Below are positions 1 through 64,000 of a DNA stretch of 64,000 nt, piece after piece. Position numbers and translations under genes: made by a program. Under the pieces are notes generated by a model that saw only the letters and a list, made by a program, of their open reading frames with translations, did not search any database and was not told where the DNA came from. The stretch spans positions 2,232,001 through 2,296,000 of the forward strand of contig NZ_AP024235.1 of the NCBI RefSeq assembly GCF_016756315.1. The letters are read 5' to 3'. The stretch is from Alteromonas sp. KC3. GTDB lineage: Bacteria; Pseudomonadota; Gammaproteobacteria; Enterobacterales; Alteromonadaceae. Position 1 is the first letter of the stretch. Each line of letters begins with the position of its first letter.

Positions 1-1141
1 AGGTTTACCAAATAGGACGCGTTGGCAAGCTAATTGGGAAGTACAATTCGCCAAAAATACGTTCGATTTTCCTATTGATGATGCAAAATGGGTGCACTGG
101 CAAGGCAACGAAAAACTCTTCGCACAATATTGTGATTACCAAACAATTAATCCATCAGTAGCACATAATTCCAAGATGCAACAAGGCGGTGAACGCAGAG
201 CATGGCAAGCGTTAAAACACTTTTTCGAAGCGCGCGGCATAAATTACCACAAACATATTTCACAACCAGAAGCGTCTCGTGAAGCATGTACACGTATAAG
301 CCCTTATCTTGCGTGGGGTAATTTATCTATAAGACAAGCCTACCACGCAGTTATAAATCACAAGCGTGACAAGCGGCGTTTACAAGGCGAGCAAAAAGCT
401 CAATGGCTAAGAGCATTAAACGCTCTCACTACACGCCTTCATTGGCACTGCCATTTCATTCAGAAATTTGAAAGTGAACATAGCATTGAATTTAGGGCAA
501 TGAACGATGGTTACGCGCACTTTCCTTATATTGAGGGTCCTGAATGCGAACGCCGATTTTACCTCTGGAAAACGGGGAAAACGGGTTATCCATTGGTCGA
601 TGCATGCATGCGCGCACTCGCGCAAACGGGCTACCTTAATTTTAGAATGCGCGCTATGGTAACGAGTTTTTTATGTCATCACTTAAACGTGCATTGGCTT
701 AAAGCCGCCCACTATCTTGCAACGCAGTTTTTAGACTTCGAACCCGGAATACACTACCCCCAAATACAGATGCAAGCCAGCATAACAGGTATACACACTG
801 TCAGGCTGTATAACCCACTCACACAATCAAAAAAGCTAGATCCGTCAGGCGTGTTTATAAAAAAATGGGTTCCCGAGATAAGGAAACTCCCTGATGACGC
901 AGTGCATGCACCACACCTGCTCCCTCCCCTAGAAGCTCAAATGCTCGATTTTGACTTAACACGAGACTACGTAGAACCAATAATCGATATAGCTGCGCTC
1001 AGTAAACTTACGGCAAAACGTTTATGGGACTATCGCGAACGCGATGATGTTATTAAACATGCCAAACGCATTGTAGAACGACATTCAATGCAAAATAGTC
1101 CAAGCCGCACATGGCTTAAACAAAAACAAGCATCACATTAG
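1..1141 (+). CDS. Photolyase/cryptochrome family FAD-binding protein, 5' part missing
   Basis: The frame is open from base 2 to the TAG at 1139-1141, so about 379 C-terminal residues are visible and the true start lies upstream of the window. The GTG at 92 is only an internal codon. The part seen is the all-helical FAD domain of the photolyase/cryptochrome family: [10 protein letters not shown], then [15 protein letters not shown], then [13 protein letters not shown] followed by [13 protein letters not shown], the FAD-contacting region. Family members use reduced FAD to repair UV-made pyrimidine dimers or act as blue-light sensors. The RLHWHCHF motif places it in a photolyase-like subgroup distinct from classical E. 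coli PhrB. Whether it has an N-terminal antenna domain cannot be seen. Substrate class is not decided. Confidence 0.85.
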
Positions 1142-1181
1142 GCAGAAGCGAAACCGTAACGATGTATGCGTAGATGTTCTA

Positions 1182-1469
1182 CTAGCGATTATTTTTTCTG
1201 AGCCACTCATTTAATAGCTTTATTTGTCCGCACTTGTAGGCCGCGTACATTAAGCGCATCGCATTAGACATGGCTTCGCTGTCAGTCCAGTCTGTTTTTT
1301 CGCGAATTTCATCATAACAAGCTTTCGCTTCAGGGGTTACATACCCGCGAACAAGCTTTTTACCGGCCTCTTTTTGTCGCTCTCTAAACCGACGTTGTTT
1401 ATCCGCATTAGCCTTAGCTTTCTCTGAAGGGCTTTTCTCGCTGCGTTTTTTTGCTTTTTTATCTGTCAT
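1182..1469 (-). CDS. Small basic protein with ribbon-helix-helix-like C-terminus (unknown)
   Basis: This 95-aa frame begins at an ATG at 1469; a GTG nine bases upstream would add three residues. I do not recognise a family with certainty. The first 40 residues are very rich in Lys and Arg (KKAKKRSEK, KQRRFRERQ) and look disordered. They are followed by KLVRGYVTPEAK, a helix CYDEIREKT, and a second helix after WTDSEAMSNAMRLMYAAY. Strand-helix-helix order with a T-x-S/E turn is what ribbon-helix-helix DNA-binding proteins show, but this is inference from pattern alone. It is convergent with the photolyase gene and divergent from fabA. No strong Shine-Dalgarno sequence precedes it. Confidence 0.6.
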   Translation of the reverse strand: MTDKKAKKRSEKSPSEKAKANADKQRRFRERQKEAGKKLVRGYVTPEAKACYDEIREKTDWTDSEAMSNAMRLMYAAYKCGQIKLLNEWLRKNNR

Positions 1470-1602
1470 AGTAATCACATAATTTTGCGTTACGTTTAGT
1501 CTAACACGCGTTTTTCTTCAGAAAAATGACTGTTCAGAGTTGTTTGGCGTACAAGTGTTCGCTAAATTAGCAACGAAATTATTCAACAATAACGAGCTGG
1601 GA

Positions 1603-2121
1603 ATGTCAGAGAAGAAAAATAGCTTTAACAAAGAAGATTTACTTGCATGTAGTCGTGGTGAAATGTTTGGTCCAGGTAACAGTCAATTACCAGCGCCGAA
1701 CATGTTAATGATGGATCGTGTTGTTTCAATCACTGAAGATGGTGGTGAGCACGGCAAGGGTGAAATAATTGCAGAACTCGACATTAACCCTGACCTGTGG
1801 TTTTTTGAGTGTCACTTCCCTGGCGACCCTGTGATGCCTGGCTGTCTAGGGTTAGATGCTATGTGGCAACTCGTTGGCTTTTTCTTAGGTTGGAGCGGAG
1901 GCCCCGGTAAAGGCCGTGCATTAGGTGTTGGCGAAGTTAAATTCACAGGGCAGATTTTGCCTACTGCGAAAAAAGTTACCTACAAGATTACAATGAAGCG
2001 TGTTATTAAGCGCAAATTGTTTATGGGCATGGCAGATGGCGTTGTAGAAGTTGATGGTCGCGAAATTTATGTAGCCAAAGATCTTAAAGTAGGCCTATTT
2101 CAAGATACGTCCAATTTCTAG
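1603..2121 (+). CDS. fabA: 3-hydroxydecanoyl-ACP dehydratase/isomerase FabA
   Basis: FabA dehydrates 3-hydroxydecanoyl-ACP and isomerises the trans-2 product to cis-3-decenoyl-ACP, the branch point to unsaturated fatty acids. The ATG at 1603 gives 172 aa, the E. coli length, so the in-frame TTG at 1540 was rejected. The catalytic pair is visible: His71 in [14 protein letters not shown] and Asp85 in [11 protein letters not shown], matching E. coli His70/Asp84 after removal of Met. A GAGCTGGGA stretch precedes the start. A hairpin terminator follows 30 bases after the stop. FabB is not in the window. The neighbour rmf on the opposite strand is also next to fabA in E. coli. Confidence 0.97.
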
Positions 2122-2144
2122 TTTTAATCTTTAGGGATTTAAGA

Positions 2145-2178
2145 CAGAAAAAAGCCCCTTTGCAGGGGCTCTTCCTTT
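2145..2178 (+). terminator. Rho-independent terminator of fabA
   Basis: AGCCCC (2153-2158) pairs with GGGGCT (2165-2170) around TTTGCA and is followed by CTTCCTTTT. It is preceded by an A-run, so it may also work for rmf on the other strand. Confidence 0.8.
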
Positions 2179-2207
2179 TGCTTAATCAGTTCATAAAAGA
2201 GAAAGTG

Positions 2208-2384
2208 TTACTTAACACTTAAACCTAAGTGTCTATCTTCTACCGCTTCGCGCCATCCACCTAACCACTGTGAACGTGCATCGTTTTGCTGAAATGGACA
2301 ATTTTCTTTCGAACGACCGCTGATACCAGCTTGATAGCCTTTTGCATGTGCGCGAGTCAGTTTATCTCTTTTTTGTCTTTTCAT
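2208..2384 (-). CDS. rmf: Ribosome modulation factor RMF
   Basis: This 58-aa gene is easily missed. The protein starts MKRQKRDKL and contains AKGYQAGISGRSKENCP and RSQWLGGWREA, which match the conserved core of RMF. RMF binds 30S subunits in stationary phase and brings 70S ribosomes together as 100S dimers that are translationally silent. The start has a good AAGAGG ribosome binding site (2392-2397). A 7-bp hairpin sits directly upstream of that site in the leader. In E. coli, rmf is controlled by growth rate, ppGpp and cAMP-CRP; this is family knowledge, not visible here. It is next to fabA as in E. coli. Confidence 0.96.
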   Translation of the reverse strand: MKRQKRDKLTRAHAKGYQAGISGRSKENCPFQQNDARSQWLGGWREAVEDRHLGLSVK

Positions 2385-2400
2385 TGATTAGCCTCTTTTG

Positions 2401-2420
2401 TTTGTTGGGTGCACAACAAA
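2401..2420 (-). promoter_or_regulatory. Hairpin in rmf 5' leader next to the ribosome binding site
   Basis: TTTGTTG (2401-2407) and CAACAAA (2414-2420) form a perfect 7-bp inverted repeat around a six-base loop. On the minus strand the hairpin ends four bases upstream of the rmf AAGAGG. It could affect rmf translation or mRNA stability; this is inference. Confidence 0.35.
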
Positions 2421-2485
2421 ACATTTCGCGAGCGCTCTACATCATCTTAGGTCGATAGTGCCGGAAAAATTTTGCGTACACTACT

Positions 2486-2514
2486 TTGATAGTGCAATTG
2501 ACCAATTGGTTCAA
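2486..2514 (-). promoter_or_regulatory. Candidate sigma-70 promoter of rmf
   Basis: Read on the minus strand, TTGAAC (2509-2514) is followed after 17 bases by TATCAA (2486-2491). This would give a start near 2478 and a leader of about 95 bases before rmf. The -10 match is imperfect. Confidence 0.35.
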
Positions 2515-2624
2515 GAAAAATAAAAAATTAAAGGTCTTGACAATCTTTAAATTGATGAAGTTTAAATGAAATATTTATTACATTTTTTATGCATAAATAT
2601 TTCAGTTTTTACATCTCAAAGGCA

Positions 2625-2658
2625 TAAAAAAAAACCGCATCAAGATGCGGTTTTTTAC
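2625..2658 (-). terminator. Terminator after the pyrD-uup-DUF3466 gene run
   Basis: AACCGCAT (2633-2640) and ATGCGGTT (2645-2652) form an 8-bp stem with loop CAAG, flanked by A and T runs on both sides. It lies just beyond the stop of the DUF3466 gene on the minus strand and can act in both directions. Confidence 0.8.
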
Positions 2659-2671
2659 ACAATCAATGTGA

Positions 2672-4435
2672 TTACTTTTTAATGCGTCTGCGCATTAGCG
2701 CTACACCAAGAAGTGCTAACACACTTAGCCAACCCATTGACGCACCCTGGCGTTCATAGGGTTGTTCATCGTCAGGTATCTCGCATTCTTCAATGTCGCC
2801 ATTACTTAGCGGAGAGAGTTTTACAGCAATAATATTATCAACTAGCTCTGTTTCGCCATCACTATTAATAATATCTACACCCGTTGCATAACGGTTGGTG
2901 TTCTTAACACGGGCATTTGCAATTATTTCGTTGTTGTCGTTGATATCAACCGCTTCAACTAACTCATAATCACTGTCACATGCAATGAGATCGTTCAAAT
3001 CAGTAAACTCTTGCGTTTCAATGTTATACATAAACGCCGCTGTTTGACGGATGGAATCATTGCTTATAACTGAATCTGCTTTACCAACAATAATATTGTT
3101 GTTGTTAATGGCATTTGGGGTAACACCTGAACTCGTAAAGAAACCATCAGGATAGTACTGTTCTTGAGTATCTAGGTTATACGCGAATAATCGTGAACGC
3201 GCTATATCGCTGCGCGAACGCAAGACTGCCCCAGCCACCCAGTTGTTGTCATTAATATCTATTGCTTGGCTTAAGATATTCTCGTCTCTGGGTAGGAGTT
3301 CAATTGTCTCGCCATCGCGATACACGGTTGCAACACGTTCACTCTCCAACAACGCTGAGCTATTAGGGCGGGTTACAGAAACTCTGTCACCAGTTAATGC
3401 TTCACCAACCGCAATCCCCTGATTGTTTATGCTAAATGCGTAACTATAGTAGTGATTGGTGTCATCTTCTTCGCGTTCGAACAATAGCGGGAAGGTTTGT
3501 GTACTGATGACATCACCAGTAGCGTCTAACTGCCAGATAGTCGCATTTACTTCAGCAGCGAGTACAAAACTTGCCAATGCTCTTGTGCGTGTACTTGCGT
3601 TGATAAAGTAGGTGTCAATGCGCGGTACAACAAATGAGCCTGAATAAACGTTCGAGCGACAACGGCCTTCTGAAATGTCGGTGCGCGCCTCGGGGTCAGC
3701 ACAATTGTCAATTGCATCATTAACCACATCTAAGAAACTCACTGAGCTATATCCGGCAACTTGCAGGTTCTCGTTAACACTTTGCGCAGAGGCATATCCG
3801 CCCAACGTGTCATCCACCGGAGGTAGTTTTGTAGTATTTCCAGCTACCTGCACAAATGCTTGCTGAGTAGATTCTGCGTAGGTGTAGTTAATGGTATCGC
3901 CATCTTCGTTCTCATACGGATCAAGTACAACAAGACCTGCAGAGTCACCTACGATAAAGTCACCGTTTAAACTATCGCGACCAGTAGCTTCTACTGAAAA
4001 GGTATAATCGTCAAATTTATCAGTAACTTGATCTAACCCGGGGACTAATGAAAAATCTTGAGTATCGGTGATGTAGGTTCTGTATTCCGCGAGTTTTTGC
4101 CCTTGCGTGGCCCCTACGTTTGAAAGCAGATAGTTAACGATAAGTGTGTAGTCAGCATCAGTGAATACGCCTTGTAATGCGTCATCTTCATTTTCTAGTG
4201 CTGCACCAAACTGGGTAAAAAATGTAGTGTCATTTTCTAACTGGTCTACATCGACAGGCGGATTAAATTCGCGCTGAACGACAGTTAACATTTTGCCTGA
4301 GTTGTCTATTGAGCGGGCAAAGTTGTTTACTGCGGTATCCTGTAAAGGAAGAGGCGTCACTGAATAGGTCGCGGCCATTGCCGAAACACTTCCTGTTGCC
4401 AACAGAACGGCGGCGGCAAGCTGAGTTCGTTTCAT
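2672..4435 (-). CDS. Exported DUF3466 family protein with GlyGly-CTERM-like tail
   Basis: 587 aa. The N-terminus is a signal peptide (MKRTQLAAAVLLATGS, cleavage near AMA-ATYS). The body carries repeated short units of the form A-I-x-x-N/D-x-x-G/W-x-x-V-G/A, such as SINNQGIAVGEA, AIDINDNNWVAGAV, AINNNNIIVGKAD and AVDINDNNEIIANA, resembling HAF-type extracellular repeats. Near the end, FTDLNDLIACDSDYELVEA is the part I associate with DUF3466. The C-terminus GASMGWLSVLALLGVALM followed by RRR fits a GlyGly-CTERM sorting tail that rhombosortase would cut. It starts 12 bases after uup and ends the operon. Likely surface-bound or secreted; function unknown. Confidence 0.85.
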   Translation of the reverse strand: MKRTQLAAAVLLATGSVSAMAATYSVTPLPLQDTAVNNFARSIDNSGKMLTVVQREFNPPVDVDQLENDTTFFTQFGAALENEDDALQGVFTDADYTLIVNYLLSNVGATQGQKLAEYRTYITDTQDFSLVPGLDQVTDKFDDYTFSVEATGRDSLNGDFIVGDSAGLVVLDPYENEDGDTINYTYAESTQQAFVQVAGNTTKLPPVDDTLGGYASAQSVNENLQVAGYSSVSFLDVVNDAIDNCADPEARTDISEGRCRSNVYSGSFVVPRIDTYFINASTRTRALASFVLAAEVNATIWQLDATGDVISTQTFPLLFEREEDDTNHYYSYAFSINNQGIAVGEALTGDRVSVTRPNSSALLESERVATVYRDGETIELLPRDENILSQAIDINDNNWVAGAVLRSRSDIARSRLFAYNLDTQEQYYPDGFFTSSGVTPNAINNNNIIVGKADSVISNDSIRQTAAFMYNIETQEFTDLNDLIACDSDYELVEAVDINDNNEIIANARVKNTNRYATGVDIINSDGETELVDNIIAVKLSPLSNGDIEECEIPDDEQPYERQGASMGWLSVLALLGVALMRRRIKK

Positions 4436-4447
4436 TTAAAATCCTAT

Positions 4448-6388
4448 TTACTGCTGATTATCTTCCAGCATACTTTCTAGTTCATCCCAGCGCGCATACT
4501 TCTGGGAAAGTAATTCTTCTTTTTCTGCTAATGCGGCTAGGGCCTTAGCGGTGGTATCACTATCTTGTTTGAAGAAATCAGGGTCGTTTACCTGTTCTTG
4601 CATAGCTTCAAGCTCAGCCTCTAAAGACTCTAATTCTTGAGGCAATGATTCAAGCTCTCGCTGATCCTTATATGATAGCTTTTTCGTCTTGCGGGGAGAA
4701 GACTTAGCACTAGGACTGCTTGAAGTTAAATTAGTTTCATTCTTTACCTTGGCTTTTTCTTCTTTTTCAATCTGCTGACGCTTCTCCTGCTGCTCTTTAT
4801 ACCAGTTTTCAACGTCAGTGAAACCCCCGATAAACTCTCTGAGTTTCCCGTTGCCTTCAAATACAAGGCTGCTATTGGCAACATTATCAACAAATTCCCT
4901 ATCGTGACTCACTAGTAATACCGTTCCCGTATACTCATTGAGTAAGGTCTCCAACATTTCGAGTGTTTCAACATCAAGGTCGTTTGTCGGTTCATCGAGT
5001 ACTAATACGTTACTCGGTTTAAGCATTAATTTTGCGAGCATCAAGCGGTTCTTTTCACCACCTGATAACGATTTGACGGGCGCATTAACACGTTCTGGCG
5101 TAAACAAATAATCTTGCAGGTAACTGATAACATGACGAGGGTGACCGTTGACCATTAGATCGCGCTTGCCGTCACCAACGGCATCAATCACTGACTTTTC
5201 TAGGTCAAGGCCATGGCGATGTTGATCAAAATACGCCACTTCAAGGTTTGTCCCTTGTTTGCAATTACCCGAATCAGGTGTCAATTCGCCAAGTAATAAT
5301 TTGATAAGTGTACTTTTGCCACTGCCGTTAGGTCCAATAAGCGCTAGCTTATCGCCACGTAATACATTGAGGTTAAGGCCTTTTACAATTGGCTTACCTT
5401 CAATGCTATAACTGAGGTCCTTAACCTCAAATACCATTTTGCCTGAGCGACCGCCTTGGTGTTGGTGTACAACTGCACTGCCCTGCACCGCTCGACGAGC
5501 TTTGCGCTCTTCACGGAGCTTTTTAAGTGCACGAACTCGACCCTCATTGCGAGTACGTCTTGCTTTGATCCCTTGTCGTATCCACACCTCTTCTTGCGCT
5601 AACTTTTTATCAAACTCAGCGTTTTGCGACGCTTCAACTTCTAAGTCGTGCTGCTTTTTCTCAAGGTAAGTTTCGTAATTGCCTGGGTAGCTTGTTACGG
5701 TTCCACGGTCTAAATCGACTATGCGCGTGGCCATTGCGCGAATAAATGCACGGTCGTGGCTAACGAATACAATTGCACCTTTATAGTTGCTCAAACTAGA
5801 TTCGAGCCAACGAATCATTTCAATATCAAGGTGGTTAGTCGGTTCATCTAGCAATAACAAATCCGGTGAGCGAACTAGCGCGCGAGCAAGAGCAGCTTTA
5901 CGGCGCCACCCACCTGATAAAGTAGATAGCGATATATCTGGGTCGAGTTTGAGCATGGTTAGCGTTTGTTCAATTTGCTGTTCAAATTGCCATGCATCCC
6001 GCGCCTCTAAGGTTTCTTGTAAACGCTGAAGTTTGTTTAGATTGGCTTCGCTTGGGTCTTCACCAACCAGTTTTGTTTGATGAAAATAGGCTTTAAGTGT
6101 TTCACCCACATCTGACAAGCCCTCTGCCACATAATCAAATAGGGTTACATCTGTGGTCTGGGGCGGGTCTTGTTCCAATCTTGCGATGACTGTATTGTTT
6201 TCAATAATACGCTGCCCATCGTCAGCGATAACATCGCCAGCAATGACTTTCATCAAAGTAGACTTGCCACTTCCATTTCGGCCAACTAGGCAAACCCTTT
6301 CTTTAGGTTGCACTACCAACTCAACGCCATCAAGCAGTGGTGGGTTACCGTAAATCACAGTGATATCTTTTAACTGCAGAATACTCAC
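4448..6388 (-). CDS. uup: ABC-F ATPase Uup
   Basis: 646 aa with two ABC ATPase domains in one chain and no membrane segments, the layout of ABC-F proteins. Domain 1 has GRNGSGKST, LSGGWRRKAALARAL and LLLLDEPTNHLD; domain 2 has GPNGSGKST, LSGGEKNRLMLAKLM and VLVLDEPTNDLD. The charged linker between them and the C-terminal coiled coil (after about residue 530, rich in Glu, Gln and Lys) are typical of Uup. Uup is linked to ribosome function and to suppression of transposon excision in E. coli. The start is a GTG whose last two bases overlap the TGA stop of the glutaredoxin-like gene (GTGA), implying translational coupling. Confidence 0.93.
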   Translation of the reverse strand: MSILQLKDITVIYGNPPLLDGVELVVQPKERVCLVGRNGSGKSTLMKVIAGDVIADDGQRIIENNTVIARLEQDPPQTTDVTLFDYVAEGLSDVGETLKAYFHQTKLVGEDPSEANLNKLQRLQETLEARDAWQFEQQIEQTLTMLKLDPDISLSTLSGGWRRKAALARALVRSPDLLLLDEPTNHLDIEMIRWLESSLSNYKGAIVFVSHDRAFIRAMATRIVDLDRGTVTSYPGNYETYLEKKQHDLEVEASQNAEFDKKLAQEEVWIRQGIKARRTRNEGRVRALKKLREERKARRAVQGSAVVHQHQGGRSGKMVFEVKDLSYSIEGKPIVKGLNLNVLRGDKLALIGPNGSGKSTLIKLLLGELTPDSGNCKQGTNLEVAYFDQHRHGLDLEKSVIDAVGDGKRDLMVNGHPRHVISYLQDYLFTPERVNAPVKSLSGGEKNRLMLAKLMLKPSNVLVLDEPTNDLDVETLEMLETLLNEYTGTVLLVSHDREFVDNVANSSLVFEGNGKLREFIGGFTDVENWYKEQQEKRQQIEKEEKAKVKNETNLTSSSPSAKSSPRKTKKLSYKDQRELESLPQELESLEAELEAMQEQVNDPDFFKQDSDTTAKALAALAEKEELLSQKYARWDELESMLEDNQQ

Positions 6389-6618
6389 TGAAGAAACTCC
6401 TCTAAGTCTTCTCTTGAAAAGGGCCAGCCGATTTCTTTGTTATTATCTTCTCGTTTAAACACAGGTATGCGGGCACCGTACAAATGGTAAAGCTCAGTGC
6501 TCTGGCGAATATTGACCTTCTCTACTTCTAGGGCTTTAAACGAAGAGGTGTTTTTTAATTCAATATCTGCTAAATCACACAAACTGCACTGTGGCCCGGT
6601 ATAGAAAAAAATCTTCAT
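6385..6618 (-). CDS. Glutaredoxin-like thiol-disulfide protein
   Basis: The ATG at 6618 gives a 77-aa protein, MKIFFYTGPQCSLCD, with a CxxC pair at Cys11 and Cys14 and the cis-proline region ARIPVFKR that thioredoxin-fold proteins need. It is shorter than classical glutaredoxins and belongs to the glutaredoxin-like group often placed beside uup and rlmKL. The redox partner is not evident. Its ATG overlaps the rlmKL stop (ATGA) and its TGA overlaps the uup GTG, so the three genes are coupled in translation. An upstream in-frame start at 6636 lies inside rlmKL and was rejected. Confidence 0.85.
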   Translation of the reverse strand: MKIFFYTGPQCSLCDLADIELKNTSSFKALEVEKVNIRQSTELYHLYGARIPVFKREDNNKEIGWPFSREDLEEFLQ

Positions 6619-8711
6619 GATGTCAGTATCCAGCACTGATGAATATTACCTTTTCGAGCAAAGTCTTCTGGTATTGTTTGCTTGGTAATATTCTCTATTG
6701 ATAAGCCAAGCTCACTAATAGCTGTTTCATCCAGTTTAAAACCGCGTTTATTATTTGAGAAAATTATGGTACCGCCCTCTTTTAAACACTGTTTCGCATC
6801 ACTTAGCATGTTGACGTGGTCACGCTGTACATCCCATGTATTTTGCATGCGTTTAGAATTTGAAAACGATGGAGGGTCAATAAATATGAGGTCGTATTTG
6901 CCCTTATGCGACGCTAACCATGTTGTGCAGTCTGCTTGAATGAAAGCATGTGGACCTGACAACTTGTTAAGTGCTACGTTTTTCTTAGCCCAGTCGAGAT
7001 ACGTATTAGACATATCTACTGTTGTAACTGACTTTGCTCCGCCTTTGGCTGCAAAAACAGACACGCTGCCAGTGTAAGAAAACAAATTCAGTACGTCTTT
7101 ATCTTTAGCCATCTGCATGACTTTTTGACGAGTATTACGGTGATCTAAAAAGAGTCCGGTATCAAGGTAGTCAGTTAGGTTAACGAGAAAACGAGCGCCG
7201 TTTTCAAACACTTCCATCATCTCACCAGACTGATTTATCTTTTCGTACTGTTTTGTACCTTTCTGCTGACTACGCACTTTAAGCGCTATTTGTTTGGGTG
7301 AAACACCTGTTACAGCAGGCAGATGTAACAATACCTCTTGCAGGCGCTTGCGGGCTTTTTCTTCAGATACCGTCTTCGGTGGCGCATACTCTTGCACCAC
7401 AAGCCAATCACCATAGCGATCAACCGCGACGTTATAGTCTGGCAAATCTGCATCATAGATGCGGTAGCAATTAGTATTGGCCGTCTTAATCCAGCCTTTC
7501 ATTCGCTTTAAGTTCTTTTTAAGACGATTTGCAAATTCGTGGTTACTGGCATCTTCACCAAATTGCACCGTATTTTCTTCATCAAGTACATAATTTGCGA
7601 GGCGACACTCTAACTTTCCGTTGTTCATCGCGTAATCTTTGGTAGCGCGAAGCTTCAATACACGCAACAGATCCCGATTGCTACTTAACAGTGAAACATG
7701 CCATCCCTTCCACGCTTCTTTAAAGCGCTTACCCCAATCATTGAATAGCGGTATTAATGACGTGAGTTCACCCAAGCGTTCACCGTAAGGAGGGTTGGAT
7801 ACTACATAGCCAGGTGTCGAAACAGGTGGAGATGATTTTGTCGCATCTTGCTGACTAAACTGAATATCGTTAAACACGCCGGCAAAGTCAGCGTTTGCTT
7901 TTGCAATGGCCACCATTTTACGGCTAAAGTCACCTGCATAAATGCCCGCACATGACGGTTTTTGTGCCTCGATGGCACTATTCAATAATTTTTCCCAAAC
8001 CGGCTGCTCGTGACCTAACCACTTCGTAAAACCCCAATAGCTACGTTTAATACCTGGGGCAATATTACGTGCAATATACGCCGCTTCTATGGCAATTGTG
8101 CCTGAACCACACATTAGGTCGACCAATGGCGCGTCTTGGTTTTCTGTCCATCCACTTCGAATAAGCATCGCACTTGCGATATGTTCTTTAAGTGGTGCAT
8201 CTCCCGTTTGTTGACGGTATGCGCGCTGGTGCAAGCTCGCGCCAGCCAAATCAATACCTAAAATCACGTTATCGCGATGTAACCTAGCGTACACCGAAAT
8301 ATCAGGTGACTTTCTTTCAACAGAAGGACGTGCTAATCCTTGCTCGACAAAAGAATCAACGATGGCGTCCTTTACGCGAACAGCACCAAATTGCGTGTTT
8401 TTAATGGCAAAGTTGGTACCAATGAACTGTACTGATAACGTATGACGAGAACCCATGTGCATCTGCCAATCTATGCTCATAGCGGTGTTATAGAGTGCCT
8501 CGGCATCACCTGCCTTCCCTGTCGCTAACACCCAAATTACGCGGTTGGCAAGACGAGACCACAAGCAAAGTTTGTAGGCGTCTTCCTTGCTTCCTTCAAA
8601 CTGAATAGTACCGGGCCCTTGTTTTATTTGGGCGTCGGGACAAAGTGATAACACTTCTTGCTTGAGAAGTTCGTCAAGACCGCGACTGGTCGTCACCAGA
8701 ATTGTATTCAT
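6615..8711 (-). CDS. rlmL: Bifunctional 23S rRNA methyltransferase RlmKL
   Basis: 698 aa, the usual size of the fused enzyme (E. coli 702). The N-terminal half has a THUMP RNA-binding domain and an m2G methyltransferase with VDLMCGSGTIAIEAA and the catalytic VVSNPPYGERLG. The C-terminal half is a second Rossmann methyltransferase with DVLNLFSYTGSVSVFAA and LIFIDPPSFSNSKRM. RlmL makes m2G2445 and RlmK makes m7G2069 in helix 74 of 23S rRNA, using S-adenosylmethionine. It lies between pyrD (66 bases upstream) and the glutaredoxin-like gene, the same surroundings as in E. coli. Confidence 0.96.
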   Translation of the reverse strand: MNTILVTTSRGLDELLKQEVLSLCPDAQIKQGPGTIQFEGSKEDAYKLCLWSRLANRVIWVLATGKAGDAEALYNTAMSIDWQMHMGSRHTLSVQFIGTNFAIKNTQFGAVRVKDAIVDSFVEQGLARPSVERKSPDISVYARLHRDNVILGIDLAGASLHQRAYRQQTGDAPLKEHIASAMLIRSGWTENQDAPLVDLMCGSGTIAIEAAYIARNIAPGIKRSYWGFTKWLGHEQPVWEKLLNSAIEAQKPSCAGIYAGDFSRKMVAIAKANADFAGVFNDIQFSQQDATKSSPPVSTPGYVVSNPPYGERLGELTSLIPLFNDWGKRFKEAWKGWHVSLLSSNRDLLRVLKLRATKDYAMNNGKLECRLANYVLDEENTVQFGEDASNHEFANRLKKNLKRMKGWIKTANTNCYRIYDADLPDYNVAVDRYGDWLVVQEYAPPKTVSEEKARKRLQEVLLHLPAVTGVSPKQIALKVRSQQKGTKQYEKINQSGEMMEVFENGARFLVNLTDYLDTGLFLDHRNTRQKVMQMAKDKDVLNLFSYTGSVSVFAAKGGAKSVTTVDMSNTYLDWAKKNVALNKLSGPHAFIQADCTTWLASHKGKYDLIFIDPPSFSNSKRMQNTWDVQRDHVNMLSDAKQCLKEGGTIIFSNNKRGFKLDETAISELGLSIENITKQTIPEDFARKGNIHQCWILTS

Positions 8712-8777
8712 TCATGTACCTGTTTTGATAGGGGCGCAAGAAACCTCACGCACCCAAAGTAGATTGTTTCAGATGTA

Positions 8778-9785
8778 TTATAACGCGTTTACAATGCGTT
8801 TAACGAGTGACGGGCCTTGGTAGATAAAAGCAGAATATACCTGAACCAATGATGCGCCGGCATCTAACCTCGCTTTGGCCGCCTCAGGAGAGTCAATACC
8901 GCCAACGCCTATTATGGGCATAGAACGCTCTAGCGCTTTGGCTAGCTTGCGGGTGACCGCTAAGCTCATGTCTGTCATTACAGAACCACTTAGGCCGCCC
9001 ATTTCATCACAATGCGGTAAACCTTGAACAGCGTCACGAGATAAGGTGGTATTAGTGGCAATTACACCGTCCATTTTCGTTTTTATTAACGATTGGGCGA
9101 TACTTTCGATTTCAACGTCACTTAAATCTGGTGCTATTTTAATAAACAAAGGTACGTATTTACCGTGTGTTTGCGTTAGGGTTTCTTGTGCTGCTTTAAG
9201 GCCTGCGAGCAATTTATCTAACGCTTCACCGTATTGTAGATTTCGAAGCCCAGGGGTGTTAGGCGAAGAAATATTGATGGTGACGTAACTTGCATAAGGG
9301 TAAACCTTATTTAAACAAATCAAGTAATCGTCAAGCGCTTTACTTTCTTCAGTATCTTTGTTTTTACCAATATTTATTCCAATAGGACCTTTAAATTGTG
9401 CCTTTTTAACCTGTTCAACAAGATGGTCTACACCTTTATTGTTAAAGCCCATACGATTAATAATGGCATGCTTCTCAGGAATGCGGAATAAGCGTGGTTT
9501 TGGGTTGCCCGGTTGTGGTCGTGGCGTCACTGTGCCTATTTCAACAAAGCCAAACCCCATGCTAGAAAACGCATCAATACAGTCGCCATTTTTGTCAAGA
9601 CCAGCAGCTAAACCTACAGGGTTGTCAAATGTCATACCCGCAATGGTGACGGGCTTTTTGATTGTGGGTGTGCTGTACATCCATTTCAGCGGTGTATGTT
9701 GGGTCTTATTCAACCAGTTAATGGTGAAATCGTGACTTTTTTCAGGCTCGCACTGAAGTAAGAATTTTTGCACTAAGGATTGCAT
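8778..9785 (-). CDS. pyrD: Dihydroorotate dehydrogenase (quinone) PyrD
   Basis: 335 aa, class 2 enzyme of pyrimidine synthesis: oxidises dihydroorotate to orotate and passes electrons to membrane quinones through FMN. The N-terminal extension ([14 protein letters not shown]) is the amphipathic helix pair that docks class 2 enzymes on the inner face of the membrane. Visible landmarks are [13 protein letters not shown], the catalytic Ser in [14 protein letters not shown], and the FMN phosphate region [31 protein letters not shown] written in part as GVGGI and GASLVQVYS. It is the first gene of the pyrD-rlmKL-grx-uup-DUF3466 run and starts just beyond the gdhB terminator. Confidence 0.97.
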
Positions 9786-9808
9786 GACAGTAATAAACGC
9801 TCACAAAT

Positions 9809-9837
9809 ATAAAAAAGCCCTGTTCAACAGGGCTTAA
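9809..9837 (-). terminator. Terminator of NAD-glutamate dehydrogenase gene
   Basis: AAGCCCTGTT (9815-9824) pairs with AACAGGGCTT (9826-9835); the tip opens to a loop in practice. On the minus strand it ends in TTTTTTATAT, directly after the gdhB stop at 9858. Confidence 0.85.
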
Positions 9838-9857
9838 ATTATTAAGGTGCGTGTATT

Positions 9858-12800
9858 CTAATGGTTAGACTTCACGCTTAAAAGCATCAATTCACGTAAA
9901 GCGACAGAAAATTTAGCAAATTCATGCGTACTGCTTGTCTTAAACTCAGACATCATGTGATACCAACGCTTTAACAACACTTGATTGCTATCAATCCACT
10001 CATCCAGTATTTGATTTGCATCTTTGGAATCTTCACGAGATGCAAGCAAGTTAGCAGTTATAGAACGTTGCTGCCAATCAAGCTCTTCTCGATAGGACGC
10101 GCGTGCCAAAGCTTGCCAGTGGTTAGTTACTGTTTGATTGTTGATTTGATCTAAGAACCAGTGCAGTTCAAGTTTAGAACCTAGTTGATAATACAATTTC
10201 GCAACCACATCGGTATCGTGCTTATCTGATTCAACAATTTGTGCCAGGTCGAAACTTGAGAACATATTTGAGAAGCTAGCCACTTGATATGCGATATCTT
10301 GTGGTACGCCCTCATTAATGTATTTCTGCGTTGCTTTTTCAAGCTGTGCATACTCACTTTCAACCAAATAATGTTGAAGATTGGTAGACAGCGTATCAAA
10401 AGTACCGCGGTAACTCGCAATCGCTTCATCAATAGACTGAGCTTTGTTACCGTGACGAATGTACCAACGCGAAGCACGGCGCATAATACGTCTGGCTTCA
10501 TCTAGCATCTTGAGTTGAAGCTGAGCAGGAATAACGTTATCAAGTTGCTCGATACGCTCCCATAGCGTCTTCATATTAAAGATACCATGCACAATAGCGT
10601 ATGCATCGGCAATCTCACTAACACTAGCACCGGTTTCCTCTTGCATTCTGAATACAAAATTAAGACCCATATCGTTAACCATGTTGTTGGTTAACTTAGT
10701 GGCAATAATTTCACTGCGTAGAGGGTGTTGTTGCATGTGATCAGCAAACTTTTTACGCAACACTTCTGGGAACGCTTCTACTAACAATTTACCGTGATAC
10801 GGATTATCAGTGATCTCAGGAATATTGAGCGCGTCTTTTAGCACCATTTTGCCATAGGCAATCAACACACTTAACTCAGGTCGAGTGAAGCCTTGATCGG
10901 TAGCAACGCGATCAGAAATTTCATCATCACTTGGAATAAACTCTAGCTCACGGTTAAGTTGCCCTTCACGCTCAAGTCCGTGAATAAATCGCAGTTGTTC
11001 TTTAAGTTGCTTAACGCCTGCCATTTCGGTTATTGAAATAGATTGGGTCTGGCGATAACAGTCTTTAAGTACAATGCGCGACACATCATCAGTCATGTCG
11101 TATAACAACTTGTTGCGCTGTTTAAGCGTAAGTTCACCATCGTTTACTAGGCTGTTAAGCAAGATTTTGATATTAACTTCGTTATCTGAGCAATCTACGC
11201 CACCCACGTTATCGATGAAGTCGGTATTAACACGACCACCATTAGACGCATATTCAATACGACCTAGTTGGGTAAGGCCCAAGTTACCGCCTTCACCAAC
11301 GATTTTCGCTTGTACGTCACGACCGTTAACGCGTAAGTCATCATTTGCACGGTCGCCCACTTCTGAGTGCGATTCCTTTTTACTCTTAATGTAGGTACCG
11401 ATTCCACCATTCCATAGCAGGTCAACTGGCATTTTAAGAATGTTGTGGATCAACTCGTTAGGTGTCATCGTTAACTGACGTGTACCCAACCACTTCTTCA
11501 TTTCTGGCGTCAGTTTTATAGACTTAGCAGAACGATTAAATACACCGCCGCCCTTTGAAATCAATTTGCTGTCGTAGTCTTCCCAACTCAGACTTGGATT
11601 TTCGAATAGGCGCTTACGCTCTTCATAGCTTGCCGCCGCATCTGGATTCGGGTCGAAGAAAATGTGCAAATGGTTAAACGCGGCAATTAAGCGTGTGTGC
11701 TTTGATAACAACATACCGTTACCAAATACATCCCCTGCCATATCACCAACACCCGCACAGGTGAAATCTGTGGTTTGACAGTCGATACCAATTTCACGGA
11801 AATGACGCTTAACAGATTCCCAACCACCACGGGCCGTAATGCCCATTTTCTTATGGTCGTAACCGATACTACCGCCAGATGCAAATGCATCGCCTAACCA
11901 GAAACCAAACTCTTCAGCAATGCCATTGGCAATATCAGAGAATGTAGCAGTACCTTTGTCTGCTGCAACAACTAGGTAAGGGTCGTCATCATCTAAACGA
12001 ACAACGTCTTTTGGCGGAACAATTTCACCGTTTACAATGTTATCAGTAATATCAAGTAAGCTTGTTATGAAAGTACGGTAACACGCTTGACCTTCAGCTT
12101 GGATGGCTTCTCTGCCCTGCCCAACTGGCAAGTTTTTACATACGAAACCACCTTTTGCGCCAACGGGTACGATAACGGTATTTTTTACCTGCTGTGCTTT
12201 AACAAGGCCTAATACTTCTGTGCGGAAATCTTCTTGTCTGTCTGACCAACGAAGACCACCACGTGCCACTTTACCACCACGTAAGTGAACGCCTTCAACA
12301 CGCGGGCTATATACGAAGATTTCGAACTTAGGCAGCGGAAGCGGCATTTCAGGGATCAATTCAGGCATCATCTTGAATGAAACGTAAGACTTTTCATTAC
12401 CTGCATCGTCTGTCTGATAGAAGTTGGTACGCAATGTCGCACACATCATATCGAGATAACGGCGAATGATTCGGTCATCATCAAGGTTGCTAACGTTATC
12501 TAGTTGCGCTTTTATTGTCTCTAATAGCGCTTCTTCTTTCTTCTCGTTACGCTTTTTCTTAGGGTTAAAGCGCTGGTCAAAGAAATCGACTAACAAACGT
12601 GCAATATCAGGGTAATTGGCCAACGTATTGGCAATGTAATCTCGGCTGAATGAACTGCCTGTTTGACGCATGTATTTTGCATAGGCACGCAACACAGTAA
12701 CCTTACGGCCTGTCATATTGGCACCCAAGATTAAGCGGTTAAATGCATCGTCTTCGAGAGTCTTGTACCATACTTTAGCAAATGCATCTTGGAACAAGAT

Positions 12801-14696
12801 TTGTGCATTTTCCATGTCAAAGTGTTGTCCACTTTTATGCAACATGGTGAAGTCCATCACCCAATTACGCTCACCTTCTGAGCAGGTAATTTTGTAGGGG
12901 CTCTCATCAATAACACGTAGTCCAAAGTTCTCCAGCATAGGTAGAACATCAGATAAGTGAATAGGCTCTGCTCTATGAAACAGCTTAAGCTTAACTACTT
13001 GGCTGTCTGCATCTTCTTCTTGAGGTCGGTAGAACAACATATCAAGCGTATGGTTGTCGTCTAGCATCTCTAGCTTACCGATATCAACAAGCGCAGCTGA
13101 TGGTAGGTTATGTTCCATGTAACTGCGAGAAAACGCGTTATTGTATTTGCGTTCTAGCGCTTTACCCGATGCTTCACCATGAGCGGCACTGATAGCTGAA
13201 GCCAGGCGGTCGTTCCACGTTTTGGTCAACTCAATAATATTTTGTTCTATTTCCTTCACGTCAAATTCCGCGTTGTTGTCGTTGACTCGGGCAATGTAAT
13301 GCGTACGTGCATACACAGACTCAGAGAAGAATGTGGTGAACTCGACTTCTTCAGTAGCGCCTAAAGAAGCTTTCAATAATGCTTGTGTTTCTTTACGAAG
13401 TTGTGTGTTGTAACGCTCTCTTGGTACAAACACCATACACGAGAAGAAACGACCAAAGATGTCTTTGCGTATAAACAAACGCGATATGCCGCGCTCTTGC
13501 ATCTGGAAGATACCCATAACAATTTGAGCAAGCTCTTCTGCTGGCGTTTGCAGTAGCTCGTCACGTGGGTATGTTTCAATGATATTTGTGAACGCTTTAA
13601 ATGCATGTGTACCAGGTTCAAAACCTGAAAGCTCACAAATACGGTTAATTTTTTCGCGTAAAATAGGTAACTGCGTAACACTATTATTGTAGAAAGAGGC
13701 TGAGTACAAGCCTAAGAAACGATGCTCGCCTACAACTTGCCCTTCTTTGTTAAATACCTTAACGCCAACATAATCCATGTAAGCTGGACGATGTACACGC
13801 GCTCGCGAATTTGTTTTAGTCAAAATCAATGGGTTTTGACTAAGTGCTTCAGCACGCGCAGACGCTGGCAGCTTCGACAGTAAACGCTCGCGATCGTTAA
13901 TTGAATTTTTCAACAAACCCAAGCTTGTATCATTTTGAGGGATCCAGCGGTGATCACCTTCAATAGCTTTAACCTCATAATAACGGTAACCCATCATTGT
14001 AAAGTTGTGGTCGCCCAGCCATTCTAAATACGCTTTTGTTTGTTTCTTCGTATCAGCAGACACAGGCCAGTTGTACTTAGCGCTGCCTTTAATCACGTCT
14101 TGCAACGTATTTGTCATGTCTTGCCAGTCTTGAACTGCAAGCGAAACTTCATCAACTACAGAGTGAAGCTCTTGTGTGAGCGCTTCAATATCCTTTTTCG
14201 ATGTCTGTCTATCTATCTCAATAAAGATGACAGTCTCTTTTTTCGCGCCATCTAGCGCCTGCCCTGGTTCTGCAAACGCTTCTACTTTGTTAGCGTCATT
14301 TCGCTTTATGCCAATGGGGCTATGTAAGAACAGATGCGATGTAATATTAAGACGGTTCAGCAACATACGCACTGAGTCAACCAAAAACGGCATATCAGAG
14401 ACGATGATTTCAACGATGGTATGACTTGAGTGCCAACCATGTTTTGCAATCTCTGGATTAAATACACGAATGTAGGGTGACGCGTTATCGAACTTTGCTA
14501 ATCCGTTCCATAAACTAAGTGTTGCACCATAAAGGTCGCTGTCGTTGCGATTTTCTAAATCATCGCTAGATATATTTTTATACAACAGACGTCCGAATTG
14601 CTGCACAAGAGACTTCTGCTTGGTATCTACTTTCTTGTCTATCAATGCAAATACGTTATCTAGCAGTACTGAGTGTCGCTGTGAGGTGACTGTCAT
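9858..14696 (-). CDS. gdhB: Large NAD-specific glutamate dehydrogenase
   Basis: 1612 aa, the size of the 180-kDa class of NAD-dependent glutamate dehydrogenases, which turn glutamate into 2-oxoglutarate and ammonium for catabolism. The N-terminal 700 residues carry the ACT-like regulatory segments typical of the class; the catalytic part is in the second half, with GGLRWSDRQEDFRTEVLGL, the substrate region VIVPVGAKGGFV and the nucleotide-binding stretch CAGVGDMAGDVFGNGMLL. Length and motif order appear intact. It is monocistronic, with its own terminator and a 194-base upstream gap. Cytoplasmic; allosteric control by amino acids is known in the family. The symbol gdhB follows Pseudomonas usage. 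Confidence 0.95.
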   Translation of the reverse strand: MTVTSQRHSVLLDNVFALIDKKVDTKQKSLVQQFGRLLYKNISSDDLENRNDSDLYGATLSLWNGLAKFDNASPYIRVFNPEIAKHGWHSSHTIVEIIVSDMPFLVDSVRMLLNRLNITSHLFLHSPIGIKRNDANKVEAFAEPGQALDGAKKETVIFIEIDRQTSKKDIEALTQELHSVVDEVSLAVQDWQDMTNTLQDVIKGSAKYNWPVSADTKKQTKAYLEWLGDHNFTMMGYRYYEVKAIEGDHRWIPQNDTSLGLLKNSINDRERLLSKLPASARAEALSQNPLILTKTNSRARVHRPAYMDYVGVKVFNKEGQVVGEHRFLGLYSASFYNNSVTQLPILREKINRICELSGFEPGTHAFKAFTNIIETYPRDELLQTPAEELAQIVMGIFQMQERGISRLFIRKDIFGRFFSCMVFVPRERYNTQLRKETQALLKASLGATEEVEFTTFFSESVYARTHYIARVNDNNAEFDVKEIEQNIIELTKTWNDRLASAISAAHGEASGKALERKYNNAFSRSYMEHNLPSAALVDIGKLEMLDDNHTLDMLFYRPQEEDADSQVVKLKLFHRAEPIHLSDVLPMLENFGLRVIDESPYKITCSEGERNWVMDFTMLHKSGQHFDMENAQILFQDAFAKVWYKTLEDDAFNRLILGANMTGRKVTVLRAYAKYMRQTGSSFSRDYIANTLANYPDIARLLVDFFDQRFNPKKKRNEKKEEALLETIKAQLDNVSNLDDDRIIRRYLDMMCATLRTNFYQTDDAGNEKSYVSFKMMPELIPEMPLPLPKFEIFVYSPRVEGVHLRGGKVARGGLRWSDRQEDFRTEVLGLVKAQQVKNTVIVPVGAKGGFVCKNLPVGQGREAIQAEGQACYRTFITSLLDITDNIVNGEIVPPKDVVRLDDDDPYLVVAADKGTATFSDIANGIAEEFGFWLGDAFASGGSIGYDHKKMGITARGGWESVKRHFREIGIDCQTTDFTCAGVGDMAGDVFGNGMLLSKHTRLIAAFNHLHIFFDPNPDAAASYEERKRLFENPSLSWEDYDSKLISKGGGVFNRSAKSIKLTPEMKKWLGTRQLTMTPNELIHNILKMPVDLLWNGGIGTYIKSKKESHSEVGDRANDDLRVNGRDVQAKIVGEGGNLGLTQLGRIEYASNGGRVNTDFIDNVGGVDCSDNEVNIKILLNSLVNDGELTLKQRNKLLYDMTDDVSRIVLKDCYRQTQSISITEMAGVKQLKEQLRFIHGLEREGQLNRELEFIPSDDEISDRVATDQGFTRPELSVLIAYGKMVLKDALNIPEITDNPYHGKLLVEAFPEVLRKKFADHMQQHPLRSEIIATKLTNNMVNDMGLNFVFRMQEETGASVSEIADAYAIVHGIFNMKTLWERIEQLDNVIPAQLQLKMLDEARRIMRRASRWYIRHGNKAQSIDEAIASYRGTFDTLSTNLQHYLVESEYAQLEKATQKYINEGVPQDIAYQVASFSNMFSSFDLAQIVESDKHDTDVVAKLYYQLGSKLELHWFLDQINNQTVTNHWQALARASYREELDWQQRSITANLLASREDSKDANQILDEWIDSNQVLLKRWYHMMSEFKTSSTHEFAKFSVALRELMLLSVKSNH

Positions 14697-14835
14697 TTGT
14701 TAACCTTTTTTTAAAGTGGTAATACCAGTCTCATTGGTATAAGTGCCGAGTACCTAACTATTTTCTCTAATAAATGACGCTATTGAAAGCCCAATTTTAA
14801 CCTTAATTTAACAGGATAGATAAGTATGCAAAAAA

Positions 14836-14872
14836 CACCAAAAAAAAGGGCCTAAAGGCCCTTTTTTATGCG
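14836..14872 (-). terminator. Terminator of the RND/YCF48 gene pair
   Basis: AAAAAAAGGGCC (14841-14852) pairs with GGCCCTTTTTT (14857-14867) around TAAA. A and T tracts flank it, so it is bidirectional in form; it lies downstream of the RND gene on the minus strand and upstream of gdhB. Confidence 0.85.
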
Positions 14873-14890
14873 TAGCTATGCAAAAATAAT

Positions 14891-17209
14891 TTATGCACCA
14901 GGGTCACACTTATTCCACCATAGGAACCTAGCCAGTGCTGGCAGTACAATTATTGCACCAAGCATGTTCACTACGAACATAAAGGTAAGCAAAATACCCA
15001 TGTCCATTTGGAATTTTAGCGATGAGAATACCCAAGTACTCACACCAATAGCCAAGGTAATACCTGTGAACAATACTGCACTACCGCGTTCTTTAAGCGC
15101 TGCAAAATACGCTTCTTGAACCGTCGCTCCCTGTTTCAACATTAGGCTCTTCGTCGAAAGGATATAAATACCATAGTCTACGCCGATACCCACGCCAAGT
15201 GCGATAACTGGCAAAGTGGATACGGTGAGCCCTATTTGAAGATACGTCATCAGTGCCTGTGCCAATACCGATACAACGTACAGTGGAATAACAACGACTA
15301 ACGTTGCTCTTACTGAACGGAAGCTTATTAAGCACAACGCGATAACTGCGCCAAAAACATAAAGCATCATTGGGTCTTGTGCTGCGCTTACTGCCTCATT
15401 CGTCGCGGCCATAACGCCAACTGGACCTGATGCCAAGCTAAACTTCATGTCGTCGGTTTCATAGTCGGTTCTATACTGTTTAACCGCATCAACCACACGA
15501 GAGATAGTTTCTGCTTTGTGATCTTCCATAAATAGGATAATTGGCATTACAGAACAGTTACTGTTTAACAAACCTGACGAGGTAGGAACGCGCGAAATCG
15601 CTTGTACCAGTGTTTGTTGGTTACGCGGTAGTACTTGCCACTTTACGTTACCCTCGTTGTATCCCGCGTTAACAATTTTAGCAACTGATGCTAGCGAAAC
15701 AGCAGATTGAACGCCTTGCACGTTTTCCATTTTCCACTGGAAGTCATCCATTGCCTTCATCACACTGTGCGATGTACAGGCTTCAGGCGTGGTTTCAACC
15801 AAAATAGAAATATAATCTACGGTTACTTCATATTTGTCGGTAATCAAGAAAGTATCTTGGTTATAGCGTGACGTTTCATGGAGAGCTGGCGCACCAGCAT
15901 GTAAATCACCAATCTTCATATTCTGTGCTTGGAAATGGCCAAGTACGAATAGCACAGCCGTAATGGCAAGAATAATAGCCGCAGGCTTTTTACGTGAACA
16001 CGCCGCTATAACTTCCCAAAACTTCGCGTTTGCATTCTCTTTCCCTGCAAACTTGTCCATATATTTTTGGTCAAGCTTTAGGAAGCTCATTAATACCGGA
16101 AGCAACAGCAAATTAGTTAAAATGATGACGGCAACACCCATACTCGCTGTAATGGCAAGTTCGCGAATTATGCCGATATCGATAACCAACAACGTCATAA
16201 AGCCTACCGTGTCAGATAACAGCGCAATTCCGCCTGGCACAAGTAGGTTTCTGAATGCCGCCATTGAAGCGCGTTTTGCGCCGATTCCTGTTACTGCTTG
16301 TTTCTCTACGGCGTTTATCATCTGAACGCCGTGACTAACACCAATAGCGAATACCAAGAATGGGACAAGAATCGACATTGGGTCCATCCCAAATCCAATC
16401 GATGTGAGTAACCCAAGCTGCCAGATAACTGCAATAATTGAACATACTAGTGGGAGTAGCGTTAGCATGAAACTGCGCGAGAAGAAATACACCATTACTG
16501 CTGTGATAGCGATAGCAATAGCGAAGAAGACTAAAACATCTTTTGCACCGTCCGCTACGTCACCAATCATCTTAGCGAAACCGATAATATGAACGGAGGT
16601 CTTGTCATTCTCGTATTGACCCCGAAGCTGCTCTTCTAACTCAGCCGCTAACGCTAAAGTATTGAGAGGCTCACCTGTTTGCGGGTCTATATCAAGTAAT
16701 TGCGCGGTAACCATGGCACAGCTGTAATCACTAGAAACCTGCCGCCCAACTATGTTTGCTTTTTCTACGTTAGCCGCAACAAGGTCAAGTGCTTCTTGGT
16801 TTGAAGAATTAAAGTCAGCTGGAATAACTGGGCCGCCTGCAAAACCGCCTTCTACAATTTCAGTAAAGCGGGTTGAAGGTGAAAACAACGAAATAACCAA
16901 TGAACGATTTACGCCATTAATAAAAAACAATTGGTCGTGAACGTTTTTTAGCGTATCGAAAAAGTTTTGGTTATATATATTGCCTTCTTTGTCACACACT
17001 GAAACCAATATGTTATTAGCACCACCAAAATCTTGACGATGCTCAATATAGGTTTTCATGTACTCGTGGTTAAGTGGAATATTCTTTTCAAATCCCGCGT
17101 CAAGGCGCATTTGTGAAGCTTGGTAGCCTAGAAATACCGTAGCTAAAGCGAAAAGTGCCACTACAAGTTTTCGGTTACCAAAGACAAGTCTTTCTAGAAA
17201 TTGGGTCAT
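14891..17209 (-). CDS. RND/MMPL-family transporter
   Basis: 772 aa. The layout is that of an MMPL/HpnN-like RND protein: one N-terminal membrane helix (LVVALFALATVFLGYQA), a periplasmic domain of about 200 residues, five or six helices (residues about 220-400), a second periplasmic domain, and five or six helices to the end. GVGIGVDYGIYIL near the C-terminus is the conserved RND helix with an acidic residue used for proton coupling. Relatives move lipids, hopanoids or other hydrophobic molecules out of the inner membrane rather than drugs. It begins 15 bases after the YCF48-like gene and belongs to the DUF1302-DUF1329 cluster. Substrate unknown. Confidence 0.9.
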   Translation of the reverse strand: MTQFLERLVFGNRKLVVALFALATVFLGYQASQMRLDAGFEKNIPLNHEYMKTYIEHRQDFGGANNILVSVCDKEGNIYNQNFFDTLKNVHDQLFFINGVNRSLVISLFSPSTRFTEIVEGGFAGGPVIPADFNSSNQEALDLVAANVEKANIVGRQVSSDYSCAMVTAQLLDIDPQTGEPLNTLALAAELEEQLRGQYENDKTSVHIIGFAKMIGDVADGAKDVLVFFAIAIAITAVMVYFFSRSFMLTLLPLVCSIIAVIWQLGLLTSIGFGMDPMSILVPFLVFAIGVSHGVQMINAVEKQAVTGIGAKRASMAAFRNLLVPGGIALLSDTVGFMTLLVIDIGIIRELAITASMGVAVIILTNLLLLPVLMSFLKLDQKYMDKFAGKENANAKFWEVIAACSRKKPAAIILAITAVLFVLGHFQAQNMKIGDLHAGAPALHETSRYNQDTFLITDKYEVTVDYISILVETTPEACTSHSVMKAMDDFQWKMENVQGVQSAVSLASVAKIVNAGYNEGNVKWQVLPRNQQTLVQAISRVPTSSGLLNSNCSVMPIILFMEDHKAETISRVVDAVKQYRTDYETDDMKFSLASGPVGVMAATNEAVSAAQDPMMLYVFGAVIALCLISFRSVRATLVVVIPLYVVSVLAQALMTYLQIGLTVSTLPVIALGVGIGVDYGIYILSTKSLMLKQGATVQEAYFAALKERGSAVLFTGITLAIGVSTWVFSSLKFQMDMGILLTFMFVVNMLGAIIVLPALARFLWWNKCDPGA

Positions 17210-17224
17210 TGTTCTTATACTGCC

Positions 17225-18271
17225 CTATTTTAGCGCTAATGTTTTTATGCCATTAGCAGTCACGGCAATACTATTGCCCTTAAACTGTGTGGCATTTAAC
17301 AATGCGGCTTTATCTTTTATCTGTGTTACTTCTATCCCTTCGTCTGCTTTGCAGTCTGTAGGGTTAGCATAGGGATCGCGCATACTGGTTGGAAGTGGCC
17401 GCTGAGCACTGATCATCATACCGTTGTTGCCCAACGCATAAACTTTGGATTCAGAGCCAACCAAAATGGAATTTAATGTACTTGTCGAGCAAGTTTGAAC
17501 ATATTCCCACTCTCCTTCATCGCGACTAACAAAAATATTGCCACGTAAACCAACCGCCAACACAGTGCGAGCGTCAAGCGGCTTGATATCAAAAAATGAA
17601 CCCGTGTAGTCTACGTAGTAGCGTTCCCACGACTCACCCATATTCTCACTTTTAGCCAGCAAACCCGCCTCACCTGCAAGGTAAAGCGTATTCCCATCTA
17701 ACGTCACTCTATTTAAGTGAGGCAGGATAGACTCTAATTCTTGTTGATAGAAGGCTTCGTCTTCTTTTCGAATTTCTTCAAGATATTCTCTGTCCATGGG
17801 GTCAAGAAGACTGGCATGGCGCTCAGCAGACCAGTTTTGTCCGCCATCAGTAGTACGATAAAAAAGTCCGTAAGCACCGGCCGCTATACCGTGCTTTTCG
17901 TCGAAAAATAAAACATCTAAGAATGGACGCTCTAATTCAGGCTGATAGTTTTGAACTTCCCATGTTTCGCCTTTATCAGATGAATGAAGAATGACAGCGT
18001 CGTGTCCGACTGCCCAAATGTGCTCACCAACGACCGTCGTTGCTGTGAGTGTTGAATGCGTAGGTACAGCTTTTTGGTTAAAAGTCTGACCATCTTCAGA
18101 AACTAAAACGTGACCCCGTTCACCGACAATAACGACAAATTTATCAGCGTCTATGTCCAAAAGAACAGATTGCTCAACCAAAGGTGCCATGAATGCTTCT
18201 TCGGCAAATGCAGTAGTTGAATAATTAACTGCAAAGGTGGCGGCAATGCACGCTGCAATGGTTTTTTTCAT
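17225..18271 (-). CDS. Exported YCF48/BNR-repeat protein
   Basis: 348 aa with a signal peptide (MKKTIAACIAATFAVNYS, cleavage near AFA-EEAF). The mature protein has repeated beta-propeller units with Asp-box-like signatures: SEDGQTFNQK, SSDKGETWEVQ, TTDGGQNWSAE, SENMGESWERY and SRDEGEWEYV. These place it in the YCF48-related group, related to the photosystem assembly factor Hcf136 but common in non-photosynthetic bacteria next to RND genes. It is predicted periplasmic and probably an accessory or scaffold of the neighbouring transporter; that is inference from context. A hairpin terminator separates it from the DUF1329 gene upstream. Confidence 0.88.
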   Translation of the reverse strand: MKKTIAACIAATFAVNYSTTAFAEEAFMAPLVEQSVLLDIDADKFVVIVGERGHVLVSEDGQTFNQKAVPTHSTLTATTVVGEHIWAVGHDAVILHSSDKGETWEVQNYQPELERPFLDVLFFDEKHGIAAGAYGLFYRTTDGGQNWSAERHASLLDPMDREYLEEIRKEDEAFYQQELESILPHLNRVTLDGNTLYLAGEAGLLAKSENMGESWERYYVDYTGSFFDIKPLDARTVLAVGLRGNIFVSRDEGEWEYVQTCSTSTLNSILVGSESKVYALGNNGMMISAQRPLPTSMRDPYANPTDCKADEGIEVTQIKDKAALLNATQFKGNSIAVTANGIKTLALK

Positions 18272-18304
18272 AATTAACCATTCCCCCTATTTATAATTGT
18301 CTGT

Positions 18305-18338
18305 ATACAAAAACGGTTGGCAAGTGCCAACCGTTTGT
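18305..18338 (-). terminator. Intrinsic terminator inside the DUF1302-RND cluster
   Basis: AAACGGTTGG (18311-18320) and CCAACCGTTT (18327-18336) form a perfect 10-bp stem with a six-base loop, followed on the minus strand by TTTTTGTAT. It lies between the DUF1329 stop and the YCF48-like start, so it should reduce expression of the last two genes or mark separate units. Confidence 0.8.
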
Positions 18339-18350
18339 TGTTCAAGGCGA

Positions 18351-19718
18351 TTAGCGCATACCTTCTCGTCGTAACGCTTGAGGCGTAAATTCTACGTCTC
18401 GAGGGCGTACGGTGAAGTCATACATTTCTTCCTCGTTATCTAAACCAATTGCTAGATAGCGACGAGAGTTTAAGTCGTAGTACGCATCAAGCGTAGACCA
18501 CTGAGTAGGAACTTCATAATAGTTCACACCATACGCTACACTAACGCGGTAAAGTTCGCCACGGTTATCATACATATCAGCAACTTGGATCTGCCAGCTG
18601 TCTTCGTCAATGAAGAAAACACGTTTTTGATAAATATGGCGGAAGCCTTCTTTAAGTGTGGCTTCAACAACCCAAACACGGTGTTTTTCCCAACGTGTTA
18701 AATCAGGGTTTACGTGGTTAGGCTTTAAAATATCTTCATACTTAGCGTTGTCTGAATGTAGTGCATAGTTATTGTACGCAACATACATTTCTTTCTTACC
18801 CACTAGCTTCCAGTTGTAACGGTTTGGAGAACCATTAAACATATCGAAGTCGTCGGTTGTACGCAGACCATCAGCTGCCGTTCCTGGTGTGTCGTAAGCG
18901 ATGTTAGGCGCAAGGCGCACACGACGCTGACCGGTGTTATATGTCCACGCTTTACGTGGCTCTTTAACTTGGTCAACCGTTTCATGAACAAGTAGTGCTG
19001 TACCAGCCAAACGAGCCGGCTTAGTTACCTTTTGCTTAAACATGAAAAGTACGTTTTCATCAGTAAGCTTTTCAGGTGTAGCTCCCTCTTCCGCGTACTT
19101 AATAAGTAGCTGTTCATCAAAGCCAATAACGTTGTAGTCACCACCTGTTGTAACAGCTGCTTGTCCACCATTACGCTGTACCGCTTCACCACGATAGCGA
19201 AGTATATGGTTCCAAATTGCTTCAAGTCCGTTTTGTGGAATTGGGAATGGAATACCTAACACCGCACCTTTTATACCGTTACCGTCGTCAAGTAGTTCAG
19301 CGCGAGTCGCATTAACCTTCGTTGCATCGTAAATAGCTTGCGGGTTAGAGGCCGAACGGCGCGTTTGATATACCGGCATACGGAACGTATCTGGATACGC
19401 TTCAAATAATTTCTTTTGACCTTCAGATAAAAACTCTGAGTACTCTTTATAGTTTTGTGCAGTGATCTCAAACAAAACTTTGTCTTCTGGATACGGATCT
19501 GCATGGTGATCGCCTACAGTATATCCGGCTGGAGCCGCTGTAATACCGCCCGTCCACGCAGGGATACTACCATCAGCATTTGCTGCCTTTTCAGCACCAA
19601 GTGGAGTTAGTTCATTGCCCAGCTTGTTGGCTTCTGCATCAGATACTTTTGCCATAGCGTTTGCGCCGGTTAGGGCTAGCGATAACGCCGCAGCGATAAT
19701 TCCTACTTTTCTAATCAT
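18351..19718 (-). CDS. DUF1329 periplasmic protein
   Basis: 455 aa from the ATG at 19718, which has AAAGAG nine bases upstream; a GTG three codons earlier is less likely. A signal peptide is clear (MIRKVGIIAAALSLALTG, cleavage after ANAMA). The mature protein begins with KLGNELTPLGAEKAANADG and IPAWTGG, the hallmark start of DUF1329 proteins, and continues with WVVEATLKEGFRHIYQKRVF and a YEVPT region. The family is considered to have a LolA/LolB-like lipid-binding fold (family knowledge, no structure checked). It follows the DUF1302 gene by 12 bases. Likely role is a periplasmic carrier of a hydrophobic ligand; substrate unknown. Confidence 0.9.
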   Translation of the reverse strand: MIRKVGIIAAALSLALTGANAMAKVSDAEANKLGNELTPLGAEKAANADGSIPAWTGGITAAPAGYTVGDHHADPYPEDKVLFEITAQNYKEYSEFLSEGQKKLFEAYPDTFRMPVYQTRRSASNPQAIYDATKVNATRAELLDDGNGIKGAVLGIPFPIPQNGLEAIWNHILRYRGEAVQRNGGQAAVTTGGDYNVIGFDEQLLIKYAEEGATPEKLTDENVLFMFKQKVTKPARLAGTALLVHETVDQVKEPRKAWTYNTGQRRVRLAPNIAYDTPGTAADGLRTTDDFDMFNGSPNRYNWKLVGKKEMYVAYNNYALHSDNAKYEDILKPNHVNPDLTRWEKHRVWVVEATLKEGFRHIYQKRVFFIDEDSWQIQVADMYDNRGELYRVSVAYGVNYYEVPTQWSTLDAYYDLNSRRYLAIGLDNEEEMYDFTVRPRDVEFTPQALRREGMR

Positions 19719-19730
19719 AAAAACCACTCT

Positions 19731-21794
19731 TTAGATAGCATATTTGATGTTAAACGAAATGAAGTCTCGGTCTGAAAGCGCGTTGGTTGTACCAATGCCG
19801 CCCCAGAATGCGCTATAAGATGCCGTAGCAGACCACTTACTTAAGTAGTCAAACGTAAATGAAAGCGCAGCAGACTTAACATCTTCTGTGAAAAGGAATA
19901 AAGGATCAGGCGTAGTACCTTCCACATCGTGAGAGAACGTACCGCGAACGCGCAAATTCATTCCTGCAAAAATTGAGTTGTAATCAGCAACAGCCAATAA
20001 ACGATAGCCCCACGCATCATCAGTTGCAAATGGGTTAGTTTCTGGTCCATCAGATAGTGCTTGATGTAAACCCTGACGAGGGTTACCAGTAGGTGTTGGC
20101 TCAAGCGAAGGTGTACGTGCTGTACCCGGCGCATTCAAACGAATAACATTTGGATCTGGCATGTCTACAATATTTACGTAGCCCGCTTCGCCTAATAGTA
20201 CAAAGTTGTCAGCACCAAACTTAGGTCCAAATACGTGAGACGCAGTGAACTGAAGCTGCCATGTATCAGAGAACAAGTAACCTTGTGCAGTTTCACCTGG
20301 TCCTACTGCGCGACCAATATTGTTAAGCTGTGAAATGCCTTCTAAATCTGGACGAAGACCCGCGTTAGCTAGCTGCTCAGGCATACCCATGTAAAGCAAC
20401 TCAACATCATCAATTTGTAGCGGCTCGTCTACGCGATATGCAAACTCACCCGCAAGTGCTGTAGTACCAATGTTGGTGTTAAAGCTCATACCGTAAAGTT
20501 TGATATCTTCTGGATAGAAGAATTCTGACTGAGTAAAAGCACCTAACTGCGTGATGTTGTCACGTGTAACAGTGTTTTGAGCTAGGAATGCCAAATCTGC
20601 ACCAATACCTGCAGCGGTAAAGTCAGATGTTTTACCTGAAATAAGTGGACGTTGGCTATGATAATTAATGTGATAGAAACTAAACTCTGTTTCATTTAGG
20701 TTCTCAGCGAACCATGTTAGGCGCAAACCGTACTGACCTTGATCGTCTGCGTCATTATGCGCTGAATCACCAAAACCACGAATGGCCACTTTAGTTGGAT
20801 ACGCTAAATAAGCCTGAGAAATGTCAGCCGCGTCAGCCCCAGAACGAAGCAGATCGCCATAGCCATTTAATGCAGTTAGTAGGTGGTCCAAATCAATGTC
20901 TGGGTTACCACTGAAACCCAACTGAATATTCTGACGCTGACCACCGTCGCCAGCAAAGTCGTTACCTGCAAAGTAACTACCCGAAACAGGTAGCCAGCTG
21001 CGCTGCCATTCGTACTGGTAATACCCTGAAATGCTCACAGTGTCAGAAAGACCAAGTGATGCGTAAACCATACCTACAGGAAGAAATACTTCACGCAGTT
21101 CTGCACCTGGCGCGCGCGCACGTGTAACGTCCACTGGGTTTGTTGTATTAATACCGTGTTGAATGAAGGTACTCTCACCCCAACTGATAACTTGACGACC
21201 GATACGTACTGTTAGCGGCTTTTCACCAAGCCACCAGTCGCCATAGAAAAATGCATCGTATAAACGGATATCAGTACATAGCAAATCTTCTGCTTCTGGG
21301 TCCTGACATAGGTCGTACTGATTACCCGTAATTGGATTCGAATAAGGTCGGTCACCGTCCATTTGTTCGAAATCATAGAACCAGAAACCACGCGCGAAGA
21401 AGCCGTAGTCACCAAAGTTGATGTCTAATTCATGAGTACCTGAAACCTGTGTTGCAAACGCATCACCTGGATCGTGAGCTAGGTTACCAAGGTCGCCATT
21501 GGTAGAATAGCCACCGTCAGCAAGCGCCCATACGTCACCGCTTGGGTATAAAGGGTTGAAAGCTGCGTGATAACCAGTCCAGTCAAATTGTGGATGGTTA
21601 CTGTTACCAATAAGATCATAATCCCTTGCTTCTGTACGGATACTTGTGGCGAGCGTGAATGTAGAATCTAGAGAAATACTTACATCACCCACTTGCCAAT
21701 TCGCAGCGTGTGCAGGTAGTGCGGCAGCACCTAACAGCGAGAGAACTCCTGCTGCTACCGGTGACATTTTAAAAGCGCTAGGCCTGTTTTTCAT
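19731..21794 (-). CDS. DUF1302 outer-membrane-type protein
   Basis: The ATG at 21794 with GGGAG eight bases upstream gives 687 aa, MKNRPSAFKMSP, and places a signal peptide at the N-terminus (cleavage near AHA-ANWQ). The longer frame to 21890 would bury the signal and was rejected. The mature start WQVGDVSISLDSTFTLAT followed by many amphipathic strands (for example RIGRQVISWGEST) fits the DUF1302 family, predicted beta-barrels of the outer membrane. The chain ends FISFNIKYAI, a strand, though without a terminal Phe. It is the first gene of the cluster with DUF1329, YCF48 and RND genes. Confidence 0.88.
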   Translation of the reverse strand: MKNRPSAFKMSPVAAGVLSLLGAAALPAHAANWQVGDVSISLDSTFTLATSIRTEARDYDLIGNSNHPQFDWTGYHAAFNPLYPSGDVWALADGGYSTNGDLGNLAHDPGDAFATQVSGTHELDINFGDYGFFARGFWFYDFEQMDGDRPYSNPITGNQYDLCQDPEAEDLLCTDIRLYDAFFYGDWWLGEKPLTVRIGRQVISWGESTFIQHGINTTNPVDVTRARAPGAELREVFLPVGMVYASLGLSDTVSISGYYQYEWQRSWLPVSGSYFAGNDFAGDGGQRQNIQLGFSGNPDIDLDHLLTALNGYGDLLRSGADAADISQAYLAYPTKVAIRGFGDSAHNDADDQGQYGLRLTWFAENLNETEFSFYHINYHSQRPLISGKTSDFTAAGIGADLAFLAQNTVTRDNITQLGAFTQSEFFYPEDIKLYGMSFNTNIGTTALAGEFAYRVDEPLQIDDVELLYMGMPEQLANAGLRPDLEGISQLNNIGRAVGPGETAQGYLFSDTWQLQFTASHVFGPKFGADNFVLLGEAGYVNIVDMPDPNVIRLNAPGTARTPSLEPTPTGNPRQGLHQALSDGPETNPFATDDAWGYRLLAVADYNSIFAGMNLRVRGTFSHDVEGTTPDPLFLFTEDVKSAALSFTFDYLSKWSATASYSAFWGGIGTTNALSDRDFISFNIKYAI

Positions 21795-22052
21795 ATTTTT
21801 ATACTCCCAAGTCGACGCGAATGATTGCGTGACGTCATGACCAACCATTACGATTAACAAAATCATTACATCATTTTGCCAGAACCGCAAGAACTAATCC
21901 TACCAGTTAACAATTTTTACAACATTAACCGTATCAAATAGTTAATGGATTATCACGAGTATAAAATTCATTTATGAGCATGCTGATTAATTGCACTAAT
22001 TGCGTAGATTTTTTAACCGCTTGTCAAATAGAAATGGAAAGATGATTGAGCG

Positions 22053-22295
22053 TTACCGAATGCGTTCAAAAGATTTAATTTTGTTGTCGGCACTTACGAT
22101 CATGCGAAAGCGCCCTCTTACGCCAATTGATGTTACGAATTGGCGCAAACGGTTGGTTGGAATCTGGACGTTGAGACCCGATTCGCTCAACATAACAACA
22201 TTGGGAATTGATGGCGCGTAAAGTGCCTCACACTGGCTGTAAGGCACATTAATAGAAAAATAAAACGTGGTGTCTGTACGACTAGTGCTTGTCAT
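22053..22295 (-). CDS. DUF2835 family small protein
   Basis: 80 aa from the ATG at 22295. The core YFSINVPYSQCEALY, followed by VQIPTNRLRQFVTSIGVRGRF and KIKSFERI, matches the DUF2835 family (about 75 aa, one domain, gammaproteobacteria), of unknown function. The ATG lies 14 bases inside the end of pepN, so the gene is likely translated by coupling from pepN. A longer start at 22322 lies deeper in pepN and was not chosen. An open frame on the opposite strand (22000-22221) is a shadow. Predicted cytoplasmic. Confidence 0.85.
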   Translation of the reverse strand: MTSTSRTDTTFYFSINVPYSQCEALYAPSIPNVVMLSESGLNVQIPTNRLRQFVTSIGVRGRFRMIVSADNKIKSFERIR

Positions 22296-24891
22296 ATGCC
22301 AGACTTTTACTGACCTTTTCAAACACGTCTTTACTTAACCCTTTGTGATTAAGTAGTCGTCCTAATTGTTGCTTCATCAGTACTTGATGCTCCGTTGCAA
22401 AACGTTGCCACTGGGTTAGCGGCGTTACTATGCGTGAAGCCACTTGCGGGTTTACTCCATCAAGCTTTAACAGATAATCAGTAACAAATTTGTACCCACT
22501 ACCATCTATTGCATGGAATTTTTCACTATTGTAAAAAGCGAAACTCCCCATCACTGCTCTAACACGATTCGGATTACTCATTGTAAACTGCGGATGTTCA
22601 CAAAGCATGGTAATCGTGGCAAATATGTCGTCTGATGGTTGCGTTGCATGCAAAGCAAACCACTTGTCTAGAACAAGCGGGTCGTGACTCCACTTAGACT
22701 CAAAGGCAGCCATGAGCTTGTCGAATGTAGACTTATCACAGTACTGAGCACTTTTTAAAGCGCCCAACGTATCTGTCATGTTATCAGCATTTTCAAAATG
22801 CGTTAGTACCAGCGATTCATATTGTGGAAGTCGTGCCAAGTGCGCCAATACAACATTTTTACAACGACGTTCATTAACCGCCGATTGGGCATAACAATAC
22901 TCGACACTTTCTATTCCGTTAAATACATTTAATAGTTCCTGCTCCAACGCGATAGAAAACTGGCGACAAAATGCGTTTCTTGCCGACATTAAAGCATCGA
23001 CCTTAATGTTGTTTCTTGTCTGACACAGGGTTTCAAATGATGGGATCACTAGGCACTCGCCAAGTAATTCAACATTGCTACGCTCTTGAGCAATCGCCTC
23101 TTTTATACCATCCCATATGTCATTGCTAATTGCACTACCAGGTGACGACTCCAGTTGTTGAATACATCTGTCGTACAAGGTTTGCATAGCATCCCATCGG
23201 TTAAATGGGTCTTTAGCGTGCTTAAAGATTGTCAGTAGAGACAATGTATCGAGTGCGTTATCCACTTTAACAGGGGCTGAAAAATTGCCAAGAATAACCG
23301 GTGTTAGCATTTTATTAGGTGCAGTGACGGTAAAGGTCACTGACGGTTTACTTAGTATTAGCATTCCCTCATTGATAAGGCCTTCGTTATCTGTATACGC
23401 ATGCCCATCCTGATCAATTATTTCGATATTGATAGGCATATACAGTGGCAACTTATCTGTTTGATCAGCGGTCGGCTCTGTGTGCTGTGAAAGCGTAAAA
23501 GTATGACATCCATCTAGTGCTTTATGATGCATTGTTACCGTTGGTGTGCCTGACTGACTATACCACCTTGCAAATTGCGTTAAGTCTAACGACGTTGCAG
23601 ACTGCATTGCTGATACAAAGTCATCACAGGTAACTGCTTGACCATCATGTCGTTTGAAGTACTCATCCATGCCTCTTCTAAAGCCATCCGGTCCTAAAAG
23701 CGTATGGAACATACGAATAACTTCAGCCCCTTTGTCATAAACGGTCACCGTGTAGAAGTTATTCATCTCAATGACTTCTTCAGGACGTATGGGGTGACTC
23801 ATTGCACTGGCGTCTTCTGCAAACTGATGCTCTCGCATAACACGTACGTGCTTAATTCGGTTACTTAGCGCAGATGTCATATCGGCACTAAATTGTTGAT
23901 CTCTAAATACAGTAAGCCCTTCTTTAAGACTTAGTTGAAACCAATCACGACAAGTCACACGATTACCGGTCCAGTTATGGAAGTACTCATGTGCAATGAC
24001 AGATTCTACATTGAAGAAATCATCATCTGTTGCTGAATTCTGATCAGCCAAAACAAATTTGCTATTAAAGACATTGAGCCCTTTGTTCTCCATTGCACCC
24101 ATATTGAAAAAGTCGACGGCTACAATCATGTAAATGTCTAAATCGTATTCAAGACCGAATACATCTTCGTCCCACTTCATCGCGCGTTTCAAAGACTCAA
24201 GCGCAAATTGCCCTTGTTCTTTCTTGCCCTTGTCAACATATAATTCTAGCGCAACGTCTTTACCGCTCATTGTGGTGTAGGTGTCACTTAGTAAATCAAA
24301 ATCACCAGCAACTAATGCAAATAAGTAACAGGGTTTAGGGTGTGGATCATGCCATTTTACAAAGTGCTTGTTGCCTGATAACTCACCTTTATCTATAGGG
24401 TTACCGTTTGCGAGTAACATAGGCACTGAAGTATCGGCTACAACAGTAACGGTATAAACAGAAAGCACATCAGGCCGGTCCATAAAAAACGTTATACGCC
24501 TAAAACCTTCTGCTTCACACTGTGTACAATATGCCCCTCCTGAAAGGTATAAGCCTTCCAGCGCTTTATTGTTCTCTGGCGCGATTGTGGTCTCAATTTC
24601 TACACTAAATTCATTCAGCTCAGTGTAGATAGAAAGCGTGGCGTCAGTTAATACATAGTAGCTTGATGCTGACTTATCTGTGCCAATAGTCTGCCCGTTA
24701 ATTTTAAGTGAATTAACAGGCAAATTATCTCCATCTAAAACAAGAAGCTCATTATGTTTGCCTTCGCGTGATATGGCGAGTTTACTGCAAACTTGTGTTT
24801 CAGTGGGGTGAAGTGTGATGTGTAAGTCAACTGTCGCTATTGAAAAAGCGGGCGGTTTATAATCCGCCCGGCGCTTAGCTTGAACTGACAT
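22282..24891 (-). CDS. pepN: Aminopeptidase N (M1 zinc metallopeptidase)
   Basis: 869 aa, the E. coli PepN size (870). The substrate N-terminus site GAMENKGLNVFN is followed by the zinc motif HEYFHNWTGNR and the downstream Glu in LKEGLTVFRDQQF. The N-terminal beta domain and C-terminal helical domain are both present in length. It removes N-terminal residues from peptides in the cytoplasm and is a main end-stage peptide degrader. The ribosome binding site AGGAGGATCTATG is very strong. It follows nhaC by 30 bases and overlaps the DUF2835 gene, so it probably belongs to the transporter operon. Confidence 0.97.
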   Translation of the reverse strand: MSVQAKRRADYKPPAFSIATVDLHITLHPTETQVCSKLAISREGKHNELLVLDGDNLPVNSLKINGQTIGTDKSASSYYVLTDATLSIYTELNEFSVEIETTIAPENNKALEGLYLSGGAYCTQCEAEGFRRITFFMDRPDVLSVYTVTVVADTSVPMLLANGNPIDKGELSGNKHFVKWHDPHPKPCYLFALVAGDFDLLSDTYTTMSGKDVALELYVDKGKKEQGQFALESLKRAMKWDEDVFGLEYDLDIYMIVAVDFFNMGAMENKGLNVFNSKFVLADQNSATDDDFFNVESVIAHEYFHNWTGNRVTCRDWFQLSLKEGLTVFRDQQFSADMTSALSNRIKHVRVMREHQFAEDASAMSHPIRPEEVIEMNNFYTVTVYDKGAEVIRMFHTLLGPDGFRRGMDEYFKRHDGQAVTCDDFVSAMQSATSLDLTQFARWYSQSGTPTVTMHHKALDGCHTFTLSQHTEPTADQTDKLPLYMPINIEIIDQDGHAYTDNEGLINEGMLILSKPSVTFTVTAPNKMLTPVILGNFSAPVKVDNALDTLSLLTIFKHAKDPFNRWDAMQTLYDRCIQQLESSPGSAISNDIWDGIKEAIAQERSNVELLGECLVIPSFETLCQTRNNIKVDALMSARNAFCRQFSIALEQELLNVFNGIESVEYCYAQSAVNERRCKNVVLAHLARLPQYESLVLTHFENADNMTDTLGALKSAQYCDKSTFDKLMAAFESKWSHDPLVLDKWFALHATQPSDDIFATITMLCEHPQFTMSNPNRVRAVMGSFAFYNSEKFHAIDGSGYKFVTDYLLKLDGVNPQVASRIVTPLTQWQRFATEHQVLMKQQLGRLLNHKGLSKDVFEKVSKSLAYDKH

Positions 24892-24921
24892 AGATCCTCC
24901 TAAAAGAAAGCCTACGTTAAA

Positions 24922-26397
24922 TTACTGATTACCTTGACTGTCTACGGCTACAGTTGGTGGTGTAATGCGCAATATCTTGATACCTAAGTACGCATAAATA
25001 ACAGCAAGGATCGGATTGATTACATTGAAGAATGCGTAAAAAATGTAGTCGAACGGATTTACAAGCAACACGCTGTGCATATATGCACCACAGGTGTTCC
25101 AAGGAATAAGAGGCGATGTCAACGTACCGCCGTCTTCCAAACTACGTGATAGATTGAGTTGGTCGAGTCCGCGCTTTTTGAACTCTTCTTTATACATGCG
25201 GCCAGGCATAACAATTGAAATGTACTGGTCAGCGGTTACCAAGTTAGTACCAAAACAAGTCAAAATTGTGCGGCTTACCATATCTCCTGCCGACTTCGCA
25301 CCGAGCAAAATTGCTGACACTGCGCGTTTAAGTAGCCCAACACGTTCTAATACAGCACCGAACGACATCGCGCATATGATTAACCAAATAGTATTAAGCA
25401 TTGAAGACATACCACCACGTGACAATAGGCTATTTAAGTTTTCGTCCGGTGTTGAAAAGCTTACGCCATCAAATAATGCTGTCCAAACAACTTTTAACGC
25501 GCCAATATTTTTAGAGTCGTCGGCACTTGCCATCGCAGTAACCACGTCCCATTGGAAAACAACCGCCCATACACCACCAAGAAGCGCACCAATAAAGACT
25601 GCTGGGAATGCAGGCATTTTTTTAACGGCAAGCGTAAGCAATACCACAAGAGGGATAAGAAGATGCCACCCCAAATCAAAAGAGTCATTCAGCAATGTTT
25701 GCATTTGTTCAATACGTTCAGCCTTTGCCTCACCAACTTCACTGAAGCCCAATATGGTGAAAAGAATAAGTGCAATGACAAAACTTGGAATGGTAGTCCA
25801 AAGCATATAACGAATATGTTCAAACAAATCTGTTCCTGCTACTGCGGGTGCTAGATTTGTTGTTTCTGACAATGGAGAAATTTTGTCACCAAAGTAAGCA
25901 CCTGATACCACCGCGCCAGCTGTTATCGCTGCAGACATTTCCATGCCCGCAGACACGCCCATCAATGCGACACCTACGGTAGCGGCGGTAGTCCAAGAAC
26001 TCCCGATACTCATTGCCACCACTGCGCAAATCAAGCAAGCAGCTGAATAAAAGAACGAAGGGTTAAGTAGTTCCAAGCCAAAATAAATGAGTGTAGGAAC
26101 GGTACCTGCTAACATCCAAGTACCAATTAGCGAGCCAACTGCCAACAGAATTAGACACGCACCAAGAGACATTGAAATACCGTCTACAATGCCCTTCTCG
26201 ATTGTTTTCCAACTAAACCCGTTTTTCATGCCGATAATGGCAGCGAGACCCATTGCAAGAAGTAATGCAATTTGGTTAGGGCCATATGATGAGTTGTCTT
26301 CGAACAAGTACACTGCACTGCCCATCATTACAACCAATGCTACAATCGGGATAAGCGCATCCAGTAAAGACGGTGTTTTTAATTCTTTAGTCGTCAT
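24922..26397 (-). CDS. NhaC-family Na+/H+ antiporter
   Basis: 491 aa, hydrophobic throughout with about 11-12 membrane helices. Recognisable are the SIGSSWTTAATVGVALMG stretch and GAYFGDKISPLSETTNLAP, both characteristic of NhaC, and a LTSPLIPWNTCGAY region near the end that carries conserved polar residues. It would export Na+ in exchange for protons, or serve an ion-coupled organic substrate as some NhaC-family members do. It lies between a Na+-dependent symporter and pepN, 42 bases after the former, which suggests sodium recycling during amino-acid uptake. The symbol is withheld because NhaC-family members differ in substrate. Confidence 0.9.
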   Translation of the reverse strand: MTTKELKTPSLLDALIPIVALVVMMGSAVYLFEDNSSYGPNQIALLLAMGLAAIIGMKNGFSWKTIEKGIVDGISMSLGACLILLAVGSLIGTWMLAGTVPTLIYFGLELLNPSFFYSAACLICAVVAMSIGSSWTTAATVGVALMGVSAGMEMSAAITAGAVVSGAYFGDKISPLSETTNLAPAVAGTDLFEHIRYMLWTTIPSFVIALILFTILGFSEVGEAKAERIEQMQTLLNDSFDLGWHLLIPLVVLLTLAVKKMPAFPAVFIGALLGGVWAVVFQWDVVTAMASADDSKNIGALKVVWTALFDGVSFSTPDENLNSLLSRGGMSSMLNTIWLIICAMSFGAVLERVGLLKRAVSAILLGAKSAGDMVSRTILTCFGTNLVTADQYISIVMPGRMYKEEFKKRGLDQLNLSRSLEDGGTLTSPLIPWNTCGAYMHSVLLVNPFDYIFYAFFNVINPILAVIYAYLGIKILRITPPTVAVDSQGNQ

Positions 26398-26439
26398 TGT
26401 TTTTAATTTTAAAACCTTATTTTTATACTTCTTCCGGTG

Positions 26440-27774
26440 TTAAAAAACCGAGCGATAGAACATTAGCGCGATAATTACAGGGCATACAAAGCGCACGTAC
26501 CACGGCCATATCTTCCAGAACAAACCATGTTCCGCATTTGCATTGCCTTCTTTCAACTCCGCTAAAATTGCATCGCGTTTCCAAACCCATCCAGCAAAAA
26601 TACACAGAGCGAAACCAAGTAGAGGCTGACTGTATTCTGTAGTAAGCGCAATGACAAAACCGAACAGGCTGTCAAAGTTAAGAATGATAATGCAACTTAA
26701 CGTGAATATAAGCGCAGCCATAAACACAACAGCTTTCTTTCTCTTGAGCCCCTTACTTTCAACCATGTAAGCTACCGGAACTTCAAGCATAGAAATAGAT
26801 GAGGTCACTGCCGCAATGGCCATTAGCGCAAAGAAAGCAAAAGCAACGAATACACCTACTGAACCAATAGTGTCAAAGAGTGCGGGCAATACTTTAAAAA
26901 TAAGGGTGTCACCTTGAATGAGCGCACCATCGGGGGTAAATATTTCGACACCATTATTAAGAGCAACGTACATGGCAGGAATTATCAACATGCCCGCGAT
27001 AACCGCTACGCCAATGTCAACCAGCGCGACAGACGCACCAATTGTTGGAAGGTTTTCAGACTTACTTAAATAAGAGCCATATACCAGCATGGTGCCAACA
27101 CCCAACGACATAGAGAAGAAGGCCTGACCCATGGCATTAATTAAGAGTTCTGGATCGAGTACACGAGAGAAGTCTGGAACCAAGTATGCACTCCATCCTT
27201 CTACCGCACCAGGTTGCAAGCTAACGTATACAATCAGTGCAAGAATTAAAATAACCAATGTTGGCATTAAGCGCACTGACCATTTTTCTATACCCGCTTT
27301 AACGCCACCTACTACTATAAATGCAGTTAATGCCATGAAAAACAAACAAAAAATAATGTTACGCGTAACCGAAGAGGTAAGTAGCCAGTCGCTCGCTGCA
27401 GTTAAACCGAAGATACGAACGGCGGCATCTGCAAAATAGACCAGCATCCAGCCACCAACAATTGCATAAAATGCCAATATCAAAGACACCGTTATGCAAC
27501 CCCAAATCCCCGTTGCGCGGCCAATGAAATTACCTGAAATTTTACCTAATGCATCGACCATATTTGAGCGTGAGCTTCGCCCTATAATAAGTTCTGCCAT
27601 TAACACTGGGTATGCTAAGACAAACGCTAATAGAAGATACACAAGTACAAATGCGGCACCACCGTTGCTGGCAACTTTCGTAGGAAAGCCCCAAATGTTT
27701 CCGAGTCCTACTGCTGAACCTGCTGCTGCTAGCACGAATCCTATACGAGAGGAAAATTCGCCTCTGATAGCCAT
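26440..27774 (-). CDS. Neurotransmitter:sodium symporter family transporter
   Basis: 444 aa with about 11-12 membrane helices. The first helix contains RIGFVLAAAGSAVGLGNIWGFP, quoted here in part as GFVLAAAGSAVGLGN, the diagnostic Na+ and substrate site of LeuT-type transporters. Helix 6 region GQAFFSMSLGVGTMLVYGSY agrees. Such bacterial proteins bring in hydrophobic or aromatic amino acids with Na+. It is the first gene of the set with the NhaC antiporter, pepN and DUF2835. It starts just beyond the prc terminator, so its promoter lies in the short gap 27775-27815. Substrate cannot be read from sequence. Confidence 0.93.
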   Translation of the reverse strand: MAIRGEFSSRIGFVLAAAGSAVGLGNIWGFPTKVASNGGAAFVLVYLLLAFVLAYPVLMAELIIGRSSRSNMVDALGKISGNFIGRATGIWGCITVSLILAFYAIVGGWMLVYFADAAVRIFGLTAASDWLLTSSVTRNIIFCLFFMALTAFIVVGGVKAGIEKWSVRLMPTLVILILALIVYVSLQPGAVEGWSAYLVPDFSRVLDPELLINAMGQAFFSMSLGVGTMLVYGSYLSKSENLPTIGASVALVDIGVAVIAGMLIIPAMYVALNNGVEIFTPDGALIQGDTLIFKVLPALFDTIGSVGVFVAFAFFALMAIAAVTSSISMLEVPVAYMVESKGLKRKKAVVFMAALIFTLSCIIILNFDSLFGFVIALTTEYSQPLLGFALCIFAGWVWKRDAILAELKEGNANAEHGLFWKIWPWYVRFVCPVIIALMFYRSVF

Positions 27775-27813
27775 GTTATTTCCCTTTATTATTGTTTTAG
27801 TATTTTATAGACA

Positions 27814-27848
27814 CAAAAAAAGGGCTGGCCATAGACCAGCCCTTTCTC
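27814..27848 (-). terminator. Terminator after prc
   Basis: AAAGGGCTGG (27819-27828) and CCAGCCCTTT (27836-27845) form a perfect 10-bp stem with a seven-base loop. On the minus strand it ends TTTTTTTGTG. It closes the SIMPL-msrC-proQ-prc operon. Confidence 0.88.
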
Positions 27849-27856
27849 CGTCACCA

Positions 27857-29899
27857 CTAATTTCTTGTAATTGCGTAACGGCCAGTTTCAATCATGTCGA
27901 ATGTGATATTGGCTGCTTCATCTAAGAATGGGTCCAATTCTTCCATATCTTCAGGTAGGTCGTCCAATGTTGCGACGGTTTCTAATCCCATACGCTGTAA
28001 ACGTTCGTTAGCACGTGCAAGGGATTTAGTTTCCGCTTCTTTCTTTTCTGCTTCACGAACTGACTTAACTAATGAGATATAGTTTTTATCTTTGTTCTCT
28101 TTATATTCCGAAATGTCTTGTTGAATATAAGAGAATTCAGGGTTTTGTAGAATGCGTTTATTGTGCTTTGCAGTTAATACATCAAGTGCAGCGGTGCCGT
28201 CTGCAAAAGTTGTATAATTAGCACGGTTGATGCTATCCCAAGGCAACGCATTTTCCGCCTGACTTTCACCCCACTCTGCAGGCTCTATTGCCGAAGGATA
28301 AAGAATATCTGGAATAACACCTTTGTGTTGAGTACTACCACCATTGATGCGATAGAACTTAGCAATAGTAAATTGAACGCTTCCTAACGGGTTATCGTAA
28401 AGGTCGTAAATTTTACCTAGGCCACGGTGTTGCTGCACGGTACCTTTACCAAAGGTCTGCTCACCTACAATTAGCGCACGATTGTAGTCTTGCATTGCTG
28501 CGGCAAAAATTTCTGATGCCGAAGCGCTATAACGGTCAACCAATACAGTAAGTGGTCCATCGTAGGCTACTTCGCCGTCAGTATCGCGATTCACGCTTAC
28601 TTTGGTTTGTCCGTAACGAATTTGTACCACAGGCCCTTTTTCAATAAACAAGCCTGTTAGCAACGTAGCTTCAGTTAGAGAGCCGCCACCGTTACCACGT
28701 AAATCAACTATTACGCCTTTTACATTTTGCGATTTTAGACTTTCTATCTCTTTTGCCACATCAACACTTAAGTTGTTGTAAAAGCTAGGTATGGTGATTA
28801 CACCTAGCGGCTCACCAGCGTGAGGGCCTGTTTCTGGCACGTACACTTCAGATTTTGCTGCGCGATCTTCAAGTTTAATTTTGTCGCGAGTTAAACTAAC
28901 GACAGAAGTGGTTTTTGCATCACTTGCGCCTTTCTCTACTTGTAAGCGTACAGTACTGCCTTTAGGGCCTTTGATTAATTCGACAACTTCATCTAAGCGC
29001 CATCCAATGACATCAACAAACTCTTCATCTTCTTGTGCAACACCAACGATTTTATCTTCAGGTTTAATTGCGCCTGACTCATCGGCAGGGCCACCAGGCA
29101 CTATGCTTTTGATAACGGTATAGTCATCTTCGCTTTGTAATACAGCGCCAATCCCTTCAAAGGATAAATTCATTTCCATTTGGAAGCGATCTGCGTTGCG
29201 TGGCGATAGATAGCTTGTATGTGCTTCAATTGTGCGCGCAAATGCATTCATAGCTGTTTGAAAAACGTCTTCGCTTTTCGCTTGCTTGGTGCGCTTGATT
29301 GCTCGAGTGTAACGCTTGGTAAGAAGCTCTTTGGCTTCTTCCCATGTTTTGTCGGCCAAAACTAGATTCAGTGCATCGTACTTAACACGCTGGCGCCAAA
29401 TTTCGTCTAACTCGGCGGTAGATGTCGGCCATTCAGCATCTTCTCTATCATAAAAGAACTTATCGCCTTCTTTTTCGAAGTCGAATGGGCCCGACTCTAA
29501 CAATGCCAACGCGTACTCATAACGCTCAATTCGGCGCTTTGCACTCACGTTGTACATGTCATAAGCAATCGATAAGTTGCCTTTGCTCAATGCATCATCA
29601 AACAAACCGCGATACTTTTCGAAACTTACAACATCAGAAAGCAAAAGAACTTGCTTATTGTGGTCTAAAGAGTCGACGAAGCGCTGATAAACACGTGCAG
29701 AAAGAGCATCATCCAACGAAATTTCCTTGTAATGCGCCCTTGTGAAAAGCGCGCTTACGCGTTTTGCTGCAACACTGTGCTGAGATTCCTGTTGAAGAAT
29801 GGGAAGCTCATCAACTTCTGGAGTTGAAGTAACGGCGCCAGCACCTACCCCTACGGTAAGAAATGCGCTAGCAATGGAAATTCGAAGGATGTCTTTCAT
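27857..29899 (-). CDS. prc: Carboxy-terminal processing protease Prc/Tsp
   Basis: 680 aa against 682 in E. coli. An N-terminal signal (MKDILRISIASAFLTVG, cleavage near GAGA-V) places it in the periplasm. A helical N-terminal domain is followed by a PDZ domain (NLSFEGIGAVLQSEDD onward) and the S41 protease core, where the Ser of DRYSASASEIFAAAM and the Lys of EQTFGKGTVQ form the Ser-Lys dyad. Prc trims C-terminal tails of periplasmic proteins, including murein hydrolases and lipoprotein precursors. It begins two bases after proQ, the same pairing as in E. coli. Confidence 0.97.
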   Translation of the reverse strand: MKDILRISIASAFLTVGVGAGAVTSTPEVDELPILQQESQHSVAAKRVSALFTRAHYKEISLDDALSARVYQRFVDSLDHNKQVLLLSDVVSFEKYRGLFDDALSKGNLSIAYDMYNVSAKRRIERYEYALALLESGPFDFEKEGDKFFYDREDAEWPTSTAELDEIWRQRVKYDALNLVLADKTWEEAKELLTKRYTRAIKRTKQAKSEDVFQTAMNAFARTIEAHTSYLSPRNADRFQMEMNLSFEGIGAVLQSEDDYTVIKSIVPGGPADESGAIKPEDKIVGVAQEDEEFVDVIGWRLDEVVELIKGPKGSTVRLQVEKGASDAKTTSVVSLTRDKIKLEDRAAKSEVYVPETGPHAGEPLGVITIPSFYNNLSVDVAKEIESLKSQNVKGVIVDLRGNGGGSLTEATLLTGLFIEKGPVVQIRYGQTKVSVNRDTDGEVAYDGPLTVLVDRYSASASEIFAAAMQDYNRALIVGEQTFGKGTVQQHRGLGKIYDLYDNPLGSVQFTIAKFYRINGGSTQHKGVIPDILYPSAIEPAEWGESQAENALPWDSINRANYTTFADGTAALDVLTAKHNKRILQNPEFSYIQQDISEYKENKDKNYISLVKSVREAEKKEAETKSLARANERLQRMGLETVATLDDLPEDMEELDPFLDEAANITFDMIETGRYAITRN

Positions 29900-29901
29900 A
29901 T

Positions 29902-30570
29902 TTACGACCTCTTGGAGCGTACCAAACGTAAAGCGTCTGCGTTTACTTTTACCACCATACCTGAATCGAGCTGAACGTGAATGCCGTCCTTCGCTACTTC
30001 AGTAATAACTGCAGGCATAGGAGCCTTACCTAGTTTAACGGTAACTTGCGTTCCCTGTTGCAAATCGCTTTCAGTCAATTTTGCAGGTGGTGTATTGTTT
30101 GGTCTGTTATTTTTCGGTTTAGTTCCGCGCTTACTATCAGCATGGTCCGATTTTTCAGATTTTTCACCTTTCGGGCGATTAAATTGACGTTTTTCTTTGC
30201 GCTTTGGTTGTTGAGCTTGCTTAGCTTTACGCTTTTCAGCGGCCTTAGCTTTACTCTCTTCCAATTGTTGTTGCGCGTGATCGGCGTGTTCTTTCTCGAT
30301 TGTATCGCCTTCAACACCATCTAGATCTACGCGGTTAGCACCCTCTTTGATGCTATACAAGTAGCGCCAGCTATTGGTGTAGTGACGTAGCGTAGAACGC
30401 AGAAGTGTTTTACTTACACGTTCGTCGTCTTCTAAACGAGTGGCTAAATCTTGAAAAATGCCAATCTTAAGTGGGCGGGCCTCGCCTTCAATGCTAAAAC
30501 ATTTCGGAAAGGTCTCTGCAAGGAAAGCAATAACTTCCTTACTGGTTGTAAACTTCTCTGGTGATTCCAT
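29902..30570 (-). CDS. proQ: RNA chaperone ProQ
   Basis: 222 aa (E. coli 232). The N-terminal 115 residues are the FinO/ProQ RNA-binding domain (VIAFLAETFPKCFS, RPLKIGIFQDLA, LRSTLRHYTNSWRYL). A Lys/Arg/Gln-rich linker of about 60 residues follows, and the C-terminus is a Tudor-like module (GTQVTVKLGKAPMPAVITEV, LDSGMVVKVNADALRL). ProQ binds many small RNAs and mRNA 3' ends and, in E. coli, affects osmolyte transporter ProP. It lies between an unknown acidic gene and prc with gaps of 16 and 2 bases. Confidence 0.96.
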   Translation of the reverse strand: MESPEKFTTSKEVIAFLAETFPKCFSIEGEARPLKIGIFQDLATRLEDDERVSKTLLRSTLRHYTNSWRYLYSIKEGANRVDLDGVEGDTIEKEHADHAQQQLEESKAKAAEKRKAKQAQQPKRKEKRQFNRPKGEKSEKSDHADSKRGTKPKNNRPNNTPPAKLTESDLQQGTQVTVKLGKAPMPAVITEVAKDGIHVQLDSGMVVKVNADALRLVRSKRS

Positions 30571-30586
30571 TAACTTTCTAAATTAT

Positions 30587-30877
30587 TCAGGAGATTTCAT
30601 CGTTACTTGCATCATCCCAAGTTGCCAGCGTGTGGTCAACCCAATCAAGCAATTCGTCGTCATCTATTTCTAATAAATGCTTATCTTGTTGCCAAGATTC
30701 CCATGCGTAGTGCAAAATTTGCTCTAATCGCTGCGTTTCTATATCTTCTTCTGCGGCGTCGTAAATTGCGTGAAGAATAAAATTTAAACGTTCTGATGCC
30801 TCATCTGGGTCATCGTGAAAGTCTTCCATATCTTCAAACGTCGACAGAACAACATGTATATCAACACTCGTTTTCAT
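30587..30877 (-). CDS. Small acidic protein of unknown function
   Basis: 96 aa, starting MKTSVDIHVVLSTFED. I do not recognise the family. The protein is strongly acidic, with HDDPDEASERL, IYDAAEEDIETQRLE and EIDDDELLDWVDH, and predicted mostly helical with several Trp residues. No signal peptide or membrane segment. It sits between the methionine sulfoxide reductase gene (two bases) and proQ (16 bases), inside a clearly co-transcribed run, which argues it is real. In E. coli these two genes are direct neighbours without it. An acidic partner next to the very basic ProQ is suggestive, but no function is claimed. Confidence 0.75.
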   Translation of the reverse strand: MKTSVDIHVVLSTFEDMEDFHDDPDEASERLNFILHAIYDAAEEDIETQRLEQILHYAWESWQQDKHLLEIDDDELLDWVDHTLATWDDASNDEIS

Positions 30878-30879
30878 AA

Positions 30880-31335
30880 TTATTGCTGAGATTCCATTAG
30901 GATGTTGGCAATTTTTACTAATCCTACCTCATCCTCTTCACTAAAACGGTCGTGAATGGGGCTATCGATATCCAATACACCGACTAATTCGTTATTTAGC
31001 ACCAAAGGAATAACGATTTCGGAATTAGACGCTGCATCACATGCAATGTGTCCTTTGAACTGATGCACATCGGCAATTCGTTGAACTGTACGTGTTTCAG
31101 CACTTGTTCCGCACACACCTTTGCCCATAGGAATTCTGATACACGCTGGTTGCCCTTGAAACGGACCAAGTACAAGCTGTTCTTCTTTGTACAAGTAAAA
31201 GCCTGCCCAATTGACATCTTCCAGTTGGTTAAAAAGAAGTGCACTAATATTGGCCATATTTGCAATGAGGTCATGCTCACCAGAAACCAAGCTTTGCGCT
31301 TGGCTGACTAACTGGTTATAGAGTTGTTCTTTCAA
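30880..31335 (-). CDS. msrC: Free methionine-(R)-sulfoxide reductase (GAF domain)
   Basis: 151 aa, a single GAF domain very like E. coli YebR/MsrC. Key stretches are ANISALLFNQLEDVNWAGFY, LVLGPFQGQPACIRIP, GKGVCGTSAE and GHIACDAASNSEIVIPLV. The three redox cysteines are present at Cys65, Cys75 and Cys99, with the same spacing (10 and 24) as in E. coli. The enzyme reduces free methionine-R-sulfoxide, using thioredoxin for recycling, and repairs oxidised methionine pools. In E. coli it also lies directly upstream of proQ-prc. It follows the SIMPL gene by 12 bases. Confidence 0.95.
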   Translation of the reverse strand: MKEQLYNQLVSQAQSLVSGEHDLIANMANISALLFNQLEDVNWAGFYLYKEEQLVLGPFQGQPACIRIPMGKGVCGTSAETRTVQRIADVHQFKGHIACDAASNSEIVIPLVLNNELVGVLDIDSPIHDRFSEEDEVGLVKIANILMESQQ

Positions 31336-31347
31336 TCGTAAATCCTG

Positions 31348-32043
31348 TCATTGAACAATTTTAAACGTTACGTTAATTCGCGCTTCAACACGTTGTTGCC
31401 CTGGTAAAGACATAGACATATCTTTGGCCATTGCTTCGGCGCGCATAACCGGAATCGGCATATTGCCACCACTTTCAGAGATTGCAACAACTTCGCCTAC
31501 TTCTATTCCCAATTCTTTAGCAAGAAGCTGTGCACGTTGCTTTGCATCTTTCACCGCCGCGACAAGGGCAAGTTCGTAGGCATTTTGTTCACTCAGTGCG
31601 ATAAAATTAAATTGTTGTATTCTATCCACTCCGCGTTTTAACACGCCATCTAATACACTATCGTAAGTATCAAGATCTGTAGATGTGACAATAATATCAC
31701 GCGACAAACTAAAGCCTTGTTGAACTCTACCTTGAGGCGTATTGACATATCGCGGTTGCAACCTTACCTGCATGCTTTGTATATGCTTTTCCGCTATGCC
31801 CTGACTCAATAGAAACTGCACCACTTGGCGTAAGTCAGCATTTAACTGACTATTTAGCTTGCTGACAGTATCCCCCTCTTCTTCAACGACAAAAGTCACT
31901 GAATAAGCATTAGGTGTGACCTCAATTGCACCACTTCCTTGAACATTAATTACTGCCTCATTCGCTAAAACTGACTGCGAAAACCCAGTGAGTAAAACAG
32001 CAAACAGCCCAAAAATTCGTGATTTATTGCGATAAAAAGTCAT
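31348..32043 (-). CDS. SIMPL domain (DUF541) periplasmic protein
   Basis: 231 aa with a signal peptide (FGLFAVLLTGFSQSVLA, cleavage before NEAV). The mature start INVQGSGAIEVTPNAYSVTFVVEEEG, given in part as VQGSGAIEVTPNAYSVTF, and later AVKDAKQRAQLLAKELGIEVGEV, mark the SIMPL/DUF541 family that includes E. coli YggE. These proteins are periplasmic or outer-membrane associated and linked to oxidative stress, with no known catalytic role. It is the first gene of the run ending with prc; the 233-base gap upstream should hold the operon promoter. Full length. Confidence 0.9.
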   Translation of the reverse strand: MTFYRNKSRIFGLFAVLLTGFSQSVLANEAVINVQGSGAIEVTPNAYSVTFVVEEEGDTVSKLNSQLNADLRQVVQFLLSQGIAEKHIQSMQVRLQPRYVNTPQGRVQQGFSLSRDIIVTSTDLDTYDSVLDGVLKRGVDRIQQFNFIALSEQNAYELALVAAVKDAKQRAQLLAKELGIEVGEVVAISESGGNMPIPVMRAEAMAKDMSMSLPGQQRVEARINVTFKIVQ

Positions 32044-32221
32044 AAAAGTCCTTTCAATTAGTTCTGGATGATAAATACCTTATCAACGTGTGATGAACGC
32101 ACTATGAACGAAGCCTATCGCTGTAGTGTGGCACAAATTGCATTAAAACGGATATTTATACTTTACGCATTTAGGTTGTTTAGGTAGATCACTTTTGAGG
32201 TGAGTGGTGGTATTTTTAAGG

Positions 32222-32258
32222 CCATTAAAAAAGCCAGCATCTAGGCTGGCTTAAAAAT
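32222..32258 (-). terminator. Terminator of the class V aminotransferase gene
   Basis: AAGCCAGC (32231-32238) and GCTGGCTT (32245-32252) form an 8-bp stem with loop ATCTAG. The minus-strand T-tract is TTTTTTAATGG, right after the aminotransferase stop. Confidence 0.85.
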
Positions 32259-32276
32259 AATCATACTGTGCGATTA

Positions 32277-33398
32277 TTATTTTAAAACGCTGCGCAACGC
32301 TGCAAGGCAATGGTCTATATTGCGAGGCTTACAAGCGTATCCCATAAGCCCTATTCTCCACACTTTTCCTGCGTGTTCCCCAAGACCTGCACCAATTTCT
32401 AAATTGAATTCATCAAGTAATTGTTTACGTATCGCCGCGTCGTCTACGCCATCAGGAATTTTAACTACGTTAAGTTGTGGTAAGCGATAGGCACTATCAA
32501 CGGTTAACTCTAAGCCCAAATCAGCTAGCCCTTCGGCAAGCTTTGCATAGCCATTTGCATGGCGTTTCCATGCGTTTTCTAATCCTTCTTCTTTTAGGAT
32601 CAATAAGGCTTCGTACATGGCATACATACTGTTTACTGGGGCTGTGTGGTGATAAGCGCGCTTAGCCCCCTGCCCCCAATAACCCACGATAAGGTTCATG
32701 TCTAAGAACCAGCTTTGTACTTTTGTGTTGCGGTTTTGTATTACGCTTACGGCCTTTTCACTAAACGAGACAGGCGAAATACCGGGAACGCAACTAAGGC
32801 ATTTTTGCGAACCTGAATAGATCGCATCAATATTCCAACCGTCAACATCTAGCTCAATACCACCTAAAGATGTCACTGCATCAACGATTGTCAAACAATC
32901 ATATTTTTTAGCGAGCTCACAGAGTAATTTCGCTTCATTACGCACACCCGTTGATGTTTCGGCGTGCACAAAGGCGAGTACTTTAATATCTGGGTTAGCT
33001 TTAAGCGCGTCTTCAACTGCATTTAGGTCTGTTTGTTCACCCCACGTGTTATTTACGGTCACTGCCACCGCACCGCAGCGTTCAACATTTTCAACCATTC
33101 GAAGACCAAACACGCCGTTAATACAAACCAGCGCTTTGTCACCGGGCTCAAGCAAGTTGACAAAGCATGCTTCCATACCAGCAGAACCTGGCGCAGAAAT
33201 GGGCATTGTGAGTGCGTTTTCTGTTTTGAATGCATATTGTAGAAGTGACTTCGTCTCATCCATTAGCTCGATGAATAGTGGGTCCAAATGCCCTAGTGTG
33301 GGTCTAGCCATTGCATTGAGAATTCGAGGGTTAACGTCGGATGGTCCTGGTCCCATTAGTGTGCGTTCAGGGGGAAGAAAAGTAGAAAGCGATTGCAT
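32277..33398 (-). CDS. Class V aminotransferase, alanine-glyoxylate/serine-pyruvate type
   Basis: 373 aa. The start RTLMGPGPSDVNPRILNAM and the PLP lysine in YSGSQKCLSCVPGISP are those of alanine-glyoxylate/serine-pyruvate aminotransferases of fold type I. STGVRNEAKLLCELAKKY and VDAVTSLGGIELDVDGW surround the PLP ring Asp. It would move an amino group between alanine or serine and glyoxylate or pyruvate, in glyoxylate detoxification or glycine/serine interconversion. Monocistronic, with its own terminator and a 490-base upstream gap that also holds a possible operator (33508-33523). Exact donor cannot be fixed by sequence. Confidence 0.9.
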   Translation of the reverse strand: MQSLSTFLPPERTLMGPGPSDVNPRILNAMARPTLGHLDPLFIELMDETKSLLQYAFKTENALTMPISAPGSAGMEACFVNLLEPGDKALVCINGVFGLRMVENVERCGAVAVTVNNTWGEQTDLNAVEDALKANPDIKVLAFVHAETSTGVRNEAKLLCELAKKYDCLTIVDAVTSLGGIELDVDGWNIDAIYSGSQKCLSCVPGISPVSFSEKAVSVIQNRNTKVQSWFLDMNLIVGYWGQGAKRAYHHTAPVNSMYAMYEALLILKEEGLENAWKRHANGYAKLAEGLADLGLELTVDSAYRLPQLNVVKIPDGVDDAAIRKQLLDEFNLEIGAGLGEHAGKVWRIGLMGYACKPRNIDHCLAALRSVLK

Positions 33399-33507
33399 GA
33401 TTCCATCCTTATTTTGTTCTGTAAAATGGTGTTATCAGACATAGTACAAGGAAAGCATGTGTGCACAACCATCTGTAGCGAACATAAATAATATGAATGG
33501 CAAGTGC

Positions 33508-33523
33508 GTCATGCATACATGAC
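33508..33523. promoter_or_regulatory. 16-bp dyad upstream of the aminotransferase gene
   Basis: GTCATG and CATGAC flank CATA as a perfect inverted repeat, about 110 bases upstream of the aminotransferase start. It may be an operator; no regulator is assigned. Confidence 0.3.
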
Positions 33524-33686
33524 ATCAAAGTGGATAAGTTGTGTACATAAAGTGCGCAAAGTCTGTATAAAATATATTCACCTTTATGTAAAGATCCGAC
33601 CAGTTTCTATCTGATTGAAATTATGGGAGTAAATTGAATAATTGCTGAGTTAAGAGAATTGTAAGATAAAATTCACACACATTGTG

Positions 33687-33716
33687 TTTATAAAATAACC
33701 AAATGTATTCTATAAT
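33687..33716 (+). promoter_or_regulatory. Promoter of the candidate small RNA
   Basis: A perfect TATAAT (33711-33716) stands 18 bases after a weaker TTTATA (33687-33692). The expected start is at about 33721-33724. The weak -35 suggests help from an activator or a stress sigma factor; this is inference. Confidence 0.5.
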
Positions 33717-33720
33717 CATT

Positions 33721-33825
33721 GTCCGTTTGAAGGATTTTACATACACTCTCCCTGTAAAAGTTAGCGCACGGCTCAGCAATGAGCCATTCCCCTAGGCCCG
33801 GAACGTTTGTTCTGGGCATTTTTTA
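33721..33825 (+). ncRNA. Candidate small RNA with three hairpins
   Basis: About 105 nt between two minus-strand genes, in the opposite orientation. Hairpin 1 pairs TTTTACA (33735-33741) with TGTAAAA (33753-33759) and exposes the loop TACACTCTCCC. Hairpin 2 pairs GGCTCA (33770-33775) with TGAGCC (33780-33785) under a GNRA tetraloop GCAA. Hairpin 3 pairs GCCCGGAAC (33796-33804) with GTTCTGGGC (33809-33817) and is followed by ATTTTTT, a clear Rho-independent terminator on the plus strand only. The exposed CU-rich loop could pair with Shine-Dalgarno sequences, as in many Hfq-dependent RNAs. I do not recognise a known family; it does not look like 6S, Spot 42, RyhB or tmRNA. Confidence 0.6.
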
Positions 33826-33888
33826 TGGGGAAGTTTTCACAGGTAATATAAAGATACTCGCCAGGCTCTTAGCTAATCGAGCAGTTAG

Positions 33889-34410
33889 CTAAACGAGTGA
33901 TTCAAGTTTGTTGGCGTATTGCTGAGCATTGTTTGCGTAATGCGCTGCTGATGCTTTTAATTTGGGCTCTACACTGGCATCTAGCGTTTTCACAACCTTA
34001 CCTGGCGAGCCAACCACCAAGCTATAATCTGGAATGTCCATATTTTCAGTAATCAACGCATTCGCCCCAATAATGCAAAACTTACCAATTTTAGCCCCGT
34101 TGAGGACCACTGCATTTATTCCTATAAGTGAATAATCGCCGATCTCACATCCATGTAACATCACCTTATGTCCTACTGTAACACCAGTACCTAGCGTCAA
34201 TGGAATCCCCTCGTCAGTATGTAAAACACTACCGTCTTGAATATTGGTGTTCTCGCCTATCGTTATTTTGTCCATGTCACCGCGTAGCACTGCATTAAAC
34301 CATACGCTGCTGCCAGTTTTTAATTCAACATTTCCAATAACATGAGCACCGGGTGCAACATACGTATTATCAGCCATTTGAGGAATTTGACTTTCTAGTT
34401 TGTAAATCAT
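33889..34410 (-). CDS. Gamma-carbonic-anhydrase-like hexapeptide-repeat protein
   Basis: 173 aa. Left-handed beta-helix repeats run through the centre ([61 protein letters not shown]). His residues in LHTDEG and in VGHKVMLHG sit where gamma-class carbonic anhydrases bind metal. E. coli relatives are YrdA and CaiE. Many members have no measured anhydrase activity, so the reaction is uncertain. A C-terminal helix follows. It lies 18 bases after tesB on the same strand, so it is probably the last gene of the rlmJ/kinase/tesB group. Confidence 0.9.
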
Positions 34411-34428
34411 GGTGTTCTCCCTTACGAA

Positions 34429-35286
34429 TTAATCAACTTTGCGCATCAGGCCTTCTTGTGTTGTTGATGCAACTAGTTCGCCTTTCTGATTGAAAATTTG
34501 ACCGCGCACTAATCCTCTTGAACCTCCGCTAAACGGACTTTCCATTGCATATAACAACCATTCATTCATATCTATTGGGCGGTGAAACCACATAGCGTGA
34601 TCAATTGTAGCGATACGCAATGACTTATCTGTAACTGCGACACCGTGTGGCTGAAGAGAAGTACTTAAAAAATGATAGTCGGACGCATAGGCAAGTGCAG
34701 CTTGATGCATTGATAACGACCCTGCCAAATGATTACGCGCTTTCATCCATATGTAGCGCGTAGGTTCTCGCTTTACTGGCTGGTATGAATTTGCAGCATC
34801 AACGGTTCGGATATCCACTGGTTCATGATAGCTAAGTGCCTCTCGCATGGGGCGAGCAATTTTATCGAAATGGGCCTGATAAAATTCAAGATCAGACTGA
34901 ACTTCTTGCGGGGGCGGTACATTCGGCATGACAGGTTGCTGGTGTTCCATACCCTCTTGTGGTACTTGGAAAGATGCTGTCATATAAAATATATTGCGCC
35001 CGTCTTGGATAGCCTTAACCCGTCGTGCTGAAAAGCTTCTTCCATCTCTCACAATTTCTACATCATAAACGACCGGTTTTTTTGCATCGCCGGGTAACAA
35101 AAAGTAAGTATGAAACGAATGAGCAATTCGGTCCGATTCTACGGTTTCATAGGCGGCAGCTAGCGCTTGACCTAAAACCTGCCCTCCGAATAGTGCACGA
35201 AACCCAAGGTCCCAGCTCTGCCCACGATAAATGCCCGCTTCAACGGTTTCTAACTCAAATAAAGATGATAGTTTTATCTCAGACAT
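34429..35286 (-). CDS. tesB: Acyl-CoA thioesterase II TesB
   Basis: 285 aa, double hot-dog protein with the size of E. coli TesB (286). Visible landmarks are IYRGQSWDLGFRALFGGQV, AHSFHTYFLLPGDA, DGRSFSARRVKAIQDGR in the first half, and ATIDHAMWFHRPI with the catalytic Asp region, plus GLVRGQIFNQKGELVASTTQEG at the end. It hydrolyses a wide range of acyl-CoA esters in the cytoplasm. Its ATG lies eight bases inside the end of the kinase gene, so the two are translationally coupled. The carbonic-anhydrase-like gene follows. Confidence 0.95.
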   Translation of the reverse strand: MSEIKLSSLFELETVEAGIYRGQSWDLGFRALFGGQVLGQALAAAYETVESDRIAHSFHTYFLLPGDAKKPVVYDVEIVRDGRSFSARRVKAIQDGRNIFYMTASFQVPQEGMEHQQPVMPNVPPPQEVQSDLEFYQAHFDKIARPMREALSYHEPVDIRTVDAANSYQPVKREPTRYIWMKARNHLAGSLSMHQAALAYASDYHFLSTSLQPHGVAVTDKSLRIATIDHAMWFHRPIDMNEWLLYAMESPFSGGSRGLVRGQIFNQKGELVASTTQEGLMRKVD

Positions 35287-37141
35287 TGTGATTGCTCTCT
35301 TCTACTACGGCTTTAGGATTTCTGGGATAGTACTTTTCTGGCAACTTAGCTTTGTGCTCAAAAAAGCGAGTATCTTTATAGGGTAACTTCATAAAGCCTG
35401 AAATACCTAAACCTTTTATTGATGGTATTTGCTTGACCAATGTTAATAATAACTCTCTGAAATTCTTTTCTTGGCTGTGATCAAGCAACGTATAATAATT
35501 ATGAATTTTTAAATGGGTAGGCAACGCTTCAAAAATAATGCAACCTGTATGGTGAATAGCATTAAGCTGCCTAATCGTTTCAATTATGCCGTCTGGCAAC
35601 TTGAGTAACTCGTCAGGGTCGTCACCATCTTCAAAATAAGAATGTGTGCGAGAGTCATCTTTATGTGAAGAGACCCGAGATAGCTCATAGGGGATAATTA
35701 AATCATGTGCAGGAATGAACTCGTCTTCCTCACTTTCTCTATCGATATGAAGGGTGTTCTTTGCGTTGAACATACAACACTTGAATACCGCAGGTTTGTG
35801 AATTGCTCTGGCTAAGTTGATTACGTTATTTACCGCTAATTCGAACGCGGTTTTTAGCGACTCATCATAAAGATTTAGACTTGAGTCGACGTATATTCCT
35901 TCCGGCTCCCAACGAACAGCCATCCCGCCTACAACTGGATACTTACCTAAGCGACTAATGGCTGATACAAAGGCCTTTTCAGTATCACCCATACCTTGAA
36001 GATAATTCTTGTAGTAACGATCAAACTGCGCATCATCAATGTAACGTAAATCTTGTGCGTCCTTTTCACCCAGTATGGCTTGTTGCCTTAGGTATGACTT
36101 CCTCGAGCTATAAACAACAGTTTCAATACTTGTTCTTTGATGCGACACCCATGTGGGTATAAGTGGTTGGTATTGATAATCTCTATCTTCTGTAAAAACC
36201 ATGTTTTTTAAAACATGTAAGTGGTTAAAAAGATAGTCGCCGCCTTGACGTCTTTTCTCAGCGTCATCACTTAGCATATAGTCCAAAATATTGGCCAACA
36301 TCTTTGGTAAGCCTAACGATGATGGTGTGATAACTTTGCTACCATAACGACAAGATTGGCCAGACGCCAGAGCATATAACGTACTCGCTAGACCTTGCTC
36401 GTCAAACCGTGGACTTGATAGTGCACCATTTAGTTGCTCTTCCCCGATAAAATAGACATCTCCAAGGCGAGCATTTGTCTGATGCAGTTCGCCTGACATC
36501 AAGTCCATCACGTTATTGCCCACATATTGGCCGTTGATATCAGTTTGGGCAAATACAGATGATCCCCAGTCAATCAATCCAACGACTTCGTTTTTATCAT
36601 CCCAAACAAGGTTAGACGGTTTGATGTCGCCGTGAACGATGGGCTTGATTTCACCGTGTTCACTGTATTGGCGAAAATTAGCCAATAATTCACCCACTTG
36701 AACCGCAATTTTTACAATAACACGTGGTGGCAATGGGCCGTGCTTTAGGCTGACCTTTTCTAAATCTTCACCTGGAGCACGTGCCATTACCAAAATAGAC
36801 TGTTTTCTAACTTGCTGATACTCAATAAAGCGAGGTACATATTGATGGTGGACATGTGAAAGCATAAAGGCTTCCTCTTCCAAACGGTCTTGCACATGTT
36901 GAGGGAGCGTTATCCTAGAAAACTTAAATACACGCTCTTCACCTTCTGGCGCTATGCCCGCAAACGCGAAACCAAACGCCCCTTTACCTAGTAATTCGAT
37001 TTGGCCATAGCCTAGGTTTCGCAACTGTTTAATGCACAGGTTTACCCAGTCTTTTAACTTTTTCGCATCAGCATGAGACAATAGGTAAATTGACTGTTCG
37101 TCAGGGATATAGAAATGCTTTAAACCTTTTAGCTGGGTCAT
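35279..37141 (-). CDS. Atypical eukaryote-like protein kinase
   Basis: 620 aa. The kinase domain covers about residues 45-330. The glycine loop is LGKGAFGFAFAG (51-62), the ATP lysine is Lys73 in VFKFSR, a C-helix Glu lies near 88-90, the catalytic loop is HGDIKPSNLVWDD (Asp172, Asn177) and the metal site is DWGS (Asp191) instead of DFG. The Arg of HRD is replaced by Gly, so it does not need activation-loop phosphorylation in the usual way. All catalytic residues seem present. The C-terminal 290 residues match no family I know. No membrane segment, so cytoplasmic. Gene order rlmJ-kinase-tesB, overlapping tesB. Substrate unknown. Confidence 0.85.
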   Translation of the reverse strand: MTQLKGLKHFYIPDEQSIYLLSHADAKKLKDWVNLCIKQLRNLGYGQIELLGKGAFGFAFAGIAPEGEERVFKFSRITLPQHVQDRLEEEAFMLSHVHHQYVPRFIEYQQVRKQSILVMARAPGEDLEKVSLKHGPLPPRVIVKIAVQVGELLANFRQYSEHGEIKPIVHGDIKPSNLVWDDKNEVVGLIDWGSSVFAQTDINGQYVGNNVMDLMSGELHQTNARLGDVYFIGEEQLNGALSSPRFDEQGLASTLYALASGQSCRYGSKVITPSSLGLPKMLANILDYMLSDDAEKRRQGGDYLFNHLHVLKNMVFTEDRDYQYQPLIPTWVSHQRTSIETVVYSSRKSYLRQQAILGEKDAQDLRYIDDAQFDRYYKNYLQGMGDTEKAFVSAISRLGKYPVVGGMAVRWEPEGIYVDSSLNLYDESLKTAFELAVNNVINLARAIHKPAVFKCCMFNAKNTLHIDRESEEDEFIPAHDLIIPYELSRVSSHKDDSRTHSYFEDGDDPDELLKLPDGIIETIRQLNAIHHTGCIIFEALPTHLKIHNYYTLLDHSQEKNFRELLLTLVKQIPSIKGLGISGFMKLPYKDTRFFEHKAKLPEKYYPRNPKAVVEESNHNV

Positions 37142-37164
37142 ACTAATTTACCTATGGCACGACG

Positions 37165-38016
37165 TTACGTGTCTTGGTTTATCCAAGTCAATTCAGCAGT
37201 CGATGCTTCACCCATGTCTTTGATGACATCGTCTAGTGCAGTGCTTAGTTGCAAGTCGAGCTGCCAAGGAGGGTTGATAACCAAAACGCCCGAACCATAC
37301 ATGCCTACATCTTCTGAGCTCGGTGCTATTTTTATCTCAGCTTTAAAACATGGCAATCCAGTTTGAGCCAGCTTATCTACCATAACCTCACTAGCACCTT
37401 GTTTAGCACCTGCGCGAGCAGACAAAAGTGGATACCAAATAACAATCTGAGCTTGTTTCCAACGTTTGAGGACCTGCTCTACGCCTTTGATGACATCAGA
37501 ATATTCACTTGCACGTTCATACGGTGGGTCAATTAAAATTGCACCTCTATTCGGCTTTGGTGGCGTAAGCGCTCGTAACCCTTCATATCCGTCGCGCTTG
37601 TGCACATGGGTATTAGCGGACTTTAATCGATACAAATTTGTACTGAGCTTTTCGAACTCCGCAGGATGGAGTTCCATCGCATGTAGCGTATCCCCTTCGC
37701 GCTTCGCTACTGCACTTATTGCCGGCGAGCCTGGATAGTTATTGTGTGTTAAGAATGTGCCGCAAAGCGCAAGATAATCTTTTAGTAGCGCCGAATCTGC
37801 ATGTACATTTTGGATTCGACTAATACCTGTCTCATACTCTTTATTTTTTGACGACATCGCGTCACTAAAGTCGTAACAACCTGCCCCTGCATGTGAATCA
37901 AAAAGCGTGAAAGGTTTATCTTTCTTTTTAAGTGAATTAATGACACCTAACCAACAAAGGTGTTTTATAACATCAGCATGGTTGCCTGCGTGGAATGCAT
38001 GTTGATAACTAAGCAC
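37165..38016 (-). CDS. rlmJ: 23S rRNA m6A2030 methyltransferase RlmJ
   Basis: 283 aa (E. coli 280). MLSYQHAFHAGNHADVIKHL is the conserved RlmJ N-terminus; TLFDSHAGAGCYDF is the SAM site and ILIDPPYERASEY holds the catalytic DPPY motif of N6-adenine methyltransferases. It methylates A2030 of 23S rRNA before or during assembly. The start codon is GTG at 38016; no ATG upstream gives the conserved N-terminus, so the GTG is correct. The kinase gene follows after 23 bases. A hairpin belonging to the bkd operon lies upstream. Confidence 0.95.
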   Translation of the reverse strand: MLSYQHAFHAGNHADVIKHLCWLGVINSLKKKDKPFTLFDSHAGAGCYDFSDAMSSKNKEYETGISRIQNVHADSALLKDYLALCGTFLTHNNYPGSPAISAVAKREGDTLHAMELHPAEFEKLSTNLYRLKSANTHVHKRDGYEGLRALTPPKPNRGAILIDPPYERASEYSDVIKGVEQVLKRWKQAQIVIWYPLLSARAGAKQGASEVMVDKLAQTGLPCFKAEIKIAPSSEDVGMYGSGVLVINPPWQLDLQLSTALDDVIKDMGEASTAELTWINQDT

Positions 38017-38173
38017 AAAACCTCGATAAAACGCGATAATAGATAAAGCTGCTATCTTACCCCGATATGCACATCAGTTACCATATGAGCCAATACACAA
38101 ATAGTTACGCTAAAGGTGAACCATGCCTTTCATTATATTGTGATAGTGCATCGATAGGATTTGGTGTTGGTAT

Positions 38174-38212
38174 ACAAAAAAAGGCTAATAACCAATGTCA
38201 TTAGCCTTTACG
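38174..38212 (-). terminator. Terminator of the bkd operon
   Basis: AAAGGCTAAT (38180-38189) and ATTAGCCTTT (38200-38209) form a perfect 10-bp stem with a ten-base loop. The minus-strand tail is TTTTTTTGTATA, just past the E2 stop. Confidence 0.85.
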
Positions 38213-38230
38213 TATTTCAGTATTGCTTCG

Positions 38231-39916
38231 CTAGCGCAGGTGCATCAACATTTTTTCTGGCTGAGTCAGATAACTCATCCAAAGATTGTTAAAGCGCACC
38301 ATAGTCGCACCGTCGATGATCCTATGATCGCCAGACCAGTTAACCGCCATAATATGCTGTGCAAAAACATTCCCGTTATCATCAAAACGAGGCAGTTTTT
38401 GTGTTTTGCCTAACGCGACAATTGCAGCTTCGGGTTTGTTGATAACAGGCGTTGCAGTAATACCGCCAATAGCACCAATATTTGAAATGCTAATAGTGCC
38501 GCCTTTAAGGTGTTCACCAGACACTCGCCCTTCCCTCGCTTGATTAATAATATCCTGCATTTGTGTTGCTATTTCAAACAACGACAAGTGCTGAACACCT
38601 TTAATATTTGGTACAAGCAAGCCAATTTTAGAATCAACTGCAAAACCGATGTTGTGGTCTTCGAAGTAACTTATTTCTGTGGCGTCGTCGTTTAACTGAC
38701 TATTGATAACCGGAAATTCTGTTAACGCCAAAGACATCGCTTTTACAAAGAATGGCATGAAGCTAAGTTTTACATCCCTTGCTTCGAAGTCTGGCTTAAG
38801 GGCCTGACGAAGTGCCATTAGGTTGTCCATTACTACTTCATCACTAACCGTGAAATGCGGAATGGTATAAACTGATGCAGACATTTGCTTAGCCATTGCG
38901 GCCTGTATTCCGCGCACTTTTTCGGTTTTTACACCACCCGTTGCTTGACTCGAAGCCATGCCAACGCCTTTTGACGTTACAGGTGTATCACTTGGCTGCC
39001 CTTCTTTACTCTTTACAGATGAACCGGCTTGACTAACGTACTCAATAACGTCCGTTTTTAGGATGCGGCCTTTTTTACCGCTGCCCGTTATCTTCAGCAA
39101 ATCAATACCTTGCTCGCGAGCAATACGACGCACGGCTGGGCTAGCGAGTACCTTTCCTGGTATAGCAATTGGTGGCTCAAATTCACCGTCTTTAAATTTT
39201 GCATTGTCTGCTGGTAAGGCCGCCTTAGCCGAAGGCGTGCTAGTATCAACAGCACTGTTATCGCATTTTGCAGCGCTGTCCTTATTATTTGGCGTTGCTG
39301 GTTGTTCAAACGAGGTATTTATCTGTTGAACATCACCTTCTACCGCTAGAGCAAAAAGCGGGCTGTGTACTTTCGCAATATCACCTTGTGCATAGTAAAG
39401 CTTATGTACAACACCAGCGTTTTTTGCTGGAATTTCAACCACAGCTTTGTCTGTCATTACTTCGACAACAGCTTGGTCTTCTTCAATTTGATCGCCTTCA
39501 GCAACATTCCACTTAACTATCTCGCACTCGACAATACCTTCTCCGATATCGGGCAAAATAAAATCTTCAATGGCACTTTCAAGTTGACCCGTCAGTTGTT
39601 GACTATCTTCATTTGCTAGCGATACAACCGCTTCATCTGCTTCTTTTGTATTTTGCTCGGAACCTTGCTCAACAGCATCGTCTGGTGTCATTGAAAATAG
39701 AGGTGCATGAACCTTTGCAATGTCGCCCACTGCATAGTGCAATTTCTCAACTACACCAGCATGCATTGCGGGAATTTGCACCGTTGCCTTATCTGTCATT
39801 ACTTCGGCAACCGGTTGATCCTCTTCAATGTGCTCGCCTTCAGCTACGAGCCATTCAAGTAGCTCACACTCAACAATGCCTTCACCGATATCGGGAAGAA
39901 TGAATTCTATTGTCAT
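38231..39916 (-). CDS. bkdB: Branched-chain 2-oxoacid dehydrogenase E2 (dihydrolipoyl acyltransferase)
   Basis: 561 aa. Two lipoyl domains lie at the N-terminus (about 1-80 and 115-195), each with its lipoylated Lys in EVMTDKA. A Pro/Ala/Ser linker leads to the peripheral-subunit-binding domain (ASPAVRRIAREQGIDLLKI, then KGRILKTDV) and the catalytic core, which ends with the acyltransferase motif SGDHRIIDGATM. E2 moves the acyl group made from leucine, isoleucine or valine keto acids to CoA. Most BCKDH E2 chains have one lipoyl domain; this has two. It follows E1beta by 17 bases. The E3 gene (lpd) is not in this operon. Confidence 0.93.
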   Translation of the reverse strand: MTIEFILPDIGEGIVECELLEWLVAEGEHIEEDQPVAEVMTDKATVQIPAMHAGVVEKLHYAVGDIAKVHAPLFSMTPDDAVEQGSEQNTKEADEAVVSLANEDSQQLTGQLESAIEDFILPDIGEGIVECEIVKWNVAEGDQIEEDQAVVEVMTDKAVVEIPAKNAGVVHKLYYAQGDIAKVHSPLFALAVEGDVQQINTSFEQPATPNNKDSAAKCDNSAVDTSTPSAKAALPADNAKFKDGEFEPPIAIPGKVLASPAVRRIAREQGIDLLKITGSGKKGRILKTDVIEYVSQAGSSVKSKEGQPSDTPVTSKGVGMASSQATGGVKTEKVRGIQAAMAKQMSASVYTIPHFTVSDEVVMDNLMALRQALKPDFEARDVKLSFMPFFVKAMSLALTEFPVINSQLNDDATEISYFEDHNIGFAVDSKIGLLVPNIKGVQHLSLFEIATQMQDIINQAREGRVSGEHLKGGTISISNIGAIGGITATPVINKPEAAIVALGKTQKLPRFDDNGNVFAQHIMAVNWSGDHRIIDGATMVRFNNLWMSYLTQPEKMLMHLR

Positions 39917-39933
39917 AATACTTTCTCCCTGAC

Positions 39934-40911
39934 TTAGTAATGCAACGTACGCTTGATAGCTTCGTATGTTTTAGTTTCATCAGGCATGTATTCTTTCTCA
40001 TGCGCCAATGGATATGGGGTATCTAGCCCACACACACGTGCAATGGGCGCTTCTAAGTACAAAAAGCAACGCTCTTGAATAGTAGCAGCAATTTCACTTG
40101 CAAAGCCGCCTGTTAGCGGTGCTTCATGGTTTATAAGTAAACGCCCCGTTTTCATAACTGATTGCATTACAGACTCAACATCCCAAGGAAGAATGCTGCG
40201 TAAATCTATGATCTCGCAAGACACACCATCTTCTAATGCCATCTCAGCGGCTTTTTGAAGTATTTCGATTTGAGCGCCCCATCCAAGTAACGTAATGTCA
40301 TTACCTTCTTGAACAACATCTGCCTTACCTAGTGGCAATTCATAATCGTCTTCAGGCACATCGGCCACAGAGGCGCGATACAATCTTTTGGGCTCCATGA
40401 AAAGAACCGGGTTTTTGTCGCGGATAGAGGCCAACAACAAACCTTTAGCTTGATACGGGTCGCGAGGAATGACGATTTTTAAACCTGGGCAATGAGCGAA
40501 AAAAGCCTCTGGTGACTGGCTATGGTAATGCCCGCCAGCGATTCCGCCACCATAAGGTGTACGGATAGTTAATGTGCCTACGTCAAATTGACCACCTGAA
40601 CGGTACCGCCACTTAGCGGTTTCATTTACGATTTGGTCAAAGGCGGGAAAGATATAATCACCAAACTGAATTTCTGCAACCGGCACTGAGCCTTGCGACG
40701 CTAGACCATTTGCGAAACCGATAATACCTTGTTCAGTCAATGGTGTATTAAAACAGCGCGACTTACCGAACTTTTCCTGTAGGTGACTTGTTGCACGAAA
40801 TACACCACCAAAATGCCCAACATCTTCACCAAACACCATGACTTTTTCGTCTTCAGTCATCGCGGTAATAAGGGCGTTGTTGATCGCTTGTAATAGATTC
40901 ATTTTAGCCAT
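39934..40911 (-). CDS. bkdA2: Branched-chain 2-oxoacid dehydrogenase E1 beta
   Basis: 325 aa, full length for E1 beta. [33 protein letters not shown] and [16 protein letters not shown] are typical; the Glu in LTEQGI helps activate the thiamine diphosphate. The C-terminal transketolase domain includes [19 protein letters not shown]. With E1 alpha it forms the heterotetramer that decarboxylates branched-chain keto acids. Its ATG overlaps the stop of bkdA1 by one base (TAATG), a strong sign of coupled synthesis. Confidence 0.95.
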
Positions 40912-42098
40912 TACTTCACTCTCCCTGCTGTTTTAGGGTACATCTGTGGGTACTTTTTGATATGTGCTTTAAGGTTGGAAAGTTGCTCTTTTAAGTGCCA
41001 AGGCGGTGTGTCATATACGTCTTCAATTATATCTTCTATCGGACATACATCTGTTTTTTCGCAACTTTTTAGTGAAGCCAGTACGTCTTGACGTGCTTTC
41101 TCAACTTTGGCTTTATTGTCTTTCTCATCAAACCACCCTTTTTCGCTCAACCATTTAGCCATACGAGCGATAGGATCTTTAGCACGCCATTTATCTTCCT
41201 CTTCACGTGAACGGTAACCTGTCGGGTCATCTGAAGTTGAGTGCGCAGCTAACCTGTAGGTCATAGCTTCAATTAATACCGGGCATTTTTCCTCTATCGC
41301 AATGCGGCGCGCTTCTTTTGTAGCGGCATATATCGCAAGCGCGTCATTACCGTCAACCCGTATGGTTTTAATGCCATAGCCAAGACCACGAGATGCAATA
41401 CCATCACCTGCGAATTGCTCTTCAGCAGGCGTAGAAATAGCGTAACCGTTGTTTCGGCAAAAGAAAATAACAGGGCAATTAAGTACCGCAGCCATATTTA
41501 GCCCGGCGTGAAAATCGCCCTCAGATGCTGCGCCTTCGCCAAAGTAACATATGGTGACAACATCTTTGCCTGACATTTTCTGACCGTAAGCGTAGCCAGA
41601 CGCTTGTGGAATTTGTGTACCTAATGGCGACGAAATTGTCATGAAGTTAAGCGGCTTATCACCGTAGTGAATTGGCATTTGGCGGCCCTTGTTAGGATCT
41701 GCCTCATTGCTGAACATTTGATTCATGAATTGGTCAGTCGTGTAGCCTCGATAAGCTAGTGCCCCCTGCTCGCGGTACTGTGACATAATCATATCGTCAT
41801 CAGAAAGCGCTGCAGCACTAGCAACTGATGCAGCTTCTTCCCCAGTACTGGCAAGGTAAAAACTAATTCTACCTTGGCGCTGCGCACCAACCATTCGTTC
41901 ATCAAGAACACGAATGTATTCCATTGTGTTGTAAATTTTTAATGCTTCTTCTTGGTTGAGTTCTGGCTCAACGGCATCGTCAAGCAATGTACCCTCTGAA
42001 GAAAGTATCTGTAGCATTGGGATATCAACTACCCCTTTCTCGATAATGTTGACCTTAGTTGTTGTTTTTACTGCGGCCAAATGATTTCTGTCTTTCAC
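40911..42098 (-). CDS. bkdA1: Branched-chain 2-oxoacid dehydrogenase E1 alpha
   Basis: 395 aa. The thiamine diphosphate motif is [18 protein letters not shown] through to [12 protein letters not shown] (G-x-G to NN). [20 protein letters not shown] and [14 protein letters not shown] are specific for the branched-chain type rather than pyruvate dehydrogenase. The N-terminal 45 residues are longer than many relatives. The start is GTG at 42098 with AGGGG six bases upstream. It is the first gene of bkdA1-bkdA2-bkdB; a 19-bp dyad at 42322-42340 about 220 bases upstream may be its operator. Confidence 0.94.
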
Positions 42099-42644
42099 TT
42101 TTTATCCCCTTATAAATGAGGGCTGAAACAAATGATTTCGATGCCACTATGCTAGTAGAGGAAGTGAAGGAGTGTCCTTCTCATTCATAGGTATTTTTGA
42201 ACTTAGTAGAAATGTAACGACTACGGCATGTTAAAAAATGAGGATATACGTCCTAAAAAGGTAAAGCATATGTAAAATATATGATAAATAGATAGGATAA
42301 ACATCACATCTCTATCTATAAATGAAACGCGTTGTTTCATAACATATGTTTCTATCAAGCGACGCATCTATAACATTGAAAACGCACAAAAAACCATCAT
42401 TGGATTAATTTTTAATCAATTAAATGAAGAAGAATAAGACTTATATCAAATGAATATTTCTTACCATTTGTAACAAAATATGTAATTTGTTTCATTCAGA
42501 AATACACATTACAAAACGTAAAAAAGTGTGCTAGAAATACTGAGTCACAGCGATAATCCGCATAAATAAAGAGGCGAATGACCTTTATTGCGGACGACAA
42601 GTTTAAAAGCTGGACTCCAGGGAACTATTCACACGAGAATAATT
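42099..42644. other. 546-base divergent control region between bkd and the S8 protease
   Basis: AT-rich, with stop codons in all frames and no gene I can support. It must hold promoters for both divergent units. It contains one strong dyad (42322-42340). No tRNA and no intrinsic terminator is visible. Confidence 0.6.
42322..42340. promoter_or_regulatory. 19-bp dyad, candidate operator of bkd or the protease
   Basis: ATGAAACGCGTTGTTTCAT has 7-bp perfect arms around GCGTT. GAAAC-n-GTTTC resembles the published PsrA-type fatty-acid regulator motif, but the five-base spacer is longer than usual, so no regulator is assigned. Confidence 0.4.
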
Positions 42645-45600
42645 ATGAAAAAAACATTAATAAGTACGGTAGTTGCTGCCGCACTGGCAGGATCTGCTTT
42701 TGGTGCATTAGCAACGTCAGACTCTTCATCACTAAAAGGTTTCAGCGTTGAGCAGAGAAACGCCGTTGAAGCTTCTTTCGATAAGAAAAACATCCTAGCC
42801 AACGCTATTCAAGCAAACGAAAACAGCGTTCGTGTTATTGTTCAACTTAACGATGTGCCAATGGCACAATTTAGCGGTGTTAACCCAAACCTTAGCAGTG
42901 CATCAGCACATAAAGGTCAAAAAATTAACTTCAAATCAAATGCTGCGAAAGAATACAAATCGTTTCTAGAATCAAAGCAGCAATCAGTGATTCAAAGCAT
43001 TAAGTCTTTTGATGCTTCATTTAAAGCGGACCTTACTTATACAACTGCATTTAACGGCTTTGCAGGTATCATCTCAAAAGATGCGCTTGATAAATTAGAG
43101 TCACTTTCAACGGTTAAAGCGGTATATCCAGACGTAATCCACCATGCACAAATGGATGCGAGCTTAGACCTTATTGGTGCAATTGAAACATGGGAACAGT
43201 TTGGCGGTAAAGAATCTGCAGGTGCTGGCGTAAAAGTGGCCATCATCGACAGTGGTATTCGCCCTGAAAACCCATTGTTTAGCGGTGAAAACTTCACAGC
43301 ACCTGATGCAGCTACTCTACCGACAGATGATTACTGTTCAGAAGTTGAAGATTTCTGTAACAACAAGCTTATTGTTGCGCGTGCAGCAGAGATTGTTGAA
43401 GGCTTCAGCGTAGTTGAAGAGGAATATGAGAGCCCACTAGGTTTTAACGGTCATGGTACTCACGTTGCGGGTACAGCTGTTGGTAACTACGGCGTTATGG
43501 CTGAGCGTGATGGCGCAGAAGCTGAAATTTCAGGTGTTGCACCTGCTGCATATCTAATGGTGTATAAAGGCCTTTATGCAACGCCTGCAAATCCAGCAAG
43601 TTCAAGTGGTGCATCTTCGATGCTTCTTTCAATGCTTGAAGCGTCACTTGAAGACGGTGCTGACATTGTAAATAACTCTTGGGGTGGTGGCGCAGGCGGT
43701 ATGCCAAGCAGCTTCTACGCGGGCGTTTTTGATGCAATGAACGACGCTGGTGTTGTGACAGTATTTGCTGCAGGTAACGATGGCCCTAACCCTGGTACTA
43801 TCGGCTGCCCTGGCTGTGACGAAGATGTAATCACTGTTGCAGCAACAACAACAGGTCGTCTTTTCGCAAACGAAGTAACTATCGAAGGTGACACAACAAT
43901 TGGTGCAATTCCTGCGCTTTATTCTGTAGGTAATCCGGACATCGTTTTTGACACTGCTATTACAGCGCCAGTTGTATTCGCAGGTGAAGTTGTTGAAACC
44001 AATGCAGAAGCCTGTGAGCCATTTGCTGATGACTCTGCTTTTGATGGTGCAATTGCACTTGTTAGTCGTGGTACTTGTGGCTTTGTGACCAAAATTGCAA
44101 ATGCCGAGGCAGCAGGTGCAGTTGCAGTACTAGTACATAACGTAGATGGTCGTGGTGAAGCTCCAATTCTGATGGGTGGTCTAAGCCCAGAGCAAACTAT
44201 CCCTTCTTTGATGATCCCTGCAACGCCTGGACAAGCTCTTGCTACATTAGTATCTGAAACTGATGAAGCTGTGAATGTGACTATTGGCGCTGAAATTGTA
44301 CGTGTTGTCTCTGATAGCTTGGCTGACATCGTTGCTGATTTTAGTTCACGTGGACCAGGTGGTGATGCGACTTTCTTGAAACCGAATATCGCGGCACCAG
44401 GTGTTAGAATTTTCTCAGGTGAGTCTCCAGATGCACCAGGACACGAAGACGAGAATTTCTCGTTCAAAGGTGGTACTTCAATGGCTTCGCCTCACGTAGC
44501 AGGTGCGGCGGCACTATTGAAGCAAATGCACCCAGATTGGTCTGCACAGCAAATTAAGAGTGCACTTGTCACTTCATCAATTCGTGACGTACTTAAAGAT
44601 GATGCACTAACTCCTGCTGATAATTTTGATATGGGGGCTGGTCGTCTTGACTTACCTCGTGCAACTTCAGTTGAACTGACTTATAGCGATATCAGTCTTG
44701 TTTCTTCACACTGTTACATCACATGTGATATGTCTATCACAGTTACTAATAACAGTGATGCAGACGTTAATGTTGACGCAACAGCAATGTTCGATGACGA
44801 AAATATCGAAGTTACTGTTACCCCTGATATGGCCACGTTACCTGCAGGTGCATCTGCAGAAATCATGATTTCTGCTAACGTTTCACTTGCTTCATCAGGT
44901 GAATGGTCATTTGGTGGTATTAACTGGACAGATGGCAATGACGACACGACTGATTATTTCATTCCTGTTGCAATCTACCCTGTAAACACTGATGAGCCAG
45001 AACTGTTCAGCAGCTCAGTAAGCAATGATTTCGCAGCTGAAGGTGAAGAAGTTATTACTCGCGCATCTGCTACTAACCAGAATGTTACGGGTCTTATCGG
45101 TATCACTTCTACCGTTGATGAAAAGTATGACATCGATCCATCAACTATCTCAGCGGTTAAGAATGGTAACCAAGAGCCAGTAACGTACGATGCAGAGAAT
45201 CGCGAAATTCGTTGGGAAGGCGCGCTTAATACAGCGACTCTAGAACTTAGCAACGAACCTTCACCTTTTGGTTACTTCTCGCTTTCTAACATTGGTGTAG
45301 CACCACTAGTTTGTACCGAAACATGTGACGATGCAGCAATAACCGTTACATCGCTTATAGACCTTCAGTACATGGGGCAAACGTATACTGACGTTCAAGT
45401 ATCTTCAAATGGATTTGTTTCTATAGGTACTTCTTCAGGCAGTGTTACTGAGTATAGACCACATGAGTTACCTGGTGCACAAGAGCCGAATAACGTTATT
45501 GCACCTTACTGGACAGATCTTGATCTTGACGGCACCGCTGCTGACGACACGGGTACTGGTCTAATGTACGCAGCAACAGTAAGCACAAGCACAAACAGCT

Positions 45601-46610
45601 ATTTTGTCGTTGAGTGGCAAAATGCAATGTTGTGGGGAGAAGAAGGCACTAGTGTTAATTTCCAAATTTGGTACGACCAAAGCGCTGAAACCTTCTCGTT
45701 TGCATATGGACCAATGAGCGCAAATAACACTGCTGCTGTAGTTGGTTTTGAAGATGCGTCAGGTACTGTTGGCTTTACACATGCGGCACAATTGTCATCA
45801 GATGTTTACGGCTCTCTACCAGTTGAAGGTGATGAGTTTAGCATTGTCACCATTCCAGGTGATGAAATCTCTGTAAGCTATAGTGGTACTATCAAGCCTG
45901 CAGGCGAATTAATGGATGACATGCTTGCTGTAAACGAAGACGCTTCTATTACTGCAAACATCCTAGCGAATGAAATGGACGATGTTGTTTTCAACACTTT
46001 CGAAATGGAATCGCTATCAGGTAACTTCAGAACTTATACGCCGATCGAAATCGACAAAGAAGAGCTAGACCCATCAACAGTTGAGGTTGTTACGGCTGCT
46101 GAAAACGGCACTGTAACAGTGAACGATGATGGTACGGTTACTTATACGCCTAACGCTGATTTCTTCGGTGAAGATTCATTTACGTACACTGTACGTGTAA
46201 TGGGTACGACTAACGATGATGATGAAGTAGTACAAGGTGAAACTATTGGTGAAGGTACTGTTGCAGTTTCAGTTGCAGGTGTACAAGACGCGCCAGTAAT
46301 TTCAATCAGCGCACCAGCAAGTGTAGATGAAGGTAAGACATTTACTGTTACCGCTTCTGCTACAGACGCTGACGGTGATGACGTTACTATTACTATGAAT
46401 GGTCTTCAAACTACGAAGATTACAGACACTGCACCAAGCCATGAGCAAGCCTCTAGCATTGCGGTAACAGTGACTGCAACAGACGGTATCGACACAGTAA
46501 CCGAGACCGTTACTATTCAAGTAAAAGACAAAAACGGTGGTTCAATGGGCTGGATAGCATTGCTTCTAGCGCCAGCTATCTACCTACGTAGACGTGCTAA
46601 ACGTGCTTAA
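42645..46610 (+). CDS. Secreted subtilisin-like (S8) protease with GlyGly-CTERM tail
   Basis: 1321 aa from the ATG at 42645, which begins the signal peptide ([20 protein letters not shown]); the longer frame was rejected. An I9-type propeptide follows ([11 protein letters not shown]). The catalytic triad is Asp202 ([10 protein letters not shown]), His270 (GHGTHVAG) and Ser612 ([12 protein letters not shown]). A protease-associated domain ([20 protein letters not shown]) is inserted between His and Ser. After the protease come beta-rich domains and a cadherin-like segment ([15 protein letters not shown]). The tail [20 protein letters not shown] plus RR is a GlyGly-CTERM sorting signal. Expected to be exported by type II secretion and held at or released from the surface, digesting external protein. 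Confidence 0.95.
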
Positions 46611-46627
46611 TGCATAACGCTTAGCTA

Positions 46628-46660
46628 CTAAAAGGGCCGCAACTGCGGCCTTTTTTTTCA
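46628..46660 (+). terminator. Terminator of the S8 protease gene
   Basis: GGCCGC (46635-46640) and GCGGCC (46645-46650) form a GC-only stem with loop AACT followed by eight T residues, 24 bases after the stop. Confidence 0.9.
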
Positions 46661-46739
46661 ACCTGTTTTTTGTGTCAAACCACACCAAACATATAGGCAT
46701 TACTCGCTTGGAGTGAGTAAGCTCAAATATGGGTTGCGA

Positions 46740-48128
46740 TTAATCATCGTTTTTATTGATTAAAGACTGAATATTCTCAGTTAACTTTTTGTTAGGTTGA
46801 ACGCCAAGCTCTCTGAACTTTTCAATTTGTTTTACAATATTTCCCCGCCCGCTACTTAGCTTATTCATTGCGCTGTCAAAACTTGATTGTGCACCATCTA
46901 AAGCCTTACCTACCTTTTCCATATCAGTGATAAAGCCCACAAACTTATCGTATAACTTAGCCGCTTGTTCAGCGATAAGTTGGGCGTTTTGGTTTTGATA
47001 TTCATACTGCCAAATATTATTAATTGTGCGCAGCGCAACTAATAAATTGGTAGGACTTACAAGCATGATGTTGTTGTTAAGCGCTAGCGTGACTAGGTCA
47101 GGCTCTTCTTCAACGGCCAATAAGAAAGCAGGCTCAATCGGAATAAATAGCAACACATAATCGAGGGTCTTAATGCCTTTAAGTGATTGGTAGTCTTTTG
47201 AACCTAACCCCTTTATATGCCCTTTAATTGAAGCAACATGTTGAGTTAGGTAAATGTCGCGCTGTGCTTCGTCTTCGCAGTTATAAAATCGCTCATACGC
47301 GGCAAGGCTAACTTTTGAGTCGATAATAACGTCTTTTTCATTTGGCAAATGAACGACAACATCAGGTTGATATCTGCGCCCTTCTTGTGAAGTGGCTGCC
47401 ACTTGCGTATCAAATTCATGCCCTTCTCTTAAACCTGATTCCTGCAAGATTCGTTGTAGTACCACTTCTCCCCAATTGCCTTGCTTTTTATTATCCCCTT
47501 TGAGCGCGTTGGTTAAAGCGGCCGCTTCTTCGGTAATCTTTTGGTTCAAGGCTTTTAAACTCAAAATTTCCGTTTTAAGCGACGCTCGCTCTTGCCCTTC
47601 TCTAATGTGTTGCTCAGAAATCTGGCGTTTAAAACTGTCTAATTCAGATTTAAATGGCGCGAGTACCGATTCAATATTGTGCTTCGTTTGCTGGGTATAA
47701 CGCTGTTGCTTTTCTTCAAAAATTCTATTCGCCAAGTTTTCAAATTGAGTTTGTAAGCGCTGCTCTGATGCCGTCATCGCTGCAAGCTTATCTTCATGCG
47801 CTTCCATCAGTGCATGTATTCTATTTTGGTGCGCATCATTTTGTGCATGCGCTTTAGCTAATGAAATACGCTCTTTGTTTAGTGTATCTTTTAACTCTTC
47901 ATTGGCCTGTTGAAGTGTGATCACCTGCTCTGCTTGTTGCGATAACAAAGCTTGCTTTTCTCGAAATGTGATTAATTCAGTAGATAAGCTATCAATGGTT
48001 GTTTGTTTATCAGTATTTTTTTTCTCTAGTCGCACATTTTGTAGCAACAGAAAAGTACCGAAAAAGACTAGTACAACTAGCGTAATTAGAATGGTTAATG
48101 GTGAAGACTGAATAAGTTCGAAAATCAT
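46740..48128 (-). CDS. rmuC: RmuC family protein
   Basis: 462 aa. One N-terminal membrane helix (LTILITLVVLVFFGTFLLL) is followed by a long coiled coil (about residues 30-200, rich in Gln, Glu, Lys) and the globular RmuC domain with GNWGEVVLQRILQESGL, YQPDVVVHLPNEKDVIIDSK and LVSPTNLLVALRTINNIW. The IDSK motif fits the restriction-endonuclease-like fold proposed for the family. RmuC is linked to limiting inverted-repeat rearrangement in E. coli. It is alone on its strand with a 126-base gap to fumarase, where a terminator stands. Confidence 0.93.
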   Translation of the reverse strand: MIFELIQSSPLTILITLVVLVFFGTFLLLQNVRLEKKNTDKQTTIDSLSTELITFREKQALLSQQAEQVITLQQANEELKDTLNKERISLAKAHAQNDAHQNRIHALMEAHEDKLAAMTASEQRLQTQFENLANRIFEEKQQRYTQQTKHNIESVLAPFKSELDSFKRQISEQHIREGQERASLKTEILSLKALNQKITEEAAALTNALKGDNKKQGNWGEVVLQRILQESGLREGHEFDTQVAATSQEGRRYQPDVVVHLPNEKDVIIDSKVSLAAYERFYNCEDEAQRDIYLTQHVASIKGHIKGLGSKDYQSLKGIKTLDYVLLFIPIEPAFLLAVEEEPDLVTLALNNNIMLVSPTNLLVALRTINNIWQYEYQNQNAQLIAEQAAKLYDKFVGFITDMEKVGKALDGAQSSFDSAMNKLSSGRGNIVKQIEKFRELGVQPNKKLTENIQSLINKNDD

Positions 48129-48177
48129 AGCGCCAACGATATACTGTTATTCTGTACAGCAATATAAACAAAAAACA

Positions 48178-48212
48178 CAAATAAAAACAGGTACTCAAGG
48201 TACCTGTTTATA
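48178..48212 (-). terminator. Terminator of the fumarase gene
   Basis: AAACAGGTAC (48185-48194) and GTACCTGTTT (48200-48209) form a perfect 10-bp stem around TCAAG. The minus-strand tail is TTTTTATTTG. Confidence 0.8.
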
Positions 48213-48254
48213 ATCTATTTCAACAGCCACGTTAAATAGCTGGTAAATAAACTG

Positions 48255-49784
48255 TTATTTAGATAACGATTTATCTAAATCTTCGATTTTTGCCTTCCAA
48301 ATTGCTGGGCCATTTTTATGGGCATTTGCACCAGTGCTATCTACTGCGACTGTTACTGGCATATCTTCTACTTCAAATTCGTAAATTGCTTCCATACCTA
48401 AGTCTTCAAAAGCCACTACACGCGATTTTTTGATTGCCTTAGAAACAAGATAAGCAGCTCCACCAACAGCCATCAAATAAACTGCTTTGTGTTTCGCTAT
48501 AGAATCTACCGTTGCAGGTCCGCGCTCAGCCTTACCAATCATGCCAATTAGGCCTGTTTTCTCAAGCATCATATCGGTAAACTTATCCATGCGTGTCGCG
48601 GTTGTTGGACCTGCTGGCCCTACAACTTCATCACCTACTGCATCTACTGGACCTACGTAGTAGATAAAGCGATTGGTAAGATCAACGCCATCAGGGAGAC
48701 CTTCACCATTTTCCATCATAGTTTGAATGCGTTTATGCGCTGCGTCGCGGCCTGTTAACATTTTGCCAGATAGCAAAACAGTCTCACCCACTTGCCACTC
48801 TTGAATATCTTCTTTTGTGACATCGTCAAGGTTTACGCGACGAGTATTTTCGCTAACTTCCCATGTCACTTCTGGCCAATCTTCTAACTTAGGCGGAGTT
48901 AATTCAGCAGGACCAGATCCATCTAAGTAGAAATGTGCATGGCGAGTCGCTGCACAATTGGGGATCATCGCGACAGGCTTAGACGCAGCGTGTGTAGGAA
49001 GCGATTTAATTTTTACATCAACAACGGTAGTGAGGCCGCCTAGCCCTTGCGCGCCGATACCAAGCTTGTTAACGCGATCGAAGATCTCAAGACGTAGCTT
49101 TTCGTCTGTAGTTTGTGGACCGCGTTCAATGAGTTCTTGAATATCAACAGGGTCCATTAAGCTTTCTTTAGCCAGCACTGCTGCTTTTTCTGCAGTACCA
49201 CCGATACCTATTCCCAGCATGCCTGGTGGGCACCAACCTGCTCCCATAGTAGGTAACGTTTTTACCACCCAATCAGCAATATCGTCGCTTGGGTTAAGCA
49301 TTACCATTTTAGATTTATTTTCTGAACCACCACCTTTGGCCGCGATCATCACTTCAATCTTTTCGCCCGCTACCATGTCAATGTGTACAACTGCTGGCGT
49401 ATTGTCTTTTGTATTTTTACGTGCACCTGCTGGGTCTGCAACGATTGACGCGCGAAGCGGGTTGTCTGGATTAAGATAAGCGCGACGTGTACCTTCATCG
49501 ACCATTTCTTGCACAGTCATGTCGGTCTTATCCCATGTCACACCCATACCTACTTTTACAAAACAAGTAACAATACCTGTGTCTTGGCATAGAGGGCGCT
49601 TGCCTTCTGCTGACATGCGAGAGTTAATGAGAATTTGTGCCATCGCGTCTTTTGCTGCTTGGCTTTGCTCTTTGTTGTAAGCCTCTTCTACTGCCTTAAC
49701 GTAGTCTAGAGGGTGATAGTAAGAAATAAACTGTAGGGCATCTTCAATGCTGTCAATGAAGTCTTGTTGACGAATAACGGTCAT
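48255..49784 (-). CDS. Class I (iron-sulfur) fumarate hydratase
   Basis: 509 aa, the size of single-chain class I fumarases such as FumA/FumB (548). The N-terminal half has RPLCQDTGIVTCFVKVGMG with the first cluster cysteine; AKGGGSENKSKMVMLNPSD, GMLGIGIGGTAEKAAVLAK and MIPNCAATRHAHFYLDGSG follow, the last with a further cysteine. The C-terminal fumarase beta domain begins after WEVSENTRRVNL and has MLTGRDAAHKRI and VVGPAGPTTATRMD. It hydrates fumarate to malate using an oxygen-sensitive [4Fe-4S] cluster. Divergent from pabB; monocistronic. Confidence 0.93.
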   Translation of the reverse strand: MTVIRQQDFIDSIEDALQFISYYHPLDYVKAVEEAYNKEQSQAAKDAMAQILINSRMSAEGKRPLCQDTGIVTCFVKVGMGVTWDKTDMTVQEMVDEGTRRAYLNPDNPLRASIVADPAGARKNTKDNTPAVVHIDMVAGEKIEVMIAAKGGGSENKSKMVMLNPSDDIADWVVKTLPTMGAGWCPPGMLGIGIGGTAEKAAVLAKESLMDPVDIQELIERGPQTTDEKLRLEIFDRVNKLGIGAQGLGGLTTVVDVKIKSLPTHAASKPVAMIPNCAATRHAHFYLDGSGPAELTPPKLEDWPEVTWEVSENTRRVNLDDVTKEDIQEWQVGETVLLSGKMLTGRDAAHKRIQTMMENGEGLPDGVDLTNRFIYYVGPVDAVGDEVVGPAGPTTATRMDKFTDMMLEKTGLIGMIGKAERGPATVDSIAKHKAVYLMAVGGAAYLVSKAIKKSRVVAFEDLGMEAIYEFEVEDMPVTVAVDSTGANAHKNGPAIWKAKIEDLDKSLSK

Positions 49785-50014
49785 GACATCCTCTTTTTAT
49801 TTGGCTTTCGTGGTCTTAGCTAGCTAAAAAAGCGTATACTAGCGCATCTGGCGACATCGCACCACGTAAAACGAATGGCGTAACCGTAATTCTAACTATT
49901 TGTCAGAGTAATGGTTTTATCTGGCCAGTGTGAAATGTGAGTGCTAGTAATAGACACAGTATATACGCTTCACAAGCACCGAATAACAAAGACAAGAAGT
50001 AAATAATACATTTT

Positions 50015-51448
50015 ATGCAACACACGCCGTTTACCATCAAGGTTACTCGTTTATCCAAACAAGAATTATGCTCGCTGATACCAGAAACAGCAGAATTTGA
50101 ATGCTTTACTGACATATTTCAGAAAATATCGCACACACCATGGGCGTTGTTACTTGATACTTCTGGCTCTACGCAAAGTGACGGACGCTATAACATTATG
50201 GCCTACTCCCCCTCTTTGGTAGTAGAAGCCAAAAAGTGTGTAGTTTCACTTCTCGATCCAATTCGCAATATAAACACAATAGTGGATGAAAAACCGTTTG
50301 AGGCTGTAGAAAAGTACCTCCATAGCCAGCTAGACGGTGTAACTGTTGACACTTCTGAAGACATAAGCGAGTTGCCATTTATCATTGGCGTGGCAGGCAT
50401 GGCGGGTTATGACACGGGTCGCTATTATGAAAATCTTCCTTCAATCTCACAATCAGATTACCAAAGCGCTGATTTTTCTGTCGGTCTTTATTTGCAATCG
50501 CTCATTGAAGATACCAAAACAGGGGCATTTTATTACTGTTCTTGCGACGGAAGTACAAGTCCAAACATTGAAGAACTTGTTAGAGCACAACACAACCGCG
50601 CTGACTTTTCGCTGACATCACCATTTGAATCTAACCTTTCAAAATCGGCATACACACAGTGTTTGTCACAAATCAATGATTACCTGCGTGCTGGCGATTG
50701 CTATCAAGTGAATATGGCACAGCGCTTTTCAGCAACATATACAGGTAGCTTTTGGAATGCGTATAAAGAGTTAAGAGCACAAAACTGCGCGCCCTTTTCA
50801 GCCTATTACAATTCATCATCTGGCAGCATCGCATCAATATCGCCAGAACGGTTCTTGCGTGTAAAAGATGGTGTTGTCGAGACAAAGCCAATCAAAGGTA
50901 CCAGACCGCGTTTTAGCGACCCAAGTAAAGACAAGCGAAGTGCTGAAAGTTTGCTATCTGCTGAAAAAGATCGCGCTGAAAACCTTATGATTGTTGACTT
51001 GCTACGTAACGATATCTCAAAGCACTGTAAACCACACTCTGTTAACGTGCCTGCGTTGTTTGCACTTGAAAGTTACCAAGCTGTACACCACTTAGTAAGT
51101 ACAGTGGTCGGTGAACTTGATGAGTCAACGTCTCCATTAACTTTACTTAAATCAGCTTTTCCCGGTGGCTCGATTACCGGTGCCCCCAAAATTAGAGCAA
51201 TGGAAGTGATTGACGAACTCGAGCCACATAGAAGACACATTTATTGCGGAAGTATATTTTATATGGGCTTTCGTGAAGATATGGACTCTAGTATCTGTAT
51301 TCGTACATTGCTGGCTGAAAAAAATACACTATATTGTTGGGCTGGAGGCGGCATTGTGCTTGACTCTGTGGCGCAAGAAGAATATCAAGAGACATTCGAT
51401 AAAGTGTCTAAGATAATACCAGTGTTAGAGTCGCTTAATACTAATTAG
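50015..51448 (+). CDS. pabB: Aminodeoxychorismate synthase component I PabB
   Basis: 477 aa. The chorismate-binding domain fills the C-terminal half: SPERFLRVKDGVVETKPIKG, TRPRFSDPSKDKRSAESL, KDRAENLMIVDLLRNDISKH, FPGGSITGAPKIRAMEVIDE. The KPIKGTRPR motif has the Lys that separates PabB/anthranilate synthase from isochorismate synthases; the N-terminus matches PabB rather than TrpE, and the neighbours nudL and sdaA confirm it by E. coli synteny. With PabA it makes 4-amino-4-deoxychorismate for folate. The ATG at 50015 is preceded by GAAGTAAATAATACATTTT without a strong ribosome binding site. Confidence 0.93.
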   Translation: MQHTPFTIKVTRLSKQELCSLIPETAEFECFTDIFQKISHTPWALLLDTSGSTQSDGRYNIMAYSPSLVVEAKKCVVSLLDPIRNINTIVDEKPFEAVEKYLHSQLDGVTVDTSEDISELPFIIGVAGMAGYDTGRYYENLPSISQSDYQSADFSVGLYLQSLIEDTKTGAFYYCSCDGSTSPNIEELVRAQHNRADFSLTSPFESNLSKSAYTQCLSQINDYLRAGDCYQVNMAQRFSATYTGSFWNAYKELRAQNCAPFSAYYNSSSGSIASISPERFLRVKDGVVETKPIKGTRPRFSDPSKDKRSAESLLSAEKDRAENLMIVDLLRNDISKHCKPHSVNVPALFALESYQAVHHLVSTVVGELDESTSPLTLLKSAFPGGSITGAPKIRAMEVIDELEPHRRHIYCGSIFYMGFREDMDSSICIRTLLAEKNTLYCWAGGGIVLDSVAQEEYQETFDKVSKIIPVLESLNTN

Positions 51449-51470
51449 CTTAATACATGTAACTTAAAAC

Positions 51471-52043
51471 ATGACAAGAACAGAATTTATTGCACAGTTT
51501 CACCATTTGCGTGTTCCGCGCATAGAGCCCGATTACCCTCTTCGAAAAGCGGGTCGTCCGGCCGCCGTTCTGATTCCCCTTGTCGACTATGGTGATAAGT
51601 TAAGTGTTTTGCTCACAGAGCGAGCCTACCACCTAAAACATCACCCTGGACAAATAAGCTTTCCGGGTGGTGCTGTTGAGTATAGCGATGCTAGCCTATT
51701 TGACGCTGCGCTAAGAGAAGCCGACGAAGAAATTGGTTTACCGCCCAAAAATGTAGATATTGTCGGTATGTTGCCTCGCTATCGCACTATTAGCGGATAT
51801 GAAATCGCGCCTGTTGTTGGGTTTGTTAACCCAGACTTTGAGCCCAAACTAGACAGAAACGAAGTGGAAAGTGCATTTGAAGTACCGCTAGCTCACCTTT
51901 TAAATAGAAAGAATCACTTGATTCACACAACCCACAGAAATAACAAAACCTTTCCTATTTATTTCATACCATGGCAAGACAAAATGATTTGGGGCGCAAC
52001 AGCTGCATTGCTTCGCAATCTTTCACACCATATTCATCCCTAG
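51471..52043 (+). CDS. nudL: Nudix CoA pyrophosphatase NudL
   Basis: 190 aa (E. coli 192). The Nudix box is SFPGGAVEYSDASLFDAALR followed by EADEEIGL, where the usual Glu before the seven-residue spacer is absent, as in the UPF0035/NudL branch. The extra NudL motif LKHHPGQISFPGG directly precedes it. NudL-type enzymes hydrolyse CoA and its derivatives to 3',5'-ADP and phosphopantetheine. It follows pabB by 22 bases and precedes sdaA, as in E. coli. Confidence 0.93.
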   Translation: MTRTEFIAQFHHLRVPRIEPDYPLRKAGRPAAVLIPLVDYGDKLSVLLTERAYHLKHHPGQISFPGGAVEYSDASLFDAALREADEEIGLPPKNVDIVGMLPRYRTISGYEIAPVVGFVNPDFEPKLDRNEVESAFEVPLAHLLNRKNHLIHTTHRNNKTFPIYFIPWQDKMIWGATAALLRNLSHHIHP

Positions 52044-52188
52044 TGGCATAGCGCCCAATTGCTGCACTATAAATAAATGTTTACAGCGTATTAGCAAAAC
52101 TAATCACACTATTAGCATTTCTGTATTGTAGTTGTTTGCACTCAGATGCATGATCTTACTATTAATTCGTTTTAATGATGAAAATACT

Positions 52189-53562
52189 ATGATCAGTGTA
52201 TTTGACATGTTCAGTGTGGGTATAGGCCCTTCAAGTTCACACACTGTCGGCCCTATGAAAGCGGGCGCAGAATTTGCCAGTGAGTTGGCGCAACAGCCAG
52301 AACTATTTAATAAAATTGACCACGTTAAAGTAGAGCTTTTTGGTTCTCTTGGACAAACCGGTATTGGTCACGGCACCGGTAAAGCAGTAATTTTAGGTCT
52401 ATTAGGTGAATTGCCTGACCAAGTAGACGTTGACACTATTGACGCAAAGCTTGAAGAAGTGCGCAACAGTGAAATGCTGTCGCTAAATGGTACTAAGCCC
52501 GTTCGTTTTCCAAACAAAAATGCTATTGTATTTCACCGTCGTAAAACACTACCAAAACATGCCAACGCGCTAACGTTTTATGTTTATCACAAAGATGAAT
52601 TGCTGGCCGAGCAGACCTATTACAGCATTGGTGGTGGTTTTATCATTAAAGATGAAGACTTCGATGCCACCAAGGCACACGCAGCAAGTCTGCAAGCATC
52701 AGTTCCGTTCCCATTTAAAACGGCTGGAGAATTGCTAGCACTTTGTAAAACAAATGGCCTTAGCATTAGCTCACTTATGCTACGTAATGAATCTACATTC
52801 AGGCCTAAGCACGAAGTAAAACAAGAGCTACACAATATTTGGCTTGTTATGAAAGCCTGTATACAGCGCGGCATCGAAAGTGAAGGTATTCTTCCTGGTG
52901 GTCTGAAGGTCGTACGTCGAGCTCCTGGGCTGTATAGAAGGCTTCAAACTGAACACACCAATGATCCTATGCAAACCATGGATTGGGTAAACTTGTTTGC
53001 ACTTGCCGTTAATGAAGAAAATGCCGCAGGCGGGCGTGTTGTGACAGCTCCTACCAATGGTGCAGCGGGTATAATTCCCGCGGTTTTACAGTACGTCGAC
53101 AAATTTATTCGCCCAGTCGATGAAGAAGTTGCTAGCCGCTTCCTTCTCACTGCAGGTGCGATTGGTATTTTGTATAAAGAAAACGCATCTATCTCAGGTG
53201 CCGAGGTAGGTTGTCAAGGCGAAGTAGGTGTAGCTTGCTCTATGGCAGCTGGAGCTCTTGCTGAAATTATGGGCGGCACTGCGGCGTCGGTCGAGAACGC
53301 GGCAGAAATAGGCATGGAGCACAATTTAGGGTTAACCTGTGACCCAGTTGGTGGACTTGTACAAGTACCTTGTATTGAGCGAAATGCCATGGGAGCCATT
53401 AAGGCAATTAACGCGTCGCGCTTGGCGTTACGTGGTACAGGCGAACAAAAAGTATCGCTAGATAAAGTTATCAAGACGATGCGAGATACCGGTAACGACA
53501 TGAAGACCAAGTATAAAGAAACCGCGCGTGGCGGCCTCGCGGTAAACATAATCGAGTGTTAA
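52189..53562 (+). CDS. sdaA: L-serine ammonia-lyase (iron-sulfur) SdaA
   Basis: 457 aa from the ATG at 52189 (E. coli 454). The longer frame adds 19 residues without conservation. [19 protein letters not shown] and VGPMKAG open the beta domain; the alpha domain has the Cys residues of the [4Fe-4S] cluster in [16 protein letters not shown] and in [19 protein letters not shown]. It deaminates L-serine to pyruvate and ammonia. Both domains are in one chain. The 145-base gap after nudL may hold its own promoter. A bidirectional terminator follows, shared with cysB. Confidence 0.95.
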
Positions 53563-53584
53563 GGGAATTGTCCCCACCAAAATT

Positions 53585-53618
53585 ATAAAAAAGGGGCAAT
53601 TAAGCCCCTTTTTTATAA
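53585..53618. terminator. Bidirectional terminator between sdaA and cysB
   Basis: AAGGGGC (53591-53597) and GCCCCTT (53604-53610) form a 7-bp stem, extended by A and T runs on both sides. It lies between two convergent genes. Confidence 0.85.
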
Positions 53619-53632
53619 TCTAAATTTTATCG

Positions 53633-54610
<978 letters not shown>

Positions 54611-54817
54611 TTAAACACCATTTACTGCGCCGGATTATCACTATACTCCCATCGTTATAACCAAAACCACTTATTTTTGCTAGTTGATATTACAAAATCT
54701 GCATAATAAAGTAGAAAATATGCACAAACTCAATATTTTATCGCAGTATCATTCGCCTTTTTATGTAATCTTAGACATTATAAAAAGTACACGGCACAGG
54801 AAATAATATTAACCATC

Positions 54818-55516
54818 ATGAGTAGCAAGCAGGTCACTTCAACTATCGACTTCTCTTCGGTACTAGCTGCCGCTGTACATGATATGAAGAACTCACTATT
54901 TCTACTTATTCAATCTATTGAAGCACTTAGCCATGTTCTTCCTGTAGATAACACTGAAGCGCAAGAACAAGTAGCTAACGTGCATTACGAAGCGTCTAGA
55001 CTTAATACCAATCTAGTACAAATTCTGTCGTTGTATCGAGCAGAGCTCGAAAGTTTACCTATCACGGTCGATGAGTGTTTCATCCAAGATCTCGTTGAAG
55101 ACGTTATTGGTTCTAATACGCTTTATACAAATCAAAAACACATAAATATCGAGATAGAAATAGAATCAGAGTTACGTTGGTATCTTGATGAAGAATTAAT
55201 TTACCTTTTGCTTAATGACGCAATTATTAACGCCATGCGTTACGGTACATCAAAGATAAAAGTGTCTGCTGCTGATTATGATGGCTTTCTACAGCTAAAA
55301 GTTGAAGACGATGGTAGCGGATACCCTAGTGATATGCTGACAAGAAGCCACGAGCAATTGGCCGATTTTGAGTTGAGTCAAGGCCGCACTGGACTAGGCC
55401 TGTTTTTTGCCAAATTAATCGCCAAAGCACATTCTCAAGGTGATAAAGCAGGCACGATAGCACTAAGTAACGGAGGGATTTACGGTGGAAGTGTATTTGA
55501 AGTAAAAATACCGTAG
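54818..55516 (+). CDS. Sensor-less cytoplasmic histidine kinase
   Basis: 232 aa consisting only of a dimerisation/phosphoacceptor region and an ATPase domain. The H-box is AAAVHDMKNSLFLLIQSIEA (His21). N-box: LLNDAIINAMRYG. G1: VEDDGSGYP. G2: GRTGLGLFFAKLIA. All catalytic boxes look intact, but no membrane helix, PAS, GAF or HAMP part exists, so another protein must provide the signal. No response regulator is adjacent; a response regulator with an extended C-terminus lies at the end of the window. The next gene is a membrane-anchored unknown, 96 bases downstream. The ATG is preceded only by a distant AGGA. Confidence 0.85.
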   Translation: MSSKQVTSTIDFSSVLAAAVHDMKNSLFLLIQSIEALSHVLPVDNTEAQEQVANVHYEASRLNTNLVQILSLYRAELESLPITVDECFIQDLVEDVIGSNTLYTNQKHINIEIEIESELRWYLDEELIYLLLNDAIINAMRYGTSKIKVSAADYDGFLQLKVEDDGSGYPSDMLTRSHEQLADFELSQGRTGLGLFFAKLIAKAHSQGDKAGTIALSNGGIYGGSVFEVKIP

Positions 55517-55612
55517 TATTGACCGATAATAATAAATGAAGACAAAATAACGTTTTACGCACATACTTCTATGAACGTTATAATAAAAGCATAAAAGAGA
55601 CGGAACACGCGC

Positions 55613-56371
55613 ATGTACGTGATTATCATAATCCTGATTGTTGTTTTGCTTATTGCAGCAATATTTATTAACGCAATGCAGCAACATAGGCAAAAACAGG
55701 AAGCTGAGCGCCGTGCTGAGCTAGCCAAGCAACGCACGATTGTAGATGAGACAGAAAATGTTATTGCGGCTAGCGTGAATATGCCAGTGTCGTCTCGCCT
55801 TATGGGAATTCTTCACAATCGCATTCTTAATTCATTGAAAACAATGAACGAATTGGCAAGTACAGCAGAGTTAAAGCAGCGCATATCAAGTACTGAGCAA
55901 GCAGCTGCTACGGCGCTCTCTGACAATTCTCCGGCGTCGACTGAATTCGCGCTTCCCGACAACGATAAAGTTATTATTCAATATATACAGGCTGTGAAAA
56001 AACTGAGGGTCATCATTCGAGCCGAACACAGTAAAGGGCAAATTGATTCGAAAGTTTTTTTAGACGAAGACAAGCATTTAGAAAAGCTTCAGCTTAAAGT
56101 GAATGTGGAAACCCTGGTGAAACGCGGTAGAGCTGCCCTTCAAACTAATATGCTAGGTTCTGCTAGGCAGTATTTTGAAAAAGCCAAAGCGGCGTTAGAA
56201 AATCAGACACCTCAAGATGAATATTCAAGTTCACGACTGGCGACGATAAAAGAATGGCTCTATGAGATACAAAGCAATCTTAAAAGTGTTAATGAAAAAG
56301 ATCGCGCTAAGAAACAAGCAGAAGAGCGCGACGAATTAGACGAACTCTTCGCACCGAAAAAGAAATGGTAG
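55613..56371 (+). CDS. Membrane-anchored protein of unknown function
   Basis: 252 aa. One N-terminal membrane helix (MYVIIIILIVVLLIAAIFIN) with a short outside tail, followed by a charged helical cytoplasmic part. The stretch VETLVKRGRAALQTNMLGSARQYFEKAKAALE looks like a single TPR-type helical pair (quoted partially: RAALQTNMLGSARQYFEKAK). The C-terminus is strongly charged, RAKKQAEERDELDELFAPKK. I do not recognise a family. GGAACACGCGC precedes the ATG. It lies between the sensor-less histidine kinase and a solute-binding-like protein, all on the plus strand; co-transcription is likely with the kinase but unproven. Confidence 0.8.
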   Translation: MYVIIIILIVVLLIAAIFINAMQQHRQKQEAERRAELAKQRTIVDETENVIAASVNMPVSSRLMGILHNRILNSLKTMNELASTAELKQRISSTEQAAATALSDNSPASTEFALPDNDKVIIQYIQAVKKLRVIIRAEHSKGQIDSKVFLDEDKHLEKLQLKVNVETLVKRGRAALQTNMLGSARQYFEKAKAALENQTPQDEYSSSRLATIKEWLYEIQSNLKSVNEKDRAKKQAEERDELDELFAPKKKW

Positions 56372-56407
56372 CGTAACGCTAATTTTGTAAGGGGTAAGGA
56401 CGCCGAT

Positions 56408-57235
56408 ATGTATAAACACTTAATTGGTTCTGCATTACCCCCTCGCCTCTTTTTACTGCTTCCTCTATTCTTTTGCACCTTTAAGACAGTTGCACTAATT
56501 GATAGCGAGCACCTCAGCAATGCTTGTGATGAAGTCATCATTTCAGCCCATCCTGATTATGCGCCTTTTCACTGGGAGCAAGACGGCGAGATTATAGGCG
56601 CCTCTATCGACATTACCGGGCAAATTCTAAACGAGATGGGTATAGCGTGGCGTTCGGACTATGTTGGGCCTTGGAAACGTGTACTCCAACACGCCTATGC
56701 TGGTCATATCGACCTAATACCCGCGTTAAAAAAAACCAACGAACGTGAGCAGTTCCTTCACTACACAAACGCCCATTTCTACAGCAACCCTGTTGCTATT
56801 TACCAAAAAGCAACACCAGACACTCAACCTGTACACTCCCTCGACGCGTTGGATGGATTGATTGGCTCTGTAAATGCTGGAGATAATCACGGCGAGCACA
56901 TTGATGCATTCTTGTCGGTTCAAGATGTCGTTGAGGTTAAAGGGCTACGGGAAAATTTCGAGCTTCTTGCACGAGGCAGAACCGATTATTTTGTTATTGG
57001 CAAGCAAACTGCGAACGCGTTTCTTCAGACTAACAAAATGCTCTCTCAGTTTGAAATAGTGTTCGAAACTAACAATGCCGTCGTACATCACGGTTTTAGC
57101 AAGCGCTCTGCTTGCACCGCAATAATCGATGAATTTGATAAACGTTTACAGCTTAAGGTCGACAATGGAGAAGTAGAATTAGCCATAGAGCATTACAAAA
57201 ACAAATGGCTTGAAAGGCAATTGTTAGAAGAGTAA
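56408..57235 (+). CDS. Periplasmic amino-acid-binding-like (SBP family 3) protein
   Basis: 275 aa with a signal peptide (PPRLFLLLPLFFCTFKTVA). The mature part has the family 3 solute-binding layout: VIISAHPDYAPFHWEQDGEI, IGASIDITGQILNEMGI, HIDLIPALKKTNEREQFLHY, LDGLIGSVNAGDNHGEHIDAF. No ABC permease or ATPase gene is near, so it may act as a sensor or stand-alone binding protein rather than a transporter part; such orphans are common in Alteromonadales. It follows the membrane-anchored unknown by 36 bases. Convergent with the LysR gene; no clear terminator between them. Confidence 0.85.
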   Translation: MYKHLIGSALPPRLFLLLPLFFCTFKTVALIDSEHLSNACDEVIISAHPDYAPFHWEQDGEIIGASIDITGQILNEMGIAWRSDYVGPWKRVLQHAYAGHIDLIPALKKTNEREQFLHYTNAHFYSNPVAIYQKATPDTQPVHSLDALDGLIGSVNAGDNHGEHIDAFLSVQDVVEVKGLRENFELLARGRTDYFVIGKQTANAFLQTNKMLSQFEIVFETNNAVVHHGFSKRSACTAIIDEFDKRLQLKVDNGEVELAIEHYKNKWLERQLLEE

Positions 57236-57302
57236 CGAGAGTATTTGTCGATGTATTTAAACTTGATGCACTAAGATTGAGCTTTTTCATTAAGCCTCTT
57301 AA

Positions 57303-58196
57303 CTAATCTCCGTAATAAGCTACACACAAATCCCACAGTTTTTGAGCCGAAACCGACAATCCCTTTCTGGCATTTCGGATAAGCCCAATACGTTTTATCA
57401 ATGGATCTGTTTCAATAGGCAGTACCACTAAGCCCAAGCTTTTCATTTGCGTTTCACACAATGACGGCATAATCGAAATCCCAAGCCCATGTTTAATAAG
57501 CTTGCCTAGGGTAGACAATTGCCCTGTTTCAGCCACGATATTAATATCGCCATATTGCAGTAGCTTATTTTGTGTCCATGACCTTACCGCAGACCCACGG
57601 TTCATCATAACGAGTGGCAGTGACAGACATTCGCGCCACAGTGGCACTTGGCTAAGTTTTGCGGCTTGCTCTTTGTTGGCGACTACCACAAATCGGTCTT
57701 GAAATAGGCTTTCAAAAATAAGACCGTCTTTACGCTCGGGTTCAAAAGAAAAACCTAGTTCACAACGGCCAGTTGTTACTTCATTGATCACTTGTTCCAT
57801 AACGATGTCAATAACGCGTATGTTTACGTTCGGTGCTGCACGGTGAAACTGGGCTAGCAATATCGGCAAGTGCGACTCTGCAAAAGACGGCATAGCACAC
57901 ACAGACAATTGTCCTTTTGCCATCGCGAATAAATTCTGCATATCAGAGAACGTATTGTCCCAATCTCGAAGTAACCTAATGGCATTAGGTAATAGCAATT
58001 CACCTTCTGGTGTAAGGCTTACGTTGCGGGTATTGCGTTCAAACAACCTGCCACCTAATTGTTGCTCCATTTTTTTAATTGACGACGACAACGCTGGCTG
58101 TGTTAGATGTAAGTTTACAGCGGCTTCGGCGAACGTAGATGACTTAGCAACCTCTATAAACGCGCGTAATTGACGATAGGAAATATCCATACTCAT
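57303..58196 (-). CDS. LysR-family transcriptional regulator
   Basis: 297 aa. N-terminal winged helix-turn-helix: ISYRQLRAFIEVAKSSTFAE then AAVNLHLTQPALSSSIKKME and LGGRLFERNTRNVSLTPEG. The rest is a type 2 periplasmic-binding-like effector domain (CAMPSFAESHLPILLAQFHR, LIKHGLGISIMPSL). It is transcribed away from scoAB with 98 bases between the starts, the classical layout in which a LysR protein controls the divergent operon, and an 18-bp dyad lies in that gap. The likely effector is related to acetoacetate or another CoA acceptor, by context only. A second ATG at 58190 is possible. Confidence 0.92.
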   Translation of the reverse strand: MSMDISYRQLRAFIEVAKSSTFAEAAVNLHLTQPALSSSIKKMEQQLGGRLFERNTRNVSLTPEGELLLPNAIRLLRDWDNTFSDMQNLFAMAKGQLSVCAMPSFAESHLPILLAQFHRAAPNVNIRVIDIVMEQVINEVTTGRCELGFSFEPERKDGLIFESLFQDRFVVVANKEQAAKLSQVPLWRECLSLPLVMMNRGSAVRSWTQNKLLQYGDINIVAETGQLSTLGKLIKHGLGISIMPSLCETQMKSLGLVVLPIETDPLIKRIGLIRNARKGLSVSAQKLWDLCVAYYGD

Positions 58197-58211
58197 TAAT
58201 TAATATAATTT

Positions 58212-58229
58212 ATTAATCGTAAGATTAAT
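58212..58229. promoter_or_regulatory. LysR-type dyad between regulator and scoAB
   Basis: ATTAATCGTAAGATTAAT is a perfect inverted repeat with 7-bp arms and contains the T-N11-A pattern of LysR sites. It lies 16 bases upstream of the regulator gene and 66 bases upstream of scoA. Confidence 0.55.
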
Positions 58230-58294
58230 TCGATTTTACATAATAAGCAACAATGTTGATACTTAGTGTTAACAATTCAAATTGGAGAGAGTGA

Positions 58295-59002
58295 ATGGCA
58301 GGTTTCAACAAAGTCGTTTCTTCATATGATGAAGCAATGAAAGGTTTACAAGATGGCATGACTGTCATTGCCGGCGGTTTTGGCCTTTGCGGCATTCCAG
58401 AAGGCTTAATTGCACAAATAAAGACAATGGGCGTCAGTGGTCTAACCGTAGTTTCTAACAACTGCGGCGTAGACGGTTTTGGGCTTGGTTTATTGCTTGA
58501 AGATAAGCAAATAGCAAAAATGGTGTCTTCTTACGTGGGCGAGAATGCCTTGTTTGAAAAACAGTTATTAAATGGTGAGTTAGAGGTAGAACTTACTCCA
58601 CAAGGAACCCTTGCCGAAAAAATGCGAGCAGGTGGTGCAGGCATTCCAGCGTTTTATACAGCAACTGGCTACGGTACACCTGTTGGCGAAGGTAAAGAGG
58701 TAAAGGAATTTAATGGCCGCCCTTATATTCTAGAGCACGCTATCACTGGCGACTTTGCCATTGTTAAGGCGTGGAAAGCCGATAAATTTGGTAACTGTGT
58801 ATATCGCCACACTGCGCAAAACTTCAATCCAATGGCAGCTACTGCAGGTAAAATTACCATCGTAGAAGCAGAGGAAATTGTAGAACCTGGAGAGTTATCT
58901 CCCAGTGAAATTCACACGCCGGGAATTTACGTGAACCGCGTTATAAAAGGCTCATTCGAAAAACGCATTGAACGACGTATCGTAAGTAAGGAGGCAGTAT
59001 AA
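58295..59002 (+). CDS. scoA: 3-oxoacid CoA-transferase subunit A
   Basis: 235 aa. [39 protein letters not shown] and [20 protein letters not shown] are the standard CoA-transferase family I alpha signatures. With subunit B it moves CoA from succinyl-CoA to acetoacetate, allowing use of acetoacetate from leucine or ketone bodies. GGAGAG stands eight bases before the ATG. The stop overlaps the scoB start (TAATG). The bkd operon elsewhere in the window feeds the same leucine route. Confidence 0.94.
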
Positions 59003-59655
59003 TGCTAACTAGAGAGCAAATTGCCATGCGCGTAGCGCAAGAGTTCAAAGATGGCGACTACGTAAACTTGGGTATAGGTATTCCTACATTGGCCGCCAAC
59101 TATGTGCCTGACGATATTAGCGTTATGTTGCAATCAGAGAATGGCCTTTTAGGTATGGGCCGTTACCCTACTGAAGAAGAAGTAGATGCAGACATGATAA
59201 ATGCAGGCAAGGAAACGGTAACAGCAATTACCGGCGCCTCCATTTTCAACAGTGCTGAAAGCTTCGCCATGATCCGTGGTGGCCACGTTGATTTTACGGT
59301 ACTTGGCGCGTTTGAGGTGGACGTTTCCGGTAACATCGCTTCGTGGATGATACCTGGTAAACTGGTTAAAGGTATGGGCGGAGCTATGGACCTTGTAGCT
59401 GGCGCTAAAAACATCATTGTTACCATGACTCACACTGACAAGCATGGCAATTCAAAACTACTGCCTGAATGTACTTTACCGTTAACTGGCGTTAATTGTA
59501 TCACAAGGATTATCACTGACTTGGCAGTACTTAGCGTGCAGGACGGCGCGTTTATACTACAAGAGCGTGCGCCGGGCGTTAGTATTGACGAGATTAAAGA
59601 AAAAACAGCGGGCAAGCTTATTGTTCCAGACAATGTGGTAGAAATGTCACTTTAA
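59002..59655 (+). CDS. scoB: 3-oxoacid CoA-transferase subunit B
   Basis: 217 aa. VNLGIGIPTLAANYVP is the CoA-binding glycine-rich part and Glu46 in MLQSENGLLGMG is the catalytic glutamate that forms the CoA thioester. HTDKHGNSKLLPECTLPLTG agrees with subunit B of succinyl-CoA:3-ketoacid transferase. The ATG overlaps the scoA stop by one base and has AAGGAGG ten bases upstream inside scoA. A terminator follows. Confidence 0.94.
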   Translation: MLTREQIAMRVAQEFKDGDYVNLGIGIPTLAANYVPDDISVMLQSENGLLGMGRYPTEEEVDADMINAGKETVTAITGASIFNSAESFAMIRGGHVDFTVLGAFEVDVSGNIASWMIPGKLVKGMGGAMDLVAGAKNIIVTMTHTDKHGNSKLLPECTLPLTGVNCITRIITDLAVLSVQDGAFILQERAPGVSIDEIKEKTAGKLIVPDNVVEMSL

Positions 59656-59659
59656 TCAT

Positions 59660-59694
59660 ATTTTAGAGGGCATCTTTATGCCCTCTTCTTTCAT
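59660..59694 (+). terminator. Terminator of scoAB
   Basis: AGAGGGCAT (59665-59673) and ATGCCCTCT (59678-59686) form a perfect 9-bp stem with loop CTTT, followed by TCTTTC, a weak T-tract. Confidence 0.7.
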
Positions 59695-59715
59695 TATGTC
59701 TATCATTAAGGGATA

Positions 59716-61089
59716 ATGCGCCGATTCGTTATTTTAAGAGGCATCCCTTTGCAAGTTACCGATTTACCTGTCCACCATAAAATCATTTCTAAGCTTGAAA
59801 CTAAAAACATTTCAACGCTCACCGAAATTCAAGAACGCACTATGTTACCGGCTATTCAAGGTAAAGATATTATTGCGTCTTCAAAAACAGGCTCAGGTAA
59901 AACCTTCGCTTTTTTAGTTCCAGCAATCAATCGTTTAATGTCGCAAAAAGCGCTTAGTCGTCAAGACCCGCGCGCGTTGATATTAGCGCCAACTCGCGAA
60001 TTAGCGAAACAGGTGTTTATTGAAGCTAAGTCGATGTGCACAGGGTTGAACCTTACTTGCTCGCTAATTGTTGGCGGTGAAAATTATAATGATCAAGTAA
60101 AAGCACTGCGCCGTAACCCACATATCATCGTTGGCACAGCGGGTCGTGTAGCTGACCATCTACTCGATAAAAGCGTATATCTAAACGGTCTGGAGCTGCT
60201 GATTTTTGACGAAGCTGACCGCATGCTTGATTTGGGGTTTGCTGCACAGCTTAAAATGATAAACGATTACGCAGACCACCGAAAACGCCAAACTATGCTG
60301 TTCTCTGCCACACTCGATAATATTGAGTTGAAGCACATGACGGGGCAATTAACGAAAAGTGCTGTGCGCGTTGCTGTGGGTGATGCGACTGCCCAGCACG
60401 GTGATATAGAACAGCGATGTTTCTTTGCAGATAACGTCGATAACAAAGATGCCATATTGCACGCTGAGTTAACGAACCGTTCTTACAATCAAGCCATTGT
60501 ATTTACCGCTACACGTGAAGATACTGACCGCATTGCAGCATTGCTCAACGAAGACGGTTTAGAGGCTATTGCGCTTCGCGGCGATCTACCACAAAACCAG
60601 CGCGCCGCAATCATGAGTTCATTTGCGCGTGGTCAACACAGTATCTTAGTTACAACAGACCTAGCATCACGTGGGCTTGATCTCTCTAAGGTAGGCTTAG
60701 TAGTCAATTTTGATCTTCCTAAAAACGCCGATGAATATATTCATCGTATTGGCCGTACTGGCCGCGCAGGACAAAAAGGCGAAGCATTTTCCTTAGTTGG
60801 GCCGCGCGATTGGAAGAGCTTTGAAGCACTTAAAAACCATTTGCAATACGCGTTAGAGTGCAGTGCTCACCCAAAACATGCCGCTACTTTTAAAGGCTTT
60901 GCTCCAGCAAAGAAAAAGGCATCCAAACAAGCTGGTGCGCAAGGTAAAAAACGGGTAGCAAAACCGATTAAACAACAGCATAAAAAGCGTATCGATACGA
61001 TGGGCGGTGAAGATGTGGGTATGGTTCCGATAAAACGCAAACCAAGAAAGCCACTGGAAGACGACACAGATACCGCTGACGAAGAGTAA
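59716..61089 (+). CDS. DEAD-box RNA helicase
   Basis: 457 aa as drawn. All helicase motifs are present in order: Q motif (STLTEIQE), I (SSKTGSGKT), Ia (PTRELAKQ), II (FDEADRMLDLGF), III (FSATLDN), and VI (YIHRIGRTGRAG). The C-terminal 70 residues are Lys-rich (KKKASKQAGAQGKKR) and probably bind RNA. It resembles RhlE/SrmB-type helicases that help ribosome assembly or mRNA turnover. Start uncertain: a TTG at 59749 has an ideal AAGAGG six bases upstream and gives MQVTDLPVHHK, which fits the family N-terminus better than the ATG at 59716. Confidence 0.9.
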   Translation: MRRFVILRGIPLQVTDLPVHHKIISKLETKNISTLTEIQERTMLPAIQGKDIIASSKTGSGKTFAFLVPAINRLMSQKALSRQDPRALILAPTRELAKQVFIEAKSMCTGLNLTCSLIVGGENYNDQVKALRRNPHIIVGTAGRVADHLLDKSVYLNGLELLIFDEADRMLDLGFAAQLKMINDYADHRKRQTMLFSATLDNIELKHMTGQLTKSAVRVAVGDATAQHGDIEQRCFFADNVDNKDAILHAELTNRSYNQAIVFTATREDTDRIAALLNEDGLEAIALRGDLPQNQRAAIMSSFARGQHSILVTTDLASRGLDLSKVGLVVNFDLPKNADEYIHRIGRTGRAGQKGEAFSLVGPRDWKSFEALKNHLQYALECSAHPKHAATFKGFAPAKKKASKQAGAQGKKRVAKPIKQQHKKRIDTMGGEDVGMVPIKRKPRKPLEDDTDTADEE

Positions 61090-61157
61090 CTCGTGGGCTA
61101 CTTGATAAGCGCTAATAACGAAAACCACTAACAAGCAGTGATTAGCGTAAAAAATTA

Positions 61158-61190
61158 ATAAAAAAGCGAGCCCTGAACTCGCTTTTTAGT
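61158..61190. terminator. Bidirectional terminator between helicase and EF-hand genes
   Basis: AAAAAGCGAG (61161-61170) and CTCGCTTTTT (61178-61187) form a 10-bp stem with a seven-base loop. The genes converge here. Confidence 0.85.
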
Positions 61191-61218
61191 TCTATATTGC
61201 TACTGGAAAATACTCAAA

Positions 61219-61461
61219 TTAGTATTCCCACCAGCACTCTTGCCACCACTCTAAAAATTCTTCGAAGTCGATAAAGCCATCATCATTGCTGTCGATGAGC
61301 TTAAAGCCTTCTTGTACGTGGCTCGCTTTTGTCTTTGGTGAGATCACCGTAAGAAGTTCGATGAATTCAGGCAAATCGATTTGACCATTTCCATCGCGGT
61401 CAAAAAAGCTGAAGTCTTTTCTAATTTCTTCAATTTTAGATTCTGAAAGTTGAGTGCTCAC
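61219..61461 (-). CDS. Small EF-hand calcium-binding protein
   Basis: 80 aa with two canonical EF-hand loops: DRDGNGQIDLPE (residues 21-32) and DSNDDGFIDFEE (57-68). Both have acidic residues at positions 1, 3 or 5 and the final Glu at 12, so both should bind Ca2+. No signal peptide, so probably cytoplasmic. The C-terminus FLEWWQECWWEY is rich in Trp. The start is GTG with AAGGAA upstream. It follows trhO on the same strand by 58 bases. Calmodulin-like proteins of this size occur in several marine gammaproteobacteria; a target is unknown. Confidence 0.88.
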   Translation of the reverse strand: MSTQLSESKIEEIRKDFSFFDRDGNGQIDLPEFIELLTVISPKTKASHVQEGFKLIDSNDDGFIDFEEFLEWWQECWWEY

Positions 61462-61519
61462 TCGCGTTCCTTATTTCAACTGCAATAAACACGAGTGTAA
61501 CGCCCTTCTAACTTACTGT

Positions 61520-62515
61520 CTATGCCTGATTTTCTTTTGCTTTCAGTGCACGTAATCGCTGGGCTTGCGCTTTCTCTTGACGTTTTTGTTCCATGGTTAA
61601 ACGCGCTTCAGTACCCACGTGTTCTTGCTTACGTGACTTAGCAAGTTGTACCTGCTTTTCACGCTCACGGAAACGCTCAAGTTGTTCGTCTGTATGAGTG
61701 CCATAACAGTGTGGACAGCTTACGCCAGCTTCATACTTATCGCTTTCTTTGTCTTCTTCAGTAATGGGCAGACGGCAAGCATAGCACTGCTCATAGTGGC
61801 TTTTTTCTAAGTCGTGATTAACCGCAACGCGATTATCAAAAACAAAGCAGTCGCCTTCCCACATAGATTCTTCTTTTGGCACGTCTTCAAGATACTGAAG
61901 AATTCCACCTTCAAGATGATAAACCTCTTCAAACCCCTGCTCTTTTAGATAGGCAGTAGATTTTTCACAGCGAATACCGCCTGTACAGAACATGGCAACT
62001 TTCTTATTTTTCGCTGGGTCAAGTTCTTTTGACACGTACTCAGGGAACTCTCTAAATGTTTCCGTTTTCGGGTCAATGGCGTTTTTGAATGTACCAATTT
62101 CAATTTCATAACCGTTACGTGTATCAATAACGGTAACGTCTGGATCGCTGATAAGCGCATTCCAATCTTTTGGCTTCACGTAGGTACCCACCGTTTTGCG
62201 TGGATCGATACCTTCAACACCCATGGTTACGATTTCTTTTTTCAGTTTTACCTTAGTACGATAAAACGGCTGTTCATCGTGAAGTGATTCTTTAAAAGAA
62301 ATAGGATTAATTCGAGTATCATTGTTTAAATACGCAAGTAGCGCATCAATACCTTCACGCGTACCAGATACTGTGCCATTGATACCTTCATGAGCAAGTA
62401 ACAACGTACCTTTAATACCGTTACTTTCCATCGCCTCTAGAAGCGGCTGACGCATTTCTTTGAAATTTTCAAGTGCAACGAATTTATACATCGCACATAC
62501 AATATATTTTGACAT
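61520..62515 (-). CDS. trhO: tRNA uridine(34) hydroxylase TrhO
   Basis: 331 aa (E. coli YceA/TrhO 350). The N-terminal part has [20 protein letters not shown]; the rhodanese domain has [20 protein letters not shown] and the catalytic loop [20 protein letters not shown]. The C-terminal cysteine set CYACRLPI and [11 protein letters not shown] suggests zinc binding. TrhO hydroxylates U34 of several tRNAs with oxygen, the first step to 5-methoxyuridine-type modifications. Full length. No operon partner except perhaps the EF-hand gene downstream. Confidence 0.94.
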
Positions 62516-62676
62516 GTTTTTAAACCTTTGCTGATTGGAGCGTAAGACCAGTGCAAAAATGCGGCGCGCAATATAGCAGATTCACAGTTACAAATCTACG
62601 GCAGTGCTGGTTTATGCCTTTTTGCAATTAGCATCAGTCAAAGTAATGATGGGTAGATGATATTTTATGCAACAAC

Positions 62677-63225
62677 TTATGCAACAACAGATTCATCCCA
62701 GCGGCGGGACGTTAAGTTGTCATTAAACGCATGACTTTGTTCGACAACATCAAACAGCATCGTGTTATCTTCATCTATTGTACTAGAGTACGCTTTAGCT
62801 ACTCGCTTTTGAGTACCATAGCTACAGTTATCTATTACATCATCTGGTAGTCGCAATTTGTTGTTGGTTTGCGCAAGTGGTTGAGGGTTCATAACGTGAA
62901 ACAACCTTGCGGTTGCAATGTCTGTTTTCATTAATTCCGACAAAACAGACATGTTTTTCCAATCACTTGGCGTTGCCTCAAGTTTAGCTTTTGGGTAATG
63001 ATTTAAAGCTTCAAGCGTTGAATCGATACTACCGCGTTTATTGTCGTTAAGTGTATCGGCACTATTGATGTGAATGGGTTCTGCCAATGCGTGTTGTTGC
63101 ATGGCTAAATAAAGTGAAAATAGAGCGCCTTGGGAAGTCGCCTTAGACAGAATACCGCTAGACTCCCAAAATAGACTTGGGTCTATTGGGGGTGTGTTAT
63201 TTGTCTTTAACTCTTCTGCTGACAT
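62677..63225 (-). CDS. Uncharacterised protein, possibly VC2046/SO_2500 family
   Basis: 182 aa, no signal peptide or membrane segment, starting MSAEELKTNNTPPIDPSLF. Composition is ordinary and helical. ATARLFHVMNPQPLAQTNNK and LRLPDDVIDNCSYGTQKRVA are the most motif-like stretches. It recalls the VC2046/SO_2500 family of Vibrio and Shewanella (function unknown), but I could not confirm it. It stands alone, divergent from the response regulator gene at the end of the window. No clear terminator. Confidence 0.7.
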   Translation of the reverse strand: MSAEELKTNNTPPIDPSLFWESSGILSKATSQGALFSLYLAMQQHALAEPIHINSADTLNDNKRGSIDSTLEALNHYPKAKLEATPSDWKNMSVLSELMKTDIATARLFHVMNPQPLAQTNNKLRLPDDVIDNCSYGTQKRVAKAYSSTIDEDNTMLFDVVEQSHAFNDNLTSRRWDESVVA

Positions 63226-63361
63226 TATATCTGGCGTTTATCACGTACAAACTTATACTTAGGTTGTCGGCAAGATAATGTTTTTCTTGAGCTTATTATT
63301 GCTCTCTATCGCGTAATAGATAATCATACTGCTATGAGCGATACCCATTCATGGATTGGAA

Positions 63362-64000
63362 ATGCAATTTAGTAACAAACAAGTTTTGATTGTTGAAGAT
63401 CAACGCCCATTCCTGCTGTTGTTAAAAGGGCTCATGCATTCTATGGGTGTATCCGATGTCGTTACAAAATCGTCTGCAGAACAAGCCGTTTCCCTATGTA
63501 AGAAGCATAAATTCGACATCATTGTTTGTGATCTTCACCTTGGTGCCGACAACAAGAATGGCTATGAACTTATAGAAGAACTGCGCACAAGACGACTGAT
63601 TAACCCAACATCCGTTTTTGTACTGATTAGTGCAGATAGCGCAAGACCTGTGGTTTTAGGTTCAATTGACAGACGTCCCGATGACTTTTTGATTAAACCT
63701 TTTTCTCAGGTTCAACTTAAGTCTCGCATCATAAGAGCCTGGCAAAAGCGTCAGTTTCTTAAAGAGGCTTATCGCCTAATAGAACAACAAGAATATAATG
63801 CAGCAATAGACCATATTGAAGAACTGCTAGCCTCTCCATCACATTACAAAGGTCATTGTGAACAACTGCTTATCGAACTTTATTGGCAAATAAACGAACC
63901 ATCTAAAGCACTTGATGTGTTACAAGACTATATAAATGGAAAACCCGTTCTGTGGGCTCAGGTAGCACTAGGTAAAACGTATCTACAACTTGAGCAAAAC
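63362..64000 (+). CDS. Response regulator with helical-repeat C-terminus, 3' part missing
   Basis: 213 residues are visible and the frame is open at the window end. The N-terminus is a receiver domain: acidic pair Glu12-Asp13 in VLIVEDQRPFL, phosphoacceptor Asp57 in IIVCDLHLG, Ser90 in VLISADS and Lys112 in LIKPFS. From residue about 130, helical pairs begin (EAYRLIEQQEYNAAIDHIEE, ALDVLQDYINGK, AQVALGKTYLQLEQ), which look like TPR repeats. There is no DNA-binding domain so far, so output is likely through protein contacts. No kinase is adjacent on the visible side; the sensor-less kinase at 54818 is one possible partner. Confidence 0.88.
   Translation, partial: MQFSNKQVLIVEDQRPFLLLLKGLMHSMGVSDVVTKSSAEQAVSLCKKHKFDIIVCDLHLGADNKNGYELIEELRTRRLINPTSVFVLISADSARPVVLGSIDRRPDDFLIKPFSQVQLKSRIIRAWQKRQFLKEAYRLIEQQEYNAAIDHIEELLASPSHYKGHCEQLLIELYWQINEPSKALDVLQDYINGKPVLWAQVALGKTYLQLEQN

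Follow-up and report, generated by a model that had tools for sequence, protein, structure and literature searches.

A very probable Alteromonas orthologue of the small RNA SdsR with a conserved, lineage-specific CU-rich 5' segment

Introduction

SdsR (RyeB) is a prominent RNA of growth-arrested Escherichia coli. In published accounts it is described as RpoS-dependent (PMC10954441; PMC6610125), as accounting for about one third of the Hfq-mediated chimeras in cells starved of nitrogen for a long time and as a repressor of yeaG acting via leader positions -31 to -22, a site tested with compensatory changes (PMC10954441); in Salmonella, SdsR is described as pairing with ompD, and the mutation G26C, which lies in the 5' part of the small RNA, disrupts this pairing (PMC4911921). 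Inspection of the E. coli yeaG leader showed a 10-base complementarity, from -29 to -20, to the SdsR core UUUUAGCGCA. With ompD contacted through the 5' part and yeaG through the core, the family appears to use both regions as seeds.

Small RNAs have also been described in Alteromonas. The primary transcriptome of A. macleodii Te101 is reported to comprise 127 chromosomal small RNAs, and the CsrB-like small RNAs Aln1a-c of this strain, which carry CsrA-binding motifs, are encoded in a 404-bp intergenic region; neither SdsR nor RyeB occurs in the main text of that paper (PMC5864184). Literature searches that combined SdsR with Alteromonas gave no link, the sole co-mention being a review that names Pseudoalteromonas, and nothing was found for RyeB with Alteromonadales; a description of an Alteromonas SdsR was not found in the literature searched, which was mostly open-access.

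Here we analyse a 139-nt intergenic stretch (33687-33825) of a 64-kb piece of Alteromonas DNA, referred to throughout as the window. A sequence-only reading had put this stretch forward as a candidate undescribed small RNA with an exposed CU-rich loop. We conclude that it most likely encodes a member of a known small-RNA family with a conserved lineage-specific 5' segment, not an undescribed RNA.

Results

Identification as an SdsR family member

A covariance-model search returned a match to a known family, and the description of the RNA as undescribed was not upheld. The single Rfam match above cut-off in the whole window was RF00111 (SdsR_RyeB) at 33730-33825 on the plus strand; it covered the full model (positions 1-100) with a score of 51 bits (E 2.2e-6), against a curated gathering cut-off of 38 bits. 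RF00111 matched the genome itself once, as a single copy, and was found in 46 of 60 genomes (this one plus 59 relatives; 44 above cut-off), namely all 36 genomes of the genus, this one included, and 10 of the 24 from other families of the order. Within the family, 168 of the 196 genomes drawn had a match (159 above cut-off), representing 49 of 52 genera. The core sequence GTTAGCGCACGGCTC was exact in 36/36 genus genomes. Taken together, the family match and this conservation rule out chance for the entire RNA. A second, weak match in one genome (G022) sits at a contig end; another second match, in a genome of the genus (L127, 34.3 bits), showed no SdsR core, passes the cut-off of RF00101 (41.2 bits) and was treated as chance.

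Gene neighbourhood

The neighbourhood supports orthology of the window RNA with SdsR. The E. coli gene order is prc-proQ-msrC-letA-letB-rsmF-yebV-yebW-pphA-sdsR-yebY; the window has prc-proQ-msrC in the same order on the minus strand (27857-31335), about 2.4 kb from SdsR, the proteins (matches at 27872-31332) being 52%, 43% and 57% identical to those of E. coli, respectively. The proQ-like ORF lies at 29902-30570 (minus strand), so the sequence-only reading was right that ProQ is encoded in the window; its presence is a neighbourhood common with E. coli, not evidence of binding. No match to letA, letB, rsmF, pphA or yebY was found in the window.

When 41 sequences (the window, 10 loci from other families and 30 loci of Alteromonadaceae) were compared with 12 E. 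coli proteins, rsmF and/or letB adjoined SdsR in nine of the 10 other-family loci (L002, L003, L004, L005, L007, L122, L124, L125 and L126; not L006), with gaps of about 310 nt or less. Within this family, rsmF was beside SdsR in one of 30 loci (L134). In the whole comparison, the 30 loci without a match span at most about 1.5 kb per side, a range beyond which neighbours would be missed. L125 and L126 score under the RF00111 cut-off (35.3 and 32.5 bits) yet have rsmF/letB beside SdsR; the neighbourhood thus adds support where the model is weak.

Both flanking genes are on the minus strand, as had been noted from the sequence: upstream is a gene for an aminotransferase class V protein, and downstream, convergent with SdsR, is a hexapeptide-repeat gene (33889-34410) whose product we read as gamma-carbonic-anhydrase-like. 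This downstream neighbour is conserved. The SdsR core was present within one mismatch in 29 of 80 named loci, and in all 29 the carbonic-anhydrase-like gene converges on SdsR, the two lying 2-115 nt apart. No SdsR core was seen in the sequence covered for the remaining 51 loci, roughly half of which are from Marinobacter; core matches with two mismatches each in L101 and L105 were dropped as spurious. Between the carbonic-anhydrase-like gene and SdsR in the window (33826-33888) no minus-strand terminator was found, and read-through would make RNA antisense to SdsR.

Promoter, predicted regulators and terminator

The putative promoter (33687-33720, plus strand) consists of a TGTTTATAAA block and a SigmaS-like -10 box, CTATAAT (33710-33716), and is conserved across the Alteromonas rows. 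This includes the TATAAT box already picked out from the sequence (33711-33716), with its preceding C. A promoter scan of 33399-33900 gave two sites against 1.9 expected, not above chance; the TATAAT box alone is thus not beyond chance either, and conservation is the better argument for a promoter. Upstream regions aligned on the -10 showed CTATAAT-like boxes, a C preceding the first T and the TGTTTATAAA block. C was found at -13 in 33 of 35 aligned Alteromonas rows, a count biased by a row-placing pattern that favours CTA; this table holds 35 of the 40 rows (four gave no pattern match though CTATGAT is visible, and one is truncated), with one row (L041) misregistered. A -10 box preceded by C fits SigmaS promoters. 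The genome encodes RpoS (461.7 bits, cut-off 378.7) and Hfq (103.9 bits, cut-off 27). Judging from promoter sequence, SdsR would here most likely be transcribed under RpoS control, and Hfq binding is expected by analogy with the E. coli and Salmonella RNA described in the literature.

In many relatives the TGTTTATAAA block (33687-33709 in the window) belongs to a near-palindrome, TTGTTTA-N5-TGAACAA, close to the -35 region. As the mark of a regulon this palindrome was rejected, TTGTTTA-N5-TRAACAA with one mismatch giving 15 genome matches against 12 for the reversed control.

The SdsR transcript would occupy 33721-33825 on the plus strand (about 101-105 nt); judged from the -10 box, its 5' end is probably near 33721-33725, not at 33687. 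A terminator scan of 33399-33900 found one site, on the plus strand (shuffle mean 0.2): a Rho-independent terminator (33796-33825) whose hairpin (33796-33817) has nine pairs, one of them G-U, and is followed by T6 at 33819-33824. The sequence-only reading was correct in describing a T-run in one direction only, and the -10 box, the hairpins and the T6 terminator are all present as it had described them; of its three perfect hairpins all exist, the terminator hairpin being not strictly perfect owing to the G-U pair. At the sequence level, its proposal that a regulatory small RNA is encoded here, with a promoter and a terminator to itself, is borne out.

Structure across Alteromonas

The 139-nt stretch has a predicted folding energy of -33.1 kcal/mol (z -2.56; 4/200 shuffles as good). 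The lineage-specific 5' part contains hairpin 1 (33735-33759), with arms TTTTACA/TGTAAAA (33735-33741 with 33753-33759) enclosing a CU-rich loop, TACACTCTCCC / UACACUCUCCC (33742-33752), that carries a conserved motif and is the proposed mRNA-pairing seed. Downstream follow the invariant SdsR core GUUAGCGCAC (33760-33769), exact in all 36 genus genomes at loci located with the covariance model; hairpin 2, GGCUCA-GCAA-UGAGCC with a GNRA loop (33770-33785); a linker, AUUCCCCUAG (33786-33795); and the terminator.

Comparison of 40 distinct Alteromonas rows showed the linker to be invariant or nearly so, hairpin 2 paired in 99.6% of cells and mostly invariant, and the terminator paired in 99.4%; as the last two hardly vary, they say little about covariation. 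Hairpin 1 was paired in 73.7% of cells, with several pairs often broken and one often compensatory (GC 15, AU 14, GU 2, other 6), and it was absent from the RNAalifold consensus over the Alteromonas rows. Over the whole structure, cells with two-sided changes numbered 19 against 7.8 in shuffles (0/500 as high), with no excess of further pair types (12 against 12.1) or of pairs with a two-sided change (4 against 2.7; 100/500). The sequence-only reading had held that arms varying without compensation would speak against it; for hairpin 1 this was neither clearly the case nor clearly avoided.

The CU-rich 5' segment

The motif YTCTCC was present in the 5' part of 34 of the 40 distinct Alteromonas SdsR rows and absent from six (L011, L021, L022, L023, L117 and L123), two of which (L021 and L117) have near versions. 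Among 34 distinct 45-nt Alteromonas segments it occurred in 28, against 1.5 in dinucleotide shuffles (maximum 6 in 500 runs), and among 98 distinct segments from the family in 41, against 2.4 (maximum 7); the sequences in these counts are related and are not independent trials. A sample of one or a few loci per genus among the matches listed, from which four loci with no recognisable core (L174, L190, L196 and L200) were dropped, left 42 genera. Among these matches, the motif was found within 45 nt of the core in nine genera and within 135 nt in 10, and 32 of the 42 were without YTCTCC; its distance varied from 15 to 91 nt to the core and from 17 to 56 nt to the -10. In one genus (g66) 17 nt separate it from the -10, and the hairpin that contains it has quite different arms. 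Since the motif is kept while these distances vary, an RNA module fits better than a promoter element.

Variation in the 5' part was seen elsewhere in the family. In Glaciecola-type SdsR (L047, L059, L062, L066, L171 and L201) the 5' part appears to be considerably extended, and the CU segment lies upstream of the core at a distance of 75-91 nt. In nine other sampled genera (loci L155, L170, L172, L183, L186, L189, L193, L194, L204 and L208), UGCUCGC takes the place of CUUCUCCC or CUCUCCC in the 90 nt preceding the core, among the matches listed. A trade-off by genus between a C-rich loop 2 and the 5' CU motif (1/10 against 15/32, Fisher p 0.06, the genera not being independent) is not claimed.

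The predicted unpaired probability of the motif in the window was 0.99, against 0.74 in shuffled context (0/60 shuffles as high), and dropped to 0.68 when the 5' end was cut. Over the 34 of 40 Alteromonas rows with the motif the mean was 0.83 against 0.77 when shuffled, a small difference, and some relatives are predicted to hold the motif in a linker or in another hairpin. The exposed CU-rich loop of the sequence-only reading thus stands in part: the motif exists, is conserved and is for the most part predicted to be unpaired, while hairpin 1 is partly conserved and the loop is weakly defended by covariation.

Target searches

Target prediction with the loop as seed, a check proposed along with the candidate, found no conserved target by pattern searches, a weak instrument for short imperfect pairing. 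The pattern AGGGAGAAG-N2-14-ATG gave 74 matches in 17 Alteromonas genomes against 45 for the reversed control, which is not enough to claim targets; four of the 74 are SdsR itself. In the 30 of these 74 that were read as loci, no frame of at least 60 amino acids recurred between genomes; one frame of 10 amino acids recurs in two (L231 and L238). The sole match to the AGGGAGAAG pattern in the genome itself was creA, and GGGAGA was found upstream of creA in two of the 30 orthologues read, out of 35 genomes with a match.

For the core, the pattern TGCGCTAAC-N2-32-ATG gave 32 matches in the genome itself, the SdsR locus included, against 19 in the control, again not enough for targets; the 20 loci read had one frame of at least 60 amino acids (L304), inside a longer open frame. 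A yeaG gene was present in 35 of 36 genus genomes. The core site TGYGCTAA was found in none of 30 Alteromonas yeaG leaders, and GAGCCGT, which could pair with ACGGCTC of the core, in three. A stretch immediately upstream of the start codon is conserved in these leaders (L274-L303); in many of them it reads CTAAGCTGAAA and then ACGGG and CCGT, and it is possibly an RNA element of its own.

Discussion

The most likely mechanism is the following. In stress or stationary phase, RpoS-RNA polymerase would transcribe SdsR; Hfq would bind the 3' U-tail of the RNA, which would repress mRNAs through base pairing. The core GUUAGCGCAC, hairpin 2, linker and terminator, which make up the 3' two thirds of the RNA, represent the ancestral SdsR module. 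The 5' third has been remodelled in Alteromonas and some related genera, where it holds CUUCUCCC or CUCUCCC in a mostly predicted single-stranded state. This segment most likely serves as an additional seed, specific to the lineage, for ribosome-binding sites of the GGGAG type.

That the gene is the Alteromonas orthologue of SdsR we regard as very probable. The 5' third is unlike that of E. coli SdsR, and the window has non-standard pairs at two of the three positions of the 5' helix of the family, as might be expected of an unrelated, undescribed small RNA of the kind proposed by the sequence-only reading; but the RF00111 cut-off is exceeded over the whole model and the neighbourhood is common to the window and E. 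coli, making an unrelated RNA highly unlikely. We give as little credence to an inverted repeat that merely ends the transcripts of the flanking genes: the element is intergenic and the downstream gene converges on the RNA in every core-bearing named locus, whereas the T-run is on the plus strand only, with both neighbours on the minus strand, and a conserved promoter and core lie 5' of the hairpin. An RNA toxin-antitoxin pair of the SdsR/RyeA type, as proposed for E. coli, would require an antisense partner at this locus. A minus-strand match to RF00101, weak at 28.3 bits, points in that direction, as do relatives that exceed the cut-off for this family (for example L201, 37.6 bits), and read-through from the converging gene could supply antisense RNA. 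The window match is nevertheless under the RF00101 cut-off of 37 bits, no minus-strand promoter or terminator was found in 33399-33900, and since RF00101 models the other strand at this very locus, it should match wherever there is an SdsR gene; such a pair is improbable here.

Within the SdsR reading, what the CU segment does is a matter of greater doubt. Seeds in the 5' part of the family suggest, by analogy, that the Alteromonas segment is a 5' seed, and its complement, GGGAG, resembles ribosome-binding sites; on balance we favour a lineage-specific mRNA-pairing seed, with some reserve. The segment might instead be kept for contact with Hfq or another protein, for RNA stability, or for transcription start or early elongation, in keeping with the lack of a conserved target in our searches and with an accessibility over the genus barely above that of shuffled context. 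Set against this are the complementarity of the motif to GGGAG-type sites, the conservation of its sequence but not of its distance to promoter or core, and its occurrence in differing predicted local structures; we hold a role other than seeding to be possible, if somewhat doubtful. Returning to the seed, a wider and tentative suggestion is that SdsR consists of an invariant core plus terminator and an exchangeable front end refitted in each lineage with a seed of its own: the anti-Shine-Dalgarno-like YTCTCC in Alteromonas and nine other sampled genera, UGCUCGC in nine others of the family, and the enterics' own. If true, the exchange of a single segment would redirect one RpoS-linked RNA to new targets.

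The gene itself is an ordinary member of the SdsR family, and SdsR is one small RNA that Alteromonas transcriptomes should contain. It resembles Aln1a-c in being a small RNA of Alteromonas, Aln1a-c differing by their CsrA-binding motifs. SraC/RyeA (RF00101), the antisense RNA of SdsR in E. coli, would lie opposite the same locus, where the match falls short as set out above. The UCCC-motif small RNAs of Gram-positive bacteria (for example Listeria LhrC and Staphylococcus small RNAs) have a C/U-rich patch complementary to GGGAG-type sites; the resemblance of the Alteromonas CU segment to these lies in the proposed way of working only, and we know of no sequence relation between them and Alteromonas SdsR. 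The closest comparison is with SdsR of E. coli and Salmonella, with which the window RNA shares the core UUAGCGCACGGCUC, GAGCCAUU, the linker, the terminator, a SigmaS-like promoter and the prc-proQ-msrC region, and a length near the 104 nt annotated in E. coli. It differs from E. coli SdsR in the sequence and pairing of the 5' third: the E. coli RNA has no CU segment in its 5' part and carries CUCCCA in loop 2, whereas the window RNA has CUCUCCC in the 5' part and GCAA in loop 2. The E. coli gene also lies beside yebY/pphA, and that of the window beside the carbonic-anhydrase-like gene. SdsR across this marine family, with a front end that is different but conserved, offers a natural comparison of how a core small RNA may change its targets.
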